Positions 1 through 64,000 of a stretch of 64,000 nucleotides of DNA are shown one piece after another. This stretch comes from an uncultured Oscillospiraceae bacterium (GTDB taxonomy: Bacteria > Bacillota > Clostridia > Oscillospirales > Oscillospiraceae). Within the stretch, counting starts at the first letter, position 1. The number at the start of each line of letters is the position of its first letter. The notes under the pieces are model-generated. The model had not been told where the DNA came from. It was given only the letters and a program-made list of their open reading frames with translations, and did no database searches. Position numbers and translations under genes: made by a program. The stretch lies in contig CANPYK010000007.1 in assembly GCA_947588605.1 (NCBI GenBank), forward strand, positions 1-64,000. The letters are read 5' to 3'.

Positions 1-1
1 G

Positions 2-262
2 ACGGTGCACCTGAACCGGGAGCTGACCGCGATGCACGAGGAAGTTCTCCACAACCTGGGCAGCGAGCTCGGGATACAACTGCGTATAAACCGCTCCATC
101 CAGGCGGAGGGTACCTTTGGCATCGTCAAACAGGACCGTGGGTACCGAAGGATACGCCGACGGGGGCTGGAGAAGGTAAAACTTGAGCTTCTGCTGGTGG
201 CAATTGGGCATAACCTCTACAAATTCCACAACAAACGCAAGCGCCTCCAGGCCGCCGCCTGA
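2..262 (+). CDS. Transposase C-terminus, IS1182/IS5-like DDE type (partial)
   Basis: The left edge of the window cuts this gene; only the last 86 codons are present and the frame is open to base 2. The residues visible include EGTFGIVKQDRGYRRIRRRG followed by a helix ending in GHNLYKFHNK, which is the usual end of the catalytic domain in IS1182-type transposases, where the final E of the DDE triad sits in an EGTFG-like context. It would cut and rejoin the ends of its own insertion sequence. Nothing upstream can be judged. Whether the element is intact depends on sequence outside the window. Confidence 0.8.
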   Translation, partial: TVHLNRELTAMHEEVLHNLGSELGIQLRINRSIQAEGTFGIVKQDRGYRRIRRRGLEKVKLELLLVAIGHNLYKFHNKRKRLQAAA

Positions 263-342
263 CTTCAGAAAAGCGGTATCCTGTGGGGTAGGGGCAGTGT
301 GCCCTTTTTGAGGAAATGTGGTTATTTTTCCACACAAAAACA

Positions 343-389
343 GGGGCTGTGAAAAGCCGAGCTTATATCTGCTCTTTTTTCACAGCCCC
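343..389. terminator. Long hairpin downstream of the transposase
   Basis: A 13 bp perfect arm GGGGCTGTGAAAA at 343-355 pairs with TTTTCACAGCCCC at 377-389, loop about 21 nt. It lies 80 bp after the transposase stop. It could be a terminator or the right end of the insertion sequence, whose matching left end would be outside the window. Confidence 0.5.
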
Positions 390-398
390 CTTTATAAA

Positions 399-990
399 AA
401 TTGCGCCGCAAAGCGGCGCAAACCTTTTTAAAAGCCCCTCCCACCGGGAGGGGTGTCCGAGCGAAGCGACGGGCAGGGTGGGTCCGTCTATCCGACCGCT
501 CTGAAATTCGCACCCACCCCCTGCCCCCTCCCCAAGGGAGGGGCAACCGTGACCGAGGTTGGCGCGCTTTATCGGAACCGTTCCCATTCCGCAATGTAGC
601 ACGGGCGGGTTTAGAACCCGCCCCTACAGGGAATATGGAAGGTTATCCCATTCAATTAACGCCGGAAATTATCGAAATGCGGGCGGCCAAGAGAGGCCGC
701 CCCTACGGCGTTCATCGGGAACAATCCGAAACCTGCAACGTGGGCCGCCGAAGGCGGCGGCCCGTACGGCGGTGGTTGGAAACATTCCAAAAACTGTAGG
801 GGCGGGTTCCAAACCCGCCCATCCCCCGTCCTTCGTCCCCCGTCCCCGCCGCGCGGGGAATTAAAAACCGCGGCGAAGCCGCAACCTTTTTCGCCCCCTC
901 CTCGTAGGAGGGGGGCAGGGGGGAAGCGAGCGTGGGACGACAGAGTGGTATCGATAACCCACGCCATCCCCCGTCCCGTACACGCCGCCG
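399..990. repeat. Composite intergenic repeat patch 1 (no gene seen)
   Basis: No credible coding sequence lies here. The stretch is a string of GC-rich inverted repeats joined by conserved spacers: a GCGCCGCAAAGCGGCGC hairpin near 404, a GGGCGGGTTTAGAACCCGCC hairpin at about 604, CCGCCGAAGGCGG at about 745, GGGCGGGTTCCAAACCCGCC at about 801, and a CGGCGAAGCCG hairpin followed by CCCCTCCTCGTAGGAGGGG at about 870-915. Spacer blocks such as GAATGGGATAAC (here as its complement near 645) recur at about 12,540 and 29,660. The same modules recur in the patches near 12.5, 28.7-29.7, 51.9 and 62.3-63.0 kb, some inverted. Confidence 0.75.
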
Positions 991-994
991 GGAG

Positions 995-1372
995 TCAACG
1001 CCTCAGGCCGTTGTCGGTAAAGGCGAATCTCAGCGCTCTCTCCGTAAGGGGAAACGCCAGGAGCAGGAGCGCCAGCTGCGCCGCCCATAGGGCGAAACCG
1101 GCGCAGGCAACGGTCTTTGTGGATCTTCCGTAGAGAGGGATCTGCGCGAGGACCGAGAGGGCGAGGGCGGCCCAGCCCAGTCTCCAGATCCAACGCCCGC
1201 CGACGGTCTGGGCGAAACGCCAGGTATCAGCGTTTTGCATGGAGCGCTTTGTCCGGTAGCCCCATTCGTTGTTGATTTTCTCCGGCGGGTGTTTCCACAG
1301 CTGGCGGCCAAAGCCGATCATAAGAAACGGCGCGAGGAGATCGCAGGCAAAAAAGAGGACCCAGATGAACAT
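995..1372 (-). CDS. Small SdpI-family membrane protein
   Basis: A 125-residue protein. Residues 1-20 form a membrane segment, residues near 35-50 carry the NEWGYRTKRSMQNADTW motif typical of the C-terminal half of SdpI/YhfL-like immunity-type proteins, and two further hydrophobic segments follow at about 68-85 and 92-112. The start is chosen at an ATG with GGGGGAAA upstream. It is the last gene of a three-gene set after an ArsR-like regulator and a larger SdpI protein, 14 bp behind the latter. In Bacillus, SdpI protects from the SdpC toxin and sequesters SdpR; a similar signalling or immunity role is inferred only. No sdpC-like toxin gene is nearby. Confidence 0.7.
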   Translation of the reverse strand: MFIWVLFFACDLLAPFLMIGFGRQLWKHPPEKINNEWGYRTKRSMQNADTWRFAQTVGGRWIWRLGWAALALSVLAQIPLYGRSTKTVACAGFALWAAQLALLLLAFPLTERALRFAFTDNGLRR

Positions 1373-1386
1373 ACACTTTCCCCCTT

Positions 1387-2031
1387 TCACAGACCGTGTT
1401 TTTTGTAGAACCAATAGGAATAGACCGTGGGGATCGCCGCGGCCAGGGGCGCGACGGAGACGGTCACCCAGGCGGCGGCCGGCTCCGGCAGGAAGCACCC
1501 CAGCAGCATGATGAAACCCCCGATGACCCAGACCCGCCCGGCCAGCCGGTGGGTGGCGTTCCAGTTCGCGTCGCTGTTCAAGGTCCAGGGCAGCTTGATG
1601 CCCAGGGTGTAGTTGCGCTTGCACTTGGGCATGTAGTTGCCGAAAAGGATGAAAAACGCCGCCGCTGCCGCCGTGATCCAGGTTGTCACACGGAAGCTCC
1701 TCCCCATGGCCGTGGCGTAGATCACGCTGCCCGTCAGGCACGAGACGGTGGGCACGATGCACAGCGCAATGTCGACGACCTTCTCCGGGTGCCCGTCGCG
1801 CTTCGGGTCGCGGGCCGTCATAAAGACGCAAAAGAGATGCAGCAAAAGCATGAACGCCGGCACGGCGAACACCGCCAGCCCCTTCCCCGTCCAGCCGTTC
1901 ACCTGGCCGTCCGTGCCCCAGTGGGTGGGGAGCTCCGCCGGGAGCTTATCCCACAGGACGAGCCCCGCCGCGACCGGCATCAGGGTCGCCAGGGAGGACA
2001 CCAGTATCTTCCACTTTCTCTGTCTGAACAT
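1387..2031 (-). CDS. SdpI-family protein with DUF1648 domain
   Basis: A 214-residue integral membrane protein. The N-terminus (residues 8-45) is a DUF1648 domain with the signature LPTHWGTDGQVNGW after the first membrane helix. Helices follow at about 50-70, 92-110 and 118-133, then the SdpI motif YTLGIKLPWTLNSDANWNAT with HRLAGR, and a last pair of helices. The start has GAGGGG seven bases upstream. The gene begins 86 bp inside the end of the ArsR-type regulator in another frame, so the two are translationally linked. The arrangement regulator-SdpI matches sdpRI-type autoregulated units in Firmicutes. Membrane location is certain from sequence, function is inferred from family. Confidence 0.85.
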   Translation of the reverse strand: MFRQRKWKILVSSLATLMPVAAGLVLWDKLPAELPTHWGTDGQVNGWTGKGLAVFAVPAFMLLLHLFCVFMTARDPKRDGHPEKVVDIALCIVPTVSCLTGSVIYATAMGRSFRVTTWITAAAAAFFILFGNYMPKCKRNYTLGIKLPWTLNSDANWNATHRLAGRVWVIGGFIMLLGCFLPEPAAAWVTVSVAPLAAAIPTVYSYWFYKKHGL

Positions 2032-2299
2032 TCACTTCCCCTCCTCTCAGGTCCGTCAACCACAGCATGACCTCCTCCAGCACCGAGGCGTTGAGCTCAT
2101 AGAAAATGAACCGCCCCTCCCTGGTGTCCCGGATGAGCTCCGCCTCCCGCAGCACCGACAGGTGCCGGGAGATGCTGGCCCCCGACACCGGAAACCGCCC
2201 CGCGATCTCCCCCGCCGCCATGCGTCCGCCCTTCAAGAGCTTCAAGATCTCCCGCCGCGTCGGGTCCGCCAGGGCAAAAACCGTCTTCTGCAAGCTCAT
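1946..2299 (-). CDS. ArsR-family winged-helix repressor, SdpR-like
   Basis: A 117-residue DNA-binding protein. The ArsR fold is clear: ALADPTRREILKLL near residues 8-21, recognition helix region SGASISRHLSVLREAELI at about 40-57, and the wing with TREGRFIFYEL at about 59-69. No metal-binding cysteine pair is present, so it is of the SdpR rather than metal-sensor kind. The ATG at 2299 is preferred over an upstream one because GGAGGTGATCT lies directly before it. A perfect 17 bp inverted repeat sits just upstream at 2316-2352, the obvious operator for autorepression. The last 28 codons overlap the next gene. Confidence 0.87.
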   Translation of the reverse strand: MSLQKTVFALADPTRREILKLLKGGRMAAGEIAGRFPVSGASISRHLSVLREAELIRDTREGRFIFYELNASVLEEVMLWLTDLRGGEVNVQTEKVEDTGVLPGDPDAGRGGARPVG

Positions 2300-2315
2300 A
2301 GAGATCACCTCCAGG

Positions 2316-2352
2316 TCTTTATTTAACATTTAGTCTAAATGTTAAATAAAGA
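2316..2352. promoter_or_regulatory. Perfect palindromic operator of the ArsR/SdpI operon
   Basis: The arm TCTTTATTTAACATTTA at 2316-2332 is repeated as its exact complement at 2336-2352 with a 3 nt centre. It is AT-rich in a GC-rich setting and ends 17 bp before the regulator start codon, so a bound dimer would block transcription of the operon. It contains the ATTTA-like half-site style of ArsR/SdpR operators. Confidence 0.8.
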
Positions 2353-2390
2353 ATACCACACCTCCCCTCCCCTGTCAAGCCCCTCCTGAC

Positions 2391-2410
2391 AAAAAAGAAT
2401 GCGGCGCAAG
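2391..2410 (-). terminator. Terminator of the small minus-strand unit
   Basis: On the minus strand GCGGCTTGCGCCGC is followed by ATTCTTTTTT. It closes a transcription unit that starts at the promoter at 2690-2718 and stops it from running into the ArsR operon. Confidence 0.55.
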
Positions 2411-2478
2411 CCGCCAAGTATAGCAATCGCCCCGCAACCGTCCAACGCGATTGCGGGGCTACGCCACGTGTTCGATCG

Positions 2479-2662
2479 TCAAGCTCGAATGCTCCTTCCC
2501 AGTTTCCCTTCTGACTTGCGCTCTTCACTCAGCCGATCCAGCCAATTCGTCGCGGTGAACCTCCGCCATAGGTGCTGTGGTCTGTGCTCCGGGACGGGTC
2601 TTCGGGGTGGATTTTTGCTTCCGCCTTGATCTAGCGCCGGCGGGACTTCCTCAGTAGGTCAT
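2479..2662 (-). pseudogene. Frameshifted small ORF with its own promoter
   Basis: A strong ribosome site AAAGGAGGAGG precedes ATG at 2662, but the frame reads only three codons before TGA. Shifting by one base at the third codon opens 58 codons ending at 2479, with the protein-like stretch RFTATNWLDRLSEERKSEG near its end. The promoter, ribosome site, length and terminator suggest a small gene that lost its frame. An alternative is a roughly 290 nt structured RNA; a stem GCCCCGCAA/TTGCGGGGC at 2431-2459 lies within it. I do not recognise the family. The rest of the interval 2353-2778 holds no gene. Confidence 0.4.
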
Positions 2663-2689
2663 CGGAACCTCCTCCTTTGCTGTGATTAC

Positions 2690-2718
2690 AATATACCACA
2701 ATGACGAAACGCCGTCAA
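2690..2718 (-). promoter_or_regulatory. Promoter of the small minus-strand unit
   Basis: On the minus strand TTGACG, a 17 bp spacer and TATATT. It lies about 28 bp before the ATG at 2662 and its strong ribosome site. Confidence 0.65.
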
Positions 2719-2778
2719 CCCCAAACCTTGAATTTCGGCGTTTTGACGGCGTTTTTCCGTTTCCAATTTTTAATGGGT

Positions 2779-3528
2779 TCACCGGCTCAGCAGATACACC
2801 CAGATGGCCGGGATCTCCCGGAGGTAGTAGTTGAGCTCCAAAATGGGGTACGCCGCCGGGGCGGCCAGGGAGGCGATCGCGGGATACCCCAGGTCCTCCG
2901 CCATAAGGCCGGCGCGGGCCAGGTGGTAGCCGGCGGTGATGAGGCAGACGCGCTCGTCCTCCGCGCCCAGGTCCCTCAGGATCTCCCGGGAGAACGTGAG
3001 GTTTTCCCTGGTGCTGGTGGACCGCTCCTCCAACCGGAGACGCTCCGGGTCCACGCCGCGGGCGGTGAGCCAGTCGAACATACACCGGGCCTCGCTGATA
3101 TCCTCCCCCGGTCCCCGGCCGCCGGAGAGGATGAGAATGGCCTCCGGCTCCCGCTGGGCGAAGGCCAGCGCCGCCTCCAGCCGCTTATGGAGGGACAGGC
3201 TGGGCACGGTGCCGTTAACGCCCGCGCCCAGGACGATGGCGTACCGCTCCCCCGCCCCGTCCCCGCCGGCCTTGGAGACGATGTACCCCTCCGTCACGGC
3301 GGCGGCGAGGAAGAAAACGGCCAGCGCGATAAGGAGGGCGGTCTTCAGCCCCTTCGCGGCCTTCTCATGACGCTTTTTCAGCGCCTTCAGCCCCCAGAAC
3401 ACCGCGATCAGCGCCGCCAGGGCGAAAAAGCACAGCCCCAGGAAGTTATACCCCACCAGGGCGAAATTGAAAAAGAGTCCCATCACCACGCAGAGTGCCG
3501 TTAAAACAAGATACGCGCCGTTTTTCAT
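2779..3528 (-). CDS. YdcF/DUF218 (ElyC-like) membrane protein
   Basis: A 249-residue protein with three N-terminal membrane helices (about 4-25, 28-47, 62-84) and a DUF218 domain from about 95. Family motifs are AIVLGAGVNG, LILSGGRGPGE, the EERSTSTREN stretch and LITAGYHLARA. DUF218 proteins (SanA, ElyC, YdcF) are linked to envelope integrity or cell wall precursor metabolism; the exact substrate is unknown. The start at 3528 is chosen because its ATG forms a 4 bp ATGA overlap with the stop of the upstream ABC-F gene, with GGAG in front. The last helix of the domain ends at the C-terminus, so the catalytic-like part faces one side of the membrane only. Confidence 0.85.
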   Translation of the reverse strand: MKNGAYLVLTALCVVMGLFFNFALVGYNFLGLCFFALAALIAVFWGLKALKKRHEKAAKGLKTALLIALAVFFLAAAVTEGYIVSKAGGDGAGERYAIVLGAGVNGTVPSLSLHKRLEAALAFAQREPEAILILSGGRGPGEDISEARCMFDWLTARGVDPERLRLEERSTSTRENLTFSREILRDLGAEDERVCLITAGYHLARAGLMAEDLGYPAIASLAAPAAYPILELNYYLREIPAIWVYLLSR

Positions 3529-5396
3529 GCCATGGACTCCTCCCATGCCGCGTAAAGCTCCTCCAGCTGCCGCTCCAGCGCCCCGTGCTCCTCCGTCAGC
3601 TCCAAAAGCCGCTGGTAATCCGTGGCGGCGGCCTCCTGGGCGGCCTCGTTTTCCGCAAGCCGCGCTTCCGCCTTCGCGATCTCCCGCTCGAGCCTGGCGG
3701 CGGCGCGCTCCTTGGTATTGGCGGGCTTCCTCTCCGGCTTTGCCGGCCGCTGGGGCTTGACGGCGGCGGTCTGGGCCAGCTGCTTTTGCCGCTCCACATA
3801 CGCCCGGTACTCCTCATAGCCCATGCGGTAATCCTTGAGCTCCCCGCCGCCCATGACCCAGACGCGGGTGGCGAAGCGGCTGATGAAGTACCGGTCATGG
3901 GAGACGAACAGCAGCGCCTCGGTGTAGTCGCTCAGCGCCTCCTCCATCCACTCCCGGCTGGCCGCGTCCAAATGGTTGGTGGGCTCGTCCAGAATGAGGA
4001 GATTGATGTCCGACTTCATGAGCATACAAAGCTTCAGGCGGCTCCTCTCCCCGCCGGACAGGTCCGCCACGCAGGTGAACACCCCGTCCCCCCGGAAAAG
4101 AAAGGCCGCCAGCCGGTCCCGGGCCTCCTGCTGGGTGCACTTGCCCTCGTACATCATCGTCTCCAGGACGCTCAGGTTCTCATCCTGGAAGCTCACGGTC
4201 TGGGGCAGATACGCGGCCTTCACCGCCGGACCCAGGCGCACGAAGCCCGCGTCCTGCGGCTCCAGGCCCAGGATCATCTTGAGAAGGGTGGATTTGCCCG
4301 TCCCGTTGTCGCCGATGAGCGCCACGGCCTCCCCCGGCTCAATGAGAAGGTCCGTCTCCCCCAAAATGCGCTTGTCCCCGAAGGACTTTGTAAGCCCCTT
4401 GGCCAAAAGCACCTCGTCCCCGCGAAACTCCGCCTCCCCAAAACGGGAGCGCATCTTCGCCTCCGTTTTGGGCCGGTCGGTGGTGCGCAGGCGCTCGATG
4501 CGCTTTTCCATGGAGAAGGCCCGTTTGTGGAGCTTATCCGCGCCCATGAACGCCCACAGGTGCAGGTCGTCCGCCGCCTTCTGGAGCTGGGCGATCTTGG
4601 CCTCCTGCTTTTCATACTGCTTGAGCTGTTCCTCGTACCGGCGCCGCTTTTCCGTCAGGTAGAAGCTGTAGTTGCCGCTGTAAAACTCCGGCATCCCGTC
4701 TACGATCTCGATGACGCGGCTGACGGTCTTATCTAAGAAATACCGGTCATGGGAGATGGCCAGCACCGTGCCCTTGAACCGACCCAGGTAGTCCTCCAGC
4801 CACTCCGAGGCGGACATATCCAGGTGGTTGGTGGGCTCGTCCAGAAGGAGGATGTCCGTGTCCTCCAAAATCAGCCGCGCCAGATTGAGCCGCGTGCGCT
4901 CCCCGCCGGACAGCTCCGCGTAGGGCTGTTCCCGCTGTTTTTGGGGGATGCCCAGGCCGTTGGCCACCGTGTCCCGGAAGCGCTGGAGCTCCCAGCCTCC
5001 CAGGCGCAGGAACTCCGCGGAAAGCCGGTCGTAAGCCGCCAGGGTATCGGCGCTGCCGTCCCCGGCGGACATTCTGGCCTCCAGCCGCTCCATCTCCTCA
5101 CCCATGCGCTGGATGCGCCTCTGGGCGGCCTTCAGAACGTCCTCCCCGGTGAACCCCTCGGGATATACGGGCAGCTGGCTCAGCACCCCCACGCGCTTGC
5201 CGGGAGGCGTCACCACCACCCCCTCGTCGGGGGTCAGCTCGCCGGAGATGATCCGAAAGAGCGTGGTCTTCCCCGCGCCGTTGCGTCCCAGGATGCCCAC
5301 GTGCTCCCCGGCGGCGATGTCAAAGCTCACGCCCTTTAAGATGTCGTTGCCCTTTTCAAAGGCGATGCGTATTTTTTGAACGGATAGATCGATCAT
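3525..5396 (-). CDS. ABC-F family ATPase (ribosome-associated, YdiF-like)
   Basis: A 623-residue soluble protein with two ATP-binding cassettes and no membrane part. Cassette 1 has GRNGAGKTT (about 37-45), LSGGERTRLNL and LLLDEPTNHLD; cassette 2 has GDNGTGKST, LSGGERSRLKL and LILDEPTNHLD. The interdomain linker (about 235-300) is charged and helical, as in proteins that reach into the ribosomal E/P site. A C-terminal coiled coil (about 545-615) rich in E, A and R is the ABC_tran_CTD extension seen in YdiF/Uup types. ABC-F proteins act on stalled or antibiotic-bound ribosomes. Housekeeping versus resistance function cannot be told from sequence. It is translationally coupled to ydcF downstream. 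Confidence 0.92.
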   Translation of the reverse strand: MIDLSVQKIRIAFEKGNDILKGVSFDIAAGEHVGILGRNGAGKTTLFRIISGELTPDEGVVVTPPGKRVGVLSQLPVYPEGFTGEDVLKAAQRRIQRMGEEMERLEARMSAGDGSADTLAAYDRLSAEFLRLGGWELQRFRDTVANGLGIPQKQREQPYAELSGGERTRLNLARLILEDTDILLLDEPTNHLDMSASEWLEDYLGRFKGTVLAISHDRYFLDKTVSRVIEIVDGMPEFYSGNYSFYLTEKRRRYEEQLKQYEKQEAKIAQLQKAADDLHLWAFMGADKLHKRAFSMEKRIERLRTTDRPKTEAKMRSRFGEAEFRGDEVLLAKGLTKSFGDKRILGETDLLIEPGEAVALIGDNGTGKSTLLKMILGLEPQDAGFVRLGPAVKAAYLPQTVSFQDENLSVLETMMYEGKCTQQEARDRLAAFLFRGDGVFTCVADLSGGERSRLKLCMLMKSDINLLILDEPTNHLDAASREWMEEALSDYTEALLFVSHDRYFISRFATRVWVMGGGELKDYRMGYEEYRAYVERQKQLAQTAAVKPQRPAKPERKPANTKERAAARLEREIAKAEARLAENEAAQEAAATDYQRLLELTEEHGALERQLEELYAAWEESMA

Positions 5397-5413
5397 GTTG
5401 CCTTACCCATACG

Positions 5414-5442
5414 AAAAAGGCCGTCCACAGGGCGGCCTTTTT
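5414..5442. terminator. Bidirectional terminator
   Basis: AAAAAGGCCG pairs exactly with CGGCCTTTTT around a 9 nt loop. It lies 16 bp after the stop of the CD1247-like gene and before the ABC-F start, so it ends the efp-side transcript and isolates the ABC-F unit. Confidence 0.85.
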
Positions 5443-5457
5443 GATGTTGTTGACTGC

Positions 5458-5982
5458 TTATTCCTCGGGCTCCAGGTCCTCGTCGTCGTACTCCTCGTCG
5501 TCGTCATCGGCGTCGCCCTCGACGCCCTCGGACTCCTCCTCGGTGAGCTCCAGCTCCAGCGTCTCGCCGCACTCGGGGCACTCGATGACGCCCTGGTCCA
5601 GGTCCGTCTCGTCCAGCACCAGCGTGGCGCCGCAGGCGGGGCACTCGACCTCGTACTCGTACTCCTCGTCGTCCTCGTCCTCGTCGAAGTGGTGATGATG
5701 GTGGTGATGGTGATGGCAGCAGCACTCGTCGTCCTCGTCCTCATCCTCATCGTCGTCCTCGTCGTCGTAGACCAGGTCCTCCACCATCTCCAGATCGTCG
5801 GAGACGGCGTCCAGGCCCTCATTGAGCTCGTCGATGGAGTCCTGGAGGTCCTCCTGGCCCAGAGCCAGATCCTCCAGCACGTCCAGAATGGACGCCAGGA
5901 CCTTACCCTCGCCCTTGGCGGTATCCAGCTCCATGCCCTCCATGAGGCCCTTGATGTAAGCGACTTTCTCAGCAGGTGTCAT
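5458..5982 (-). CDS. CD1247-type acidic protein with zinc ribbon and Cys3-His9 tract
   Basis: A 174-residue protein. Residues 1-70 form the helical N-terminal domain of the CD1247 family (MTPAEKVAYIKGLMEGMELD at the start). A very acidic linker (about 70-90) leads into CCC followed by nine histidines (about 91-102), another acidic run, then a zinc ribbon with CPACG and CPECG (about 116-140), and an acidic tail. The start is set by AAAAGGAGG nine bases before the ATG at 5982; the ATG nine bases upstream would touch that site. It follows efp as in Clostridioides difficile. The His/Cys run suggests metal binding or storage, but no function is established for the family. Confidence 0.82.
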   Translation of the reverse strand: MTPAEKVAYIKGLMEGMELDTAKGEGKVLASILDVLEDLALGQEDLQDSIDELNEGLDAVSDDLEMVEDLVYDDEDDDEDEDEDDECCCHHHHHHHHHFDEDEDDEEYEYEVECPACGATLVLDETDLDQGVIECPECGETLELELTEEESEGVEGDADDDDEEYDDEDLEPEE

Positions 5983-6046
5983 GCGGTTCATCCTCCTTTT
6001 CCACGCGGCTCCCGGTCGGGAGACATCTTGGTTTTCGATCCCTATG

Positions 6047-6224
6047 TCGAGCATTTTTTCCGGCGGCATGTACGTCGGAAAAAATACCTTTTGTCACGCA
6101 AGTGTGCCGCTTGCGGCGCGCGCAGCGTGACGGCAGGAAGATTCGGCGTGAATTCCGCAGAATTCACGGCGGGTCTTCCGCACGTTCCCCTTGGCAGGAA
6201 AATGGCGCAGCCATTTTTCGCCAG
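6047..6224. repeat. Modular hairpin element, copy 1
   Basis: It begins with TCGAGCATTTTTTCCGGCGG, whose TTTTTTCCG pairs with CGGAAAAAA 12 nt on. Next comes a GTCACG...CGTGAC stem, then a long stem whose arms close on GAATTC-CGCA-GAATTC, the box CGCACGTTCCCCTTG, and a last hairpin around AATGGCGCAGCCATT ending in GCCAG. It lies in the efp to CD1247 intercistronic gap, five bases after the efp stop. Other copies are at 52,178, 60,576 and 63,111. Seen on the minus strand (the transcribed one here) it would form four stacked hairpins in the mRNA. Confidence 0.85.
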
Positions 6225-6229
6225 ACCTC

Positions 6230-6799
6230 TTAGCCTTTTGCCCTCTCAAGATACTCGCCGGAGCGGGTGTCGATGCGGATGCGGTCGCCCACGTTGATGA
6301 AGAGCGGGACCTTGATCTCGGCGCCGGTCTCCAACGTGGCGGGCTTTAAGGTGTTGGTGGCGGTGTTGCCGGCAAAACCGGGGTCGGTGTCGGTGATCTC
6401 CAGCTCCACAAAGTTGGGGGGCTCCACGGAGAAGACATCGCCCTTGTAGGAGCTGATGGTGCAGACCATGTTCTCCTTGACGAAGCGGAAGTTGTCCCCC
6501 AGCTTCGAGCCGGAGACGGGCTCCTGCTCATACGTCTCGGGGTCCATGAAATAGTAGAGGTCGCCGTCCTGATAGAGGTACTCGGCCTCCTTGCGCTCCA
6601 CGAACGCCTCCTCGAACTTGGCGGTGGGGTTGAAGCTTGTCTCGGTGACGGCGCCGGTGATGAGGTTCTTCATCTTGGTGCGCACAAAGGCCGCGCCCTT
6701 GCCGGGCTTGACGTGCTGGAATTCCACGACCATCACGGGCTTGCCCTCGTACTCGAAGGTCTTGCCGTTCCGAAAGTCGCTGGCGGTGATCGTTGCCAT
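6230..6799 (-). CDS. efp: Elongation factor P
   Basis: A 189-residue protein of full family length. EF-P binds the ribosome between P and E sites and helps form peptide bonds at proline runs. The N-terminal KOW-like domain carries [14 protein letters not shown], with the lysine of PGKG (residue 34) in the loop that reaches the peptidyl centre and is often modified. Two OB domains follow; the C-terminal one contains [17 protein letters not shown], the family signature. A promoter with TTGCAA and TAAAAT lies 60-90 bp upstream. It is followed by the modular hairpin element and then the CD1247-like gene. Confidence 0.97.
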
Positions 6800-6860
6800 G
6801 TTTGTATCCTCCCGTAGGTTTAGTATTCGTAAATTGCGTTCGAAAATGTAAATCTAGTAT

Positions 6861-6889
6861 ATTTTAGCGCATCCGCGCCATAATTGCAA
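6861..6889 (-). promoter_or_regulatory. efp promoter
   Basis: On the minus strand TTGCAA (6884-6889), a 17 bp spacer and TAAAAT (6861-6866). A GGGAGG ribosome site follows before the efp start at 6799. Confidence 0.75.
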
Positions 6890-6896
6890 GAGTTTT

Positions 6897-7967
6897 TTAC
6901 GCGAAGTAGACAGAAAGCTCCTTGGGAAGGTCCGTAAGGTCAAAGCAGCCGTCCTCCGTAAGCTCGATGACGTCCTCAATGCGCACGCCGAAGCGGCCGG
7001 GAAGGTAGATGCCCGGCTCCATGGAGATGACGTGGCCGGCTTTCAGCACCGTCTCGCTCCTGGGGGCGCAGTTGGGGAACTCATGGATGTCGATGCCCAC
7101 GCCGTGGGAGAGGGAGTGGCTGAAATAGTCCCCGTATCCGGCGTCCGCGATGACCTTCCGGGCCACGCCGTCCAGCTCCTTCCCCGTCATGCCGGGCTTG
7201 GCGGCGCGGATGGCCTCGGTCTGGGCCAGGAGGACGGTGTCGTAGACCTTGACCATCTCCTCCGTGGGCTCGCCGATGCACACCGTGCGGGTGGTATCCG
7301 AGCAGTAGCCCTGATAGAGCGCGCCGAAGTCCAGGGTGAGGAAGCCCTTTTGCAGGACAACATCCCGGGACTTGCCGTGGGGGACGCTGGAGAGGCTCCC
7401 GGAGACGACGATGGGGTCGAAGGACTTGTCCTGAGCGCCGAGCTCGAGCATCTGGCAGGTGAGCTCGGCGGCCAGCTCCTTCTCCGTCATGTCCGGCCGC
7501 ATGAGGGCCATGGTGTTTTGGTAGGCCGCCTCCGCGATGCGCTGGGCCTTGACGAGGATGTCCATCTCCTCCGCGCTCTTGACGGCCCGCAGGTCCCGGA
7601 AAAGCCCGGTCCCGGGGACAAATTCCGGCTCCAGCTTCTTTTGGAGAGCGGTGTAGGCGGCGTAGCTCAGCGAGCCCTCCTCCACGGCCAGCTTTGTGAC
7701 ATTGTGGGCCTTGAAGTAGTCGTTCATCAGCTCGTAGACGGGCTTGCCGTTGGAGCAGACGACCTCCACCTCGGTGATGGAGCGGCTGGCCTCCTCAAAA
7801 TACCGGGCGTCGATGAAAAGCGCCGCGTGGCCGTCGCCGCAGATGATGAGCTCCCCGGCGGAGGAGGCGAAGCTCGTGGCGTAGTAGCGGTTCTGCTCCG
7901 AGGTCACGAAGACGGCCTGGGCCTCGCTTTCCGCCACGGCGGCGGAGATCTTTTTTACGTTGTTCAT
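6897..7967 (-). CDS. M24-family Xaa-Pro aminopeptidase
   Basis: A 356-residue cytoplasmic metallopeptidase that removes N-terminal residues preceding proline. A creatinase-like N-terminal domain (about 1-120) contains the VTSEQNRYYATSF motif, and the pita-bread catalytic domain follows. Expected metal ligands are present: D in LTLDFGALYQG, D in CSDTTRTV, H in SHSLSHGVG, E in SMEPGIYLP and E in VRIEDVIEL. The ATG overlaps the stop of the yqeG-like gene by ATGA, so the two are translationally coupled. In Firmicutes this gene is very often just before efp, as here, which fits a shared link to proline-containing peptides. Confidence 0.93.
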   Translation of the reverse strand: MNNVKKISAAVAESEAQAVFVTSEQNRYYATSFASSAGELIICGDGHAALFIDARYFEEASRSITEVEVVCSNGKPVYELMNDYFKAHNVTKLAVEEGSLSYAAYTALQKKLEPEFVPGTGLFRDLRAVKSAEEMDILVKAQRIAEAAYQNTMALMRPDMTEKELAAELTCQMLELGAQDKSFDPIVVSGSLSSVPHGKSRDVVLQKGFLTLDFGALYQGYCSDTTRTVCIGEPTEEMVKVYDTVLLAQTEAIRAAKPGMTGKELDGVARKVIADAGYGDYFSHSLSHGVGIDIHEFPNCAPRSETVLKAGHVISMEPGIYLPGRFGVRIEDVIELTEDGCFDLTDLPKELSVYFA

Positions 7968-8470
7968 AGGGATGCACTCCTTTTTTGTGGTTTCTCCCGG
8001 CGGAAGGGCAGCTCGAAAAAGTACCGTATCGCCAGAAAAATATTGGTAAATTTAATGGGCTCCACCAGGAGCATGTGGACGCCGGCGAGATTGGCGGCCA
8101 CGGTGTCGGTGTAGATCTGGTCCCCCGCCAGGGCGGCCCTTTCGGGGCTGGTCCCCATCCGCGCCAGGGCCTCCCGCACCCCCCGGGGGCTGGGCTTGCC
8201 GGCCCTTTTGATGTAGGGCACGTCCAGGAGCTTGGCGAACACCTCCGGGCGCTGGCCCTTGTTGTTGGAGACGATGAAGAGCTTAACGCCCGCCGCCTTC
8301 ATCCCCCGTGCCCAGACCGTCACCGGGTCTTCAAGCGTCAGGGTCTTGTAAGGGGCGACGGTGTTGTCCACGTCGAGTATCAGCAGCTCCACGCCCAGGT
8401 CCCGGAGGACTTCCGGCGTTATGTCAACTACCGATCGGAATTTTCGCTCCGGCAGAAGGGAAAAGCTCAT
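7964..8470 (-). CDS. YqeG-family HAD phosphatase
   Basis: A 168-residue HAD-IIIA hydrolase. Motif 1 is ILDVDNTVAPY (nucleophile and acid/base Asp), motif 2 includes FIVSNNKGQR, and the rest of the site is GKPSPRGVREAL with AGDQIYTDTVAA. The substrate is not known; yeast Gep4 relatives dephosphorylate phosphatidylglycerophosphate, so a role in phospholipid synthesis is a reasonable guess. The start at 8470 has GGAG at the right distance, and an in-frame upstream ATG lacks this. It is the first gene of the yqeG-pepP pair. Confidence 0.9.
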   Translation of the reverse strand: MSFSLLPERKFRSVVDITPEVLRDLGVELLILDVDNTVAPYKTLTLEDPVTVWARGMKAAGVKLFIVSNNKGQRPEVFAKLLDVPYIKRAGKPSPRGVREALARMGTSPERAALAGDQIYTDTVAANLAGVHMLLVEPIKFTNIFLAIRYFFELPFRREKPQKRSASL

Positions 8471-8522
8471 AAATCTCCTCGCAGTACAATAAAATATTCC
8501 AGTCAAACTTCATCTTGGCGGC

Positions 8523-8531
8523 ATTATATCA
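8523..8531 (-). promoter_or_regulatory. Possible extended -10 promoter for yqeG-pepP
   Basis: On the minus strand TGATATAAT, an extended -10 element, lies about 50 bp before the yqeG-like start. No good -35 is visible. The same short gap must also hold a promoter for the divergent gene. Confidence 0.4.
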
Positions 8532-8550
8532 CAAAAGAGGGGAAATGTAC

Positions 8551-9294
8551 ATGCCGGAAACGAAAATTTATCTCTCCGCGCCGGCGGAATTTGCCGCCGA
8601 GGCGTCCCTGCACGGGCCGGTGTCCGTCATGGCCTATCGGGTGGGGCGGGACAGGCATCTCTACCGCTCTCCCCTCCCCGCCCGGCGGTTCGCGCTCATG
8701 GAGGCGGACGGGAGCTCCTTCACGGGCTTCGGGCCCCACCGGGCGCTGATCGGCGAGCTCACCGGGGAGGCCCGCCGGCGGGGGTACCGGGGGCTTCGCC
8801 TCACCCTGCCCCGCCCCTCGCCCCAGCTTTGCGCCTTCGCCGGGGCGCTGGACGCCGAGGCGCGGCGGCTGGGCCTCGCCCTCTTTTTGCCGGAGCCCTA
8901 CGCCCACGCCGCCCCGGCGGCGCGTCTCACGCTCCCGGCGCAGAATACCGCCGGGACCTTCGAGGGCAGGCTCTCTAAGCTGTGCGCCCTGTACGGCCCC
9001 GAGCGTCTGGCCCCGACGCTGGAGCGGACCTACACCGACTTCGCCCTCCCCGCCCGGACAGGGCGCGGGACGGCGCTTCGCAATCCCCCGGCCCTCCTGG
9101 GGACGGCCTTTTACTCGGCCCGGCTGTGCGCCCATTACGCCTCCTACGCCCGGGCCGGGCGGGCGCACCTGGTGGTCTGGGACGACCTTGCGACCCTCCG
9201 GCAAAAGCTCTCCGTCCTGCGCGGCCTTGGCGTGGACACAGCCTTCCTCTACTATCCCCACGCGGCGGACCTTCTCCCGGCGCTGTTGGGATAA
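8551..9294 (+). CDS. Hypothetical protein, possibly TIM-barrel-like
   Basis: A 247-residue soluble protein that I do not recognise. It is rich in Ala, Arg and Leu with very high third-position GC. Alternating patterns such as RGYRGLRLTLPRP (strand then loop), LGLALFLPEPYAH and, at the end, VLRGLGVDTAFLYYPHAADL look like beta-alpha units of a barrel, as in spore or chitinase-like proteins, but no catalytic motif stands out. Of two ATGs six bases apart the second is preferred because AGAGGGG is then eight bases away. It is divergent from yqeG and stands alone, so context gives no function. Confidence 0.65.
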   Translation: MPETKIYLSAPAEFAAEASLHGPVSVMAYRVGRDRHLYRSPLPARRFALMEADGSSFTGFGPHRALIGELTGEARRRGYRGLRLTLPRPSPQLCAFAGALDAEARRLGLALFLPEPYAHAAPAARLTLPAQNTAGTFEGRLSKLCALYGPERLAPTLERTYTDFALPARTGRGTALRNPPALLGTAFYSARLCAHYASYARAGRAHLVVWDDLATLRQKLSVLRGLGVDTAFLYYPHAADLLPALLG

Positions 9295-9357
9295 GCAAGT
9301 CGCGCTTTCTCACAAAGTTTTTCCTTTTTCGGGCGGTCAATTTATGTAGAATAAAGG

Positions 9358-9385
9358 TTGCAATCCGCCCCGCGGGCGCTATAAT
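9358..9385 (+). promoter_or_regulatory. MATE gene promoter
   Basis: TTGCAA, a 16 bp spacer and TATAAT, ending 33 bp before the GTG start. The ribosome site GGGAGG lies nine bases before that start. Confidence 0.75.
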
Positions 9386-9418
9386 GATGCTCGATCAATT
9401 GTATGGGAGGCATCTTCC

Positions 9419-10777
9419 GTGACCCGCGATCTCACCTCCGGCAATCCCATGAAGCTCCTTCTTGGCTTTGCCCTGCCCACGCTTTTTGGGCTTCTCTTCC
9501 AACAGATGTACAACATGGTGGACACCATGATCGTCGGCAAGCTCCTGGGCTCCCAGGCGCTGGCGGCGGTGGGGGCCACCGGCTCCATCAGCTTTCTCGT
9601 CATCGGCTTCTGCTCCGGCGTGTGCGGGGGCTTCGCCATCCCCGTGGCCCGGGAGATGGGCGCCGGGGACCATGAAAAGCTCCGCCGCTACGTGGCCAAC
9701 GCCGTGTGGCTCTCCGTCCTCTTCGCCGCCGTCATGACCGTCATGACCGGCCTTGCCTGCCGCCGGATCCTCACCGCCATGCACACCCCGGCGGACATCA
9801 TCGAGGACTCCTACCGCTACATTTTCATCATCTTCATGGGCATCCCCGTGACGTATCTCTATAACCTCCTGGCCGGCGTCATCCGCTCCCTGGGCGACAG
9901 CCGCACGCCCGTCTACTTTCTGGCGCTGTCCTCCGTGCTGAACATCGGTCTGGACGTCCTGCTCATTCTCAAGGGCCACATGGGCGTGGCGGGGGCCGCC
10001 GTGGCTACCGTGGTGTCCCAGGCCGTCTCCGGCCTTGCCTGCCTTGTGTACGTGCGGCTCCGGTTCCCCATCCTCCGGCTCAATCGGGACGAGCTGCGCC
10101 TTCGCGGGCGGCTGTGCCTGGATCTGCTGGGCATGGGCATCCCCATGGGGCTTCAATATTCCATCACCGCCATCGGATCCATCGTCCTCCAGTCGGCGGT
10201 GAACCGGCTGGGCAGCCTCTACGTGGCCTCCGTCACCACAGGCTCCAAGGTCACGGGGCTTCTTGCCTGCCCCTTCGACGCCATGGGCGGGGCCATGGCC
10301 ACCTATTGCGGCCAGAACTCCGGCGCGGGCAAGCTGGAGCGGCTGGGCCAGGGCGTCCGGGACTGCTCCCTTCTGGGGCTCATCTACTCCGTCATCGCCT
10401 TTTTCGCCATGCTCCTGCTGGCGCCCTTCTGCGCCAGGGTGTTCCTGGACCCCACGGAGGCGGACGCCGCGTCCATCGTGGCCCTGGCCAGCCAGTTCAT
10501 CAAGATCAACACAGCCTTCTTCTTCCCCCTGGCGCTGGTGAACATCGTGCGCTTCTCCATCCAGGGCATGGGCTACAGCGCCTTTGCCATTCTTGCCGGC
10601 GTCTTTGAGATGCTGGCGCGCTCTCTCGTAGGCAAGCTCCTGGTCCCGCCCTTCGGCTACACCGCCGCCTGCTATGCCTCCCCCGCCGCCTGGCTCGCCG
10701 CCGACGCCTTCCTCATCCCGGCGTGCGTGTGGTGCATCCGCCGACTGTACGCGCACCGGCGTTTGCAGCCGGCCTGA
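9419..10777 (+). CDS. MATE-family efflux transporter
   Basis: A 452-residue protein with 12 predicted membrane helices in two homologous halves. The N-terminal MATE signature region reads NPMKLLLGFALPTLFGLLFQ and then NMVDTMIVGKLLGSQALAAVG; the second half repeats it with GMGIPMGLQYSITAIGSIVL. These proteins export cationic drugs or metabolites using Na+ or H+ gradients. The start is GTG at 9419, supported by GGGAGG nine bases upstream. It is monocistronic, with its own promoter and a strong terminator at 10,840. The substrate cannot be inferred. Confidence 0.95.
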   Translation: MTRDLTSGNPMKLLLGFALPTLFGLLFQQMYNMVDTMIVGKLLGSQALAAVGATGSISFLVIGFCSGVCGGFAIPVAREMGAGDHEKLRRYVANAVWLSVLFAAVMTVMTGLACRRILTAMHTPADIIEDSYRYIFIIFMGIPVTYLYNLLAGVIRSLGDSRTPVYFLALSSVLNIGLDVLLILKGHMGVAGAAVATVVSQAVSGLACLVYVRLRFPILRLNRDELRLRGRLCLDLLGMGIPMGLQYSITAIGSIVLQSAVNRLGSLYVASVTTGSKVTGLLACPFDAMGGAMATYCGQNSGAGKLERLGQGVRDCSLLGLIYSVIAFFAMLLLAPFCARVFLDPTEADAASIVALASQFIKINTAFFFPLALVNIVRFSIQGMGYSAFAILAGVFEMLARSLVGKLLVPPFGYTAACYASPAAWLAADAFLIPACVWCIRRLYAHRRLQPA

Positions 10778-10839
10778 AAGGCCGCGCAGCGGTTTGCGTC
10801 GCAGATGCAGATTTTGAATCTCTTGAATTGCCGCCGTAC

Positions 10840-10867
10840 GGGCCGCCGCCCACGGCGGCCCTTTTTT
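10840..10867 (+). terminator. Terminator of the MATE gene
   Basis: GGGCCGCC pairs with GGCGGCCC around a 6 nt loop, followed by TTTTTT. The stem is also a member of the dispersed GGCCGCC hairpin set, so a repeat module may have been adopted as terminator. Confidence 0.85.
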
Positions 10868-10912
10868 CGTTGACCGACGTGTACCGTTTTTGCAGAACCG
10901 TTCCTGTCGCTC

Positions 10913-11003
10913 AACCGCGCACGGGCGGACACATGGGTCCGCCCCTACAGGGAAATGGAAAACAATTCAAAAACTGTAGGGGCGGGTTCCAAACCCGCCC
11001 GTT
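10913..11003. repeat. Composite intergenic repeat patch 2
   Basis: Two hairpin modules, GGGCGGACACATGGGTCCGCCC and GGGCGGGTTCCAAACCCGCCC, each flanked by CCTACAG or CTGTAGG and joined by a 30 nt spacer. Both recur at about 12.45-12.60 kb. Apart from the MATE terminator and the next promoter, the 384 bp between the MATE and permease genes hold nothing else. Confidence 0.7.
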
Positions 11004-11092
11004 TTTTCGTTCCCAATTTGGGGCGCCTTAAATTTGACGTTTTTTCCCGTTTTTCCGGCTCAATTTTTGTCAGGTTTTCAAAAATCTCCCCG

Positions 11093-11121
11093 TTGAATCC
11101 CGGCGGCGGGGGCGGTATAAT
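11093..11121 (+). promoter_or_regulatory. Permease promoter
   Basis: TTGAAT, a 17 bp spacer and TATAAT, 40 bp before the permease ATG. Confidence 0.7.
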
Positions 11122-11161
11122 GCAGGCGGTCAAAAAAATTTGGAAAACCGGTGAGGGAGAT

Positions 11162-12409
11162 ATGGACAGCAAGACTGAAAAGACGGCCTCCGGCGACGCG
11201 CGGCATTATCGGGTCAGCTTCCGGCGGCCTGCTTTGGGCGCGCCGGTGCCCGCCGGGCACGCGCCACGGGCGGGGATCGCGGGCGGAGGGTTCGTCCACT
11301 GGCTGGAGGGGTTCGTCCGGCGCAACACCGTTATGTGCATCGCCTTTCTGTCGGCGCTCCTGACGACCCTGGCGGTCCCGGTGGACCGGGCGTATCTGGG
11401 GTACTTCGACCTCAAGACCCTCACCTGCCTTTTCTGCGTGCTGGCGGTGGTCTGCGCCCTCAAGAACATCAACTTCTTCTATATGCTGGCCCGGAAGGTT
11501 GTCCGCGTCTTCAAAAACGCCCGGGCGGGCGTACTGGCGCTGGTATACATCACCTTCATCGGCTCCATGCTCATCGCCAACGACATGGCGCTCCTCACCT
11601 TCCTGCCCCTGGGATACCTGGTCCTCACCGCCACGGGCAAGGAGAAGTACATGGCCTTCACCTTCATCATGCAGAACATCGCCGCCAACCTGGGCGGGAT
11701 GCTGACGCCCTTCGGGAACCCCCAGAATCTTTACCTTTACACGAAATTCAACATCCCCAACGGCGAGTTTATGTCCGTCATGGCGCCGCCCTTCGTCCTG
11801 GCCATCGCCCTCATCACCGTCTGCTGTCTCGTCTTTGTCAAGCCCGAGAAGCTCACCATCCCCGACGAGGACTTCAGGCTGGACCCCAAACGCGTGGCGC
11901 TGTATCTCGGGCTCTTCGCCCTGGCGATCGCCATCGTCTTCCGGGGCATCCCCTACTGGATCGGGCTGCTGGTCATCCCGCCGGTGCTCTTCTGGGCGGA
12001 CAGGAAGGCCCTGCGGATGGTGGACTACCCGTTGCTTCTGACCTTCGTCTTCTTCTTCATCTTCTCCGGCAACATGGCGCGCATCCCGGCGGTGCGGTCG
12101 TTCTTCTCGGGACTTCTGGCGAAGAACACGCTCCTCGTCTCCTCCCTCTCCTGCCAGTTCATCAGCAACGTCCCCTCCGCCATTCTCCTGAGCCAGTTCA
12201 CGAGCAATTACCGGGACCTCCTCTGGGGCGTCAACATCGGCGGCGTGGGCACCCTCATCGCAAGCCTCGCCTCCCTCATCACCTTCCGCGAGTACGTCAG
12301 CCACAACCCCGGCAAGGGGGGCGCGTACATCGCCAAATTCTCCGCCTTCAACTTCGCCTTTCTCGCCGTGATGCTGGTGTTTTTGACGGTGTGGGGAACG
12401 GTGGCGTGA
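11162..12409 (+). CDS. SLC13/ArsB-like anion permease
   Basis: A 415-residue membrane protein of the ion transporter superfamily (citrate, arsenite and Na+/H+ antiporter relatives). About ten helices are visible starting near residue 58. The hairpin region with SMLIANDMALLTFLPL and NIAANLGGMLTPFGNPQN, and the matching second-half region with SCQFISNVPSAILLSQFTSN, is characteristic. The start is ATG at 11,162 with GGGAG before it; an upstream in-frame ATG lies before the promoter and is rejected. The 45 residues before the first helix are basic and low in hydrophobicity. Substrate is unknown; dicarboxylate or inorganic anion is most likely. Confidence 0.85.
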   Translation: MDSKTEKTASGDARHYRVSFRRPALGAPVPAGHAPRAGIAGGGFVHWLEGFVRRNTVMCIAFLSALLTTLAVPVDRAYLGYFDLKTLTCLFCVLAVVCALKNINFFYMLARKVVRVFKNARAGVLALVYITFIGSMLIANDMALLTFLPLGYLVLTATGKEKYMAFTFIMQNIAANLGGMLTPFGNPQNLYLYTKFNIPNGEFMSVMAPPFVLAIALITVCCLVFVKPEKLTIPDEDFRLDPKRVALYLGLFALAIAIVFRGIPYWIGLLVIPPVLFWADRKALRMVDYPLLLTFVFFFIFSGNMARIPAVRSFFSGLLAKNTLLVSSLSCQFISNVPSAILLSQFTSNYRDLLWGVNIGGVGTLIASLASLITFREYVSHNPGKGGAYIAKFSAFNFAFLAVMLVFLTVWGTVA

Positions 12410-12435
12410 GAGACTGCGCAAGCGTATATAGAAAA

Positions 12436-13018
12436 AGAAACGGGCGGGTTTAAAACCCGCCCCTACAGTTTTTGGAATGTTCCCGATCAACGCCGTAGTG
12501 GTCGCTGTCCTCGGCGACCCGCGTCTCAATGACCTCCGGTGTTGGTTGAATGGGATAACCCTCCAAATCCTCTGTAGGGGCGGACCCATGTGTCCGCCCG
12601 TGCCACGTTGCGTGACGGAAATGGTTCCGATAAAACTGTACATGTCGGTCAACCGGGGAAGGGCCGCTGTGGCAGCGGCCCGTACGGCGGTGTTCGAGGT
12701 GTGTCAATAGACGTGGGGCGGGTCGCCGGGGACGACGACCCCTACGGCAGATAACGCAAGCCGGTAAAATGAACGCACTCGCCTCCAACTACGTTGCCCC
12801 TCCAACGGAGGGGACAGCCGCGAAGCGGCAGGGGTGGTTCCGTGCGGCGGCGGGGGCGGGCGGGTGGGAAAATAAAAGAATGCGGCGCAAGCCGCAAACC
12901 TTTGTCCGCCGCCGCGCGACCCTTCCGGCGCTTCGCGCCACCTCCCCCAGGGGGGAGGCTGTGGCGGGTGGGGAATATAAAAAATGCGGCGCAAGCCGCA
13001 TACTTTTTTGATGGCATC
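12436..13018. repeat. Composite intergenic repeat patch 3 (no gene seen)
   Basis: A run of hairpin modules: GGGCGGGTTTAAAACCCGCCC just after the permease, where it may serve as terminator; GGTCGC...GCGACC near 12,508; GGGCGGACCCATGTGTCCGCCC; GGGCCGCTGTGGCAGCGGCCC; and two TGCGGCGCAAGCCGCA hairpins at 12,881 and 12,983, each followed by ACCTTT or ACTTTTTT. The conserved spacer CAATGACCTCCGGTGTTGGT recurs at 29,640 and, reversed and diverged, near 660. ORFs here are low-complexity translations of these repeats. Confidence 0.75.
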
Positions 13019-13040
13019 GGGGCGGGGTGGTAAATAATAC

Positions 13041-13069
13041 TTGACAAATCGGCAATTTTGTGGTATAAT
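13041..13069 (+). promoter_or_regulatory. Perfect-consensus promoter pointing antisense into the zinc ribbon gene
   Basis: TTGACA, a 17 bp spacer and TATAAT on the plus strand. The start of transcription would fall about 15 bp before the 3' end of the minus-strand gene at 13,093-13,497, so its RNA would be antisense. The 31 bp core is nearly the same as the minus-strand promoter at 62,232-62,260. The flanks AATACTTG and CAAGTATT are inverted repeats. Confidence 0.7.
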
Positions 13070-13092
13070 ACAAGTATTCCGAAGCTTTGGGG

Positions 13093-13497
13093 TCAGGTTT
13101 TGGCGGAGAAGCGGTTGCCGCATTTGCGGCAGGTGATCTGGATCTTGCCCTTGCCGCGGGGGACGCGCAGGAGGGTGTGGCAGGTGGGGCAGGTGAAAAA
13201 TTTGAAGTCCTTGCGCTGGGAAAATCTTGTTTTCATGTTGATGAGCTTCCGACGGATACCGGCGGTGGCGGAGAGGTAACGGGCGTTTTCCTGGGCGCGC
13301 TTCCCCACGTTCCGGGAGAGGATGCGAAACAGGGTGTAGACCATGGCGGCGAAGGTCAGGAGGTTGAACACAAAGCCGGCCGTGCCGGGGAGGAAGGACA
13401 GCAGCAGGCACACGATAGACAGCGCCCAGGAGGTCATTGCCAGCTGGTCGAAGCCGTTGCGGCCGCGGAAAAAGTTGTAGAGGAACCTTCTGATCAT
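13093..13497 (-). CDS. Small membrane protein with C-terminal zinc ribbon
   Basis: A 134-residue protein. Two adjacent membrane helices (about 20-38 and 42-60) are followed by a basic stretch and a C-terminal zinc ribbon with CPTCHTLLRVPRGKGKI and CRKCGNRF (about 102-130). The ATG at 13,497 is used because upstream residues are poor. It lies 145 bp downstream of ftsZ on the same strand, where many Clostridia have spoIIGA-sigE. Similar small zinc ribbon membrane proteins are common but uncharacterised in this group. An antisense promoter sits at its 3' end. Confidence 0.75.
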   Translation of the reverse strand: MIRRFLYNFFRGRNGFDQLAMTSWALSIVCLLLSFLPGTAGFVFNLLTFAAMVYTLFRILSRNVGKRAQENARYLSATAGIRRKLINMKTRFSQRKDFKFFTCPTCHTLLRVPRGKGKIQITCRKCGNRFSAKT

Positions 13498-13613
13498 GGG
13501 ACCGCCCTTCCTTGGAATACGATAAGATACAATTCTGATACACTTTATTGTACGCAAATCGGGCGGGGGTTTCTTTAAGTTTCTGTGAATTTTCCGTAAC
13601 GGGCCGATGAAAT

Positions 13614-13636
13614 GGCCCGGAGCGTCGCTCCGGGCC
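13614..13636. terminator. Hairpin after ftsZ
   Basis: A perfect 10 bp stem GGCCCGGAGC/GCTCCGGGCC with a 3 nt loop, 7 bp after the ftsZ stop. There is no long T-run, so it may be a weak terminator or an mRNA 3' end stabiliser. Confidence 0.5.
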
Positions 13637-13642
13637 GGTGTC

Positions 13643-14767
13643 TTATTTGCTGTTGAAGATCTTGAAGATGGTGTCGAAGGGGTCCTCCTCGGGAGGGGCC
13701 TCCTTCACGGGCTCGGGCTCGGCCTTGGGGGCCGGGGCGTCGGCCTTCTCCTTCGCGTCGGAGTAGAGGCCGCCGCGGGGGGCCTCCACGGGCTTGAAGG
13801 TGGTGGGCTTCTCGTCAAAGCGGGTGGCGATGACGGTGACGCGGATCTCGTCGTCCATGGCGTCGTCAAAGGCGGCGCCGAAGATGATGTTGGCGTCGGG
13901 ATGGGCGGCCTCCTGCACCAGGGTGGCGGCGGCCTCGATATCGTCCAGGCCCATGTCCAGGGAGCCCGTGATGTTGATGAGCACGCCCCGGGCGCCGTTG
14001 ATGGAGGTCTCCATGAGGGGCGAGGAGATGGCGGCACGGGCGGCGTCCTCCGCCTTGCCCTTGCCGGCGGCCTTGCCCACGCCCATGTGGGCGTAGCCGG
14101 CGTCCTTCATGATGGAGGTGACGTCCGCGAAATCGAGGTTGATGAAGCCGGTATTCTTGATGAGCTCGGAGATGCTGCTCACCGCCTGCTGGAGGACGGA
14201 GTCGGCGATCTCGAAGGCGTTGGCGAAGGTGAGCTTCTGGTCGGTGGCGTGCTTCAGGCGGTCGTTGGGGATGATGAGCAGGGCGTCCACCTTCCCCAGG
14301 AGGTTGGAAATGCCGTCGTTGGCCTGGTCCATGCGGCGCTTGCCCTCAAAGGAGAAGGGCTTGGTCACCACGCCCACGGTGAGGATGCCCATCTCGTGGG
14401 CGATGTCCGCCACCACCGGGGCCGCGCCGGTACCGGTGCCGCCGCCCATGCCGGCGGCGATGAAGACCATGTCGGAGTTTTCCAGGGCCTTGGAGATGTT
14501 GTTGCGGCTCTCCTCGGCGGCCTTCTTACCGACGTCCGGATTGGAGCCGGCGCCCTGGCCGTGGGTGAGCTTTTCGCCGATCTGGACCTTGGTGTCCGCC
14601 GACGAAATGGCAAGGGCCGGCTTATCGGTGTTGAGGGCGATGAGCTCCACGCCGGCGGTGCCCACCTTGGCCAGGCGGTTGACGACGTTGTTGCCCGCGC
14701 CGCCGATGCCGACGACCTTGATGACCACCACATTGTCCGGACCTGTATCGACTGCAATATTTGGCAT
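13643..14767 (-). CDS. ftsZ: Cell division protein FtsZ
   Basis: A 374-residue tubulin-like GTPase that forms the division ring. GGAGNNVVNRL (about 21-31) and the tubulin signature GGGTGTGAAPV (about 106-116) bind GTP; NLDFADV and the synergy-loop region are present. A variable linker from about 320 is rich in A, P and K, and the C-terminal peptide DPFDTIFKIFNSK is the tail that binds FtsA, SepF or ZapA-like partners. The start at 14,767 is supported by AAGGAGG. It is the last gene of the dcw cluster, 141 bp after ftsQ; no ftsA lies between them. Confidence 0.97.
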   Translation of the reverse strand: MPNIAVDTGPDNVVVIKVVGIGGAGNNVVNRLAKVGTAGVELIALNTDKPALAISSADTKVQIGEKLTHGQGAGSNPDVGKKAAEESRNNISKALENSDMVFIAAGMGGGTGTGAAPVVADIAHEMGILTVGVVTKPFSFEGKRRMDQANDGISNLLGKVDALLIIPNDRLKHATDQKLTFANAFEIADSVLQQAVSSISELIKNTGFINLDFADVTSIMKDAGYAHMGVGKAAGKGKAEDAARAAISSPLMETSINGARGVLINITGSLDMGLDDIEAAATLVQEAAHPDANIIFGAAFDDAMDDEIRVTVIATRFDEKPTTFKPVEAPRGGLYSDAKEKADAPAPKAEPEPVKEAPPEEDPFDTIFKIFNSK

Positions 14768-14908
14768 ATTTATCCTCCTTACGCGCGCCGGAAAGACACG
14801 GTACGCCTCTTTTGTACGGTTATACGTATTTATTTTAACCTCATTTTTCCGTAAGGTCAAGTGTTTATATGGAATTTTTATTCATACCCGCGATTTTTCG
14901 CGCACTTT

Positions 14909-15658
14909 TTACGGGGAATACCGGAAGGAGTCGTTGTTTTGGTAGATAAAGGACTGGCCGCTGCCCTTCTCGGTGTAGCGGACGAAGATCTGGTCGATGA
15001 GGATGCTGAACTTCTTGTCAAACTCGTTGGCCTCGCCGAAGTTCACGTTGTAGCCGTTGTACTCGAAGAGCACGGCGGAGAGGTTGGTCACGTCCAGATA
15101 CGCGGTGAGGGCCAGCATATCGCCGTCCTTGAGGGCCGCGAGGGTATCCAGCAGGGCGCTCTGGCGGACGGACTCGCCGGCGCCAAGAGAGAGCTTCTTC
15201 CCCTCCTTCGGGTCCACGGCGGTGAAGCCGCGAAGCTCCGTAAGGCCGGAGGGGGCGGCGCCGGTGCGCTCCAGGATACGGCCGGAGAGGTCCACGATCC
15301 AGTAAGCGCCCTCGGCGGCGAAGTACGCCTCGCCCACGCTTTCGGTGACGGTGATGACCACGGTGCCGGGAAGGCGGCGGGAGATCTTCACCGTGTCCAC
15401 ATACGGGAGGGCGTCCATGATGGCGATCTGGGCCTTGGAGGTGTCCAGAAAGAAGACGCTGCCGTCCGGCTCCACGCCGGAGGCGTCCACGATCTGCTGG
15501 GCGGTGTAGTGCTTCGACCCCTCCACGGTGATGTCGGTGATCTTGAAAAAGAGCGCCATCGCCAGGAAGAGGGCGAGGAGCAAAAACGCCGCTCCCAGGG
15601 TTATGTAGAGGCCGGCTCCCGCGCCGCGGGTGTTTTTCTTCCCTCCGTAGTTTTCCAT
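14909..15658 (-). CDS. ftsQ: Division protein FtsQ/DivIB
   Basis: A 249-residue bitopic protein: short basic cytoplasmic N-terminus, one membrane helix (about 17-40), then a POTRA domain starting FKITDITVEGSKHYTAQQI and a beta domain with RRLPGTVVITVTE. It forms the FtsQLB complex that links ring assembly to septal wall synthesis. The gene begins 58 bp before the end of murA in another frame. The C-terminus has the run LIDQIFVRYTEKGSGQSFIY after the beta domain. Confidence 0.88.
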   Translation of the reverse strand: MENYGGKKNTRGAGAGLYITLGAAFLLLALFLAMALFFKITDITVEGSKHYTAQQIVDASGVEPDGSVFFLDTSKAQIAIMDALPYVDTVKISRRLPGTVVITVTESVGEAYFAAEGAYWIVDLSGRILERTGAAPSGLTELRGFTAVDPKEGKKLSLGAGESVRQSALLDTLAALKDGDMLALTAYLDVTNLSAVLFEYNGYNVNFGEANEFDKKFSILIDQIFVRYTEKGSGQSFIYQNNDSFRYSP

Positions 15659-16926
15659 CGTTCCGGTTCCTTTCCGTCTATTCTCTCGATGCCCGCCCCC
15701 ACGCTGTGGAGAAGGCCCGCTAAATTTTCGTATCCTCTGTCGATGTGGGCAAGGCCGCCAAGGTCGGTCACGCCCTCGGCCGCCAGGGCCGCCGCCACAA
15801 GGGCCGCGCCGCCGCGCAGGTCCGTCGCCTCCACGCGCGCGCCGTGGAGGGGGACGCCGCCGCGGACCAGGGCCCCGCGGCCCTCGACGGCGATGTCCGC
15901 GCCCATGGCCCGCAGGGCCGGGACATGGCGGAAGCGGTTTTCAAAGATGTTCTCCACGAAGGCCGTGGTCCCCTCCGCCCGTAAGGCGGCGGCCATGAGC
16001 AGGGGCTGGGCGTCCGTGGGGAAGCCGGGGTGGGGGCCTGTCACCACCGTGCCGGGGGACCGAAGGGGCCCGTGGACGGCGGCGGTGACGGTATCGCCCG
16101 TGGTCTTGAGCGCCGCGCCCATGCGGTCGAGGGCCGCGAGGACGGGGCGCAGGTCGTCGGGGTCGGTGTTCGTCAGCGTGAGCTCCCCGCCGGCGGCGGC
16201 CGCGCAGCACAGGTACGTAGCGGCGGCGATCCGGTCGGGCAGGGCCCGGTGGCGGGCGAAGGGGGCTTTGACGCCGCCCTCCACCGTGACGGTGGAGGTG
16301 CCCGCGCCGTGGACGCGGACGCCCATTTTCGTAAGGAGCGCTCCCAGGTCGCGGATCTCCGGCTCCCGGGCCGCGCCGGTGATGACGGTGACGCCCTCGG
16401 CGCCCGCGGCGGCCAGCATGGCGTTCTCCGTGGCGCCCACGCTGGGCAGGGCAAGGCGGATGGGCGCGCCGGTGAGCCTTCCGGCGGTGAGGACGAGACT
16501 GCCGTCCTCCTCCCGGACGTCCGCGCCTAAGGCGGCCATGGCCGCAAGGTGCAGGTCGATGGGCCGTGGACCCAGCTCGCACCCGCCGGGGGCGGTGATG
16601 ACTGCCCTGCCGCACCGGGCTAGAAGGGGGCCCAGGAACATGACGGAGGAGCGCATCCGGCGCATGAGCGCGTCCGGGATCTCACAGCACGTCACGTCAG
16701 AGGCGTCCACCGTGACGGCGCCCTTCTCCAGGGCGGCGCGGCACCCCAGGTGCCGCAGGATATCCAACGCCGCCCTCACGTCCGTGAGGTCGGGACAGTT
16801 GTCGATGACGGTGACGCCGTGGGAGAGGAGGGACGACGCCATCAGCGGCAGTACGCCGTTTTTGGCGCCCTGGACAGGGATCTCGCCGTGGAGCTCCCGC
16901 TTGCCCGTAATGATCAGCCTTGACAT
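15601..16926 (-). CDS. murA: UDP-GlcNAc 1-carboxyvinyltransferase MurA
   Basis: A 441-residue EPSP-synthase-fold enzyme that transfers enolpyruvate from PEP to UDP-GlcNAc, the first committed step of peptidoglycan synthesis. QGAKNGVLPLMA near residue 16 and the active loop APGGCELGPRPIDLH with the fosfomycin-target cysteine are present, so fosfomycin sensitivity is expected at this site. The ATG at 16,926 is chosen; the upstream extension reads as low-quality sequence. Overlap with ftsQ shows tight coupling. Gram-positives often have a second copy elsewhere. Confidence 0.95.
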   Translation of the reverse strand: MSRLIITGKRELHGEIPVQGAKNGVLPLMASSLLSHGVTVIDNCPDLTDVRAALDILRHLGCRAALEKGAVTVDASDVTCCEIPDALMRRMRSSVMFLGPLLARCGRAVITAPGGCELGPRPIDLHLAAMAALGADVREEDGSLVLTAGRLTGAPIRLALPSVGATENAMLAAAGAEGVTVITGAAREPEIRDLGALLTKMGVRVHGAGTSTVTVEGGVKAPFARHRALPDRIAAATYLCCAAAAGGELTLTNTDPDDLRPVLAALDRMGAALKTTGDTVTAAVHGPLRSPGTVVTGPHPGFPTDAQPLLMAAALRAEGTTAFVENIFENRFRHVPALRAMGADIAVEGRGALVRGGVPLHGARVEATDLRGGAALVAAALAAEGVTDLGGLAHIDRGYENLAGLLHSVGAGIERIDGKEPERWKTTEGRKTPAAREPAST

Positions 16927-16981
16927 ATGGACCCCCGAAAGAAGAAATTCAGGGCATCCTATGCCGGCGTTTTCGGAAAGG

Positions 16982-18106
16982 TTACCGCGCCAGAAGCTCC
17001 CGGACGACGGAGAGGATCCGCTCCGTGGCGTCGGTGACGCCGAGGCTCCTGGCCTCACGCTCAAGGCTTAAGAGGCGTTCCCGGTCCCGCAGGAGGCTCA
17101 CGGCGGTGTTGTAGAGCTGTTCGCCGGTGCAGACGTCCTCCGGGATGACCACGGCGGCTCCCACGCGCTCCAGCTCACGGGCGTTTTTGGTCTGCTGGTC
17201 GCCGGTGACGTTGGGGCTGGGGACCAGGACGCAGGCCCGGCCCAGGGCGGTGAGCTCCGCCAGGGTCGACGCGCCGGACCGGCAGAGAATGAGGTCCGCG
17301 GCGGCCATGAGGGTCCCCATGTTGTCGATGTAGGGGCGGATGTCCTCCCAGTCGGGAAGGCCGTAAACGCCCAGGCTGCTCAGGCGCTCCCGCATCCGGG
17401 CAAGGCCGGCATTCCCGTTGCCGGTGGCGTGGATGTGGCGCATAAGGCCCGAGCGGGCGTTGAGGCGGATAAATTCCGCCATCATGCTGTTCATGTTGTC
17501 CGCGCCCAGGCTCCCCCAGAAGGAGACGACCACGGGCTTTCCCGTAAGGCCCAGCCTGCTCTTGGCGCGCTCCCGGGAGAGGGCCAGGAAGTCCTCCCGC
17601 ACCGGGGTGCCGGTGAGGACCACGCGGTCGGGCTTTTTGCAATGCTCCTTCACCGACGGGAAGGCGGCCAGGACCCGGTCCACCGTGCCGGAGAGCGTTT
17701 TGGTGGTGAGGCCGGGGACGGCGTTGGACTCGTGGATGAGGGTGGGGATATGCCTCTTGGCGGCGGCCTTGAGGATGGGGTAGCAAACATAGCCGCCGGT
17801 GCCGATGGCGATGTCCGGCGCGAAGGCGTCCAGGATGTCCCGGCACTCCTTTTTCGAGACGGAGAGGTTTTTGAGGGTCCTGAGGTTGTGCTTTATGTCA
17901 CGGGGCTTGATACCCCGGTAAAAGCCGGAAATGGTGATGTTGCGAAGGGGATAGCCGGCGGAGGGGATCAGGCGGTTTTCCAGGTCCCGGCCGGAGCCCA
18001 CGAAGAGGAATTCCGCGCCGGGGTAGGCCTCTCGCAGGCGGTTGGCGATGGCCAGCGCCGGGTTTATGTGCCCCGCGGTGCCGGCACAGGCAAGCAGAAA
18101 TTTCAT
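16982..18106 (-). CDS. murG: MurG N-acetylglucosaminyltransferase
   Basis: A 374-residue peripheral membrane GT-B enzyme that makes lipid II from lipid I. The first G-loop reads AGTAGHINPALAIANRL, the acceptor-side region TGGYVCYP is seen, and the UDP-GlcNAc site has CRSGASTLAELTALG. The usual GGTGGH is altered to AGTAGH, which is known variation in Clostridia. The ATG overlaps the ftsW stop by ATGA. Confidence 0.95.
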   Translation of the reverse strand: MKFLLACAGTAGHINPALAIANRLREAYPGAEFLFVGSGRDLENRLIPSAGYPLRNITISGFYRGIKPRDIKHNLRTLKNLSVSKKECRDILDAFAPDIAIGTGGYVCYPILKAAAKRHIPTLIHESNAVPGLTTKTLSGTVDRVLAAFPSVKEHCKKPDRVVLTGTPVREDFLALSRERAKSRLGLTGKPVVVSFWGSLGADNMNSMMAEFIRLNARSGLMRHIHATGNGNAGLARMRERLSSLGVYGLPDWEDIRPYIDNMGTLMAAADLILCRSGASTLAELTALGRACVLVPSPNVTGDQQTKNARELERVGAAVVIPEDVCTGEQLYNTAVSLLRDRERLLSLEREARSLGVTDATERILSVVRELLAR

Positions 18107-19332
18107 GTCTCCCGGTCTTTCCCTCCCGTCGTTGATTTTTTCCGCAGGGGGATCTCCCTGGATATGGAGAGAACGATCCCCATCTCCGCCAGCTGCAGCC
18201 AGAGCGCCGTGCCGCCGTAGCTGAAAAACGGCAGGGAGATGCCGGTGCAGGGCACGAGGTTCGTGACCACGGCCACGTTGAGAATGACCTGAATGGCCAG
18301 GAGGCTGGTGATGCCGGTGATGACCAGGGCGCCGAAGCGGTCCCGGGCGTGGAGGGCCAGCCAGTAGCCGCGGATGATCAAAAGGGCGAAGAGAATGAGG
18401 ATGAGAAGCGCGCCGATGAAGCCCAGCTCCTCGCAGACGATGGAGAAAATAAAGTCGTTGTGCTCCTCGGGAAGGTACATATACTTCTGGACGCCCCGGC
18501 CCAGTCCCAGGCCCAGAAGGCCGCCGGAGCCGATGGCGTAGAGGGACTGGATGGTCTGGAGGCCGGAGTCCAGAGGGTCGGACCAGGGGTCGAGCCAGGC
18601 GGTGATGCGGGCGCTGGCGTAGGCCATTTTGGTGACGACGAGATACCCCACCGCGCCGACGCCCAGGCCGCCGAAGACGAAATACTGCCAGCGGGTGCCG
18701 CCGGCGAACATCATGATGGCCCCGAGGGCCAGGATGATCACGGAGGCGGACAGGTGCGGCTCAAAATAAAGGAGCAGTACGGTGATGCCCAGGATGATGG
18801 CGAAGGGCAGGACGCCGTATTTGAAGGTCTTCATCCGGTCCTTGTACTTACAGATCATGGTGGCGAAGGAGAGGATAACGGCCAATTTCACAAATTCGGA
18901 GGGCTGGAAGCTGATAAACCCCAGGTCCAGCCAGCGGGTGGCGCCCACCTCGTCTCCGCCGGTGCCCACCAGGAGCACCATGACGAGGAGGACCCAGGTG
19001 AGAACCAGGAAATAGAAGGAATACCGGCGCAGAAGCGTGGGCGGAAAATGGGAGACGACCAGCATAATGACGACGCCGGAGACGGCGAAGCCCAGCTGGC
19101 GCACGAAGAAGTAGGTGGCGTTGGCGAGCTTCCCATAATAGGCCCGGGCAAAGCTAGCCGACAGGACCATCACCACGCCGATAGTGAGGATGAGGATCGT
19201 CAGCAGGAAAAAGGGCAGATCCATGGCCCCGCGCTCCACATGGCGGCTCTCCAGCCGGCGGTCGCGAAGCTCGCGCTCGGGATAGGCGGGCACGCCCCGG
19301 GATGAGGGCTCAAATTCCTCGCTGTATTTCAT
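18103..19332 (-). CDS. ftsW: SEDS peptidoglycan polymerase FtsW
   Basis: A 409-residue protein with ten membrane helices and a 40-residue charged cytoplasmic N-terminus. SEDS landmarks are WLDLGFISFQPSEFVKLA, the large loop after helix 7 containing SLYAIGSGGLLGLGLGRG and PEEHNDFIFSIVCEELGF, and the end NLVPCTGISLPFFSYGGTAL. The Asp in the LDPWSDPLDSG loop corresponds to the catalytic one. It polymerises septal glycan together with the class B PBP of this cluster. The gene directly follows mraY with 33 bp between; murD is not in this usual place. Confidence 0.95.
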   Translation of the reverse strand: MKYSEEFEPSSRGVPAYPERELRDRRLESRHVERGAMDLPFFLLTILILTIGVVMVLSASFARAYYGKLANATYFFVRQLGFAVSGVVIMLVVSHFPPTLLRRYSFYFLVLTWVLLVMVLLVGTGGDEVGATRWLDLGFISFQPSEFVKLAVILSFATMICKYKDRMKTFKYGVLPFAIILGITVLLLYFEPHLSASVIILALGAIMMFAGGTRWQYFVFGGLGVGAVGYLVVTKMAYASARITAWLDPWSDPLDSGLQTIQSLYAIGSGGLLGLGLGRGVQKYMYLPEEHNDFIFSIVCEELGFIGALLILILFALLIIRGYWLALHARDRFGALVITGITSLLAIQVILNVAVVTNLVPCTGISLPFFSYGGTALWLQLAEMGIVLSISREIPLRKKSTTGGKDRET

Positions 19333-19365
19333 AGGCGTGTGCCTCCTTCCGGGTATGTTTGCATG

Positions 19366-20391
19366 TCAGCCCATGGGGACCATGGCCCCGAAGCGGTAGC
19401 GGACGGCGAAATAGGTCAGGATCGCCATGGCCGCGGAAATGGCGGTGAAGACGGTGAAGATGCGCCGCTCTCCCCAGCCGGAAAGCTCCAGATGGTGGTG
19501 GATAGGGGCCATTTTGAAGATGCGCTTGCCGTGGGTGAGCTTGAAGTAGAGGACCTGGATGATGTCCGACAGCGTCTCGGCGATGTAGATGAGGCCCAGG
19601 GGGACCAGCACCAGGGGCATATCCATGGCGAAGGCCGTGGCGCAGACGGCGCCGCCCAGGAAGAGGGAGCCGGTGTCGCCCATGAAGACGCGGGCCGGGT
19701 GGAAGTTGAAGATGAGAAAGCCCGTAAGACCCCCCGCCAGGGCGGCGGAGAAGAGGCCCACGCTGGAGTAGTCCTGGCCGGAATGGAGCGTCCAGGCGGC
19801 GGAGATCGCGGCGTAGCAAAGGGCCACGGGGATGGTGACGCCGGTACACAGGCCGTCCACGCCGTCGGTGATGTTCACGGCGTTGACGCACCCCACGATG
19901 ATGAAAATGGCCAGCGCCAGGTAGAGGGGGTAGGGGATCTTGACGGTGATGTCCAGGAAGGGGATGTAGAGGCTGGGGACAAGATGCCCCTCCAGCCGCA
20001 GGAGCATCACCAGCACCGCCGCGGCGGCGATTTGGAGGGCCAGCTTCTGCCAGGCGGTGAGGCCGAGGTTCCGCTTCTTCTTCACCTTCTCGTAGTCGTC
20101 CAGAAAGCCGATGAGGCCGAACATCAGGGAGAAGACGAGGATGATGATATGGCGCCAGTCGCCCTGGGCGGCGTACTCGATGCCGCCGATGACGCACATG
20201 AAGGTGATGCCCACGATGAACATCAGGCCCCCCATGGTGGGGGTGCCCTGCTTTGTCAGGTGCCAGGTGGGGCCGTCGGACCGGATGGTCTGGCCCGCCT
20301 TCATCCGCCGCAGGGCGGGGATCAGGGAGAGTCCCACCACTACCGTCACCAGAAAGGAGCCCACAAAGGCCCATATCAAATTGATCGTCAT
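19366..20391 (-). CDS. mraY: MraY phospho-MurNAc-pentapeptide transferase
   Basis: A 341-residue, ten-helix enzyme that attaches UDP-MurNAc-pentapeptide to undecaprenyl phosphate to give lipid I. The catalytic FLDDYEKVKKKRNLGLT, the NAVNITDGVDGL region, FMGDTGSL and the HHHLELSGW loop are all present. Twelve bp separate it from murE. Confidence 0.97.
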   Translation of the reverse strand: MTINLIWAFVGSFLVTVVVGLSLIPALRRMKAGQTIRSDGPTWHLTKQGTPTMGGLMFIVGITFMCVIGGIEYAAQGDWRHIIILVFSLMFGLIGFLDDYEKVKKKRNLGLTAWQKLALQIAAAAVLVMLLRLEGHLVPSLYIPFLDITVKIPYPLYLALAIFIIVGCVNAVNITDGVDGLCTGVTIPVALCYAAISAAWTLHSGQDYSSVGLFSAALAGGLTGFLIFNFHPARVFMGDTGSLFLGGAVCATAFAMDMPLVLVPLGLIYIAETLSDIIQVLYFKLTHGKRIFKMAPIHHHLELSGWGERRIFTVFTAISAAMAILTYFAVRYRFGAMVPMG

Positions 20392-20403
20392 CCGTTCTCC
20401 CGC

Positions 20404-21867
20404 CTATCTTTGTGATTCCTGTGTTTCGCTGAGGATCTCCGCCACGATCTCGCGCTCGTCGAAGTGACGCTTGACGTGGTCGATCTCCTGGTATGTCTCG
20501 TGGCCCTTCCCCGCCAGGACCACGGTGTCGCCGGGGCCGGCGATCTTCAGGGCTCTGGCGATGGCCGCCCGCCGGTCGGAGATGACCTCGAAGGGGGTGT
20601 CCGTGTCCGCCTCCTCGATGCCCCGGACGATGTCCCGGATGATAGCCTCGGGCTTTTCCGTGCGGGGGTTATCGGAGGTAACCAGGACGTAGTCGGCTTT
20701 GTCCACGGCGATGGCGCCCATGATGGGGCGCTTCAGGGGGTCCCGGTCCCCGCCGCAGCCAAAAAGGACGATAACGCGGCCGCGAGTGGACTCCCGGACA
20801 GTATCCAGGATGTTCTCCAGGGCGTCCGGGGTGTGGGCGTAGTCGATGAGGACGGTGTAGGGCCGCCCCGTGGGGACCACCTCCGCCCGGCCCTTCACGC
20901 CCCGGCATTGGGCGAGGGCGGCGCGGAGCTTTTCCATGGGCACCCCCGCCGTAAGGGCGGAGGATACCGCCGCCAGGGCGTTGTAGACGCTGAACATGCC
21001 GGGGATGCCGAGCTTGAGCCGCTCCAGCCGCCCCGTCATCAGAGCGCAGAACTCCACCCGGTCGGGGTAGAGGCGGATGTTGCGGGCGGTGAGGTCGGCC
21101 TCGTCGGAACGGGCCGAGTAGGTGAAGACGCGGCCCACGGAGCTTTGGCGCATCGTCTCGCACCAGGGGTCGTCGATGTTGAGAATGGCGGTATCGCACA
21201 TGGCAAAGAGCTTTGCCTTTGCCTGGGCGTAGGCCTCCATGGTCTTGTGGAAGTCCAGGTGGTCCTCGGTGAGGTTGGTGAAGATCCCCTGGTCGAAGCG
21301 GATGCCCGCTACGCGCTCTAAGCACAAAGCGTGGGAGGAGACCTCCATCACCGCGTATTGGCACCCCTCGTCCGCCATGCGCCGGAGAAGCGCCTGGAGC
21401 TCCAGGCAGTCCGGGGTGGTGCGCTCCGTGGGATATTCGGTTTGGCCTATCATGTTGCGGTTGGTGCCGATGAGGCCCACCTTCGCGCCGGAGGCGCGCT
21501 CTAAAAGCTCCTTGATGAGGTTGGTGACGGTGGTCTTGCCGTTGGTGCCGGTGACGCCGATCATGTGGAGGGACCGGGCGGGGTTGCCGTAGAAGTTTCC
21601 GGCGGCCGCGGCCATGGCGTGGCGGGAGTTTGTCACGCGCACATAGGGCGCGCCCTCCACCGGCTCCTCGGCGATAATGACGGCCGCGCCGGCCTTGAGG
21701 GCGGCGGGGATGTATTGGTGGCCGTCGGTCTCAAAGCCCCGGACGGCGATGAAGGCGTCCCCGGTGGCAACGCGGCGGGAGTCGGAGACGAGGTTTTTTA
21801 TCTCCAGCTCCGGGTCGGCGGCGCACTCCGTGATTTCCAGATTTTCGATGAGCTGAGAAAGCTTCAT
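20404..21867 (-). CDS. murE: MurE UDP-MurNAc-tripeptide ligase, meso-DAP type
   Basis: A 487-residue ATP-dependent ligase. The P-loop is GVTGTNGKTTVTNL (about 106-119), and EVSSHAL and the carbamylated Lys region follow. The specificity motif is SDNPRTEKPEAI: DNPR is the signature for meso-diaminopimelate rather than lysine, so the wall of this organism should be of the mDAP type. It follows the PBP gene with 3 bp between. murF, which often follows murE, is absent here. Confidence 0.96.
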   Translation of the reverse strand: MKLSQLIENLEITECAADPELEIKNLVSDSRRVATGDAFIAVRGFETDGHQYIPAALKAGAAVIIAEEPVEGAPYVRVTNSRHAMAAAAGNFYGNPARSLHMIGVTGTNGKTTVTNLIKELLERASGAKVGLIGTNRNMIGQTEYPTERTTPDCLELQALLRRMADEGCQYAVMEVSSHALCLERVAGIRFDQGIFTNLTEDHLDFHKTMEAYAQAKAKLFAMCDTAILNIDDPWCETMRQSSVGRVFTYSARSDEADLTARNIRLYPDRVEFCALMTGRLERLKLGIPGMFSVYNALAAVSSALTAGVPMEKLRAALAQCRGVKGRAEVVPTGRPYTVLIDYAHTPDALENILDTVRESTRGRVIVLFGCGGDRDPLKRPIMGAIAVDKADYVLVTSDNPRTEKPEAIIRDIVRGIEEADTDTPFEVISDRRAAIARALKIAGPGDTVVLAGKGHETYQEIDHVKRHFDEREIVAEILSETQESQR

Positions 21868-21870
21868 GGG

Positions 21871-24198
21871 TCAATATCTCCCCTGATTGCTCTTATCCAC
21901 TAAGGTCACGTTAATGACGGCCCCGTAGGGGACCTCGGTCCCCGCCTCCACGGCCTGGGATTGGACCACCACGCCGGAAATGGAGGGGGACGCGCCGGAG
22001 GTGTCCAGGAAAAGGCCGGCATTCTGGAGGGCGTTGCGGGCCTGGTTGACCTTCATGCCGGTGAGGTCCGGGACCTTCACCGGGTCATGCTCGGGCACGT
22101 CGCCCAGGTAGAGGATGATCTGGCTCCCGGCTGCCACCTGGGCGCCGGTGACGGGCAGCTGGCCGGTGACGGTGCTCCCCTCCCCTACTTCACGGACGTT
22201 AAGGCCCAGGGAGGTGAGCTTCTCCCGGGCGGAGACGAGCTCGCTGCCCACAAGGCGCGGGACGGTGACATCCAGAAGGGCTTCCTCCTCCGGGGAGTAC
22301 ACGGGCTGGACGCCCAGGTACGGCAGGAGCTCACTCATGATCTTACCCACGTACGGCGCGGCCATACCGCCGCCGCCGATATAAAGACCGCTTTCCGGGT
22401 CGGGGTTATCCAGCACCAGCAGGACCGCCACCTCCGGGTCGTCGCAGGGGGCGACGCCGCAGAAGGAAACCATGTACTCCTTGCGGTTTTCGGTGATCTC
22501 GATCTCCGTCTTGGTGGTGGTGCCGGTCTTGCCGCCCACCCGGTAGCCGGGGACGTAGGCGTTGGAGCCGGTGCCGCCCTTTTCGCTGACCACGGACTCC
22601 AGGATATCCGCCACTAAGGCGCTGGTCTCCTCGCTGATGACCTGGCGGACGACCTTGGGCTCGCGGGCGTAGATGACCTCGCCGTCCTCGTTGCGCATCT
22701 CCTTGACGATGTAGGGCTCCATGAGGTAGCCGCCGTTCACCGCGGCGGAAACGGCGGTGATCATCTGGATAGGGGTGACCTTCAGGGTCTGGCCGAAGGA
22801 CGCCGCCGCCAGCTGAGACTGGTTGGTGGGGTCGAAGAAGACGTCGTCGGTCCACCAGATGCTCCCGGACTCGCCGGAGAGGTCCACGCCCGTCTTGTCC
22901 CGGAGGCCAAAGGCCCGGACGTAGTCGTAATAGCGCTCGGCGCCGATCTTGAGGCCGATGTTCACGAAGGCCACGTTGCAGGAGTGCATGGCGGCCTCAC
23001 GGAGAGTCTGGTCGCCGTGGCCGGCGTGCTTCCAGCAGTTGAGGTCGGTGAGACGCCCCGGAATGGTCCGGGCGGGGATCTTGCCGGAGCAGTAGAAGTG
23101 GTCGTCCTCGGAAATGACGCCCTCCTCAAGGCCGATGGACATGGTGATGATCTTGAAGACGGAGCCGGGCTCGTAGGTGTCCGAGACGGCCATGTTGCGG
23201 TACATGGCAAAGTAGGCGGCGTCCCGGGCGGCGGCACGCTCCTCCGGGTCCTCGATGAGGGCGATCTCGTCCAGCGTCTCCTGCGGGAGGGTGAAGGGAT
23301 CGTTGAGGTCGTAGCTGTTGGCGTTGGCCAGGGCCAGGATCTCGCCGGTCTTCACGTTCATGACGATACAGCAGCCGCCGTTGAGGATGTAGTTGGCCTC
23401 CATGGCCTGCTTTAAGTATTTCTCCGCAATGGCCTGGACGGTGGAATCGAGGGTGAGAGTGATGTCGTTGCCGTCCACGGCGTCGTTGTAGTTCTGGTAG
23501 TTCTCAAAGAGCATCTCCGTGCCGTTGTTGGCTACAAGCCGGACGACGGACCCGTTGGTGCCCTCGAGCTTGGAGTCGTAAAGGGCCTCGATGCCCTCCA
23601 GGCCGTAGTTCTCCGTGCCCACGAAGCCGATGACGTGGCACGCTAAGGACCCCTGGGGGTAGTAGCGCTTGGAACTCACCTCGATGTGGACGCCGGCGAT
23701 GTTGTACTCCTTGATGAAAGCCCGGACCTCGTCGGCGACCTCAGCCTCCACCTTGCTGGCCACGGTCTTGTACCAGCTTTTGGTGTCCTCCATCTGCTTG
23801 AGCATGGTGTCGATGTCCGCGCCCAGGATGCGGTTGAGCTCGGTGGCGATGAGCATGGGGTCGTCGCCGTAGTGGATCTCGTTGGGCTTATACTCCTTGT
23901 GGGAGTAAAGGTCGATCTCGTAGGGCGAGAGGAAGATGTTGTAGGCGGTGGCCGATTGGGCCAGGGTCTTGCCGTTGGCGTCGGTGATGGTGCCGCGGGA
24001 GGCGGCCACGGAGACGGTCCTGGTCTGCTGGCGCACGGCCCGTTCCTCGTAGAAATCGTGGTCCACGATCATGAGCTTGTAAAGTCTCCACGCCAGGATG
24101 GAAAAGGCAACTACGCCGCACACCAAAGCCAGGATCAGTGTGCGGCCAAGTATGGTTTTATTCGGTCTGGATGCGCTCTTGCCCTTGGAATTTGCCAT
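21871..24198 (-). CDS. Class B penicillin-binding protein, SpoVD/PBP2x-like with PASTA domains
   Basis: A 775-residue transpeptidase. A single N-terminal helix (about 18-42) anchors it, followed by the PBP dimer domain and the transpeptidase domain with the three active-site motifs SVFK (in EPGSVFKIITM), SCN (in MHSCNVAF) and KTG (in VGGKTGTTTK). Two PASTA repeats end the protein, with VPRLVGSELVSAREKL and VPDLTGMKVNQARNAL. It crosslinks septal peptidoglycan with FtsW. PASTA-bearing class B PBPs at this place are called PBP2x or, in spore formers, SpoVD; sequence alone does not tell which role applies. Confidence 0.93.
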   Translation of the reverse strand: MANSKGKSASRPNKTILGRTLILALVCGVVAFSILAWRLYKLMIVDHDFYEERAVRQQTRTVSVAASRGTITDANGKTLAQSATAYNIFLSPYEIDLYSHKEYKPNEIHYGDDPMLIATELNRILGADIDTMLKQMEDTKSWYKTVASKVEAEVADEVRAFIKEYNIAGVHIEVSSKRYYPQGSLACHVIGFVGTENYGLEGIEALYDSKLEGTNGSVVRLVANNGTEMLFENYQNYNDAVDGNDITLTLDSTVQAIAEKYLKQAMEANYILNGGCCIVMNVKTGEILALANANSYDLNDPFTLPQETLDEIALIEDPEERAAARDAAYFAMYRNMAVSDTYEPGSVFKIITMSIGLEEGVISEDDHFYCSGKIPARTIPGRLTDLNCWKHAGHGDQTLREAAMHSCNVAFVNIGLKIGAERYYDYVRAFGLRDKTGVDLSGESGSIWWTDDVFFDPTNQSQLAAASFGQTLKVTPIQMITAVSAAVNGGYLMEPYIVKEMRNEDGEVIYAREPKVVRQVISEETSALVADILESVVSEKGGTGSNAYVPGYRVGGKTGTTTKTEIEITENRKEYMVSFCGVAPCDDPEVAVLLVLDNPDPESGLYIGGGGMAAPYVGKIMSELLPYLGVQPVYSPEEEALLDVTVPRLVGSELVSAREKLTSLGLNVREVGEGSTVTGQLPVTGAQVAAGSQIILYLGDVPEHDPVKVPDLTGMKVNQARNALQNAGLFLDTSGASPSISGVVVQSQAVEAGTEVPYGAVINVTLVDKSNQGRY

Positions 24199-24259
24199 GA
24201 TGAAGCTCCCTGAAAACCGTTCACTTTGAGTTTGTCTTGCCCTACCAGTGTATTGTCCG

Positions 24260-24826
24260 TCAGTTAAAATATTCCGGGATGGACTTTAAAAATCCCACGA
24301 TCCGGGCGCCCGGATCGGCGGTCTCGTCCTCGGCGAGGATCTCGGCCTTGTCCGCGTAGAAGACGGTGGTGACGTCGTTCTCGGGATCGAGCTTGGTCAT
24401 GCCCAGGATGTTGACGGCGTAAGTCTCGATGGCGTCCAGGTCGAAGGCGTTCTCGTATTGGAGGCTCAGGGCCTCGTCCTTTAAGGTCAGCTCCTCGATG
24501 GAGCTGCGGACCTCGCTGATCTCGCCGGAGATGGAGGCGAGCTTGATGTAGCCCATGAGGACGGTGACAAGCAGGGCCGCCGCGGCGATGCCGCCCACGA
24601 TGGCCAGAAGCGGGATGCCGAAGACCTGACGCTTGGCGTACTCCCGGGCCTGGGCCTCCTCCCGGGCGCGGGCGCGCTCGGCAAGGCGCTGCCGGAGCTG
24701 TTCCTCGCGGCTGGGGACCTCAAGGACCGGCTCTTCCGGCTCGTTGAAGCCGGGAAGCTTTGTTAAGTCGTACGCCTCGCTGCCGTAGGTGGCGGAAGCG
24801 GCGTAGCGGATCGCGGTCGTTGCCAA
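24260..24826 (-). CDS. ftsL: FtsL-like division protein
   Basis: A 188-residue bitopic protein at the ftsL position between rsmH and the PBP. It has a longer than usual cytoplasmic part of about 70 residues, with a charged helix rich in R, E and A (about 40-68), one membrane helix (about 72-93), and an extracellular coiled-coil segment with GEISEVRSSIEELTLKDEAL. The end carries ETYAVNILGMTKL, the septum-former signature shared by FtsL and DivIC. It would join FtsQ and FtsB in the divisome. Confidence 0.85.
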   Translation of the reverse strand: MATTAIRYAASATYGSEAYDLTKLPGFNEPEEPVLEVPSREEQLRQRLAERARAREEAQAREYAKRQVFGIPLLAIVGGIAAAALLVTVLMGYIKLASISGEISEVRSSIEELTLKDEALSLQYENAFDLDAIETYAVNILGMTKLDPENDVTTVFYADKAEILAEDETADPGARIVGFLKSIPEYFN

Positions 24827-24888
24827 TGTTCCTCGTCCTTTCGGGGTCTATCTTTTCCCGCCCTATGCCAGGGCGTGTCCTTCTCTTT

Positions 24889-25821
24889 TTACAGCCGCTC
24901 GGCCACGCGCAGCTTGGCGCTGCGGGCCCGGGGGTTGCGGGTAAGCTCCTCCGCCGAGGGGGTGACGGGCTTGCGCGTCACGCTTTTCATGGTCTGATGA
25001 AAGCCGCAGACGCATACCGGGAACTCTGGGGGGCAGGTACAGCCGTTTTCACGGGCGCGAATGGCGTTTTTCACCAGCCTGTCCTCCAGGGAGTGGAAGC
25101 TGATGACGCACAGGCGGCCGCCGGGGTTTAAACGGTCCATGGCGGTGTCCAGCATATCGGCGAGGGAGTCCAGCTCCTCGTTCACCGCGATGCGCAATGC
25201 CTGGAAGCACCGCTTGGCCGGGTGCTGTTTCTCCCGCAGGGCCGGGGCCGGCATGGCGGACCGGATCGTGTCCACCAGCTCGAAGGTCGTCTCCAGGGGC
25301 TTATCGGCGCGGCGCTTGACAATGGCGGCGGCGATCCGGGCGGCGTAACGCTCCTCGCCGTACTGGAAGAAAACGCGGCGAAGCTCGGCCTCGTCCCACT
25401 CGTTCACCACGACGCGGGCCGTCAGGGGACTTTGCCGGTCCATGCGCATGTCCAGCGGGGCGTCGCGCATGTAGGAAAAGCCGCGCTCGCTGTCGTCCAA
25501 CTGGGGCGACGAGACGCCCAGATCGAAGAGCATCCCGTCCGCCTTGGCAACGCCGAGGCCGTCCAGAATGGCGCTGAGATTGCGGAAGTTGTCCCGGACC
25601 AGCGTCACCCGCCCGGCCCAGGGCCGGAGTCTCTCTCCGGCCTCGTCAATGGCGGCCTCATCCCGGTCGATGGCGATGAGCCTGCCGTTTTGGAGCCTTT
25701 GGACGATCGCCTGAGAATGGCCGCCCCGCCCGAGCGTGCCATCCACATAGATGCCGTCAGGGTCGATGTTCAGTCCCGCGATACATTCCTCGAGAAGTAC
25801 CGGTACGTGAACGCCGGCCAT
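24889..25821 (-). CDS. rsmH: 16S rRNA m4C1402 methyltransferase RsmH
   Basis: A 310-residue SAM-dependent enzyme that methylates N4 of C1402. Motifs: HVPVLLEECI at the start, DGTLGRGGHSQAI (SAM site), DGMLFDLGVSSPQLDD, and the end ISFHSLEDRLVKN with a downstream CxCxC-type stretch and NPRARSAKLRVAERL. The ATG shares one base with the mraZ stop (TGATG). Confidence 0.97.
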   Translation of the reverse strand: MAGVHVPVLLEECIAGLNIDPDGIYVDGTLGRGGHSQAIVQRLQNGRLIAIDRDEAAIDEAGERLRPWAGRVTLVRDNFRNLSAILDGLGVAKADGMLFDLGVSSPQLDDSERGFSYMRDAPLDMRMDRQSPLTARVVVNEWDEAELRRVFFQYGEERYAARIAAAIVKRRADKPLETTFELVDTIRSAMPAPALREKQHPAKRCFQALRIAVNEELDSLADMLDTAMDRLNPGGRLCVISFHSLEDRLVKNAIRARENGCTCPPEFPVCVCGFHQTMKSVTRKPVTPSAEELTRNPRARSAKLRVAERL

Positions 25822-26237
25822 CAGAAGTCAAGCTCCTGAAGCACCTCGGCGATGTTCTCCGGCGTGGTCTCGATGCCGTCCACGGCATCCCACGCCGCCT
25901 GGTCCCAAAGCTCCGCGCACTCGCCGGCGCCCACCACGGCCACATCCCTGGTGAGCCCCGCGAAATCCCGCAGGGCCTGAGGGAGGAGGATCCTCCCCTG
26001 GCTGTCCAGCTCGCACTTCGCCGCGTGGGCAAAGAGCGGGCGCATTTTGATCTGCTTGGCTCTGGGCATGGCCTTGATCTTGTCCATGATGCGCTCCCAG
26101 CTCTCCGAGGAGTAGGCCGTCAGGCACCGCTCCATGGAGATGGTCACGTAAAAGACCTCGCCCAGCTCCTCACGGATTCGGGAAGGGATGGCGAGCCTGC
26201 CCTTCGTGTCGATGCTGTGTCTGTAGACGCCGGTCAT
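25821..26237 (-). CDS. mraZ: Transcriptional regulator MraZ
   Basis: A 138-residue protein of two AbrB-like half-domains, each with a DxxGR element (SIDTKGRLAIPSRIRE and CELDSQGRILLPQALR). MraZ oligomers bind direct TGGG-type repeats upstream of their own gene and control the division cluster. The start at 26,237 has GGAGGGAG upstream. Boxes that fit its binding site lie 40-70 bp before the gene, see the separate entry. Confidence 0.96.
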   Translation of the reverse strand: MTGVYRHSIDTKGRLAIPSRIREELGEVFYVTISMERCLTAYSSESWERIMDKIKAMPRAKQIKMRPLFAHAAKCELDSQGRILLPQALRDFAGLTRDVAVVGAGECAELWDQAAWDAVDGIETTPENIAEVLQELDF

Positions 26238-26277
26238 GGCCGCTCCCTCCTCTCTTCCGTCTTTTCGTGGGGAACTC

Positions 26278-26305
26278 ATACACTTTGCCCCACTTCTCCC
26301 CACCG
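26278..26305 (-). promoter_or_regulatory. MraZ binding repeats
   Basis: On the minus strand GTGGGGAGAA, GTGGGGCAAA and GTGTATGAGT follow one another so that GTG recurs exactly every 10 bp (complement CAC at 26,301, 26,291 and 26,281). This is the spacing of known MraZ operators. They lie between the promoter and mraZ. Confidence 0.75.
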
Positions 26306-26316
26306 AGGATGGTTTT

Positions 26317-26345
26317 ATTATAGAGGGACAACCAGAAAAATGCAA
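26317..26345 (-). promoter_or_regulatory. Promoter of the dcw cluster
   Basis: On the minus strand TTGCAT, a 17 bp spacer and TATAAT, 80 bp before mraZ and directly upstream of the MraZ boxes. Confidence 0.75.
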
Positions 26346-26463
26346 GACTAATTTTTGAATTTATAAAAATTTTTTTAGTTGCTTGTGTTGACATAAGAGA
26401 CGGCACACAAGATATGGCAATTCCTTTTGCCGACGGCATTTCGGGGTGCTTTTGGGTGGACAT

Positions 26464-26487
26464 AAAAAGCCGCCCCAAAAGGGCGGC
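26464..26487 (-). terminator. Terminator-like hairpin, minus strand
   Basis: GCCGCCC/GGGCGGC with T-run TTTTT on the minus strand. No minus-strand gene lies just upstream, so it may block antisense transcripts from entering the mraZ promoter region. Confidence 0.5.
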
Positions 26488-26531
26488 GGAGGGAGGGATA
26501 TGGACACAATTTCCATTTTAGGCGGTGAGGG

Positions 26532-26560
26532 TTGCGTTTTGAGGGGCGGTTTGGTATAAT
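26532..26560 (+). promoter_or_regulatory. Promoter of the acyltransferase/DUF6320 pair
   Basis: TTGCGT, a 17 bp spacer and TATAAT. The predicted transcript start, about 26,567, is only five bases before the first ATG at 26,572, which argues for the later ATG at 26,590. Confidence 0.7.
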
Positions 26561-26589
26561 GGGCGTATCCTATGAGGTCGGTGGCGCGC

Positions 26590-28092
26590 ATGGCCAAGAA
26601 GAAGAACAAGCAGACGGAATTTAATAGGTATCTCGCGGGGCTTCCGGAGGACGAGCGCGGGCGCGTGGACGCCTTTTTCCGCACGGTGGACAGGCACCTG
26701 CGCATCGGGCGGGAGTGGAAGCGGCAGCTCATCCGGGATTTTGAGAACGCCCTTTTGTGGTACGGGCAAAACGGCGTGGAGCTCACGGACGCGCTGGAGC
26801 GCCTCTCCCCCACCCACCTGGGCGGGTTTTACTCCCGGCCGGCGGACGACTGGTTCCCCCTGGACGCGGCGGCGAAGGTGTATCCCCTGTCCATGAGCCA
26901 CAAGCAGATGGCGGTGTTCAGGCTGTCCATGTATCTCACCGAGGAGGTAGCGCCGGAGCTTTTGCAGATGGCGCTGACCTTCACCATCAAGCGCTTCCCC
27001 TTCTTTGCCACCACCATCAAAAACGGCTTTTTCTGGCACTACATCGACGCGGCGAAGCGCCGTTTTCCCGTGGAGCCGGAATCCACGGTGCCCTGCGCGG
27101 ACATCAACGTGTCCTTCACCGGCTCCAAATCCTTCCGGGTGCTCTACTATAAAAACCGGGTGAGCTGTGAGTTTTTCCACATCCTCACCGACGGCACCGG
27201 CGGGACGGTGTTTTTAAAGAGCCTGGTGGCGGAATACCTGCGCCTGCGGGGCACGGCGGTGCCGGCGGGGCGCGGGGTGCTGGACGTGGACGGACTGCCC
27301 GACGCCGGGGAGTCGGCGGACGACTTTTCCAAGTACGTCACGGGCCGGAAAAGCTCCGGCTTTGTGGACAAGCCCGCCATTCAGATGGGCGGGAAGCTCT
27401 CCGCCGTAAAGCCCTGCCAGGTCATCCACTTCGACGTAAGCTCCGACGCCCTCCGGGACGCCGCCAGGGCGCGGGAGGCGTCGGTGACGGCGCTTTTGAC
27501 GGCGATGATCTTCATCTGCTGTAAGGCCGCCATGGACCGCCAGCACGGGACCGTCCACATCCAGGTGCCGGTGAACATGCGCAGCTATTTTGAGACGCGG
27601 ACGCTGCGGAATTTCTCCCTCTACGCCAACATCCACCTGAAGGTGGAGGAGATCCGGGAGCTGGACGAGATCCTGCCGGAGGTGGCGCGGCAGCTTCAGG
27701 AGGGCGTGAGGCCTGAGAAGATGCAGGAGATGATGAACGGCGCGGTGAAGCTGGTGCGGTCGGTGCGGCTGGTGCCGCTCTTCATCAAATGCCCGGTGGC
27801 CCGGGTGGTGTACGGGTTTTTAGGGGACCGGGCCTTCACCACGACCATCTCCAATCTGGGCGTGGTGGATATGCCGGAGGAGATGGCGGCGAAGGTCAAA
27901 AAGATGGACTTCGTGCTGGGCACCGTGGCGCTCTCCCGCGCCGCCGTGTCCGTGGTGTCCGCCAACGGGACCGCCACCGTGTCGGTGGCCAAGCTCACCA
28001 CGGACCCGTCCTTTGAGGAGCGGATGTACGCGCTCTTGAGGGAGCTGGGGCTGGAGGTAAAGGTGACGGGGAGCGATCTGTATGGATTTTGA
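26590..28092 (+). CDS. Condensation/alcohol acetyltransferase-fold protein
   Basis: A 500-residue soluble protein of the CoA-dependent acyltransferase superfamily. The first half holds the HxxxDG active-site motif as FFHILTDGTGG (about residues 198-208), and the second half has the DFGWG-like region replaced by the stretch around TTTISNLGVVDMPEEM. Relatives are annotated as alcohol acetyltransferase or condensation-domain proteins that make esters or amides, often of lipids. The ATG at 26,590 is preferred, with GAGG upstream. It overlaps the DUF6320 membrane protein by 11 bp, so both likely act together, perhaps in modifying a membrane or wall component; that is inference. Confidence 0.75.
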   Translation: MAKKKNKQTEFNRYLAGLPEDERGRVDAFFRTVDRHLRIGREWKRQLIRDFENALLWYGQNGVELTDALERLSPTHLGGFYSRPADDWFPLDAAAKVYPLSMSHKQMAVFRLSMYLTEEVAPELLQMALTFTIKRFPFFATTIKNGFFWHYIDAAKRRFPVEPESTVPCADINVSFTGSKSFRVLYYKNRVSCEFFHILTDGTGGTVFLKSLVAEYLRLRGTAVPAGRGVLDVDGLPDAGESADDFSKYVTGRKSSGFVDKPAIQMGGKLSAVKPCQVIHFDVSSDALRDAARAREASVTALLTAMIFICCKAAMDRQHGTVHIQVPVNMRSYFETRTLRNFSLYANIHLKVEEIRELDEILPEVARQLQEGVRPEKMQEMMNGAVKLVRSVRLVPLFIKCPVARVVYGFLGDRAFTTTISNLGVVDMPEEMAAKVKKMDFVLGTVALSRAAVSVVSANGTATVSVAKLTTDPSFEERMYALLRELGLEVKVTGSDLYGF

Positions 28093-28654
28093 GGTCATTT
28101 ATCCGAGCATCAAAAAAACGTCCCTGGCCATGCTGCGGGTGCGCACGGTCTTCGGGCTCATCTTTCTCGCCGCCGCCGTGGCCTGCCCGGTGGTGAACAT
28201 CGCCGTAGGCGGCAAGGCGTGGAGCGTCATCGTGCTCTGGGCGCTCTACATGGTCTGGACGCTGGTGCTGAAGGCGCCGCTGGTGGAGCGCAACCTCATC
28301 AGCCAGGGGGTGCGGCTCTCGGTAATGATCGGCATCCTGCTCATCCTCATCGACCGGCTCCTCTACCCCGGCTGGGCGGCCTTCGTGGTGCCCATCGTGG
28401 CCTACGGGGCGCTGATCGTGCTGGCGATCTTGTTCTTCGTCAACGTCTCCAAGCAGCTGCACAACGTGATGCCCCTGGTGATCGTAACGCTGGCCGCCGG
28501 CATCGGCTCCGTCGTCGCCATGCTGGTCTTCTCCGAGATAAGCTGGCCCATGATCGTCCTCGCCGTCACCGCCGGCGTGCTGTTCATCGCCACGGTGCTC
28601 ATTTTGAGGACAAGGCTCATTTCGGAGATCGTGAAGAGGTTTCATTTGAAATAA
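28082..28654 (+). CDS. DUF6320 membrane protein
   Basis: A 190-residue protein with six hydrophobic segments (about 22-42, 47-62, 76-94, 96-120, 126-144, 150-170). It overlaps the end of the acyltransferase gene. In related Clostridia the two are paired or fused, which suggests that the membrane protein positions the acyltransferase or moves its product. No enzymatic motif is visible. Confidence 0.7.
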   Translation: MDFEVIYPSIKKTSLAMLRVRTVFGLIFLAAAVACPVVNIAVGGKAWSVIVLWALYMVWTLVLKAPLVERNLISQGVRLSVMIGILLILIDRLLYPGWAAFVVPIVAYGALIVLAILFFVNVSKQLHNVMPLVIVTLAAGIGSVVAMLVFSEISWPMIVLAVTAGVLFIATVLILRTRLISEIVKRFHLK

Positions 28655-28658
28655 GGAA

Positions 28659-28800
28659 ACGGGCGGGTCTGGAACCCGCCCGTGCATTTAATGGATCGTT
28701 TCCAAGCAACGCCGATACCGCTCTGTCCTCCCACGCTCGCTTCCCCCTGCCCCCCCTCCTGCGAGGAGGGGGCGAAAAAGGTTGCGGCTCCGCCGCAGTT
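28659..28800. repeat. Composite intergenic repeat patch 4a
   Basis: A GGGCGGGTCTGGAACCCGCCC hairpin directly after the DUF6320 gene, possibly used as terminator, then the CCCCTCCTGCGAGGAGGGGG hairpin and TTGCGGCTCCGCCGCA hairpin, in the reverse order of those at 868-915 and 62,955-63,003. Confidence 0.7.
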
Positions 28801-28804
28801 TTTG

Positions 28805-28965
28805 ATACTAATATCTATTTAAAAGAAGACACCGAGCGGCGAGGATTTTTCGTGTCAGGCAAGGAAGACGCCGCAGGGAATACTTTGTGTATTCCCAAGG
28901 CGGCTGACGCAGCATGACGCGAAAAAGACCGTCGCAAATGTCTTGTTTTAATTAGATATTAGTAT
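28805..28965. mobile_element. MITE-like element forming one long hairpin
   Basis: The ends ATACTAATATCTATTTAAAA and its near-exact complement (TTTTAATTAGATATTAGTAT) form terminal inverted repeats. Pairing goes on almost through the whole 161 bp: TTTTTCGTGTCA faces TGACGCGAAAAA, and the tip is GGGAATAC-TTTGT-GTATTCCC. AT-rich ends in a GC-rich region, no coding capacity. The family and its parent transposase are not visible in the window. Confidence 0.7.
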
Positions 28966-29700
28966 GATTTGCCCGCGCGGCGGGGACGGGGGCTCGAATT
29001 CCCCCTACCCCCTTTGCCCCAAAGGGGGTCAAAAAGGATGCGCCGCTATGCGGCGCAATTTTTATAAAGGCGGCGCAAAGCGCCGCATCCTTATTCCCCT
29101 TGACCCCTTTTTCGGAAAAAGGGGTGCCGCCGCAGCGGCGGGGTATTCGAGCCCCCGTCCCTCGTCTCTCGTCCCTCGTCTTAGCCTTCCCCGCAGGGCG
29201 GGGAAGGTGGCGCCCGCAGGCGCCGGATGAGGTGGGTCCGTTCATCGAAACCGGTTGCAGCCCTTTGGCTCCCACCTCACCCCTCCCCCTCCCCGCCCCG
29301 CGGGGAGGGCTCTGAATCGAGGGCGGGTGCGATTTATCGGAACCGTGTGAAGGCTTCAAACCCGGTATCCGCCGCGGCGGGGACGGGGGGCGGGCGGGTG
29401 GGAAATATAAGAATGCGGCGAAGCCGCAAACCTTTTTCCGCCGCCGCGCAGACCCTTCCGCCTCGCTGCGCTCGGCACCTCCCCCACGGGGGAGGTTAGG
29501 AGACGCGACCACCCCGGCGCTTCGCGCCGCCCCGACCTGGGAGGGGCAAAAGAAGGTGCGTTGACAGACCGGTTCCGATAATCCGTATCCTTCCCAGTTA
29601 CGCCGTACGGGTCGCCGTGGGCGGCGACCCGCATTTCGATGACCTCCGGTGTTGGTCGAATGGGATAATCTTTATACTTTTTCTGTAGGGACGGGTCAAC
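28966..29700. repeat. Composite intergenic repeat patch 4b (no gene seen)
   Basis: A dense repeat array: CCCCCTTTG..CAAAGGGGG, ATGCGCCGCTATGCGGCGCA, GGCGGCGCAAAGCGCCGC, CCCCTTTTTCGGAAAAAGGGG, CGCCGCAGCGGCG, CCTTCCCCGC..GCGGGGAAGG and GGCGCCCGCAGGCGCC, then ACCTCACCCCTCCCC and GTAGGGACGGGT blocks. Most of 29,000-29,320 reappears inverted, with arm changes, at 62,490-62,830. The spacer GACCTCCGGTGTTGGTCGAA near 29,640 matches 12,517 onward. Confidence 0.75.
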
Positions 29701-29726
29701 GGTCGTGCGGCGGGTGGATATGAAAA

Positions 29727-30632
29727 TCAGCCGTTCATCAGGCGGACGAGGACGGCTTTTTGGGCGTGGAGGCGGTTTTCGGCCTCGTCGAAGATGGAGC
29801 TTTGGTATGTCTCGATGATCTCGTCGGTGATCTCCTCACCTCGGTGGGCGGGGAGACAGTGGAGGACGATGGCGTCGGGGCGGGCCACGCTCATGAGCTC
29901 GCGGTTCACCTGGTAGCCGGCGAAGTCGCGGCGGCGGCGGTCGGCCTCCTCCTCCATGCCCATGGAGGCCCAGACGTCGGTGTAGACGGCGTCGGCGTCC
30001 CGCGCGGCCTCGAAGATGTCGTCGGTGACGGTGAGGTCGCCGTTCTCATGGGCCCACTTGACGATGTCCGGGTCGGGGGCGTAGCCCTTGGGACAGCCGA
30101 TGGCCACGGACATGCCGGTCTTGATGCCGCCGACGATGAGGGAGTTGGCCATGTTGTTGCCGTCGCCGATGAACGCCAGCTTCCGGCCCTGGAGGGTGCC
30201 CTTGTACTCCCGGATGGTCTGGAGGTCGGCCAGGACCTGGCAGGGGTGGGCGTAGTCGGTGAGACCGTTGATGATGGGGATGGTGCCGTAGCGGGCCAGG
30301 TCCTCCACCTCGCTCTGGGCGTAGGTGCGGATCATGATGGCGTCGAGGTAGCGGCTGAGGACACGGGCGGTGTCCTGCACCGGCTCGCCCCGGCCGATCT
30401 GGAGGTCCCGAGAGCTGAGGAAGAGGGCGTTGCCGCCCAGCTGGTACATGCCCGCCTCAAAGGAGACGCGGGTGCGGGTGGAGGATTTCTGGAAGATCAT
30501 GCCCAGGGTCTTCCCCGCCAGCAACGGGTGGGGGATGTTGTTCTTCCGCTCGAACTTGAGCTGGTCGGCAAGGCCCAGCAGGTCCAAAATCTCCTCTTTT
30601 GTCAGGTCGCCTAATTTGAGTAAGTGTTTCAT
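29727..30632 (-). CDS. argF: Ornithine carbamoyltransferase
   Basis: A 301-residue enzyme making citrulline from ornithine and carbamoyl phosphate. Carbamoyl phosphate site SSTRTRVSFE (about 50-59), HPCQVLAD, the ornithine loop with SMGMEEE, and HCLPAHRGEEIT are present. It is the last gene of the arginine operon, and its ATG overlaps the argD stop by ATGA. After its stop only repeat DNA follows. Confidence 0.97.
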   Translation of the reverse strand: MKHLLKLGDLTKEEILDLLGLADQLKFERKNNIPHPLLAGKTLGMIFQKSSTRTRVSFEAGMYQLGGNALFLSSRDLQIGRGEPVQDTARVLSRYLDAIMIRTYAQSEVEDLARYGTIPIINGLTDYAHPCQVLADLQTIREYKGTLQGRKLAFIGDGNNMANSLIVGGIKTGMSVAIGCPKGYAPDPDIVKWAHENGDLTVTDDIFEAARDADAVYTDVWASMGMEEEADRRRRDFAGYQVNRELMSVARPDAIVLHCLPAHRGEEITDEIIETYQSSIFDEAENRLHAQKAVLVRLMNG

Positions 30633-31795
30633 TCTCCGATCACCTCTTTAAGAATCGTCAAAGCTTCCGTGAGCTGTTCGTCCGTGATGATGAGGGGCGG
30701 CAGGAGCCGGACCTTCTCGTGGGCGGTGAGGACCACCACGCCGCGCTTTAAGGCCGCCGCCGCCACGTCCCTGGCCGGCTTTTCCGTGAGGATGCCCACC
30801 ATGAGGCCAAGGCCGGTGAGGGACCTGACGCCCTTGGCGCCGGTGAGGGCGGAACGGATGAACTCGCCCTTGCGTCTGACGTCCGCAAGGAGCGTTTCGT
30901 CCAGGCGCTCGATGACCGTGAGGGCTCCGGCGCAGCTCACCGGATTGCCGCCGAAGGTGGAGCCGTGGTCCCCGGCCCCCAGGGTGTGCTCCACCCGCTC
31001 CCCCAAGAGGCAGGCCCCTAAGGGCAGGCCGCCGCCCAGGCCCTTGGCGGTGGAGACGATGTCGGGCAAAAATCCAAATTGTTCATAGGCGTACAGCGTC
31101 CCGGTACGGCCGTTGCCCGTCTGGACCTCGTCCACAATGAGCAGAAGATCGTGCTCCCGGGCGATCTGCACCACTTCGTCCACATACGCCCTCGTCAGGG
31201 GCACGACGCCGCCCTCGCCCTGGATGAGCTCCAGCATCACGGCGCAGCAGCCACCCTGTTCGGCAAGCGCCCGGACCTCCCCCGCGTCCTGAGCGGAGGC
31301 GTGGACGAAGCCGGGGGTGAAGGGGCCGAATTTCGTGTGGAACGCGTCCTGGCCCGTGGCGGAGAGGGTGGTGACGGTGCGGCCGTGAAAGCTGTTTTTG
31401 AGGGTGATGATCGTGCTGTGGCTCTCGTCGCCGTATTTGTCGAAGGCCCACTTTCGGGCGGCCTTGACGGCGCACTCGTTGGCCTCCGCGCCGGAGTTGC
31501 CGAAGAAGACCTTCCGCATACCGGTGCGGTCGCACAGGAGCTTCGCCAGCTTCACACACGGTTCGGTGTAATATAAGTTAGACATATGTTGAAGCTTTGA
31601 CGCTTGTCTTGCCACCGCCTCCGCCCAGACGGGGTCGGAGAGGCCGAAGGCGTTGACGCCGATGCCGGCGCCCAGGTCTATGTAGCGCCTGCCCGTCTCG
31701 TCGAAGACCTCCGCTCCCCTGCCCTCGGTGAAGACCACGTCGGCGCGGGCGTAGGTGTTGGCGATATATGCCTTATCCAGAGCTTTGATATCCAT
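30629..31795 (-). CDS. argD: Acetylornithine aminotransferase
   Basis: A 388-residue class III PLP enzyme, converting N-acetylglutamate semialdehyde to N-acetylornithine. SGAEANECAVKAARKW binds PLP phosphate, LIVDEVQTGNGRTG follows, and the Schiff base lysine is in STAKGLGGGLPLGA. The start is ATG at 31,795 with GAGG eight bases upstream; a GTG three codons earlier is less likely. It is 10 bp from argB. Confidence 0.95.
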   Translation of the reverse strand: MDIKALDKAYIANTYARADVVFTEGRGAEVFDETGRRYIDLGAGIGVNAFGLSDPVWAEAVARQASKLQHMSNLYYTEPCVKLAKLLCDRTGMRKVFFGNSGAEANECAVKAARKWAFDKYGDESHSTIITLKNSFHGRTVTTLSATGQDAFHTKFGPFTPGFVHASAQDAGEVRALAEQGGCCAVMLELIQGEGGVVPLTRAYVDEVVQIAREHDLLLIVDEVQTGNGRTGTLYAYEQFGFLPDIVSTAKGLGGGLPLGACLLGERVEHTLGAGDHGSTFGGNPVSCAGALTVIERLDETLLADVRRKGEFIRSALTGAKGVRSLTGLGLMVGILTEKPARDVAAAALKRGVVVLTAHEKVRLLPPLIITDEQLTEALTILKEVIGE

Positions 31796-31805
31796 ACCCT
31801 TCACC

Positions 31806-32663
31806 TCACGCGGTAAACATGGTGCCGAGGCCGGCGTTGGTCAGCAGCTCCATCAAAATGGAGTGGGGCAGGCGGCCGTCGATGATGAAGACCTTGCGGA
31901 CGCCCCGGCGGATGGCCTCCACACAGCACTGGATCTTGGGGATCATGCCGCCGGAGATGACGCCGTCGGCCACCAGCTGCGGGACCTCCGAGACGGAAAG
32001 CCGCCGGATCAGGGTGTCCGGATCGTCCTTATCCCGCAGGAGCCCCTCGATGTCCGTCATGGTGAGCATGGATTCCGCGCCGAGCTTCCCGGCGATGCGG
32101 GCGGCGGCGGTGTCGGCGTTGATGTTGTAGAGGTTTCCCTGGGGATCGCACCCCACGGTGGAGATGATGGGGATGTAGCCCATGTCGAGAAGGTCCGTAA
32201 TGGGCTTCACGTCCACGTCCTGGATCTCCCCCACCGCGCCCAGGTCCGGGTCCAGCTGGGCGGCCTTTATCATGTGGCCGTCCACGCCGGAAAGGCCGAT
32301 GGCGCGGCCGCCCGCCAGCTCCACCAGGTTCACCAGATCCTTGTTGACCTTCCCGGCCAGGACCATCTGGACGATGTCCATGGTCTCGGGGTCGGTGACG
32401 CGAAGGCCGTTTTTGAATTCAGACCTCTTGCCGGTCTTTTTCAGCATGTCCGAGATCTCCGGTCCGCCGCCGTGGACCACCACCACCTTGATGCCGATCA
32501 TGGTGAGGAGCACGATGTCCCCCATCACCAGCTTTTTCAGAGTCTCGTCGGTCATGGCGTTGCCGCCGTACTTGATGAGGATGATCTTCCCGGCGTATTT
32601 CTGGATGTATGGAAGCGCCTCCGTCAGCGTCTGCGCCCGGAGGGCGTGGTCGTGTAAGTCCAT
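31806..32663 (-). CDS. argB: Acetylglutamate kinase
   Basis: A 285-residue amino acid kinase phosphorylating N-acetylglutamate. IILIKYGGNAM near residue 27 and VVVHGGGPEI near 61 form the phosphate sites; NINADTAAARIAGKL and GGMIPKIQCC are typical. The N-terminal helix (1-20) needed for the arginine-sensitive hexamer is present, so feedback inhibition by arginine is plausible. Confidence 0.96.
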   Translation of the reverse strand: MDLHDHALRAQTLTEALPYIQKYAGKIILIKYGGNAMTDETLKKLVMGDIVLLTMIGIKVVVVHGGGPEISDMLKKTGKRSEFKNGLRVTDPETMDIVQMVLAGKVNKDLVNLVELAGGRAIGLSGVDGHMIKAAQLDPDLGAVGEIQDVDVKPITDLLDMGYIPIISTVGCDPQGNLYNINADTAAARIAGKLGAESMLTMTDIEGLLRDKDDPDTLIRRLSVSEVPQLVADGVISGGMIPKIQCCVEAIRRGVRKVFIIDGRLPHSILMELLTNAGLGTMFTA

Positions 32664-32679
32664 GGTTCTACCTCCCGCT

Positions 32680-33291
32680 TCAATAGTCCGTCACGTCGAA
32701 CGGTTTGTCCTTGAAATAATAGTGCCTGTCCGCCTCGGTGATCTCCCGCAAAACGCGGCAGGGATTCCCCGCGGCCACGGAGTTTGCGGGGATGTCCCGG
32801 GTCACAACGCTCCCCGCGCCGATGACCACGTTGTCGCCCACGGTGACGCCGGGGAGGATGACGGTGTTGCCGCCGATCCAGACGTTGCTGCCCACGGTGA
32901 TGGGCGCGCCGTACTCGTAGCCGGAGTTGCGGCTCATGGGGTGGACCGGGTGGCCGGCGGCGTAGAGAGCGACGTTGGGGGCGATGAAGACGTTGTCGCC
33001 CAAAGTGACCTTGCACACGTCCAGGATCACCAGGTTATAGTTGGCGTAGAAATTGTCCCCCACCTCGATGTTCCAGCCGTAGTCGCATTGGAAGGGCGGC
33101 TCCACCCACACATTTTCGCCGGTCTTGCCGAAGATCTCCCGGATGTGGGCGGGAATGTTGGTGCGGCGGTTTTCCGGGGGCAGGAGGTTGAAGCGATAGA
33201 TCTTCTCCCGGCACGCGTCCCGCTCCTCCTGAAGGCCGTCCATCCAGGCCTTGTAGGGCAGGCCGGCCAGCATACGTTCCTTTTGATCCAT
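32680..33291 (-). CDS. Maa/LacA-type hexapeptide O-acetyltransferase
   Basis: A 203-residue left-handed beta-helix acetyltransferase. An N-terminal helical maltose/galactoside acetyltransferase domain (about 1-60) precedes hexapeptide repeats with the catalytic histidine in ALYAAGHPVHP and the end stretch VIGAGSVVTRDIPANSVAAG. Family members acetylate sugars. It sits within the arginine operon between argJ and argB, 13 and 16 bp from each. No known step of arginine synthesis needs it; whether it acquired an acetyl-related role in this pathway is open. Confidence 0.92.
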   Translation of the reverse strand: MDQKERMLAGLPYKAWMDGLQEERDACREKIYRFNLLPPENRRTNIPAHIREIFGKTGENVWVEPPFQCDYGWNIEVGDNFYANYNLVILDVCKVTLGDNVFIAPNVALYAAGHPVHPMSRNSGYEYGAPITVGSNVWIGGNTVILPGVTVGDNVVIGAGSVVTRDIPANSVAAGNPCRVLREITEADRHYYFKDKPFDVTDY

Positions 33292-33304
33292 GCTCGTTCC
33301 TCCC

Positions 33305-34522
33305 TCAGGTGCGATAGTCGCCGTTGATCTTCACGTAGTCGTAGGTGAGGTCGCATCCCCACGCCTCGGCGGCGGCGGAGCCGGAATTAAGCTCCACCAG
33401 GATGTCGATCTCGTCCTCCAGGAGGACCTTCTTGGCCTCCTCCTCGGAGAAGGGGATGCCCGCGCCGTTCCGGCACACGTCCACCCGGCCGGCCTTGGAA
33501 CGGAAGCTCACGTCCACCCTGTCCACGTCCACCTTGGCGCCCGAGTAGCCGATGGCGCACAGGACCCGGCCCCAGTTGGCGTCCGCGCCGAACATGGCGG
33601 CCTTGGTGAGGCTGGAGCAGATGACGGCCTTGGCCACGGTCTTGGCGGTTTCCTCGTCCGATGCGCCGGTGAGGAGGCAGGTCAGGAGCTTGGTGGCGCC
33701 CTCGCCGTCCTTGGCGATGCTCCGGCACAGCTTCACGGTGACGGCGTGGAGGGCGGCGCAAAAGGCGTCGAAGTCCTCCCCCGCCCTGTCGATGACGGGG
33801 TTGCCCGCCATGCCGTTTGATAGGACGGCGAAGGTATCGTTGGTGGAGGTATCGCCGTCCACGCTCACCATATTGAAGCTCGTCTTCACGTCCTCGGAAA
33901 CGGCCTTTTGCAACATTTCCGGGGTAATCGCGACGTCGGAGGCGACCCAGACCAGCATGGTCGCCATGTTGGGGTGGATCATGCCGGAGCCCTTGGCGAT
34001 GCCGCCGAGACGGCATTTGACGCCGGAGACGGTAAACTCCACCGCCGCCTCCTTGGGGACGGTGTCGGTGGTCATGATGGCATCGTCGGCGAAGTCCGAG
34101 TGGTCCCCCAGGCCCGCGACAAGCTCGGGCATCCCCTTTTCCATGGGCGTGAGGCTCATGGGCTGGCCGATAACGCCGGTGGAGCCCACGATGACGTCGG
34201 CGGCGGGGATGCCGGTATATTGCTCCACCAGGGCGCTCATGCCCTCGGCGATCTCGATACCGTTTGCGTTGCAGGTGTTGGCGTTGCCGGAATTGCAGAT
34301 GACCGCCTGGGCGTAGCCGTCGGAGAGGTGCGCCTTGGTGACCTTGATGGGCGCGGAGCGCACAAGATTGGCGGTGTAGACCGCCGCCGCGGCGCAGCGC
34401 TTTTCGGATACGATCAGCGCCAGGTCCCGTTTTTTGGAGCTCTGTTTGATGCCGCACCGGATGCCGTTGGCGGTAAACCCCCGCGCGGCGCAGACGCCGC
34501 CGGGGATGGGTTTGATGTTCAT
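33305..34522 (-). CDS. argJ: Bifunctional ornithine acetyltransferase/acetylglutamate synthase
   Basis: A 405-residue self-cleaving Ntn-fold enzyme that recycles the acetyl group from acetylornithine to glutamate. The autocleavage site is KGSGMIHPNMATML, cut before the Thr of MAT-ML which becomes the nucleophile. SGNANTCNA and NDTFAVLSNG are also typical. With ArgJ no ArgE is needed; its presence explains the lack of argA or argE in the operon. Start supported by GGAGG. Confidence 0.96.
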   Translation of the reverse strand: MNIKPIPGGVCAARGFTANGIRCGIKQSSKKRDLALIVSEKRCAAAAVYTANLVRSAPIKVTKAHLSDGYAQAVICNSGNANTCNANGIEIAEGMSALVEQYTGIPAADVIVGSTGVIGQPMSLTPMEKGMPELVAGLGDHSDFADDAIMTTDTVPKEAAVEFTVSGVKCRLGGIAKGSGMIHPNMATMLVWVASDVAITPEMLQKAVSEDVKTSFNMVSVDGDTSTNDTFAVLSNGMAGNPVIDRAGEDFDAFCAALHAVTVKLCRSIAKDGEGATKLLTCLLTGASDEETAKTVAKAVICSSLTKAAMFGADANWGRVLCAIGYSGAKVDVDRVDVSFRSKAGRVDVCRNGAGIPFSEEEAKKVLLEDEIDILVELNSGSAAAEAWGCDLTYDYVKINGDYRT

Positions 34523-34542
34523 AACGATTCCTCCATAATAAG

Positions 34543-34956
34543 CTATATGACCATGAGCAACGTCCCCGCGCCGATGAGAACACAGCCGATGAGGGACTTT
34601 GCCGTGAATTTTTCGTGGAGAAAGACGAAGGCCAGCACGAGGGTGATGACCGTGCTGAGCTTATCCACCGGCACAACCTTGGACGCCTCGCCGATTTGCA
34701 AAGCCTTGTAGTAGCAAAGCCACGACGCGCCGGTGGCAAGGCCGGAGAGGATGAGGAAAAGCCAGCTTTTCCGGCCGATCTCCCCGATCCCGTTTTGGGC
34801 GCTTGTGATAAACACCATCCCCCAGGCCATCGCCAGCACCACCACGGTCCGTATGGCGGTGGCGAGGTTGGAGTTGACATCCTCGATACCCACCTTCGCC
34901 AAAATCGACGTCAGCGCCGCGAACACGGCGGAGCCGAGGGCGAACAGGAACCACAT
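34543..34956 (-). CDS. Half-size EamA-family transporter
   Basis: A 137-residue membrane protein with one EamA domain: about five helices, the pattern KSWLFLILSGLATGASWLCY and PVDKLSTVITLVLAFVFLHE, and the end IGCVLIGAGTLLMV. Half-size members work as dimers. In the arginine operon it may export an amino acid or metabolite; this is only context-based. Start at 34,956 with AGAGGTGA upstream; 61 bp separate it from the GNAT gene, the largest gap in the operon. Confidence 0.85.
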   Translation of the reverse strand: MWFLFALGSAVFAALTSILAKVGIEDVNSNLATAIRTVVVLAMAWGMVFITSAQNGIGEIGRKSWLFLILSGLATGASWLCYYKALQIGEASKVVPVDKLSTVITLVLAFVFLHEKFTAKSLIGCVLIGAGTLLMVI

Positions 34957-35017
34957 ACATTTCACCTCTGTCTGCGAATGCTTTCCGGCCTCGGCCATGT
35001 GCCGGAAATATCGAAAA

Positions 35018-35473
35018 TCACCGTATCTTTTTGAAAAGCCGCGCGCTCCAAAACTCCATGCCCAGCTCGTCTAAGTAGAAGTGAAGAATGGCGCGGGCAT
35101 TTTTGGAGGCGGTGCCCAGCATAAGGAAGTCCACATCCGGTGAAACCGCCTTCTCCACGGTCCGAAACAGCGCCCCGCCGATCCCCCGGCTTCGGTACGC
35201 GGGCTTTACGTACAGCTCCTCGATCTCAAAGAAGCTTGTACCGGCCTCATAGATGCCGGTGGTCTTCTCTGTGATCTCCTTGTGTCCGAATAAGTAGCCG
35301 ACCACCGCGCCGCCATCAAGGGCGAGAAAGATCCTGTTTCCCTTGAGGTCGTCCAAGGTATTTTTGTAGTATCCGTGACAGCAGTTTTCCCTCTCCCAAT
35401 CCTCGGACAGGGCGACAAGCTGTTCGGCGACCGCCTCGGTCAGCTCAGTTTCAAAAATCTCCATTTTACACAT
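35018..35473 (-). CDS. GNAT-family N-acetyltransferase
   Basis: A 151-residue acetyltransferase. Acetyl-CoA binding motif A is VKPAYRSRGIGGALF (about 93-107), with the beta-4 strand FFEIEELY before it and LHFYLDELGMEFWSARL at the end. The ATG at 35,473 overlaps the end of argC by 8 bp; a second ATG at 35,464 is possible. It could be an ArgA-like synthase of acetylglutamate, but it lacks the amino acid kinase part, and its sequence looks more like a small-molecule or drug-type GNAT. Substrate unknown. Confidence 0.88.
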   Translation of the reverse strand: MCKMEIFETELTEAVAEQLVALSEDWERENCCHGYYKNTLDDLKGNRIFLALDGGAVVGYLFGHKEITEKTTGIYEAGTSFFEIEELYVKPAYRSRGIGGALFRTVEKAVSPDVDFLMLGTASKNARAILHFYLDELGMEFWSARLFKKIR

Positions 35474-36398
35474 TGAGCCCCGTCAGCTCGTCCGCGCCCA
35501 GCAAAAGGTTCATGTTCTGGACAGCCGCGCCGGAGGCGCCCTTGCCGAGATTGTCGAAAAGGGCCGTCACGGTGACGCGCTCGTCATTGCCGGAAACAAT
35601 GAGCATCAGGTCGTCCCGGCCGGCGAAGGCGTTGGCGTCGATCATGGGCGTGCCCCAGTTGAGGGGGGCGACGTTGATGAGGCGCTGGTACTGATACCAG
35701 TCGTCCAGGGCTTCGCGAATCTTCTTCGCGGTGGGCCGCCCCGGCAGGAGGTCTGTATGGAGGGTGACGGTCGTCGCCATGCCCTTATAGTAGTCGTCCA
35801 CGATGGGGGTGAAGACGGGGGCGCGGCCAAGGCCGCAGACCGTCTGCATCTCGGGCAGGTGCTTATGGGCCTGGGTGAGGCCGTAGAGGCGGGGGGAATT
35901 CAGCCCCTCGGGCTTTTCGGGGCTTTCGTAGTCCGCGATCATTTTTTTGCCGCCGCCGGAATAGCCGGTCAGGGAGAAGCAGGTGAAGGGGTAGTCCGCC
36001 GGGACGAGGCCCAGCTTCACAAGGGGGTAGACGCTGACGATGAAGCCCGTGGCGTGACAGCCGGGGTTGGCGATACGCCTGCCTGTCTCAATGGCGGCGC
36101 GGTGGCCGTCCGAAAGCTCGGGAAATCCGTAGGCCCAGCCCTCCGCCGTGCGGTGGGCGGTGGAGGCGTCGATGACACGGACAGTGGGGTTTTCGATCAT
36201 GCCCACCGCCTCCCGCGCCGCCTCGTCGGGCAGACACAGAAAGGCGATGTCGCAGGAATTCAAGGCGTCCCGCCGCGCCTCCGGGTCCTTGCGCCGCGCC
36301 TCCGGGAGGACCGCGAGCTCGATATCCCGCCGCTCCCGGAGCCTGTCATAGATCTGTAAGCCCGTGGTCCCGGCGGAGCCGTCGATGTAAATTTTCAT
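35466..36398 (-). CDS. argC: N-acetyl-gamma-glutamyl-phosphate reductase, type 2
   Basis: A 310-residue NADPH-dependent reductase of the shorter argC2 class. IDGSAGTTGLQIYDRL binds the nucleotide, and the catalytic cysteine is in RIANPGCHATGF (about 107-118); GYSGGGKKM and QAHKHLPEM follow. The ATG overlaps the argH stop (ATGA). Confidence 0.95.
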   Translation of the reverse strand: MKIYIDGSAGTTGLQIYDRLRERRDIELAVLPEARRKDPEARRDALNSCDIAFLCLPDEAAREAVGMIENPTVRVIDASTAHRTAEGWAYGFPELSDGHRAAIETGRRIANPGCHATGFIVSVYPLVKLGLVPADYPFTCFSLTGYSGGGKKMIADYESPEKPEGLNSPRLYGLTQAHKHLPEMQTVCGLGRAPVFTPIVDDYYKGMATTVTLHTDLLPGRPTAKKIREALDDWYQYQRLINVAPLNWGTPMIDANAFAGRDDLMLIVSGNDERVTVTALFDNLGKGASGAAVQNMNLLLGADELTGLNV

Positions 36399-37768
36399 AC
36401 CAGTCCCTCCTTGATAAGCCCGATCTGCCGGTCCACGCTCTCGGGGGTGGGGCCGCCCAGGGAGGTGCGGCGGTTAAGGCAGGTGTCGATGTTGATGGCG
36501 GCGTAGAGGTCCGGGTCGAAAAGCTCGCTCTTGGCGCGGTACGCCTCTAAGGGCAGGTCCTCCAGGGTGGTGCCCTGCCGGGAGCACTCCGCCACCAGCT
36601 CGCCGGTGAGCTTGTAAGCGGTGCGGAAGGGCATCCCGCGCCCCACCAGGTAATCGGCCAGGTCCGTGGCGTTGATGAAGCCCGCGGCGGCGGCATGGCG
36701 CATATTATCGGGGAGAAATTCCATGGTCCCCACCATGGGAGCGCATACCGTGAGGCAGGCGTCCACGGTGTCAAAGGCGTCGAAGATGAGCTCCTTATCC
36801 TCCTGCATATCCTTGTTATAGGCTAAAGGCAGGCCCTTGAGCATGGTGAGGAGCGCCATCAGGTCCCCGTAGACCCGGCCCGTCTTGCCCCTCGTCAGCT
36901 CCGCCATGTCCGGGTTTTTCTTCTGGGGCATGATGGAGGAGCCGGTGGAGTAGGCGTCGGAGAGGCGGATGAAGCGAAATTCCCAGCTGGACCAGAGGAT
37001 GAGCTCCTCGGACAGACGGGAGAGGTGCGTCATGACGAGACTGAGGGCGGCGGCCAGCTCCACGCAGAAATCCCGGTCGGACACGCCGTCCAGGGAGTTC
37101 TCCGCCAGGGCGTCAAAGCCCAGAAGGGCAGCCTCATACCGCCGGTCCGTGGGGTAGGTGGTGCCCGCCAGGGCGCAGCAGCCGATGGGCGAGACGTTCA
37201 TGCGCTTTGAGGCGTCCGTAAGGCGGCCCAGGTCCCGGAGGGCCATATGGGCGTAGGCCAGGAGATGGTGGCCCATGGTGACGGGCTGGGCCCGCTGGAG
37301 GTGGGTATACCCCGGCATGACCATGGCGCGGGCCTCCTCCGCCCGGTCGCAGAGGGTGAGGATGAAGGTCCTGAGGAGCTCCTTCGTTTTCTCCGCCCGG
37401 CCCCGGAGATAAAGGCGGGTGTCCAGCGCCACCTGGTCGTTGCGGCTGCGGGCGGTGTGCAGGCGCTTGCCCGGCTCGCCCACGCGCGCCGTCAGCGTCT
37501 GCTCCACGAAGGTGTGGATGTCCTCGGCCTCCGGGTCGATCTGAAGCCGTCCGGCGTCAAGGTCCGATAAAATGCCGTTGAGGCCATCGATGATGGCCTC
37601 CGCATCGGCAGATGTGATGATGTTTTGCGCGCTGAGCATCTTCGCGTGGGCGATACTGCCCTCGATATCCTCCCGGACCATCCGGGAGTCGATCCTGACG
37701 GAACGGTTGAAGTCCTCGGCGGCGGCGTCAATGGCGCCGTCGGCCATTCCGGCCCAAAGCTTTGCCAT
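36395..37768 (-). CDS. argH: Argininosuccinate lyase
   Basis: A 457-residue fumarase/aspartase-superfamily enzyme giving arginine and fumarate. The start reads KLWAGMADG; HTARSRNDQVALDTRL, MPGYTHLQRAQP and the signature loop GSSIMPQKKNPDMAEL with the catalytic serine are present. It begins 10 bp after argG. The start at 37,768 is the ATG just before KLWAG. Confidence 0.97.
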   Translation of the reverse strand: MAKLWAGMADGAIDAAAEDFNRSVRIDSRMVREDIEGSIAHAKMLSAQNIITSADAEAIIDGLNGILSDLDAGRLQIDPEAEDIHTFVEQTLTARVGEPGKRLHTARSRNDQVALDTRLYLRGRAEKTKELLRTFILTLCDRAEEARAMVMPGYTHLQRAQPVTMGHHLLAYAHMALRDLGRLTDASKRMNVSPIGCCALAGTTYPTDRRYEAALLGFDALAENSLDGVSDRDFCVELAAALSLVMTHLSRLSEELILWSSWEFRFIRLSDAYSTGSSIMPQKKNPDMAELTRGKTGRVYGDLMALLTMLKGLPLAYNKDMQEDKELIFDAFDTVDACLTVCAPMVGTMEFLPDNMRHAAAAGFINATDLADYLVGRGMPFRTAYKLTGELVAECSRQGTTLEDLPLEAYRAKSELFDPDLYAAINIDTCLNRRTSLGGPTPESVDRQIGLIKEGLV

Positions 37769-37778
37769 AGTCGGTCCC

Positions 37779-39005
37779 TCAGTTGATCCCGTTTTTCCTG
37801 TCCACGGCGGCCTGGACGGAGATGGGCAGGCCGAAGAGGTTGATGAACCCGGCGCTGTCCTTCTGGTCGTAGTCGGAGGCCCCGAAGGTGGCCAGCTCGT
37901 CGGAATAGAGGCTCCAGTCGCTCCACACGCCGGCCTTGATGATGTTGCCCTTGTAGAGCTTGAGCCGCACCTTGCCGGTGACCCGCTCCTGGGTCTTGTC
38001 CACAAAGGCGGAGAGGGCCTCCCGGAGGGGAGTATACCACTGGCCGTTGTAGACGAGCTCGGCGAAGGTGATACTGAGGCGCTGTTTTTCATGCTGAGTC
38101 ATCTTATCGAGGCACACCGTCTCCAGATACTCGTGGGCCTTGTAGAGGACGGTGCCGCCCGGCGTCTCGTAAACGCCACGGCACTTCATGCCCACGAGGC
38201 GGTTCTCCACGATGTCCAGTAAGCCGATGCCGTTAGCCCCGCCCAGCTCGTTGAGCTTATAGATGATGTCCTTGGCGCTCATTTTTACGCCGTCCAGGGC
38301 CACGGGCACGCCCTTGTCAAACTCCAGCTCCACGTAGGTGGGCGCATCGGGGGCGTCTATCGGCGAGACGCCCAGCTCCAGGAACCCGGGCTTTTCGTAC
38401 TGGGGCTCGTTGCCCGTGTCCTCCAGGTCCAGGCCCTCGTGGCTCAGGTGCCACATGTTCTTGTCCTTGGAGTAGTTGGTCTCCCGGCTTATTTTCAGGG
38501 GGACGTGGTGGGCCTCGGCAAAGTCGATCTCCTCATCCCGGCTCTTGATGTCCCAGACGCGCCAGGGGGCGATGATCTTCATGCCCGGGGCGAAGTGCTT
38601 TAAGGTCAGCTCAAAGCGCACCTGATCGTTGCCCTTGCCGGTACAGCCGTGGGCGATGGCGTCACAGCCCTCGGCAACGGCGATCTCCGCCAGGCGCTTG
38701 GCGATGACCGGGCGGGCCATGGAGGTGCCCAGCAGGTAGTCCTCGTAGACGGCGCCGGCCTTCATGGTGGGGATGATGAAGTCGTTGACGAACTCGTCCG
38801 TCAGGTCCTCCACGTAGAGCTTGGAGGCCCCGGTCTTTTTGGCCTTCTCCTCCAGCCCCTCGTTCTCGCTCCCCTGCCCCACGTCGCCGCAGACGGCGAT
38901 GACCTCACAGCCGGGGTAGTTCTCCTTGAGCCAGGGGATGATGATGGATGTATCCAGCCCGCCGGAATAGGCCAGGGCGATCTTCTTGATGGGTTTTTCA
39001 GACAT
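37779..39005 (-). CDS. argG: Argininosuccinate synthase
   Basis: A 408-residue ATP pyrophosphatase-type enzyme joining citrulline and aspartate. [11 protein letters not shown] is the P-loop; [13 protein letters not shown] and the tetramer-forming C-terminal helix follow. First gene of the ten-gene arginine operon, with GGAGG before the start, a promoter at 39,039-39,067 and tandem ARG boxes at 39,179-39,213. Confidence 0.97.
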
Positions 39006-39038
39006 AGTGAGCCTCCAAAAAAGGATGATTGTACTGTC

Positions 39039-39067
39039 ATTATGGGGCTTTTTCGGACAAAAGTCAA
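39039..39067 (-). promoter_or_regulatory. Arginine operon promoter
   Basis: On the minus strand TTGACT, a 17 bp spacer and CATAAT, 34 bp before argG. A partial ARG-like half-site, TGAATAAT, lies just upstream of the -35 (at about 39,068-39,078). Confidence 0.65.
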
Positions 39068-39097
39068 GGATTATTCATGTATGCACGCCGATTTGCG

Positions 39098-39135
39098 AAA
39101 AAAACGGGAGTTCCCCGGTCCGGGGCCTCCCGTTT
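39098..39135 (-). terminator. Terminator of the LTA synthase gene
   Basis: On the minus strand AAACGGGAG pairs with CTCCCGTTT, with an inner CCCCGG/CCGGGG stem, followed by further T. It separates the LTA synthase transcript and the ARG boxes from the arginine promoter. Confidence 0.8.
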
Positions 39136-39178
39136 GTGGAAATTGGCGGTGTAAGAGCGCGGTTTGGGCGGGCATAGA

Positions 39179-39213
39179 TGAATAAAGATTCAAACGCCGT
39201 GAATACTTATTCA
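39179..39213. promoter_or_regulatory. Tandem ARG boxes (ArgR/AhrC operator)
   Basis: TGAATaaagATTCA (39,179-39,192) and TGAATacttATTCA (39,200-39,213) are both perfect palindromes of the ArgR half-site with a 4 nt centre. Their centres are 21 bp apart, which is the spacing of paired 18 bp ARG boxes bound by one ArgR hexamer. The second box contains the TAA stop of the LTA synthase gene. They lie about 110 bp upstream of the promoter -35. Confidence 0.85.
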
Positions 39214-41225
39214 ATTTTAATGCCCACGCTCTCGCTCAGATCGACGCCCAGGGCGGTGACCTGGCGGACGGTGAGGACCGCGCCGGCGTACTCGCCGGCC
39301 TCCAGCTCCTCCACCGTGGCGGTGAGGTCGCCCGTCTCCTCGTCAAAGGCCGTCTCCAGCTCCTCGCCATCGAGGGTGAGGACGCTCCAGGGGGTGAAAT
39401 TCTGCCCGTGGACGGTGAGCAGATCCGTCTCCGGGTCATATTCATAGGAGGAGAGGGTGATGGGGACCACGCCCAGCTTCAGGTCCGTGGCCTCGTAGGG
39501 ATTCTCCCCGCCGAAGCAGTAGTATTCGCCGTAGAGCATATCGTACTCCAGAAGCCGCAGGCCGTCCAGGTAGTCCGGCGTGTCCCACATCTGCTGGTGG
39601 TACTTGGTGAGCAGGCCGGGGTTCAGCCCCAGGTCCTCCAGGACCTTGGCGGAGAGCTGGTAGGCCTCCACGTCCTCATCCCGTACCTCCATGGCGAAGT
39701 TGGACCAGATGACGTACTCCGTCTGGAAGATGTCGCCGTTCTCCAGCTGCTCCGCGCCGATGCTGAAGGAAGGCAGATGGTCGCCGTAGAGCACCACCAC
39801 CGTGGGCTCGTTGCGGCGGGTCAGGGCGTCCAGAAGCTCGCCGATGAAGGTGTCCGTCTCCGAAAGCTGGCTGGTGTAGTAGGCGAAGGCGTCCTGGTCG
39901 TCGGTGTCGTCCTCCCAGGTGATGCCGAGGCTCTCCATGTCCACGCTGTCCACGCCCCGCTGGTATTTGCCGTGACCCTGGACGGTGATGGTGAAGATGA
40001 AGTCCTGGCCCTCGGTGGAATCCAGGGCCTTTAAGATCTCCTCCGTCAGGGCGGCGTCCCTGGCCCAGCCGATGGGGTTATACTCGATGTGGGGCATGTA
40101 CTCGATGGAGTCGAAGCGGTCGAAGCCCAGCTGGGCGAAGACCTCGTTGCGGCCGTAGAAGGTGGCGGTGTTGTTGTGGATGGCGGTGGAGGTGTAGCCC
40201 AGGGTGGCCAGGTCCCGGCATATGGAGGGGCACGCCTCCTCCTTTAAAATGGTCTTGTAGGGGTACTCCCCCATGCCGAAGAAGTCCAGGGACATCCCGG
40301 AGAGGACCTCAAACTCCGTGTTGGCGGTGCCCGCGCCGATGGAGGGGACGGTGAGATAGCCGGAGGTGCATTGCTCCTTGAGGCGCGTGAACACCGGCGT
40401 GGGGTCGGCCTCCACCGTCAGGTTCGTCAGGTGCGACACGTCGAAGAAGGACTCCAGCTGGACCATGATGATGTTGGGCCGCAGGGAGGAATCCGAATTC
40501 TCGTGAATGTTGCCCAGCAGCCAGTTCACCGAGGCGCGGGAGTAAGTCTCCGGCTCCGAGATGCCCATATCCACCGCGCCGGTGGTGAAGCAGTAGACGA
40601 AGCCGTAGGTCTTGTAAGCACCCGCGATGTTGGAGAAGGTCGCCGCCCGTTCCTCCCGGTGTCCCACCACCGTGAGGCTGTACGTCCCCACGCCCAGGAG
40701 CACCGAGGCGGAGATGAAAATGGCCGCCACGCGGTAGGAGGGCTTGACCTTCCCCGTCTTGATGAAGAGCACCACAAGGCCCGCCACCGCCAGGAGAAAG
40801 GCCACGATGATAAGGACGATCTCCCAAATCTCCAGATACTGGGTGAAAATGGTGAACACCGAGGGCAGGACCATCAGGTCGATGGCGCCGAAGGGCGTCA
40901 CGCGGTTGGCCAGCACAGCGCCGTTGGCGATGCCCAGGCCCATCCAGACGGAGGAGAGGAACGTGAGGAAGAAGACCCGCTTTTTAAATAAGTGCGCCAG
41001 AGAGACGGTGGACAGGACGATGAAGTAGTTGGCCAGGAAGTTCACCGGGTGGACGAACATAAAGGCCACCGCTTGAAAGGGGGAGAACCGGCTGACGCTC
41101 TCGATGACCAGCGTGACCAGGAACGCCGTCACGCAGGTGAAGATCACCGGGTGGGTGTCCAGGGCCCGCCCCAGCCATTTGCCGCACCTTTGAAAAAGGG
41201 CGCGGACCTTATGTAAAAATTCCAT
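39207..41225 (-). CDS. LTA synthase-family sulfatase-fold membrane enzyme
   Basis: A 672-residue protein with five N-terminal membrane helices and an extracellular sulfatase-like domain. NIIMVQLESFFDV provides the metal Glu, GAGTANTEFEVLSG the nucleophilic Thr, and VVLYGDHLPS the later metal site. It would polymerise glycerol phosphate from phosphatidylglycerol or transfer it to a glycan. The C-terminal 90 residues after the catalytic domain (about 580-672) are beta-rich and not part of the usual enzyme. The start at 41,225 has GGAG. Its stop codon lies inside an ARG box of the following operon. Confidence 0.92.
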   Translation of the reverse strand: MEFLHKVRALFQRCGKWLGRALDTHPVIFTCVTAFLVTLVIESVSRFSPFQAVAFMFVHPVNFLANYFIVLSTVSLAHLFKKRVFFLTFLSSVWMGLGIANGAVLANRVTPFGAIDLMVLPSVFTIFTQYLEIWEIVLIIVAFLLAVAGLVVLFIKTGKVKPSYRVAAIFISASVLLGVGTYSLTVVGHREERAATFSNIAGAYKTYGFVYCFTTGAVDMGISEPETYSRASVNWLLGNIHENSDSSLRPNIIMVQLESFFDVSHLTNLTVEADPTPVFTRLKEQCTSGYLTVPSIGAGTANTEFEVLSGMSLDFFGMGEYPYKTILKEEACPSICRDLATLGYTSTAIHNNTATFYGRNEVFAQLGFDRFDSIEYMPHIEYNPIGWARDAALTEEILKALDSTEGQDFIFTITVQGHGKYQRGVDSVDMESLGITWEDDTDDQDAFAYYTSQLSETDTFIGELLDALTRRNEPTVVVLYGDHLPSFSIGAEQLENGDIFQTEYVIWSNFAMEVRDEDVEAYQLSAKVLEDLGLNPGLLTKYHQQMWDTPDYLDGLRLLEYDMLYGEYYCFGGENPYEATDLKLGVVPITLSSYEYDPETDLLTVHGQNFTPWSVLTLDGEELETAFDEETGDLTATVEELEAGEYAGAVLTVRQVTALGVDLSESVGIKIE

Positions 41226-41280
41226 ACGAAGACATCTCCAGACAGAAGAGAATGGGAAAGCCTTTTTGCAAGCGAACCCT

Positions 41281-41309
41281 ATCATACCAAATCTTTATGG
41301 ATTTTTCAA
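41281..41309 (-). promoter_or_regulatory. LTA synthase promoter
   Basis: On the minus strand TTGAAA, a 17 bp spacer and TATGAT, 55 bp before the start. Confidence 0.7.
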
Positions 41310-41372
41310 TCGGTGAAAGATTAAAAAACGGTTAAAATCGCGCGAGGTCCTGGCCTCCCCCACAAAAGGGCT

Positions 41373-41401
41373 TTGACAACCGCCTCCGCCGGCGGTATAC
41401 T
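41373..41401 (+). promoter_or_regulatory. Promoter of the macro-HTH gene
   Basis: TTGACA, a 17 bp spacer and TATACT, 32 bp before the ATG at 41,434, which has GGAGGTG upstream. Confidence 0.8.
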
Positions 41402-41433
41402 GGGAGAAAGTACAACGGGACGGAGGTGCCGGG

Positions 41434-42327
41434 ATGCCATTCATGCTCACAAGGTCGGAGGTCTCCGCGCTGGAGGCGGACGCCTGCCTTCAGGACGGGA
41501 CCGGGGCGCTGACGGCGAAGCGCCGGGGGCTTTTGAGGCGCGACTGGGTCATTTGCTGTCCCGCCGCCGGGACGGACGCCGAGGCGCTGACGGCGGCGTA
41601 TCTTACGGGCCTGGAGGCCGCGTCCAAGAGGGGCTGCGGCACGGCGGCCATGGCCCTGCTGGGCCTTGCCTCCGGCGCGGACCCGGAGACGTCCGTCCGG
41701 GCCGGCGTCCGGGCGGCCAGCATCTTCCTGCGGGGACACGACATGAGCATCACCTTCTCCGTCCCCGAAAGCGCCGTCAAGCGCTTTGACGACGGCTTCT
41801 ACGCCGCCCTCCGGGACTACATCCACGCCCGCTACAGCGGCCCCGAGGGCACGGCGGGCATCTTCAACCGCTCCCTCTACCGCTTGGGCGCCGCCCCCAT
41901 GCCCACCTGTGCCGCCGCGCCGCCCATGAAGGGTGAAGCGTGCGCCGCCCCCGCCGTGAGCCTGGAGGACATGCTCAAGGCCGCCGACGCCGGCTTCTCC
42001 GAGACGCTCCTGCGGCTCATCGACCAGGGCGGCCACAAGGACGCGGAGATCTACAAAAAGGCCAACATCGACCGGAAGCTCTTCTCCAAGATCCGCTCCA
42101 AGCCCGACTACCGCCCCTCCAAATCCACGGCGCTGGCCCTGGGCGTCGCGCTGGAGCTGCCCCTGGACGAGCTCCGGGACCTCCTCTCCCGCGCCGGCTA
42201 CTCCCTCACCCGCGCCAGCCGCCGGGACATCATCGTGGAGTATTTCGTCTCCCGGGGGCAATACGACATCTTCGCCATCAACGAGGCCCTCTTCGCCTTC
42301 GACGAGCCCCTCCTGGGCGGGGCGTAA
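41434..42327 (+). CDS. Divergent macro domain protein with C-terminal HTH-like domain
   Basis: A 297-residue protein. Residues 1-145 resemble the second half of a macro domain (ADP-ribose binding), with the strand-helix series GLEAASKRGCGTAAMALLG and DPETSVRAGVRAASIFLRG; the usual NAAN-type and glycine-rich N-terminal motifs are missing. Residues 175-297 are the conserved C-terminal domain found with macro domains in Firmicutes: LIDQGGHKDAEIYKKANIDR, LFSKIRSKPDYRPSKSTALA, and DIFAINEALFAFDEPLL, an Xre-like helical fold. It stands before a VWA gene and a convergent PARG-like gene, all pointing to ADP-ribose signalling. A DNA-binding sensor is one possibility. Confidence 0.75.
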   Translation: MPFMLTRSEVSALEADACLQDGTGALTAKRRGLLRRDWVICCPAAGTDAEALTAAYLTGLEAASKRGCGTAAMALLGLASGADPETSVRAGVRAASIFLRGHDMSITFSVPESAVKRFDDGFYAALRDYIHARYSGPEGTAGIFNRSLYRLGAAPMPTCAAAPPMKGEACAAPAVSLEDMLKAADAGFSETLLRLIDQGGHKDAEIYKKANIDRKLFSKIRSKPDYRPSKSTALALGVALELPLDELRDLLSRAGYSLTRASRRDIIVEYFVSRGQYDIFAINEALFAFDEPLLGGA

Positions 42328-42425
42328 CTTCCTCCCTGAAAAATAAAAATGTCGCCTGAAAAGCGACCATGACCTCCCTTGCGTCCGGTATACTGGGACC
42401 ATCACAACAAAGGGAGGTCATTTCC

Positions 42426-43073
42426 ATGACAAACAACAATTTGACTGAGCTCGTATTCATCCTGGACCGCAGCGGGTCCATGTCGGGCCTGGAGTCCGAC
42501 ACCATCGGCGGCTTCAACGGCATGATCGAAAAGCAAAAGCGGGAACCCGGCCGGGCCCTGGTGTCCACGGTGCTCTTCGACGACAAGACCGAGGTCATCC
42601 ACGACCGGGCGGACCTGAGCGCGGTCCCGCCCATGACGGACAGGGAGTATTACGTCCGCGGCAGTACGGCCCTTCTGGACGCCGTGGGCGGCGCCATCCG
42701 CCACATCAAGAACGTCCACAAGTACATCCGCCCCGAGGACGTGCCGGAGAGGACCCTGTTCGTCATCACCACCGACGGCAAGGAGAACGCCAGCCGCGAG
42801 TACACCTACGATAAAGTGAAAGCCCTCATCGAGGAGCGCAAGGCCGCGGGCTGGGAATTCCTCTTCCTGGGCGCCAACATCGACGCCGCGAAGGAGGCCG
42901 CCCGCTTCGGCATCGCCTCCGACCGCGCCGTCCGCTACAAATCCGACCACGCCGGCACCGCCCTCAACTACGCCGTCATCTCCGACGCCGTCACCGCCGT
43001 CCGCTCCTGCGCCCCCCTGAGCGCGGACTGGAAGGAGCGGGTGGAAAAGGACGTAAAAAAGCGGGGCCAGTAA
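42426..43073 (+). CDS. VWA-domain protein, TerY-like
   Basis: A 215-residue single von Willebrand A domain. The MIDAS residues are there: FILDRSGSMSG, the Thr in VRGSTALLDAVG and the Asp in ITTDGKENASR. No signal peptide, so it is cytoplasmic. Such stand-alone VWA proteins are found with tellurium resistance (Ter) and macro domain genes and are thought to act as metal-dependent adaptors. Start at 42,426 with GGGAGG. The gap to the macro-HTH gene is 98 bp; a TATACT with a GGTATACTGGGA context like that before the macro-HTH gene lies there but without a good -35. Confidence 0.88.
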   Translation: MTNNNLTELVFILDRSGSMSGLESDTIGGFNGMIEKQKREPGRALVSTVLFDDKTEVIHDRADLSAVPPMTDREYYVRGSTALLDAVGGAIRHIKNVHKYIRPEDVPERTLFVITTDGKENASREYTYDKVKALIEERKAAGWEFLFLGANIDAAKEAARFGIASDRAVRYKSDHAGTALNYAVISDAVTAVRSCAPLSADWKERVEKDVKKRGQ

Positions 43074-43105
43074 GCTCCGGCCCCGAGACGGCAAAGGACA
43101 GCGCG

Positions 43106-44002
43106 TCAGTTCCCGCGATCGCTCCCCTCGCCATAAAGATCCCTGAAATTGCGGCAAAATTCGTTGAAATTGACCTGTTCCGGTGACCTGTCGAGAACGG
43201 CGAAATCGACCCGCCGGAACACGCTCCCCTCGCCCGTCCCGCTCCGGTCAAAGCCCCTCAGGACCTTGTAGAAGATGTCCGAGACATCCCGCGCATCGTT
43301 CCCGAAGGCCCCGCACCCGAAGGCCCCGAGGACGAGGAAGCGGTATCCCTCGCGGGCCGCGCACCGCAGCATCCCCTCGACGCGGCGGGTGAACAGGCTC
43401 TCATAGTCCCGGGCCGTCATGCCGGAAAGGCCGAATTTGACAGGGGCGGCGCAGGTCATGACGGCGACGACGGCGCTCTCCTCCAGCAGCTCGCCGTCCT
43501 CGTCCCGGAGGATCTCAACGCGCGGGGTGATGATGACCGCGTCCGAGCCCACATATGGGTCGCGGGCGCGGTTATACCGATAGTAGGACCGGGCGTCCTT
43601 GCCCTCCAGCGCCAACAGGAGGGAGCTCTTCCGGCACAGGTCCTCCTCCTGCGCCCTCGCGCCGCCCCTCACGCCGCCGCCGGGTGAGACGGGGTTGGCA
43701 AAGTTGAGGACCAGCACCTCGCGCTTCGCGCCCCTCCCGCCCAGCCGCCGCGCGTCGGCGGCAAGCTCAAGCGCCCGGGCGAAGGAGTCCCGGTTGACGC
43801 AGTCGTACACGCACCGTTCAGCACCGGGGCTCTTCGGCAGCCGCGCGCGCCGGAGCCTGTCGATCTCGTCCGGGAGGAAGACCTCCGACCTGACCATGGC
43901 GGCTCTCTTCAGCTTTAGGCGGACCGTATGCCCATCCTTCACATACGCCCCCTTCTCAAGGATCCCAAGCGTCTCATAAAGCGTCGTAATATCGTTTTCC
44001 AT
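43106..44002 (-). CDS. TIGR02452/microbial PARG-like protein
   Basis: A 298-residue protein related to poly(ADP-ribose) glycohydrolase. The signature is NFANPVSPGGGVRGGARAQE followed by E, that is GGG(X)nQEE with both catalytic Glu; GAFGCGAFGNDARDV gives the second phosphate loop. An N-terminal domain of about 100 residues precedes it. These enzymes remove ADP-ribose from proteins or hydrolyse ADP-ribose polymers. It converges on the VWA gene (32 bp between stops). Only 14 nt separate its start from a terminator-like hairpin upstream, so its expression may be attenuated. Confidence 0.9.
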   Translation of the reverse strand: MENDITTLYETLGILEKGAYVKDGHTVRLKLKRAAMVRSEVFLPDEIDRLRRARLPKSPGAERCVYDCVNRDSFARALELAADARRLGGRGAKREVLVLNFANPVSPGGGVRGGARAQEEDLCRKSSLLLALEGKDARSYYRYNRARDPYVGSDAVIITPRVEILRDEDGELLEESAVVAVMTCAAPVKFGLSGMTARDYESLFTRRVEGMLRCAAREGYRFLVLGAFGCGAFGNDARDVSDIFYKVLRGFDRSGTGEGSVFRRVDFAVLDRSPEQVNFNEFCRNFRDLYGEGSDRGN

Positions 44003-44015
44003 TTGAACCCCCTAC

Positions 44016-44052
44016 TAAAAATGGCGATCCCACCCCGGAATCGCCATTTTTC
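44016..44052. terminator. Bidirectional hairpin before the PARG-like gene
   Basis: AAAATGGCGAT pairs with ATCGCCATTTT around an 11 nt loop, with T-runs on both sides. On the minus strand it can terminate transcripts from the integrated element before they reach the PARG-like gene, or act as attenuator for that gene. Confidence 0.75.
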
Positions 44053-44074
44053 ATTTTTTATATTCTCACTCCAT

Positions 44075-44091
44075 CGGCTTCATCGTGGGGA
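44075..44091. other. attL candidate of the lysS-integrated element
   Basis: CGGCTTCATCGT followed by GGGGA. The same 12 bp, followed by CGGGA, lies at 49,682-49,698 within the last codons of lysS, in direct orientation. The two bound the 5.6 kb phage-like region. Confidence 0.6.
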
Positions 44092-44370
44092 CTTGAACCA
44101 CCTACAATTCATCATACAACATAATGTTCCGTCTTCAACACAAAATGTAAGAATTTCAGAACTTTTTACACTTTTTCATGTCGTCTTGTTTCATCACATT
44201 TCAAGCAAATGGGGTAATATGTGGGGTAATGAATCGCCTTTTTTTATGTATCGCCCCGTGCCGAGCAACATTTCTTTTAGATATTATACACGGCCCACAC
44301 ACTTTTGTCAAACTTCTCTTACAAAAACCAGGGGGGAACCGCCTTTGACGGTCCCCCCCCCTTTCTTGTT
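44092..44370. other. Left end of the integrated element
   Basis: AT-rich non-coding end region. It holds a tandem TGGGGTAAT pair at 44,210-44,218 and 44,222-44,230, which recurs at 49,559-49,578 near the other end, as expected of integrase arm-type sites. With the PARG-like leader, 44,003-44,370 has no gene. Confidence 0.55.
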
Positions 44371-44823
44371 TTACACCCCTCCGAGAAAATCTCCCTTCCT
44401 GGCGTGCTCGTCATACACCCTCTTGATGTTCTCAATGGCGAGCCTCGCCCGGTTGTTCTTGTACCCCGGATGGGTTTTGCAATATCCCTCGTAGTCGTCT
44501 ATGTCCTGGAGCATGTCAGTGAAATACTCATGCGTGTAATTCTCTCCGCGCATGAGCTTTATATTGAACTCCAATATCCTCCGGCGCGTCAGGCTTTTGT
44601 CCCGTTCGTCATCGTCCTGGATGTGCTCCTCCAGCTTCTCCTGCACCTCGGTCTGCGTCCGCTTGATGTTCGTGATCTCCCCCAGCACCTCGGCGTTGAT
44701 GGCTCTCCCCAGCATCTTCGCCAGCCACGACCAGGGGTTCCACTTGATCGGGGCGATCTGAATCAGCGTCAAAAGGAGCAGCACCCCGCCGCCGCTCCAT
44801 CCGACGATCTCACTCACGCTCAT
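44371..44823 (-). CDS. Phage lysis-module membrane protein, holin-like
   Basis: A 150-residue protein: one membrane helix (about 8-24) after a short N-terminus, then a charged cytoplasmic part with a coiled coil (about 50-85) and DYEGYCKTHPGYKNNRARLA. Small phage proteins of this shape lie next to the endolysin in Clostridial prophages. Last gene of the minus-strand lysis set. Confidence 0.6.
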   Translation of the reverse strand: MSVSEIVGWSGGGVLLLLTLIQIAPIKWNPWSWLAKMLGRAINAEVLGEITNIKRTQTEVQEKLEEHIQDDDERDKSLTRRRILEFNIKLMRGENYTHEYFTDMLQDIDDYEGYCKTHPGYKNNRARLAIENIKRVYDEHARKGDFLGGV

Positions 44824-44847
44824 TTCCGCCTCCCATCTACGCGCCGA

Positions 44848-45171
44848 TCACCCTACACTGGGCGGCGCGTTGACGATTTTGCTCATATCGCAAAGCTCGT
44901 CGATAAGGCTGGAAATTGCGTCCATGTCCAGCTCATATTTGACCAGCTCCGCGGACGCCCTGACCATCGCCAGCACCCACTCCTTACGGTCGGCGCCCTT
45001 TTCAAACATTTTCTCGGCCCTCTCCATGTAGCCCATCACGATTTTCACGACCTCCGGCCAGTTCTTCTCCTTGATGGTCTCCTTCACATACTCCACCAGC
45101 TTGATGACCAGCGGGATCGTCGTCGCCAGCGTCAGCAGCGCCGACACGATCAGTCGCACCCACTCATTCAT
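44848..45171 (-). CDS. Phage holin-like small membrane protein
   Basis: A 107-residue protein with one clear N-terminal helix (about 6-26) followed by an amphipathic charged region. Position between the amidase and another small membrane protein suggests an LLH-type holin. Not otherwise recognised. Confidence 0.55.
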   Translation of the reverse strand: MNEWVRLIVSALLTLATTIPLVIKLVEYVKETIKEKNWPEVVKIVMGYMERAEKMFEKGADRKEWVLAMVRASAELVKYELDMDAISSLIDELCDMSKIVNAPPSVG

Positions 45172-45188
45172 GCGCGTCCCTCCTTATA

Positions 45189-45572
45189 TTAAATAGGCGG
45201 GCTCTGTTGGCCCGTCTTCGTTTCCTTCGCAAATCCATTCGCCGCGGCGGCGGCAAAGGTGATCCCGTCTCCGTTCCCGGACACGTTCTCCGCCCTGTTC
45301 TTGTCCACGATTTTCCCCAGCACAACGCCGACCGCCGTCCCTATGGGCGTGAACACCACCGTCCAGCAGGCCAGCGCCCCGGCGTACTGGTACCTGATGC
45401 TCAGCACCGCCAGGATAAACCCGCCAGCGATCCCGGCTACAAGAAACAGGAGGATATATATGGCGCACCGGTTGGTAAATCCCAGCCCCGCCATATGCCG
45501 GATGAATCTCCCAAGGGCCGTCACCCGCTTTTGCCCCTCCCGTTCCTTTTGCCTCTCATGCTTCCCCTTCAT
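45189..45572 (-). CDS. Small phage membrane protein
   Basis: A 127-residue protein with a basic N-terminus (about 1-25) and two helices (about 37-57 and 65-88). Its start shares one base with the amidase stop (TGATG), so it is coupled to the endolysin gene and may take part in lysis. Confidence 0.55.
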   Translation of the reverse strand: MKGKHERQKEREGQKRVTALGRFIRHMAGLGFTNRCAIYILLFLVAGIAGGFILAVLSIRYQYAGALACWTVVFTPIGTAVGVVLGKIVDKNRAENVSGNGDGITFAAAAANGFAKETKTGQQSPPI

Positions 45573-46471
45573 CAGGACGCCTTGCCCATCATCTGAGCGA
45601 AGCGGTAGAGCAGCATCGCCATCTGCTCTCTGGTCAAAAAGTCCTCCCAGGCATAGTTGGGCTCCCCGGTGGGCAAAGTCCCCATCCCGGCGACCATTCC
45701 CGTCCGAACGGCCCAGTCCCTGGCCTCCTGGCTCCAGGCGCCGCTGTCGTTGTCCTGGATGCTCCCACGATACTGGTTCATGTACTCCATGAATTTCTCA
45801 AAGCTCACGTCTTCTTCCTCCTCCCTATCGGCGGCCAGCAAAGCCGCCACGTCATCCCTGGCCGTCTCCATGGATTTCCCGAACCTCGGGAACCAGTGCG
45901 TCACGTCCGAGTGCCCGGACCCGAACCCCAGCACATAGCTGTCGTGGTGGCAAAGGATCGTCGGGATATCCACCCCGTTGACCCTCGCCGTCCCATGCGG
46001 GTCGATTCCATAAAGCTTGCACAAATACGCCGTGATCTCGCACGCCTCCCTATAAACGGCGCCAAAATATACAGGATCGTTCAAAGAATCTTCCGCTATT
46101 TCAAATTGTATCCAACCAGAATTGCACGACCCCTTCTTCCCAGGCCCACACCCCCACGGGCGGAAATCCCACGGCATGGTCTGCACCGTCGCCACCGTCC
46201 CGTCCGCCAGCTTCCCGATCCAGCAGTTAAGACCGGCGCCCACGGAGACATGGTTCCAGTCGTTGTGGTTTTTGTTGACCCCCAGGATTTGCAAAAGCTC
46301 CTCCCTGTTGGGGTCGTCGTCGCTGGGCTGGACATAGCGCTTGATTGTGGGGTTGTTCGCCCCCGTGCTGTGCCACAAAACGCCCAGCACCTTCATTTTC
46401 CGCGTCTCCTTATAGCACCGGCTCTGCGTCTGCATACACACGAGCGGCCTGTTTGCCTCTGAATACTTCAT
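45572..46471 (-). CDS. Phage-type N-acetylmuramoyl-L-alanine amidase
   Basis: A 299-residue endolysin. The amidase_2 fold spans about 25-190: zinc ligands are H in VLWHSTGANN, H in CHHDSYVLGFGSGHSDVTHW and the D/H of that stretch. The C-terminal part has a helical region and a single SLH-like repeat, AWEDFLTREQMAMLLYRFAQ, that may bind the wall. Starts with GAGGGG upstream, right after the recombinase gene. Confidence 0.85.
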   Translation of the reverse strand: MKYSEANRPLVCMQTQSRCYKETRKMKVLGVLWHSTGANNPTIKRYVQPSDDDPNREELLQILGVNKNHNDWNHVSVGAGLNCWIGKLADGTVATVQTMPWDFRPWGCGPGKKGSCNSGWIQFEIAEDSLNDPVYFGAVYREACEITAYLCKLYGIDPHGTARVNGVDIPTILCHHDSYVLGFGSGHSDVTHWFPRFGKSMETARDDVAALLAADREEEEDVSFEKFMEYMNQYRGSIQDNDSGAWSQEARDWAVRTGMVAGMGTLPTGEPNYAWEDFLTREQMAMLLYRFAQMMGKAS

Positions 46472-46478
46472 GCTCCCC

Positions 46479-47393
46479 TCACAATTCCGAGAGCTCCCCG
46501 GGCTTGCGCCCCACGAGCTCCCCGTCCGCGAAATATTTTCCGAACTCCTCCTCGTTGTCGATGTCCTTGTAAACATTCACCATTTCCAGCGACTCCCAGC
46601 CAACAATGGCCTGTATCACCGAATCCGGTATATCCGCCTTCGCCAGATTCGTAGTAAAGGCGTGCCTCAGGCAGTGCATATAGATGTCCGTCCCGCTGAT
46701 TTTGGAGTACATCTCCGCCCAGCTGTTCGCCGTCGTAATGGGCGCGTGACGCGCGGGGTCGCTCCTGTCCGGGAACAGCCACTCACTCTCGATGCCCCGC
46801 TCCTCCCTCTGCTTCATCCAGAGGTCCAGATACGGCTTAAATGGCTTTGCCAGCACGTAGCACGTCAGCATCTTCCCGTTGACGCCCCTGCCCTTCGTCC
46901 GGATCTTCTCAGGCGTCCTATAAAGCGAGCCGTAGATGATATTTTCCTCATCGAAATAGGACACCTTAAAGCGCAGCAGCTCGGATTTTCTCCTTCCCGA
47001 ATAGAGCGCCAGCGCGAAAAAGCACGCCTGCTCATACTGTTCTCTCTCCACCAGGGTATCGAGGATGGTCTTGGTCTGCTCGTCCGTCAGCACCGTCTTC
47101 TCCCTGGTGGGCTCGTTCACCGGGTTTTCTATCTTTCGGACGATGGACCGGAAGCCCGGCAGCTCGTCGTCCATGATGGCCTCGATGTAGTTGCTCAAGG
47201 ACGACAGCGTGCTCTTGAGCCGCCTTACCCTGGCGGGCGAATTTTCGTTTTGCCGCAATAGCCAGTTCTGATACGCCACGATATCCCGCTTGCTGATCTC
47301 CGGGAAATATTTGTTGTCCGCGTTCTGGAGCGCCCAGACAAAGAAAATGTGAAGGTCGTTCTCATACGCCTTCATCGTCTTCGATCCGCGCAC
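46479..47393 (-). CDS. Tyrosine recombinase, possibly N-terminally altered
   Basis: A 304-residue site-specific recombinase. A SAM-like core-binding part (about 1-95) is followed by the catalytic domain with R in ALYSGRRKSELLR, HxxR as HCLRHAF, the later GW, and the nucleophile Tyr in VNVYKDID. Its start overlaps the end of the tape measure fragment by 32 bp, and the core-binding part looks short at its beginning, so the 5' end may be a deletion junction. It lies between tail and lysis genes, not at the end of the element. Confidence 0.85.
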   Translation of the reverse strand: MRGSKTMKAYENDLHIFFVWALQNADNKYFPEISKRDIVAYQNWLLRQNENSPARVRRLKSTLSSLSNYIEAIMDDELPGFRSIVRKIENPVNEPTREKTVLTDEQTKTILDTLVEREQYEQACFFALALYSGRRKSELLRFKVSYFDEENIIYGSLYRTPEKIRTKGRGVNGKMLTCYVLAKPFKPYLDLWMKQREERGIESEWLFPDRSDPARHAPITTANSWAEMYSKISGTDIYMHCLRHAFTTNLAKADIPDSVIQAIVGWESLEMVNVYKDIDNEEEFGKYFADGELVGRKPGELSEL

Positions 47394-47832
47394 TCTGGAT
47401 CTGCGAGATCATATTCCCCGCCCTGTCCAGGCCGGAGATCGTGGCCGTGACCACATTCCTGACCTCGTCAAAGGAGGTGGAGATGCTCCGCACCCCGGCG
47501 TTGGCGGCGTAGATATTGTCAATAAATTGCTTGACGGTATTTTGCGGAATGTTCAGGTTCTCCAGAGCCTGCTTGAGCTCCTCCACCCTTTCTGTACCAA
47601 AGTCGAATTTTATTCCCAGCTTCGACCGATTCGCCGCCACCTGAAGCTGACTGGACAGCTTCTGCATCTGCGCGGGCGCGTTCCGCCCGTCCAGCTCGAC
47701 CCCCAGCCGGATCGAGTTCTTTTGCCCGACCAGCTTGGAGATCTCGTCCAGCTGCCCGGAGATCCGTTCCGCGGAGGCGTCCTCGTCCAGCTCCGCCACC
47801 AACAATATTTTCAGATCCTCATCCAACGTCAT
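47362..47832 (-). pseudogene. Tape measure protein N-terminal fragment
   Basis: 156 codons from an ATG with GAGG six bases upstream. The sequence is helical and low in cysteine, with repeats of ELD-like and NA-rich stretches and the end GLDRAGNMISQI, as in the first part of phage tape measure proteins, which normally reach 700 or more residues. It stops after IEDDEGV where the recombinase frame takes over. Likely cut by a deletion that also removed the other tail genes. Confidence 0.55.
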
Positions 47833-47871
47833 CACCACCCTCTTTTGATCCGTCCCTGACGCTGCGGGCGA

Positions 47872-48207
47872 TTATTTCAACCGCACCCCCTGCCGCGTCA
47901 GCCCCTTTTTCAGCGCCTCCACATGCGCGCCGCTCTCCGAAAGCCGCTTTTTCGTCTCGGCGAGAAACCGCCTCGGCTTCGGCCTTTTCCAGTAGTCATA
48001 TCCACTGTCCCCGGACTGCGCAAAGCCGTACTCGATGAGATAAATCAAATTCTTATCCACCGTAGCCGCGTTCCCATGTACCCCATTCAGATACGGGTTG
48101 GGTTTGGTATCGCCGTCAGCGGCGTTCTGGATTCCACAGACGTACAGGACCTGATGAAAGCCTCTGGCGCCTTCTTCCCGCTCCGCGATATCATGGACGT
48201 AGGGTAC
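47872..48207 (-). pseudogene. Phage head-tail type fragment (gp10-like)
   Basis: An open frame of 112 codons without a start codon of its own. The protein-like part includes DKNLIYLIEYGFAQSG, YDYWKRPKPRRFLAETKKRL and a normal stop. The pattern recalls HK97 gp10-type head-tail proteins, weakly. It begins at the point where the opposite-strand integrase fragment starts, so the right part is probably lost to rearrangement. Confidence 0.4.
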
Positions 48208-48212
48208 TCCTT

Positions 48213-48872
48213 GTGAATTTCATCGCCAGCACACCGGTATTTCAGCATTGGCTTCCTCTTTTCACCGTATTTCTTGGCACAGGATGCCGCGTCGGGGAAG
48301 TCCTTGGTCTGCGCTGGGAAGACTGCGACTTCGATAACAATATCATCAGCATCAATCACCAGCTCATATTCCGCAAGCTGGAGGGGAAAAAACATCTCGA
48401 ATACCACATCACAACCCCAAAGACTTCAACGGGAACACGCGAGATCCCCATGCTGTCGGAAGTAAAAGCGGCCCTTCAGGCAGAATACGAGCAGCAAACA
48501 ATAACCGGCTTCAATGAAACCACAATTGATGGTTACTCCGGTTTTATATTCACCAACCGATACGGCGGTGTCTATTCGCCTCACGTTATCAACCGTACCA
48601 TTGAACGGATCTACAAGACCTATAATAAGCAAGAGCAGGCGCTTGCCGAGGAAGAGGGGCGGGAGCCTCTGCTGCTTCGGCATTTCACAGTTCACAATCT
48701 CCGTCACACTTTCTGCACCCGTTTTTGCGAAAACGAAGCCAACCTCAAAGTTATCCAGGAAATCATGGGCCACGCCGATATCGAAACCACCATGAACATC
48801 TACGCGGAGGCAACGCGAGAGAAAAAACGAGAGGCGTTTACCAATCTCGAAGGCAAAATCAAAATCTCATGA
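48213..48872 (+). pseudogene. Tyrosine integrase, catalytic half only
   Basis: 220 codons of the C-terminal catalytic domain of a Tn916/phage-type integrase: GTGCRVGEVLGLRWEDCDF, HNLRHTFCTRF, the GHADIETT stretch and the nucleophile Tyr in MNIYAEAT. The N-terminal arm-binding and core-binding domains, about 150 residues, are missing, and the frame starts abruptly inside the domain linker. All catalytic residues remain, but without binding domains it is unlikely to work. It is 113 codons away from the zinc ribbon gene's end and nearest to attR. Confidence 0.85.
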
Positions 48873-48887
48873 AAGCGGGTGAAACTG

Positions 48888-49463
48888 ATGGGTAAATTCG
48901 TGGACCTTACCGGTCAAACATTTGGTCTGCTGACCGTACTCAAGCGGACAGAAGATATCAAGCCGGGTCGTCCTATGTGGTTGTGCCAATGCAAGTGCGG
49001 AAACACCGTTGTCGTCTCCTCCACCAACCTTACAAAAACAAACGGCACAAAATCATGCGGATGTCTGAGGCATTCTCCCCCGAAAAATCTGATTGACCTG
49101 ACCGGCCAAACATTCGGCAAGCTGACTGTACTCCGTAAGGACAACTCAGGAAAAACAAGATGGATATGCAAATGTGAATGCGGAAACACCGTCTCTGTGC
49201 TCTCCGACAGCCTGCAAAGAGGCCGGACAACTTCCTGCGGATGCTCAAGACGCACAATGCGATACGACCTAACAGGCCAAACCTTTGGCCACCTCCTTGT
49301 CCTCGGGCAGGTCAACAACAACCGTATCAAAGGGAACGAGGCAAGATGGAAATGCCTCTGCCAAAATTGCGGCCGCACAGTAGAAGTCGGCAGCTACTGG
49401 CTCCGGCACAGCAATCCCTACAGCCATTGCCGATGCACACGCTTCAAGAATAAATATTCATAA
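48888..49463 (+). CDS. Protein of three tandem phage-type zinc ribbon repeats
   Basis: A 191-residue protein made almost only of three units of about 60 residues. Each begins with DLTGQTFG, continues with LTVL or LLVL, then W-C-C-CG-NT (for example WLCQCKCGNTV), and ends with SCGC or a variant. This ribbon is known as an N-terminal DNA-binding part of phage HNH endonucleases and AP2 proteins; here no nuclease follows. It begins 15 bp after the integrase fragment and may be a regulator or DNA-binding accessory of the element. ATG at 48,888 preferred over an upstream GTG. Confidence 0.8.
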   Translation: MGKFVDLTGQTFGLLTVLKRTEDIKPGRPMWLCQCKCGNTVVVSSTNLTKTNGTKSCGCLRHSPPKNLIDLTGQTFGKLTVLRKDNSGKTRWICKCECGNTVSVLSDSLQRGRTTSCGCSRRTMRYDLTGQTFGHLLVLGQVNNNRIKGNEARWKCLCQNCGRTVEVGSYWLRHSNPYSHCRCTRFKNKYS

Positions 49464-49475
49464 AAAATGAAAAAT

Positions 49476-49513
49476 TTCGGGTACAGGAAATCAATCCTGC
49501 ACCCGAATTTTTT
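49476..49513 (+). terminator. Terminator after the zinc ribbon repeat gene
   Basis: TTCGGGTACAGGA pairs with TCCTGCACCCGAA with one mismatch around a 6 nt loop, then TTTTTT. It ends the plus-strand genes of the element 12 bp after the stop. Confidence 0.85.
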
Positions 49514-49558
49514 CACATACTCCCACCCCGCATAACGCCCATAAGAATCAACAGCAAA

Positions 49559-49578
49559 TGGGGTAATGCTGGGGTAAT
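49559..49578. other. Right arm-type site, tandem TGGGGTAAT
   Basis: Two copies of TGGGGTAAT separated by 2 bp, both preceded in common with the left site by AGCAAA. They lie 104 bp inside the right boundary; the left pair lies 118 bp inside the left one. Confidence 0.6.
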
Positions 49579-49669
49579 AGAGATTTTCAGCTTCAAGTTC
49601 AACAACTTTTTAGTGCAAAAACAGCTTATTTTCTTTGATAATCCGAATTTTTATAACCTTTTTAAAGGT

Positions 49670-51166
49670 TTAATCAGAAGACGGCTTCATCGTCGGGAAC
49701 AAAATAACGTCCCTTATCGAATCCGCTCCCGTGAGGAGCATGGCGCAGCGGTCGATGCCCATGCCCATGCCGCCGGTGGGAGGCATACCGTACTCTAAGG
49801 CCGTGAGGAAGTCCTCGTCCAGCATCTCCGTCTCGTCGTCGCCCCGGTCCCGGAGCTCCAGCTGCTTCATGAACCGCGCGCGCTGGTCGATGGGGTCGTT
49901 GAGCTCGGAGTAGGCGTTGGCCATCTCACTGCGGCAGATGAAAAGCTCGAACCGCTCGGTAAGCCTCGGGTCCTCGGGACTGCGCTTAGTCAGCGGCGAG
50001 ACCTCCACCGGGTACATGGTGATAAAGGTGGGCTGGACAAGCTGCTCCTCCACCTTCTGGTCGAAGCAGGCGTAAAGGGCGTTGCCCCAGGTCCTGTCGG
50101 CGGTGTCCGAAAGCTCCACGCCCACGGACTTGGCCAGCTCCACGGCCTCGGCGTCGTCAGTGACGGCGGCGAAATCCACGCCCGCGTACTCCCGGACCGC
50201 GTCCACCATGGTGAGCCTCCGCCAGCCGGGGGTGAGGTCGATGTCCTCCCCCTGCCAGGCAACGTGATAGCCGCCCAGGAGCTTCATTGCCGCTCCGGAG
50301 AGGATACCCTCGGCGATGTCCATCATGTCGTAGAGGTTGGCGTACGCCTCGTAGAGCTCGATGGTGGTGAATTCCGGGTTGTGCTTGGTGTCCATGCCCT
50401 CGTTGCGGAAAATGCGGCCGATCTCATAGACCCGCTCCATGCCGCCCACGATGAGGCGCTTTAAGGGCAGCTCCGTGGCGATGCGCATATACATGTTGAT
50501 GTCCAGGGTGTTGTGGTGGGTGACGAAGGGCCGCGCCGCCGCGCCGCCGGCAAGCGTGTTGAGCACCGGCGTCTCCACCTCGATATAGCCCCGGCCGTCC
50601 ATGTAGTCCCGGATGAACTTGATGAATTTAGAGCGCAGCTCAAAGGTCCGCTTCACGTCCGGGTTCATGATGAGGTCCACGTACCGCTGGCGGTAGCGCA
50701 CCTCCTTGTCGGTGAGGCCGTGGAACTTCTCGGGAAGCGGCCGGAGGGATTTGGACAAAAGGGTGGTCTTCTCGCAGTGGACGCTGATCTCCCCCATCTT
50801 GGTGCGGAAGACGTAGCCCTCCACGCCCACGATGTCGCCCACGTCCACCTTGCGGAAGTCGGCGAACTCCTCCGGCGTCACGGAGTCGGCGCGGATGTAG
50901 ATCTGGATGCGGCCCTTGCGGTCCTGGATGTCGGCGAAAATGGCCTTGCCCATGCCGCGCTTGGCCATGACCCGTCCGGCCATAGCCACGTGCTTGTTCT
51001 CAAAGGCGTCAAAATCCGCCTTCACGTCCTCGGAATAGGCGGTGAGCTTAAATTTTGTGATGGTAAAGGGGTCGCGGCCCTCGCTTTGCAGGGCGGCGAG
51101 CTTATCCCGGCGGACCTGGAGCAGCTCGCTCAGGTCCTGCTCCGGGGCGGGTGTAAGATCCGGCAT
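49670..51166 (-). CDS. lysS: Lysyl-tRNA synthetase, class II
   Basis: A 498-residue enzyme. An OB-fold anticodon-binding domain (about 60-150) precedes the catalytic domain with motif 2 RIFRNEGMDTKHNPEFTTIE and motif 3 GMGIDRCAMLL. The last residues, FPTMKPSSD, are encoded in the attR region, so integration of the 5.6 kb element kept or replaced the final codons without loss. It follows greA by 12 bp and shares its promoter. Confidence 0.97.
   Translation of the reverse strand: MPDLTPAPEQDLSELLQVRRDKLAALQSEGRDPFTITKFKLTAYSEDVKADFDAFENKHVAMAGRVMAKRGMGKAIFADIQDRKGRIQIYIRADSVTPEEFADFRKVDVGDIVGVEGYVFRTKMGEISVHCEKTTLLSKSLRPLPEKFHGLTDKEVRYRQRYVDLIMNPDVKRTFELRSKFIKFIRDYMDGRGYIEVETPVLNTLAGGAAARPFVTHHNTLDINMYMRIATELPLKRLIVGGMERVYEIGRIFRNEGMDTKHNPEFTTIELYEAYANLYDMMDIAEGILSGAAMKLLGGYHVAWQGEDIDLTPGWRRLTMVDAVREYAGVDFAAVTDDAEAVELAKSVGVELSDTADRTWGNALYACFDQKVEEQLVQPTFITMYPVEVSPLTKRSPEDPRLTERFELFICRSEMANAYSELNDPIDQRARFMKQLELRDRGDDETEMLDEDFLTALEYGMPPTGGMGMGIDRCAMLLTGADSIRDVILFPTMKPSSD
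49682..49698. other. attR candidate in the 3' end of lysS
   Basis: CGGCTTCATCGT followed by CGGGA, matching the left site at 44,075 in 16 of 17 bases. On the lysS strand it encodes the end of the protein (VPTMKP region), a common kind of attB that keeps the host gene intact. Confidence 0.6.
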
Positions 51167-51178
51167 TGGCGTCTCTCC

Positions 51179-51655
51179 TTACTTCTCGATGGTGAGGATC
51201 TCGTACTGGATAACGCCGGCGGGAGCCTCCACATCCACCACCTCGCCCAGGCTGTGTCCGTAAAGGGCGCGGCCGAAGGGAGAGTCGTCGGAGATGCGCC
51301 CCTCCATGGGGTTGGCCTCCTGGGAGCCCACCAGCTTATATTTGTATTCCTCGTTGGTCTCCAGATCCCGGACGGAGACAACGGAGCCGATGCCCACCTT
51401 GCCCACGTCCTCGCTCTCCTCCACGATGACGGCGTGCTCGATGAGGTCCTGGACCTCGGCGATGCGGGAATAGAGCTTGCCCTGCTCGGTCTTGGCCTCG
51501 TCGTACTCGGAGTTCTCGGACAGGTCACCGAAGGACCGCGCCTCCTTGATCTGCTCGGCGACCTCCTTCTCCCGGACGGTCTGCATATAGAAAAGCTCGT
51601 TTTTCAGCTCCTCCAAACGCTGGCGGCTCATTCTGTACCGATTGGAATCTGCCAT
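51179..51655 (-). CDS. greA: Transcription elongation factor GreA
   Basis: A 158-residue protein. The N-terminal coiled coil reaches the polymerase active site through the acidic tip in SFGDLSENSEYDEAK (D and E residues promote RNA cleavage), and the C-terminal FKBP-like domain has SPFGRALYGHSLGEVVDVE. First gene of the greA-lysS operon. Confidence 0.97.
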   Translation of the reverse strand: MADSNRYRMSRQRLEELKNELFYMQTVREKEVAEQIKEARSFGDLSENSEYDEAKTEQGKLYSRIAEVQDLIEHAVIVEESEDVGKVGIGSVVSVRDLETNEEYKYKLVGSQEANPMEGRISDDSPFGRALYGHSLGEVVDVEAPAGVIQYEILTIEK

Positions 51656-51696
51656 TGTACGGTCACTCCTTAGAGAATTATTAAAGTATCCAATCT

Positions 51697-51725
51697 ATTA
51701 TAGTTTCATCTCCCGCCTTTGTCAA
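51697..51725 (-). promoter_or_regulatory. greA-lysS promoter, perfect consensus
   Basis: On the minus strand TTGACA, a 17 bp spacer and TATAAT, 42 bp before greA, with AAGGAGTG as ribosome site. Confidence 0.85.
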
Positions 51726-51775
51726 GACACCTTTCCGGAGGTTTTCCACGGCGGATAACAAAACCCGCGGCGTCA

Positions 51776-52120
51776 GTGCCCGCCCGTGCGCGGTTGCGGG
51801 ACGGAACAGTTCAGATAACCCGCACCCGCCAAAGCCCCTCCCCAAGGGAGGGGCAACCGTGCCGGAGGCAGGTGCGTTTTGTCGATACTGCCCTATCTGC
51901 CGACCTTCGCTTCCCCCCTGCCCCCTCCTACGAGGAGGGGGCTTAAAAAGGTTGCGGCTTCGCCGCAGTTCGACGTGGCGGCTCTTAGGCCGGAGATGGG
52001 GTGCCGCCGCGGCGGCGGGGTATTCGAGCCCTCGTCCCCTGTCCCCCGTCCTAGCCTTCCCCACAAAGTGGGGAAGGTGGCGCCCGCAGGCGCCGGATGA
52101 GGTAGGCGGGCTCTCCCCCC
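51776..52120. repeat. Composite intergenic repeat patch 5 (no gene seen)
   Basis: Modules shared with the other patches: CCCTCCCCAAGGGAGGG, CCCCTCCTACGAGGAGGGG, TTGCGGCTTCGCCGCA, a CCGCCGCGGCGGCGG run, CTTCCCCACAAAGTGGGGAAG and GGCGCCCGCAGGCGCC. The order matches 28,970-29,230 in part and the inverse of 62,590-62,700. Confidence 0.7.
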
Positions 52121-52126
52121 ACCCCA

Positions 52127-52156
52127 AAAAATCGCGCCCTTCCGGGCGCGATTTCC
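52127..52156. terminator. GC-rich hairpin, first of two identical copies
   Basis: AAATCGCGCCC and GGGCGCGATTT around TTCC. It is repeated without change over 30 bp at 52,269-52,298, on the other side of hairpin element copy 2. Confidence 0.75.
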
Positions 52157-52177
52157 CAGTTTGTCAAAAAACTCTCA

Positions 52178-52267
52178 TCGAGCATTTTTTCCGGCGGCAT
52201 GTACGTCGGAAAAAATACCGCACGTTCCCCTTTGTCGGAAAAGGCCGCAGGCCTTTTCCGACAGGCT
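52178..52267. repeat. Modular hairpin element, copy 2 (short form)
   Basis: Keeps the first hairpin (from TCGAGCATTTTTTCCGGCGG) and the box CGCACGTTCCCCTTTG plus the last hairpin GTCGGAAAAGGCC-GCA-GGCCTTTTCCGAC, but lacks both middle hairpins of copies 1 and 3. It lies between two identical terminator hairpins downstream of the PcsB-like gene. Confidence 0.85.
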
Positions 52268-52268
52268 G

Positions 52269-52298
52269 AAAAATCGCGCCCTTCCGGGCGCGATTTCC
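52269..52298. terminator. Terminator of the ftsEX-hydrolase operon
   Basis: AAATCGCGCCC/GGGCGCGATTT with a TTCC loop and further T on the minus strand, 31 bp after the hydrolase stop. Identical to 52,127-52,156. Confidence 0.8.
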
Positions 52299-52328
52299 TG
52301 TCCTCCGCCCCGGTTTCCCGGACGCGGC

Positions 52329-53537
52329 TTATTTCTTCACGTACGTCCCGGCCTTGAAGTAGTTCAGCGGGTTGACCGGGGTGCCGTTGATGCGGATCTC
52401 GAAGTGCAGGTGCGGGCCGTTGGCCACGCCCGTAGCGCCGGTGTAGCCGATGACCTGGCCCTTTTTCACCGTCTGGCCGGTCTTGACCACGTACTTCGTC
52501 ATGTGGGCGTAGGTGGTGGTGATACCGTTGCCGTGGCTGATGGTGACGTAGTTGCCCTGGGAGCTGTTGCGGCTGGCGATGGTGACCTTGCCGGTGTCGG
52601 CGGCGTAGATGGGGGCGTTGTAGCCGGTGCCGCCGATGTCGATGCCCTTGTGGTTGGTGGACGCGCCGGGAATGCCCGTATTACGGGACCCGAAGCCCGA
52701 GGTGACGATGTTGGACTTCACCGGCCACATGAAGCTGCCGGTGCCCACCACCTGGGCATTCTGGCGCTTGATCTCCTCCTCGGCCTTCGCGATATCCTTC
52801 TTGAGCTGGCTCTCGTCCTTCTCCATCTGGTCGTATACATCCTGGGCCGCGCCGATGTCGCTTTCCAGGGCGTCGATGAGGGCGTTGGCCTCGTTGCGCT
52901 GGAACTCCAGCTCCTGCTGGGCGTCCTGAAGCTCCACCTTCTTCCCCTCGGCCTCGGTCTTGGTTTCCTCCAGCTGCGCCTTGGCGTCCTCGGTAGCCTC
53001 GCGGGAGGCCACCAGCTTGTCGTAGAGGGCGTTGTCGTAGTCCATGATGGAGGAGATCATGTCAAGCCTGGAGAGCATATCCGCGAAGTCGTTGGCCTCG
53101 AAGATAATGGCGTAGTAGGTGACGATGCCGTTCTCCTCCATGGCGCGCAGGCGGGTCTTGTACTTCTCCCACTGCTCCGCCTCCGCTGCCTCGCACTGCT
53201 CGACCTCGGCCTGCTTCTCCTCGATGAGGATGTCGTACTGCCCGATCTGGGCCGTCAGGTTGTCGATAGCGTCGGAGGTGAGGGCGATGCGCTCGTCCAG
53301 GACCTCCTTCTTGGCCACGATGGTGGACTGCTCGTACTCCAGAGAGTTGATCTTGGACTTCATGTCCTTCTGCTGCTGCTGGAGGCTCTTGAGCTCGTCC
53401 TGGAGCTTCTTCAACTCGTCCTTGGTGGTGGCGCCGGCCCTGGTGCTCAGGGCGATGGTGAGGACGGACCCCACCATCAACAGCGCCAGAAGGACGGCGA
53501 TGACGCGAATGAAGATCTTCTGAAATTTACTGCTCAT
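52329..53537 (-). CDS. PcsB/EnvC-like M23 peptidoglycan hydrolase
   Basis: A 402-residue secreted protein. A signal peptide or anchor (about 10-36) is followed by long coiled coils (about 38-255) and an M23 (LytM) domain with the zinc ligands in NHKGIDIGG and the HLHFE motif, so the domain looks catalytically active unlike EnvC itself. The coiled coil is the part that binds FtsX in relatives. It lies directly after ftsX, 28 bp away, which supports control by FtsEX during septum splitting. Confidence 0.92.
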   Translation of the reverse strand: MSSKFQKIFIRVIAVLLALLMVGSVLTIALSTRAGATTKDELKKLQDELKSLQQQQKDMKSKINSLEYEQSTIVAKKEVLDERIALTSDAIDNLTAQIGQYDILIEEKQAEVEQCEAAEAEQWEKYKTRLRAMEENGIVTYYAIIFEANDFADMLSRLDMISSIMDYDNALYDKLVASREATEDAKAQLEETKTEAEGKKVELQDAQQELEFQRNEANALIDALESDIGAAQDVYDQMEKDESQLKKDIAKAEEEIKRQNAQVVGTGSFMWPVKSNIVTSGFGSRNTGIPGASTNHKGIDIGGTGYNAPIYAADTGKVTIASRNSSQGNYVTISHGNGITTTYAHMTKYVVKTGQTVKKGQVIGYTGATGVANGPHLHFEIRINGTPVNPLNYFKAGTYVKK

Positions 53538-53565
53538 GCTGATTCCCCGAAAGCCGCGCTTTCTG

Positions 53566-54453
53566 TCACACTTTCAAATAGTTCTTGATGGCCATAAGAC
53601 TTCCGATGACGCCCACGCCCAGGCCCACCGCGCCGAAGGCCGCGAGGATGGGGAGGGCGACCTGGGAAAAGGGGATGACGGTGAGGAACGAAAGGCCGGA
53701 GCCGGCGATGAGCTTCTCCGTCAAAAGCCGGTAGATGCCCCACTCCATCACGTACCCCAGAAGCGCCCCCACAAGGCCCAGGATCAGCCCCTGGACCACG
53801 AAGGGCCAGCGGATGAAGGAGCTGGTGGCGCCCACCATCTTCATAATGGCGATCTCATCCCGGCGCTCAAAGGTAGTGAGCTTCACGGTGTTGGACATGA
53901 TGAAGAGGGAGATGATAAAGAGGATCGCCACCAAAAGCATGGACACCAGCGTCACCACGTTTCGGATCTTCACGAAGCCCTCGCTGATCTCCAGGTGTGC
54001 CCGGACGTTGGCGATGCCGGGCACGTCCCGGAGGGCCTGCTGGGTCTCCGCCATGCGGGAGATGTCCTCCAGATAGACCACATACCGGTCCCGCGCCACG
54101 CTGGCGTCCAGCCCCTCAAAGGCGGCGGGGTCGCCGTAGGTGGCGGTGAAGTCGTCCCACGCCTCCTCCCGGGAGATGAAGACCGCCTCGTCCACGTTGG
54201 GAAGGCCCTCGATGCGCTCCTGAATGGCCCGGGCCTGCTCGTCGGTGTACGTCTCGTTGACGAAGGCCATGATCTCGTTCTGGCTCTCCATGGTGTCGAT
54301 GACCTCGTCCACGTTGAGGGCCAGGAGCGTGAAGCTGCCCATGATGAGAAGGCACGCCACGATGATGCACACGCTTGCGAAGGACATGAACCCGTGGGTG
54401 AAGATGCTGTCGATGCCCTCTTTGATGTAGTAAGTAAACCGGTTACCTTTCAT
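53566..54453 (-). CDS. ftsX: Cell division permease-like protein FtsX
   Basis: A 295-residue protein with four membrane helices (about 22-45, 168-190, 218-240, 262-285) and an extracellular domain between helices 1 and 2. The cytoplasmic motif TTFERRDEIAIMKMVGAT is the type VII ABC permease signature. Together with FtsE it passes ATP-driven movement to the wall hydrolase. It starts 11 bp inside ftsE. Confidence 0.95.
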   Translation of the reverse strand: MKGNRFTYYIKEGIDSIFTHGFMSFASVCIIVACLLIMGSFTLLALNVDEVIDTMESQNEIMAFVNETYTDEQARAIQERIEGLPNVDEAVFISREEAWDDFTATYGDPAAFEGLDASVARDRYVVYLEDISRMAETQQALRDVPGIANVRAHLEISEGFVKIRNVVTLVSMLLVAILFIISLFIMSNTVKLTTFERRDEIAIMKMVGATSSFIRWPFVVQGLILGLVGALLGYVMEWGIYRLLTEKLIAGSGLSFLTVIPFSQVALPILAAFGAVGLGVGVIGSLMAIKNYLKV

Positions 54454-55129
54454 AGTTGTAATACCCGCCCATTCCGTCACTGATGACCTTGCCGCCGTCG
54501 ATGGCGATGACCCGCTTGGAGAAGCTCTCCACAAGCTCCTTCTCATGGGTGACCACGAGGACGGTGGTGCCCAGCTCGTTGATCTTCTGCAGGAGCATCA
54601 TGATCTCCAGGCTCCTGGCGGGGTCCAGATTCCCGGTGGGCTCGTCGGCGATGATGAGGCGCGGGTTGTTCACGAGAGCCCTCGCGATGGCGACGCGCTG
54701 CTGCTCGCCGCCGGAGAGCTCCTGAGGCTTTCGCTTCGTGCGTTTATCCAGGCCCACCAGCTCCAGCACGTAGGGGACGCGGCGGCGGATCTCCTTGTTG
54801 GAGGCGCCCACGACCCGCATGGCGAAGGCCACGTTTTCGTACACGGACTTATCCTCGATGAGCCGGTAGTCCTGGAACACCACGCCCAGCGTCCGGCGCA
54901 TATAGGGCATCCGGGAGAACTTGATGGTGCCCAGATCATAGTCGTTCACCAGCACCTTGCCGTCCGTGGGGGCGATCTCGCCGGTGAGGAGCTTGATGAT
55001 GGTGGTCTTCCCGGAGCCGGAGGGCCCCACCAGGAAGGCAAATTCCCCGTCCCGGATGGTGAAGCTCACGCCCCGCAATGCCTTGGCGCCGTTTTCGTAG
55101 GACTTGAATACGTCAGTAAATTGAACCAT
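54443..55129 (-). CDS. ftsE: Cell division ATP-binding protein FtsE
   Basis: A 228-residue ABC ATPase. Walker A GPSGSGKTT (about 35-43), Q-loop VVFQDYRLI, signature LSGGEQQRVAIARAL and Walker B LIIADEPTGNLD are intact. Partner of FtsX. It starts 22 bp after the CdaR-like gene. Confidence 0.97.
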   Translation of the reverse strand: MVQFTDVFKSYENGAKALRGVSFTIRDGEFAFLVGPSGSGKTTIIKLLTGEIAPTDGKVLVNDYDLGTIKFSRMPYMRRTLGVVFQDYRLIEDKSVYENVAFAMRVVGASNKEIRRRVPYVLELVGLDKRTKRKPQELSGGEQQRVAIARALVNNPRLIIADEPTGNLDPARSLEIMMLLQKINELGTTVLVVTHEKELVESFSKRVIAIDGGKVISDGMGGYYNYER

Positions 55130-55151
55130 TTGCGATCGATTTCCTTTTTCC

Positions 55152-56246
55152 TCAAGCGAGATGTATGCCCTGGGAATCCAGGTATTTCTTGACCATCAGC
55201 GCCACCTTGAAGACGATGGCCTGGTCGAACTCCCTCAGATCGAGGCCCGTGAGCTTCTTGATCTTCCCCAGCCTGTAGACCAGCGTGTTGCGGTGGACGA
55301 AGAGCTTGCGGCTGGTCTCGGAGATGTTGAGGTTGTTGTCAAAAAACTCGGTGATGATGCCCAGCGTCTCCTCGTCCAGGCTGTCGATGGGGTTCTTCTT
55401 GAAGACCTCGTTTAAGAACATCTCGCACATGGTGGTGGGGAGCTGATAGATGAGCCGCCCGATGCCCAGGCTTTCGTAGTTGATGACCGTCTTCTCCTCG
55501 TCGAAGACCTTGCCCACGTCGATAGCCGTCTGGGCCTCCTTGTAGCGAATGGACAGGTCCCGCAGGTGCATGGCCAAAGTCCCCACGCCGATGACGGTGC
55601 GGATCTTCAGCTCGTCGGAGATGGCGGCGGACATGGCCACGCCCATCTTGTGGGTGTCCTTCTCCTCCGTGTGGGCCGGGACCTCCTTGATGACGGCGAT
55701 ATCCGTCTCGTTGATGGAGATGATGAAGTCCCGCTGCTTCTCGGGATAGAGCCGGCGGAGGACCTCCAACGTCGCCACGTCCGCCCGGTCCAGCTGCCGG
55801 ATATAGAAGACGGCCCTGGGCACGTCGGAGACGAAGTGGAGCTCCTTGGCGTGGACATAGATGTCCCCGGGGAGGATGTTCTCGGTGATGATGGACTTGA
55901 CGAGGGCGGACTTGTCGTACTTCTCCTCGTAATACGCCTTGGCGCTCTGGATAGCCACGGCCAGCATACAGCAATAGCTGGCGGCCAGCTCGTCCGTCCC
56001 CTCCACGAACACGGCGTACTCGATGTTCTGCTCGGAGCCCGCCAGGGGCCGGAAGGTCTTGCCCGCCAGGACCTTCACCTTCTCGCCGGGGAGCGGCAGG
56101 ATGCCGGCGGCGTCCGCGATATGCGATCCCATCATGGAAAGCTCGCTGGTGGCGATCACGTTGCCCTCGCTGTCGACGACGCCCAGGCACCGTGTGGTGG
56201 CTTCCTTCATCTGGACTACCACGCTCTGAAAGATCCTGCTGGACAT
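55152..56246 (-). CDS. CdaR/PucR-family regulator
   Basis: A 364-residue protein. The N-terminal 150 residues form a sensor-like domain, followed by a GGDEF-like region and the C-terminal PucR helix-turn-helix with ISETSRKLFVHRNTLVYRLG (about 313-332). Family members sense sugar diacids or other small molecules. The gene is the first of an operon with ftsE, ftsX and the hydrolase, which is unusual for this family and hints at control of wall remodelling. Start at 56,246 with GGGAGG. Confidence 0.85.
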   Translation of the reverse strand: MSSRIFQSVVVQMKEATTRCLGVVDSEGNVIATSELSMMGSHIADAAGILPLPGEKVKVLAGKTFRPLAGSEQNIEYAVFVEGTDELAASYCCMLAVAIQSAKAYYEEKYDKSALVKSIITENILPGDIYVHAKELHFVSDVPRAVFYIRQLDRADVATLEVLRRLYPEKQRDFIISINETDIAVIKEVPAHTEEKDTHKMGVAMSAAISDELKIRTVIGVGTLAMHLRDLSIRYKEAQTAIDVGKVFDEEKTVINYESLGIGRLIYQLPTTMCEMFLNEVFKKNPIDSLDEETLGIITEFFDNNLNISETSRKLFVHRNTLVYRLGKIKKLTGLDLREFDQAIVFKVALMVKKYLDSQGIHLA

Positions 56247-56483
56247 AAGCAATCCTCCCAAATAAGTTGTTCAGAGTTACGTAAACCGAATTCGTGATTT
56301 TGACATAACCCATAATAACCAATATTGCGCCATTTTTCAAGTGGAAAAAAAACATTTTGTCAAGTTTTTTTCCGCAAGGCCCTCCGTCAAACGTACAAAA
56401 TGGAGAAAAACTCCCATATTTTGGTTGTCATACCCCCCGGAGCTTTCGAATACCATGGTACAAACTTCATTGGAGGTGCTTCC

Positions 56484-56954
56484 ATGTTTATCATAACAGC
56501 CAAATTCGACAGGAAAAAGCTCATCCTCGGCGCCCTCATTCTGGTGGTGCTGGCGGCCGCCGCCCTTCTGCTCCTTCTCCCCTCGGACGAGAGCGCCTCC
56601 GCCGGGAGCTTCGACGCGGTGGTGAAGACCAACGAACAGCGCGTCCGCTATCTGGAATCCTTCGGCTGGAAGGTGTCCCAAGATCCCATCGAGGAGCAGG
56701 CCGTTACCATCCCCAAGGATTTTTCCCAGGTCTACGCCGCCTATAACGCCCTCCAGAAAAAACAGGGCTTCGACCTCAAAAAATACGCCGGCCTCCAGGC
56801 GGTGCGCTACACCTACGAGATCGCCAACCACCCCACCGCCACCGGCCGGGTGGTGGCGGACATGATCGTCTACCGGGGCGCGGTCATCGCCGCCGACATC
56901 CAGTGCGTCAGCGCCGACGGCTTCATGGAGACGCTCGCCTTCCCCGCCTCATAA
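56484..56954 (+). CDS. DUF4830 membrane-anchored protein
   Basis: A 156-residue protein with one N-terminal membrane helix (about 12-33) and an extracytoplasmic domain with RVRYLESFGWKVSQDPIEEQ and the YEIANHPTATGRVVADM stretch, typical of DUF4830. Function unknown. Start at 56,484 with GGAGG; divergent from the CdaR operon and convergent with the next gene (2 bp between the stops). Confidence 0.75.
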   Translation: MFIITAKFDRKKLILGALILVVLAAAALLLLLPSDESASAGSFDAVVKTNEQRVRYLESFGWKVSQDPIEEQAVTIPKDFSQVYAAYNALQKKQGFDLKKYAGLQAVRYTYEIANHPTATGRVVADMIVYRGAVIAADIQCVSADGFMETLAFPAS

Positions 56955-56956
56955 CG

Positions 56957-57403
56957 CTACTTCTTCTTCCTCGGGGCGAAGGGCCCGGTGAAGTTCCCCT
57001 TCTCGTCCATGGGGGCGAACAGCGTCACCTGTACGTCGTGCTCCATGCCGAAGCCCCCGTCGTCCCCCCAGTAGCGCCCGTCGGGCTGGACCATCCACTC
57101 AAAGGAAAGGCTCCCGTCCTCCTCCCGGTAGATCCAGCACCGGAACCGGCACCGGGGCGTAAAGGGCATCGTCAGGTCCTGCCGCCAGCCGCCCTCCTCC
57201 ACGCCGGGGAAGCGAACGAACCGCCCCTCCCGGTCGGTGATGCGCGCAGCATCGCCGGGGCTTCCCTCACGCCGGAGGGTGATCCCCACGTTCACATATC
57301 CGCCGAAGCCGTTGGGGACCTCGTCGTAGGTGAAGAAAAGCCCGCCGCCCAGATCGCAGCTGTGCTTGCCCCGCGGGGCCAGGATCCCGTCCAAAAGGCT
57401 CAT
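56957..57403 (-). CDS. Hypothetical protein after mtaD
   Basis: A 148-residue soluble, beta-rich protein that I do not recognise. It has many Gly, Phe and Trp, with stretches such as CRFRCWIYREEDGSLSFEW and DVQVTLFAPMDEKGNFTG. The ATG overlaps the mtaD stop (ATGA), so it is the last gene of that operon. Confidence 0.7.
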   Translation of the reverse strand: MSLLDGILAPRGKHSCDLGGGLFFTYDEVPNGFGGYVNVGITLRREGSPGDAARITDREGRFVRFPGVEEGGWRQDLTMPFTPRCRFRCWIYREEDGSLSFEWMVQPDGRYWGDDGGFGMEHDVQVTLFAPMDEKGNFTGPFAPRKKK

Positions 57404-58716
57404 CTCACGCTCTCCTTCCCGTGATAAAGCTCCCATACCGCCCTGTCCGCGTCCTCATAGACGCGCTGGGCGTCCATGGTGAGGAATTTCCCGTGGTCGT
57501 AAAGGATCCGCCCGTCCACGACGGTCATCACCACGTCGCTCCCCTGGGCGCTGTACGCGGCCAGCGCCAACGGGTCGAGACACGGGCGCATGTGGGGTCC
57601 CCTAAGGGACAGGGCGGCGAAGTCCGCCTTTTTCCCCACCCGAAGCTCCCCGGTGTCCTCCCGGCCCTGGGCCCTGGCGCCGTTTAAGGTCGCCATGCGC
57701 AGGGTCACCCCGGCGGGCATGACCGTGGGGTCACCGGTATAGCCGTTGTGCAGGAGGGACGCCAGGTGCAGCTCCTCCGGCATATTGAGGTTGTTGTTGG
57801 AGGCCGCCCCGTCGGTGCCCAGCGCCACGTTGAGCCCCAGCTCCAGCATCCGCGGTACAGGCGCGAAGCCGCTGCCCAGCTTCATGTTGCTGGAGGGACA
57901 GTGGACGACGCTGACGCCCCGCTCCCGCAAAAGCCTCATGTCCTCCTCCGTCACCCACACACAGTGGGCGGCGAGGGCGGTACAGTCGAAGGCCCCGAGG
58001 TCCGCAAACCACCGGGCCGGGGTGACGCCGTATTTTTGCACGCACTCGTCGTGCTCCTTCTTCGTCTCCGAGAGGTGGATGTGGAGATCCCCCCGCCGCT
58101 CCCGAACGAGGTCCGCGTAGTATTTCACCACCGGCGCGGTGCAGGTATACTCGGCGTGGACGCAAAAATCGATCTTCACCCGCCCGTTCCCGGCGTTGTG
58201 GTACCGGTCATAAAGCGCCAGGGACTCCCTCACCCGGTAGTTGTCCTCCGGCCTCTCCGTGGGGTCGAAGCACTGGACGGGCCGGCAGAGGTTGGCCTTC
58301 ATCCCGCACGCCAGCACCGCCTCCGCCGTCTCCTGAGGCTCCATGTACATATCCGTGAAGGACGTGGTGCCGGCGGCGATCATCTCCAAAAGCGCAAGCT
58401 CCGTCCCCGCCCTGATCATCGCCGGCGTCAGCCGGTCCTCGATGCGGAAGACCGTGTCGAAGAGCCAGCTCTGGAGGGGCAGATCGCTGCCCACCCCCCG
58501 CAGGAGCGTCATGGGCGTATGGGTGTGGGCGTTCACAAGGCCGGGGATCAGCATGGTCCCGGCCATGTCCCGCTCCTCGTCGTAGGGAACGGCGGGGGCT
58601 TTATCGCTCAAATAGTCGATCCTGTCCCCGTCCACGCCCAGAAAACCGTTTGTAAGGACCGTATACCCGCCGTCCCCGCCTTCAAGGACGACGGCGTTTT
58701 TGTATAAGCGTCTCAT
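57400..58716 (-). CDS. mtaD: Methylthioadenosine/S-adenosylhomocysteine deaminase
   Basis: A 438-residue amidohydrolase. Metal ligands in GLVNAHTHTPMTLLRG, HIHLSETKKEH, the His in ALAAHCVWV and the Asp in LGTDGAASNNNLN are present. The enzyme turns SAH into S-inosylhomocysteine or MTA into methylthioinosine. Next to a purine nucleoside phosphorylase and near ahcY, this points to SAM by-product recycling through hypoxanthine. It follows the phosphorylase by 8 bp. Confidence 0.9.
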   Translation of the reverse strand: MRRLYKNAVVLEGGDGGYTVLTNGFLGVDGDRIDYLSDKAPAVPYDEERDMAGTMLIPGLVNAHTHTPMTLLRGVGSDLPLQSWLFDTVFRIEDRLTPAMIRAGTELALLEMIAAGTTSFTDMYMEPQETAEAVLACGMKANLCRPVQCFDPTERPEDNYRVRESLALYDRYHNAGNGRVKIDFCVHAEYTCTAPVVKYYADLVRERRGDLHIHLSETKKEHDECVQKYGVTPARWFADLGAFDCTALAAHCVWVTEEDMRLLRERGVSVVHCPSSNMKLGSGFAPVPRMLELGLNVALGTDGAASNNNLNMPEELHLASLLHNGYTGDPTVMPAGVTLRMATLNGARAQGREDTGELRVGKKADFAALSLRGPHMRPCLDPLALAAYSAQGSDVVMTVVDGRILYDHGKFLTMDAQRVYEDADRAVWELYHGKESVR

Positions 58717-58724
58717 ATGTCACC

Positions 58725-59546
58725 TCAGATGTGGGCGATGATGTCCTTCACGTAGGCGGTGAAGGGTCCCTCGATGGCGTTGGCCGTCTCGATGACCTCC
58801 TCGGAGGTCAAAGGCTTCGGCAGGACCCCGGCAGCCATGTTGGTCATGACGGAGAGAGCCAACAGCGGAAGGCCGCAGTGGGCGGCGGTCAGCGCCTCCG
58901 TCACCGTGGACATCCCCACGGCGTCCCCGCCCAAAGCCCGGATGGCCCGGATCTCCGCCGGCGTCTCATATTGCGGCCCCGGCGAGAACCAGTAGACCCC
59001 CTCGTGGACGGTGAGGGAGGAGCCTTTCGCCAGCTCCAGCGCCAGCGCCCGCAGGGCCGGGGTGTAGGCAGAGCCCATGTCGAAAAACCGCGGCCCGAAG
59101 GCGTCCACATTGGGCCCCCGCATGGGGGAAGCGCCCATCAGCTTGATGTGGTCGGCGATGACCATGATGTCCCCGGGCTTATAGGCGGTGTTCACCGCCC
59201 CGGCGGCGTTGGTGAGGATGAGCGCCCGGATCCCCAAAAGCTTCAGCACCCGCACCGGGATGCTCAGCTCCTCGAAGTCGTACCCCTCGTAGTAGTGGAA
59301 CCGCCCGGACATGCACACGACCCTGCGCCCCGCCACGGTGCCGAAGACCATCTCCCCGGCGTGCCCCACGGCGGTGGAGACAAGAAAGTTGGGGATCTCC
59401 CCGTAGGGCACGGTGACGGCGTCCTCCGGCTCTCCGGCAAAATGCCCCAGCCCGGACCCCAGCACGATCCCCACCTCCGGCGCGCCGCCAAACCTCTCCA
59501 GCAGAAAGTCGGCGGCCTCCTTGTAAAACTCGTAGGTGTATTTCAC
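58725..59546 (-). CDS. punA: Purine nucleoside phosphorylase, trimeric type
   Basis: A 273-residue enzyme cleaving purine ribonucleosides with phosphate. GIVLGSGLGHFA, the phosphate-binding GRFHYYEGYDF, TNAAGAVN and VGMSTVTEALTA are signature stretches. Start is GTG at 59,546, overlapping the kinase stop as GTGA, with GAGAGGAG upstream. Longer in-frame starts have no support. Confidence 0.94.
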   Translation of the reverse strand: MKYTYEFYKEAADFLLERFGGAPEVGIVLGSGLGHFAGEPEDAVTVPYGEIPNFLVSTAVGHAGEMVFGTVAGRRVVCMSGRFHYYEGYDFEELSIPVRVLKLLGIRALILTNAAGAVNTAYKPGDIMVIADHIKLMGASPMRGPNVDAFGPRFFDMGSAYTPALRALALELAKGSSLTVHEGVYWFSPGPQYETPAEIRAIRALGGDAVGMSTVTEALTAAHCGLPLLALSVMTNMAAGVLPKPLTSEEVIETANAIEGPFTAYVKDIIAHI

Positions 59547-60037
59547 GAAAACTCTCCTCTCATCCACCTCTCGGCGTCCTCCCGGTCGTGGAAAATGTAA
59601 ATCTCCCGTCCCTCCCGGTATTGCTCCAACAGCCTGTATATCTCCGGCAGCGTCTCCGCCGGGAACGCCCGGATCCACGCGGTGAATTCCTGGTCCTCCT
59701 CCGTCTCGATCCATGGCATGTCCTCTCTCGGCTTTCCCCGGCGGCTTGCCACCCCCTGAAGGCACACCTCCACGGGGTAGTCCAGCAAAAATACCGTGTC
59801 CGCCGCCCGCAGCCGCGTCTCCAGCGTCCGGGCATAGTTCCCGTCGATGATCCACGCCGGCCTTTCCAGGATCTCCCGGAGCTTCTCATCAAACGTCTCC
59901 CGGCTGATGTGGGTCCCGTCCGGCCTGTGCCAGATCATGTCGAGATAGATGAGCGGCAGTCCCGTTTTGTCCCTCAGCGCCCTGGCGAAGGTGGACTTTC
60001 CCGCCCCGCTGGGCCCGATCACGAGCACGCGCCTCAT
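59543..60037 (-). CDS. P-loop kinase, adenylate kinase/FlaR-like
   Basis: A 164-residue NTPase. Walker A is IGPSGAGKSTFARAL at the start, DMIWHRPDGTHISRE follows, and WIIDGNYARTLETRL is typical of the FlaR/topology modulation proteins, small kinases of unknown substrate. ATGA overlap with the DUF5655 gene. Confidence 0.85.
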   Translation of the reverse strand: MRRVLVIGPSGAGKSTFARALRDKTGLPLIYLDMIWHRPDGTHISRETFDEKLREILERPAWIIDGNYARTLETRLRAADTVFLLDYPVEVCLQGVASRRGKPREDMPWIETEEDQEFTAWIRAFPAETLPEIYRLLEQYREGREIYIFHDREDAERWMRGEFS

Positions 60038-60414
60038 CGTTTCCCCTCCGCAAATTCGTACGCCTCCCCGAGCCACGCCAGAAGCGCCCCGTCGATCTCC
60101 TCCGGCGACCCCACCAAAACGTGATGCGTCCACCTCCCCGGCGCGGCCTCAACGGTGACGGCGATACGTCCGTCATACACCGGCCTTCCCAGCCCAAAGG
60201 TGACGGTCAGAAACGGGTCAGGGCGGTCCGCCTTGCGCCTCACCGGCAGGAACGACGCGCAGGCAAAGAGATGCCGGTTCTTAAAGGAGATCTGCGTCTT
60301 CCTTACCTCGACCTTCGTCCCCGGCCACCGCCCCAAGATCTCCCCCTCCAGCCTCTCATAGATAGGCAGGGCGTCCATATGCCCGTCAAAAAACAGCAAA
60401 ACGTCGTCGTTCAT
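60034..60414 (-). CDS. DUF5655 protein
   Basis: A 126-residue soluble protein. FFDGHMDALPIYERLEGEIL, KTQISFKNRHLFACASF and the GRWTHHVLV end resemble DUF5655, which occurs alone or at the end of larger proteins and may bind nucleic acids. First gene of the five-gene minus operon with the kinase, phosphorylase and mtaD. Confidence 0.78.
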   Translation of the reverse strand: MNDDVLLFFDGHMDALPIYERLEGEILGRWPGTKVEVRKTQISFKNRHLFACASFLPVRRKADRPDPFLTVTFGLGRPVYDGRIAVTVEAAPGRWTHHVLVGSPEEIDGALLAWLGEAYEFAEGKR

Positions 60415-60575
60415 TTTCCTTCGCTCCCGCTTCCATCCACAACTCGCCGCACACAGGGGCTCACAGGCGCAGTCTCAAGCGCCCCGGACGGCAGCAGAAG
60501 CGGAAACCCCAGAAACGCCCTCCATGGCATCCAGCCCCGCCCGAAACCTGGCGGTCAGATTGGCAAAAACCTGAA
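60415..60575. other. Non-coding upstream part of the DUF5655 operon
   Basis: No gene and no clear promoter seen. With element copy 3 and the ahcY promoter this makes up the 545 bp gap between the divergent genes. Confidence 0.5.
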
Positions 60576-60757
60576 TCGAGCATTTTTTCCGGCGGCATGT
60601 ACGTCGGAAAAAATTCCTTTTGTCACGCAAGTGTGCCGCTTGCGGCGCGCGCAGCGTGACGGCAGGGAAATTTCGTGTGAATTCCGCAGAATTCACACGA
60701 AGTTTCCCGCACGTTCCCCTTTGTCGGAAAAGGCCAACGGCCTTTTTCGACAGGCTG
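60576..60757. repeat. Modular hairpin element, copy 3 (full form)
   Basis: Same order as copy 1 and nearly the same first half up to CAGCGTGACGGCAGG. The second long stem has changed on both arms: GGGAAATTTCGTGTGAATTC, loop CGCA, then the complement with a single mismatch. The last hairpin is GTCGGAAAAGGCC/GGCCTTTTTCGAC. Confidence 0.85.
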
Positions 60758-60899
60758 TCCGCCCTGTCGCGCTTTTTCAAAAGGCCGACGATCCGGTCCG
60801 GGTCGCCCGTCACATAGTGAAGTCCGTACCGCGTCACGTCCCCGCCCCCTTTTTTCCACTATTGTACATCATTTTCCCCGAAAATACAAGACGCGGGGC

Positions 60900-60928
60900 T
60901 TTACTTGCGGGCGGGGGCGTGTTAAAAT
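60900..60928 (+). promoter_or_regulatory. ahcY promoter
   Basis: TTTACT, a 17 bp spacer and TAAAAT, 31 bp before the ATG, which has GGGAGG. Confidence 0.6.
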
Positions 60929-60959
60929 TCCATTAACAACTTGTAAATGGGAGGTCCTT

Positions 60960-62207
60960 ATGAGCGAGATCAGAGACATCGCCCTCGCCCCGTCCGGGGA
61001 GAAGAAGATCGCGTGGGCGCGGCGGTTCATGCCGCTTTTAAATTCCATCGAGGAGGATTTCCGGCGGGAAAAACCCTTCGCCGGCCTTAAAATGACCGTC
61101 TCCCTGCACCTGGAGGCCAAGTCCGCCGTGCTGTGCCGCGTCCTCATGGCCGGCGGCGCGGACCTCAGGATCACCGGGTGCAATCCCCTCTCCACCCAGG
61201 ACGACGTGACGGCGGCGCTGGTACAGGGCGGGGCGCAGGTCTGGTCCGTCTATGGCTGTACGGCGGAGGAGTATGACCGCCACATGGCCGAGGCCCTCGC
61301 CTTCGGCCCCCACATCATCATCGACGACGGCGGGGACCTTACGAGTATGCTCCACCGGGACATGCGCTCTCTCCTCCCCGGCGTCATCGGCGGGTGCGAG
61401 GAGACGACCACCGGCATCATCCGCCTGCGCGCCATGGAGCGTGAGGGGGCTCTCGCGTTCCCCATGCTCACGGTAAACGACGCCAGGTGCAAGCACTTCT
61501 TCGACAACCGCTACGGCACGGGCCAGTCGGCGTGGGACGGCATCAACCGGGCCACGAATCTGGTGGTGGCCGGGAAAAACGTGGTCGTCGCCGGCTACGG
61601 CTGGTGCGGCCGGGGCATCGCCCTGCGGGCACGGGGCCTGGGCGCGCGGGTGACGGTGACGGAGATCGACCCCGTCAAGGCCCTGGAGGCTATGATGGAC
61701 GGCTATGAGGTCAAGACCATGGACGAGGCCGCCGCCGAGGGCGACCTGTTCGTCACCTCCACCGGCTGCTGCAAGGTCATCACCGAGAGGCACTTTGAAA
61801 AGATGAAGGACGGCGCGATCCTCTGCAACGCCGGCCACTTCAACGTGGAGGTGGACGTGGACTGGCTGGAGCGCAACGCCCGTGACGCCGGCGAGGGCCG
61901 CACCGCCGTCACAAAGGGCTATACCCTTCCCAACGGCCGCACCCTCTTCGTCCTGGCCGAGGGCCGCCTTGTGAACCTGGCCTCCGGCGACGGCCACCCG
62001 GTGGAGATCATGGATATGTCCTTCGCCATCCAGGCCCTGGCCGCCAAATACATCGCCGACCACCGGGGGACTCTCCCTCGCGCCGTCATCGAGATCCCCG
62101 AAGAGATCGACACCGACGTCGCCCTCCGCAAGCTCTCCGCCTCCCACATGACCATCGACACCCTCACCCCCGAGCAGGAAAAATACCTCTCCTCCTGGGC
62201 CCTGTGA
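60960..62207 (+). CDS. ahcY: Adenosylhomocysteinase
   Basis: A 415-residue NAD-dependent enzyme splitting SAH into adenosine and homocysteine. HLEAKSAVLCRVLMAGG, the NAD-binding GYGWCGRGIALRARGLGA, the substrate Lys/Asp region and ILCNAGHFNVEVD are present. Length is that of the short bacterial and archaeal type without the 40-residue insert. With mtaD encoded next door, SAH can be removed either by hydrolysis or by deamination. Confidence 0.96.
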   Translation: MSEIRDIALAPSGEKKIAWARRFMPLLNSIEEDFRREKPFAGLKMTVSLHLEAKSAVLCRVLMAGGADLRITGCNPLSTQDDVTAALVQGGAQVWSVYGCTAEEYDRHMAEALAFGPHIIIDDGGDLTSMLHRDMRSLLPGVIGGCEETTTGIIRLRAMEREGALAFPMLTVNDARCKHFFDNRYGTGQSAWDGINRATNLVVAGKNVVVAGYGWCGRGIALRARGLGARVTVTEIDPVKALEAMMDGYEVKTMDEAAAEGDLFVTSTGCCKVITERHFEKMKDGAILCNAGHFNVEVDVDWLERNARDAGEGRTAVTKGYTLPNGRTLFVLAEGRLVNLASGDGHPVEIMDMSFAIQALAAKYIADHRGTLPRAVIEIPEEIDTDVALRKLSASHMTIDTLTPEQEKYLSSWAL

Positions 62208-62231
62208 GGCGAAGAGCTTTGGGTTAGTTGT

Positions 62232-62260
62232 ATTATACTACAAAACAAGCAATTTGTCAA
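62232..62260 (-). promoter_or_regulatory. Perfect-consensus promoter pointing antisense into ahcY
   Basis: On the minus strand TTGACA, a 17 bp spacer and TATAAT; transcription would start about 18 bp after the ahcY stop and run antisense. AATACTTGACAAAT and TATAATACAA are shared base for base with the promoter at 13,041. Confidence 0.7.
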
Positions 62261-62284
62261 GTATTTTTTAAGTATCGTGCCTGT

Positions 62285-63035
62285 AGAGGCGGGTTCCATT
62301 TGCCGGGACCGGTCTGTCATCCAGCGCTCGCTTCCCCCCTGCCCCCCTCCTACGAGGAGGGGGCCCGAAGACGGGGGCGGGTGCGATTTTTCGAGACCTT
62401 TCCATTATCGAAACCTCTTTTGCCCCTCCAAGGTCGGGGTGGCGCGAAGCGCCGGGGTGGTTCCGTCTATCTGACCGCTCTAACAATCGCACCCGCCCGG
62501 TTCCAGAGCCCTCCCCGCGGGGCGGGGAGGGGCAGGGGTGAGGTGGGAGCCGAAGGGCTTTGAGTGGCTGCGATGAACGCACCCACCTCATCCGGCGCCT
62601 GCGGGCGCCACCTTCCCCACTTTGTGGGGAAGGCTAGGACGGGGGACGGGGGACGAGGGACGAAGGCTCGAATACCCCGCCGCTGCGGCGGCACCCCTTT
62701 TTCCGAAAAAGGGGTCGGGGAACAAGGTTGCGGCGCTTCGCGCCGCGTTTATAAAAATTGCGCCGCATAGCGGCGCATCCTTTTTGAACCCCTTTCCGGG
62801 AAAGGGGGGTAGGGGGGATTCGAGCCCCCGTCCTTCGTCCCCCGTCCCCGCCGCAGCGGATAATTCAAAACAGCGGCGAAGCCGCAACCTTTTTGGTAGG
62901 GGCGGGTTCTAAACCCGCCCGTCCCCCGTCCCCGCCGTGCGGGCAAATAAAATCCGCGGCGAAGCCGCAACCTTTTTAAGCCCCCTCCTCGTAGGAGGGG
63001 GGCAGGGGGGTAGCGAGCGTGGGATGACAGAGCGG
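62285..63035. repeat. Composite intergenic repeat patch 6 (no gene seen)
   Basis: The longest patch: CCCCTCCTACGAGGAGGGG at about 62,345, CCCTCCCCGC..GCGGGGAGGG, GGCGCCTGCGGGCGCC, CCTTCCCCACTTTGTGGGGAAGG, CGCCGCTGCGGCG, CCCCTTTTTCCGAAAAAGGGG, GGCGCTTCGCGCC, GCGCCGCATAGCGGCGC, CCCCTTTCCGGGAAAGGGG, GGGCGGGTTCTAAACCCGCC, two CGGCGAAGCCG hairpins and CCCCTCCTCGTAGGAGGGG. Large parts are the inverse of 28,980-29,320. No reading frame has a ribosome site or family match. Confidence 0.75.
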
Positions 63036-63039
63036 CGAA

Positions 63040-63091
63040 TACTTTACTATACTAAAATGTTCCACGTGGAACATTTTAGTATAGTAAAGTA
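63040..63091. repeat. 52 bp perfect palindrome with parS-like core
   Basis: Each half is 26 bp, the centre at 63,065/63,066 has no loop. The central 16 bp are TGTTCCACGTGGAACA, which fits the ParB site consensus TGTTNCACGTGAAACA except for one base that makes it fully symmetric. Outside the core the arms are AT-rich (TACTTTACTATACTAAAA). It may also work as transcription terminator for the SLH gene. Confidence 0.75.
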
Positions 63092-63110
63092 AACACCCTC
63101 ATCAAAGGCC

Positions 63111-63231
63111 TTTTTCCGGCGGCGCGGCGTGGCGAAAGGGAAGCCCCTTGCGAAAGGTCCGCAGACCTTTCGCAAGGGGCTTTCCGCACGTTTCCCCTTG
63201 GCATCGAAATGCCAAAGGCATTTCGAGCCAG
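63111..63231. repeat. Modular hairpin element, copy 4 (divergent)
   Basis: Starts with TTTTTCCGGCGG, but the first hairpin has been cut. The long stem is GGAAGCCCCTTGCGAAAGG.. with loop CGCA and its complement, followed by CGCACGTTTCCCCTTGG and a hairpin with TCGAAATGCC/GGCATTTCGA. Its last base touches the stop codon of the SLH gene. Confidence 0.75.
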
Positions 63232-64000
63232 TTACTTCCCGTACTTCAAAAATCTTGACACGATCGTGGCAAGCTCGGCGCGGGTGAGGGCGCTCTTGGG
63301 GGAGAGGGTGGTGGCGGAGGTGCCGTTGATGATGCCGCGGCTGACGGCCCAGGTCATGGCGTCCACATTGTCCTCATCCAGCTCCTTGGCGTCGGTGAAG
63401 CCCTGGAGAGCCACGGAGGCGGTGACGTCCACGTCCTGGCCGGCCATCTTGGCGTAGAGGTAGAGGGCCTTGACGGCCTCCTCGCGGGTGATGGCGCCGT
63501 TGGGATCGAACCTGCCGTCCTTGGCGGCCATGATCTCATTTTCCTCCGCCCAGGCCACGGCCTTGGCGAACCAGTCGGTCTTGGCAACGTCCGTGGAGGC
63601 GCTGTCGGCCTTGGGGGCGGGGGTGTCGGCGAGGCGGTGGAGGACCGTGGCGACCATGGCGCGCAGGGCCGTCTCCCGGGGGGCGAAGACGCTGTCGGCG
63701 GTGCCGTTCATGATGCCCTTCTCACGCATCTCATAGGCGGGCTCAAAGTACCAGGCGGTGGGGATCACGTCCCGGTAGTTGGCGCCCTGGCTGCCGGGGA
63801 GGCGCGCGCCGGCGTCGGCGGGGGCCTTGGCGGTGAGCTCCAGGCAGCCGTTCATGGAGATGGTGCCGTCGGCGTTGCGGGTGATGCCGGAGGCGATGGC
63901 CTTGGCGGTATCCAGGGACTTGAACCAAGTCTCGTCCACCGCTTCGCCGGAGGCGTTGCCCTGATAGTAGTCGTTGGCCTTCAGGTAGTCGGTCTTGTTC
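63232..64000 (-). CDS. S-layer homology domain protein, C-terminal part
   Basis: The gene runs off the right edge; 256 codons to the stop are visible. Three SLH repeats, near residues 75-125, 135-185 and 190-256 of this part, carry ITREEAVKAL and LTRAELATIVSRF. They bind pyruvylated secondary wall polymer, so the protein is attached to the cell surface. The region before them, with NADGTISMNGCLEL, belongs to an unknown N-terminal domain. The first SLH repeat is degenerate (APRETALRAM). Confidence 0.88.
   Translation of the reverse strand, partial: NKTDYLKANDYYQGNASGEAVDETWFKSLDTAKAIASGITRNADGTISMNGCLELTAKAPADAGARLPGSQGANYRDVIPTAWYFEPAYEMREKGIMNGTADSVFAPRETALRAMVATVLHRLADTPAPKADSASTDVAKTDWFAKAVAWAEENEIMAAKDGRFDPNGAITREEAVKALYLYAKMAGQDVDVTASVALQGFTDAKELDEDNVDAMTWAVSRGIINGTSATTLSPKSALTRAELATIVSRFLKYGK

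Follow-up and report, generated by a model that had tools for sequence, protein, structure and literature searches.

A modular family of hairpin repeats in Oscillospirales with features of small transposons that duplicate terminator hairpins

The insertion sequence IS1630 of Mycoplasma fermentans, a member of the IS30 family, duplicates an inverted repeat of variable length when it inserts, and in strain M64 duplications of 16, 23, 25 and 26 bp surround four of the seven complete copies, according to the excerpted account of that element (PMC3317919). BOX elements of Streptococcus pneumoniae, as extracts from their description have it, are composite, modular and non-coding, with optional modules and a predicted RNA fold that pairs the terminal repeats (PMC3049150). 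REPs are 20–40 bp long and have at one end a GTAG or CGTC tag that is left unpaired; these tagged, high-copy palindromes lie mostly downstream of coding regions, many of them being plausibly transcribed (PMC3733652, in excerpt). Template switching, finally, can leave a stem paired after a single switch, which writes a change that matches both hairpin arms; such mutations have been described for RNA genes (PMC8794818).

Here we analyse a family of intergenic repeats from a window (i.e., the whole 64,000-nt stretch covering positions 1 to 64,000 of contig CANPYK010000007.1, assembly GCA_947588605.1) of an uncultured Oscillospiraceae bacterium. As in IS1630, the duplicated target is an inverted repeat of variable length; unlike IS1630, which encodes a transposase and has its own 27-bp inverted repeats, the element is non-coding. 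It resembles BOX in being composite, with optional modules, but has another sequence and another host, and the extracts on BOX describe neither a hairpin-sized target duplication nor hypervariable paired arms. Its high copy number, palindromes and placement recall REPs, but it is far longer, has terminal inverted repeats and carries CGTC inside the stem of its first hairpin (HP1), whose sequence lacks the unpaired GTAG or CGTC foot tag by which REPs and REPINs are recognised. Its most variable hairpin recalls template switching, here within a mobile repeat and different in nearly every copy of the bacterium's own genome, rather than in an RNA gene. The literature examined, in the portions consulted, did not combine the three traits found here: a short repeat spread over five families of one order, duplication of a terminator hairpin and a hypervariable paired hairpin. 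The reading that we favour, and consider reasonably probable, is of a family of MITE-like, non-autonomous transposons with hairpin duplication, a strand-favoured HP1-HP2 fold, arm copying in the third hairpin (HP3) and exchange of hairpins.

The layout of the 51 copies in the genome, with their flanks, gives the module order HP1 - CCTTTTGT - HP2 - GCAG - HP3 (loop CGCA) - CGCACGTTCCCC - HP4. Four copies lie in the window, each on the plus strand. Copy 1 (6047..6224) belongs to a class with GCCA ends and no recognisable target duplication, and comprises HP1 (6054-6084), HP2 (6093-6131), HP3 (6137-6178), the box (6179-6192) and HP4 (6193-6222); the stop codon of an efp-like gene on the opposite strand (6230..6799, minus strand; the name is that of the preliminary description) lies 5 nt past its end. 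Copy 2 (52157..52268) is a short, full-ended element without HP2 and HP3, made up of the left terminal repeat CAGTTTGTCAAAAAACTC, HP1 (52185-52215), the box (52219-52232), HP4 and a right terminal repeat with the end GACAGGCTG, and it stands between two 30-nt copies of a terminator hairpin (52127..52156 on the left and 52269..52298 on the right). Copy 3 (60576..60757) has HP1 (60583-60613), HP2 (60622-60660), HP3 (60665-60707), the box (60708-60721), and HP4 with the right end running to 60757. Copy 4 (63110..63231) has a degenerate HP1, no HP2, HP3 at 63141-63182, the box at 63185-63199 and HP4 at 63200-63229, and is followed by an opposite-strand stop codon at 63232.

The preliminary description, made from the window alone, had proposed a modular element with fixed boxes, hairpin arms that change while pairing is kept, and middle hairpins present or absent as whole modules. 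All of this is borne out: the first shared box, TTTTTTCCGGCGG, recurs unchanged at 6054, 52185 and 60583 and with a single mismatch at 63110; the box before the last hairpin, CGCACGTTCCCCTT, is exact at 6179, 52219 and 60708 and has one extra T at 63185; HP3 closes on the loop CGCA in copies 1, 3 and 4, with arms that differ yet pair; and HP2 and HP3 are missing as units from copy 2, as is HP2 from copy 4. The terminal inverted repeats and the duplicated terminator hairpin described below were absent from that account. Folded as RNA, the plus strand of copy 1 reached -97.1 kcal/mol (z = -9.06) and the minus strand -76.1 kcal/mol (z = -4.30), with none of 200 shuffles as low in either case. A further module, an insert of ~60-70 nt with hairpins of its own, was seen inside the inner hairpin of HP2 at four loci (L014, L068, L073 and L052) and in some copies of the related genome G016.

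A search with HP1 (31 nt, up to three mismatches) found the 51 copies in the 2.34-Mb genome, 26 forward and 25 reverse, and none with the backwards control. It might be supposed that the copies are intrinsic terminators of separate origin whose likeness is accidental, and terminator hairpins do flank some of them, but 51 near-exact copies of a 31-nt hairpin against none backwards, together with a shared order of boxes, leave this supposition a negligible probability. The two outcomes that the preliminary description had named as fatal to it, namely a lack of further copies in the genome or its relatives and independent terminators without shared boxes, are thus both contradicted. HP1 was carried by 23 of the 60 genomes searched, own genome included (22 of the 59 others); the carriers were 21 of the 33 other genomes of the same genus plus one genome from another family, and of the 12 same-genus genomes without HP1, ten were sized 1.9 Mb or less. 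A covariance model (R1; E <= 1e-5, at most 15 candidates scored per genome), a check that had been suggested at the outset, extended the range to 31 of 295 genomes of the order, own genome included, in 18 of 148 genera and five families. At least 116 stretches with the element were found in a scan of named genomes, and among the matches listed are the isolate Pseudoflavonifractor gallinarum DSM 107456 and assemblies named Lawsonibacter, Dysosmobacter and Ruminiclostridium. In the 27 loci examined from other organisms, many have an extra hairpin ahead of HP1, and the internal motif of HP2 is similar. Over all genomes, 209 distinct copies were collected, 158 of them outside the own genome.

Rfam returned no match to the whole window at gathering score, a best match to copy 1 of E = 2.1 at a relaxed threshold, far under the gathering score of that family, and only SRP RNA, with no family for the element, in seven loci from other organisms. 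Viral contigs contained no exact match to patterns of the HP1 core, the left end or the HP0-HP1 junction, and no match to copy 2 was found in the plasmids searched; in phages, copy 1 had one weak partial match (31% of the query, 78.6% identity, E = 1e-3).

Full-ended copies carry terminal inverted repeats close to CAGnnTGTCrAAAAA, and where the 5' flank is CAGTTTGTCAAAAAACTC, the sequence that precedes the element recurs directly after it. This recurrence was scored in 195 of the 209 distinct copies, 14 being left out for want of flank, and 36 of the 195 outscored the top value (32) of 585 mismatched-pair controls. Of these 36, three reflect repetition within tandem or nested elements (two rows of L043 and one of L125). 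The other 33 are stem-loops specific to their locus, and align over 19-44 nt, or 49 nt in L052, where the alignment runs into the element; some of the alignments include a few bases of the element's end. By eye, the left ends of these 33 show nnTGTCrAAAAA in 24 and variants of it in most others, with none in L185 and L203. In the own genome, the left terminal repeat was recognised in eight of 51 copies and the duplication threshold was passed only by L007, L020 and L022, with L005 scoring 25; the remaining copies mostly have GCCA ends and varied 5' flanks, often other repeats. Most own-genome copies show no target duplication, and the evidence for transposition applies to the full-ended class.

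For that class, the terminal inverted repeats and the duplicated terminator hairpin provide good support for the conclusion that the copies are transposons. Full-ended copies have the hallmarks of MITEs, being short, non-coding, high in copy number and bounded by terminal inverted repeats, with target site duplications (the 33 stem-loop repeats among 195 copies) and an empty site. The latter was found at the copy-2 locus, where the close relative G021 has no element and a single, slightly different version of the 30-nt terminator that stands on both sides of the element here. The duplication of a variable-length inverted repeat as the target is also the behaviour characteristic of the IS1630 group of the IS30 family. 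The efp locus shows a GCCA-ended copy that is present or absent between close relatives: G021 lacks the element although its efp protein is identical, and the element of G016 shares HP2, HP3 and HP4 with copy 1.

In the mechanism that we propose, the element would be a small non-autonomous transposon of the host's order, ~110-260 bp long. Judging from the behaviour of the target, a putative transposase of the IS1630 (IS30) type would cut one strand on one side of the target palindrome and the other strand on the other side, and repair would then duplicate the target hairpin. Gene ends are where terminators lie, and since these are the targets, the elements would accumulate there. A route through RNA, in which a reverse transcriptase copies the folded plus-strand RNA and template switching among element RNAs shuffles the hairpins, would suit the RNA-like, strand-favoured fold and the shuffled hairpins described below; we regard it as very unlikely, since an IS1630-type DNA transposase is what leaves a duplicated target hairpin next to terminal inverted repeats.

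Elements are found where genes end, in many cases between two convergent ones. Among the 42 own-genome copies that could be parsed (nine of the 51 could not), 31 have a convergent frame (100 codons or longer) whose stop codon is no more than 80 nt from the 3' end of the element, compared with 448 of 2686 random positions, and in 22 this opposite-strand stop codon lies 1-6 nt away. A same-strand frame ends within 160 nt upstream of HP1 in 19 of the 42, and both types of frame are present in 14. A cruder count of orientation is unreliable because in this GC-rich sequence the opposite strand is also open in reading frames. The tight placement beside stop codons bears out what had first been noticed in the window, with one correction: two of the copies had been placed after stop codons on the same strand, but the genes whose stop codons adjoin copies 1 and 4 are on the minus strand.

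This placement bears on the view that the fold is a 3' UTR or regulatory RNA (e.g., a terminator or mRNA stabiliser) kept by selection on the host, with mobility being secondary. A strand-favoured fold with covariation, the 22 of 42 copies within 6 nt of a convergent stop and the 19 of 42 that follow a same-strand stop at 160 nt or less would all be in keeping with it. However, orthologous loci do not keep the element, as the close relative is empty at two loci, the hairpins differ in most orthologous pairs, and a third or so of the other genomes of the genus, most of them small, dispense with it altogether (the 12 counted above). In addition, the favoured fold and the abutting gene lie on opposite strands. 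That the element serves the 3' end of this gene's mRNA, a possibility raised in the preliminary description, is unsupported for that reason: such an mRNA would contain the complement of the fold, and each conserved G-U pair would there be an A-C mismatch. For a terminator in particular, the stem of HP1 is closed by T6 on the 5' side and A6 on the 3' side, so that no U tract follows the hairpin. We therefore consider a host-useful RNA unlikely, and prefer the reading of the family as non-autonomous transposons.

Within the transposon, HP1 and HP2 behave like a fold of RNA or single-stranded DNA, which is well supported as a fold. In an alignment of 28 diverse sequences, 95.9% of cells are paired and 16 of 29 pairs have changed on both sides. 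The covariation score of 0.341 exceeds that of shuffled alignments (0.124 +- 0.010, 0/500 as high) and of slid controls (<=0.084), with the caveat that related sequences inflate this shuffle test; of the five measures, that of further pair types does not exceed the shuffles (97/500 as high). Pairs 10-22, 51-75, 53-73 and 54-72 are mainly or always G-U on the plus strand, and 53-73 is invariant, being U-G in 28 of 28. These four conserved G-U pairs make the plus strand the steadier one: its fold beats that of the minus strand in 100% of 138 copies for HP1 and 94% for HP2, with mean gains of 5.8 and 8.8 kcal/mol, respectively, although the minus strand of HP1 folds too, but less well. Selection for a folded RNA or single-stranded DNA, as proposed at the outset for the element as a whole, thus fits HP1 and HP2, with their covariation and strand-specific G-U pairs, while HP3 fits a rewriting of arms instead. 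The fold of HP1-HP2 would function in RNA or in single-stranded DNA, and the machinery that mobilises the element would most likely recognise it. In one locus (L160), HP2 has become a perfect 26-bp palindrome from which the conserved wobbles (G-U) are gone, the outcome expected of blind arm copying.

HP3 is distinct in 42 of 45 own-genome copies. Across three close genomes (G000, G016 and G021; 29 of 167 copies could not be parsed into hairpins and were left out), we obtained 104 distinct HP3 hairpins, 61 of them perfect, with 1958 Watson-Crick, 28 G-T and 19 A-C pairs, 12 other mismatches and two gaps. The hairpins are thus 97% Watson-Crick paired, as counted by a parser that picks the most symmetric boundary and is biased toward pairing, and G-T does not clearly exceed A-C (28 vs 19; p = 0.24 for equality); in HP3 with a single defect, the counts are eight G-T and 15 A-C. 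In the same 138 copies, the two strands of HP3 are equally stable in 63%, and the plus strand of HP4 is favoured in 55%. The outer stem of HP2 is equally pure (450 Watson-Crick, two G-T, three A-C and one other in 76 distinct hairpins). HP4 has 20 G-T and four A-C in the 55 distinct hairpins used (56 parsed), an excess that on inspection is largely one G-T common to abundant subfamilies. Between near neighbours in the three genomes, HP3 shows 41 paired double changes, eight double changes at unpaired arm positions and 13 half steps (arms that differ at one base), and transversions account for 15 of the 41 paired changes and one half step; these comparisons use related, non-independent hairpins, and no p value was used for the contrast.

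Outside the three genomes, 44 of 158 copies were parsed in the same way and yielded 32 new distinct HP3 hairpins, 14 of them perfect, with 576 Watson-Crick, 12 G-T and eight A-C pairs, seven other mismatches and two gaps. This set likewise has no clear G-T preference (p = 0.50), but with few near neighbours it shows one paired double change, five unpaired ones and three half steps. It is thus the three close genomes, with their many related copies, that carry the excess of paired changes, and the outside set does not repeat it. A cruder parse of 101 of the 209 copies, some of them misparsed, gave 1849 Watson-Crick, 47 G-T, 22 A-C, 70 other and 44 gaps, and leans to G-T.

Two accounts of these changes must be weighed. 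HP3 arms might change without any copying, through ordinary point mutations that later mutations compensate because pairing is selected for. Pairing that is kept nearly everywhere agrees with this account, as do the lean to G-T in the cruder parse and the outside set, in which half steps (3) and unpaired changes (5) outnumber the paired one. In the three genomes, by contrast, half steps are far fewer than paired changes (13 vs 41), paired transversions are common, and by the finer parse G-T is not clearly preferred over A-C, either there (28 vs 19, and 8 vs 15 for single defects) or outside (12 vs 8). We judge stepwise compensation the less likely account, while still a serious one, and arm copying in DNA to be likely for HP3, though not proven. 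The suggestion that a mechanism rewrites the arms, made in the preliminary description, is accordingly favoured by the balanced defects of HP3 and the dominance of paired changes in the three genomes, a dominance that the small outside set does not repeat. In terms of the proposed mechanism, HP3 and the outer stem of HP2 would evolve in good part by fold-back template switching of arm onto arm, as the pair counts suggest. The pairing of HP3 may, on the other hand, stem from selection for hairpins on both strands. A bolder extension holds that each round of movement copies one HP3 arm via fold-back, leaving almost all copies with a near-perfect hairpin of their own, and that the HP1-HP2 RNA fold is under selection as what a new, hairpin-duplicating system of mobilisation recognises; we offer it as a speculation that is probably wrong. 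With many copies and orthologous loci in close relatives, the family offers natural material for telling template switching apart from compensatory selection. HP3 is a caution that paired changes by themselves do not have to signify a functional RNA, and the element may help to explain how repeated DNA holds a fold while its letters change.

Copies at the same locus were compared by pairing own-genome loci with those of G016 and G021 through their flanks, which gave 49 pairs, 41 parsed and eight unparsed; aligned flanks are 79-99% identical, and some locus pairs rest on one flank. All three variable hairpins (HP2, HP3 and HP4) differ in 25 of the 41 orthologous pairs, all agree in two, and 14 are mixed, while all three differ in 72% of random pairs (n=4144). 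Hairpins at orthologous and random loci agree at 6/41 vs 11% for HP2, 9/41 vs 7% for HP3 and 11/41 vs 14% for HP4. Of the differing hairpins in G016 and G021, 83 of 97 have a match of at least 0.9 elsewhere in the same genome, matches that would arise anyway from recurrent hairpin types. Both gene conversion and repeated insertion into one target fit the differences at the same locus, and by one or the other (conversion, or replacement at the same target) hairpins would be further swapped between copies. At the copy-2 locus, the element of G016 has a different 5' junction, which favours a separate insertion there.

The searches of whole genomes for a mobilising enzyme covered the IS30 and Y1 transposase families. 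Genes of the IS30 family occur in 11 of 34 genomes of the genus (10 over the cut-off), and 10 of the 14 copy-rich ones (at least 25 copies) are without any IS30-family match. An IS30-type transposase belonging to the element was not found at the 16 IS30 loci examined, which include matches at ~33% identity; their ends differ from those of the element. Pairs of element ends 600-3500 nt apart were absent from 498 sequences, some of them overlapping. Two end sites without HP1 nearby in the own genome yielded nothing, and eight such sites in G018 are decayed copies or chance sites, none being a transposase with the element's ends. We also considered as an autonomous partner the IS30 transposase beside HP1 in L044 and L079, and rejected it, as L080, L091 and L083 show it to be part of a separate insertion sequence with its own ends. 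This IS30-family insertion sequence abuts HP1 directly in L079, L080 and L091, and in L083 it abuts the sequence normally ahead of HP1; HP1 or its foot may be a target of that insertion sequence.

The Y1 family bears on whether the repeat might be a REP/REPIN-type element moved on single-stranded DNA by a Y1 (RAYT-like) transposase. Such an origin would account for a palindromic, high-copy repeat at gene ends, and G-T pairs on one strand would suit recognition of single-stranded DNA. However, no Y1_Tnp (PF01797) match was found in the own genome or in the copy-rich G005, G006 and G016, and over the genus PF01797 matches occur in 18 of 34 genomes and do not track the element. Y1 transposases are not known to duplicate their target. 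We hold this origin to be highly improbable and retain a transposase of the IS1630 type as the putative mobilising enzyme.

Other repeats often adjoin the elements. A short repeat, TACTAATATCTA.TTAAAAGGA, and its close variants interrupt or flank elements in L025, L015 and L068, and several GCCA-ended copies (e.g., L067, L074 and L063), as well as L059, share other intergenic repeats directly upstream. Different repeat families are thus found fused at shared positions. Within the window, a perfect 46-bp palindrome was also observed at 63043-63088. Its centre, TGTTCCACGTGGAACA (63058-63073), is the single match in the window to that motif at up to two mismatches, and resembles a parS partition site.
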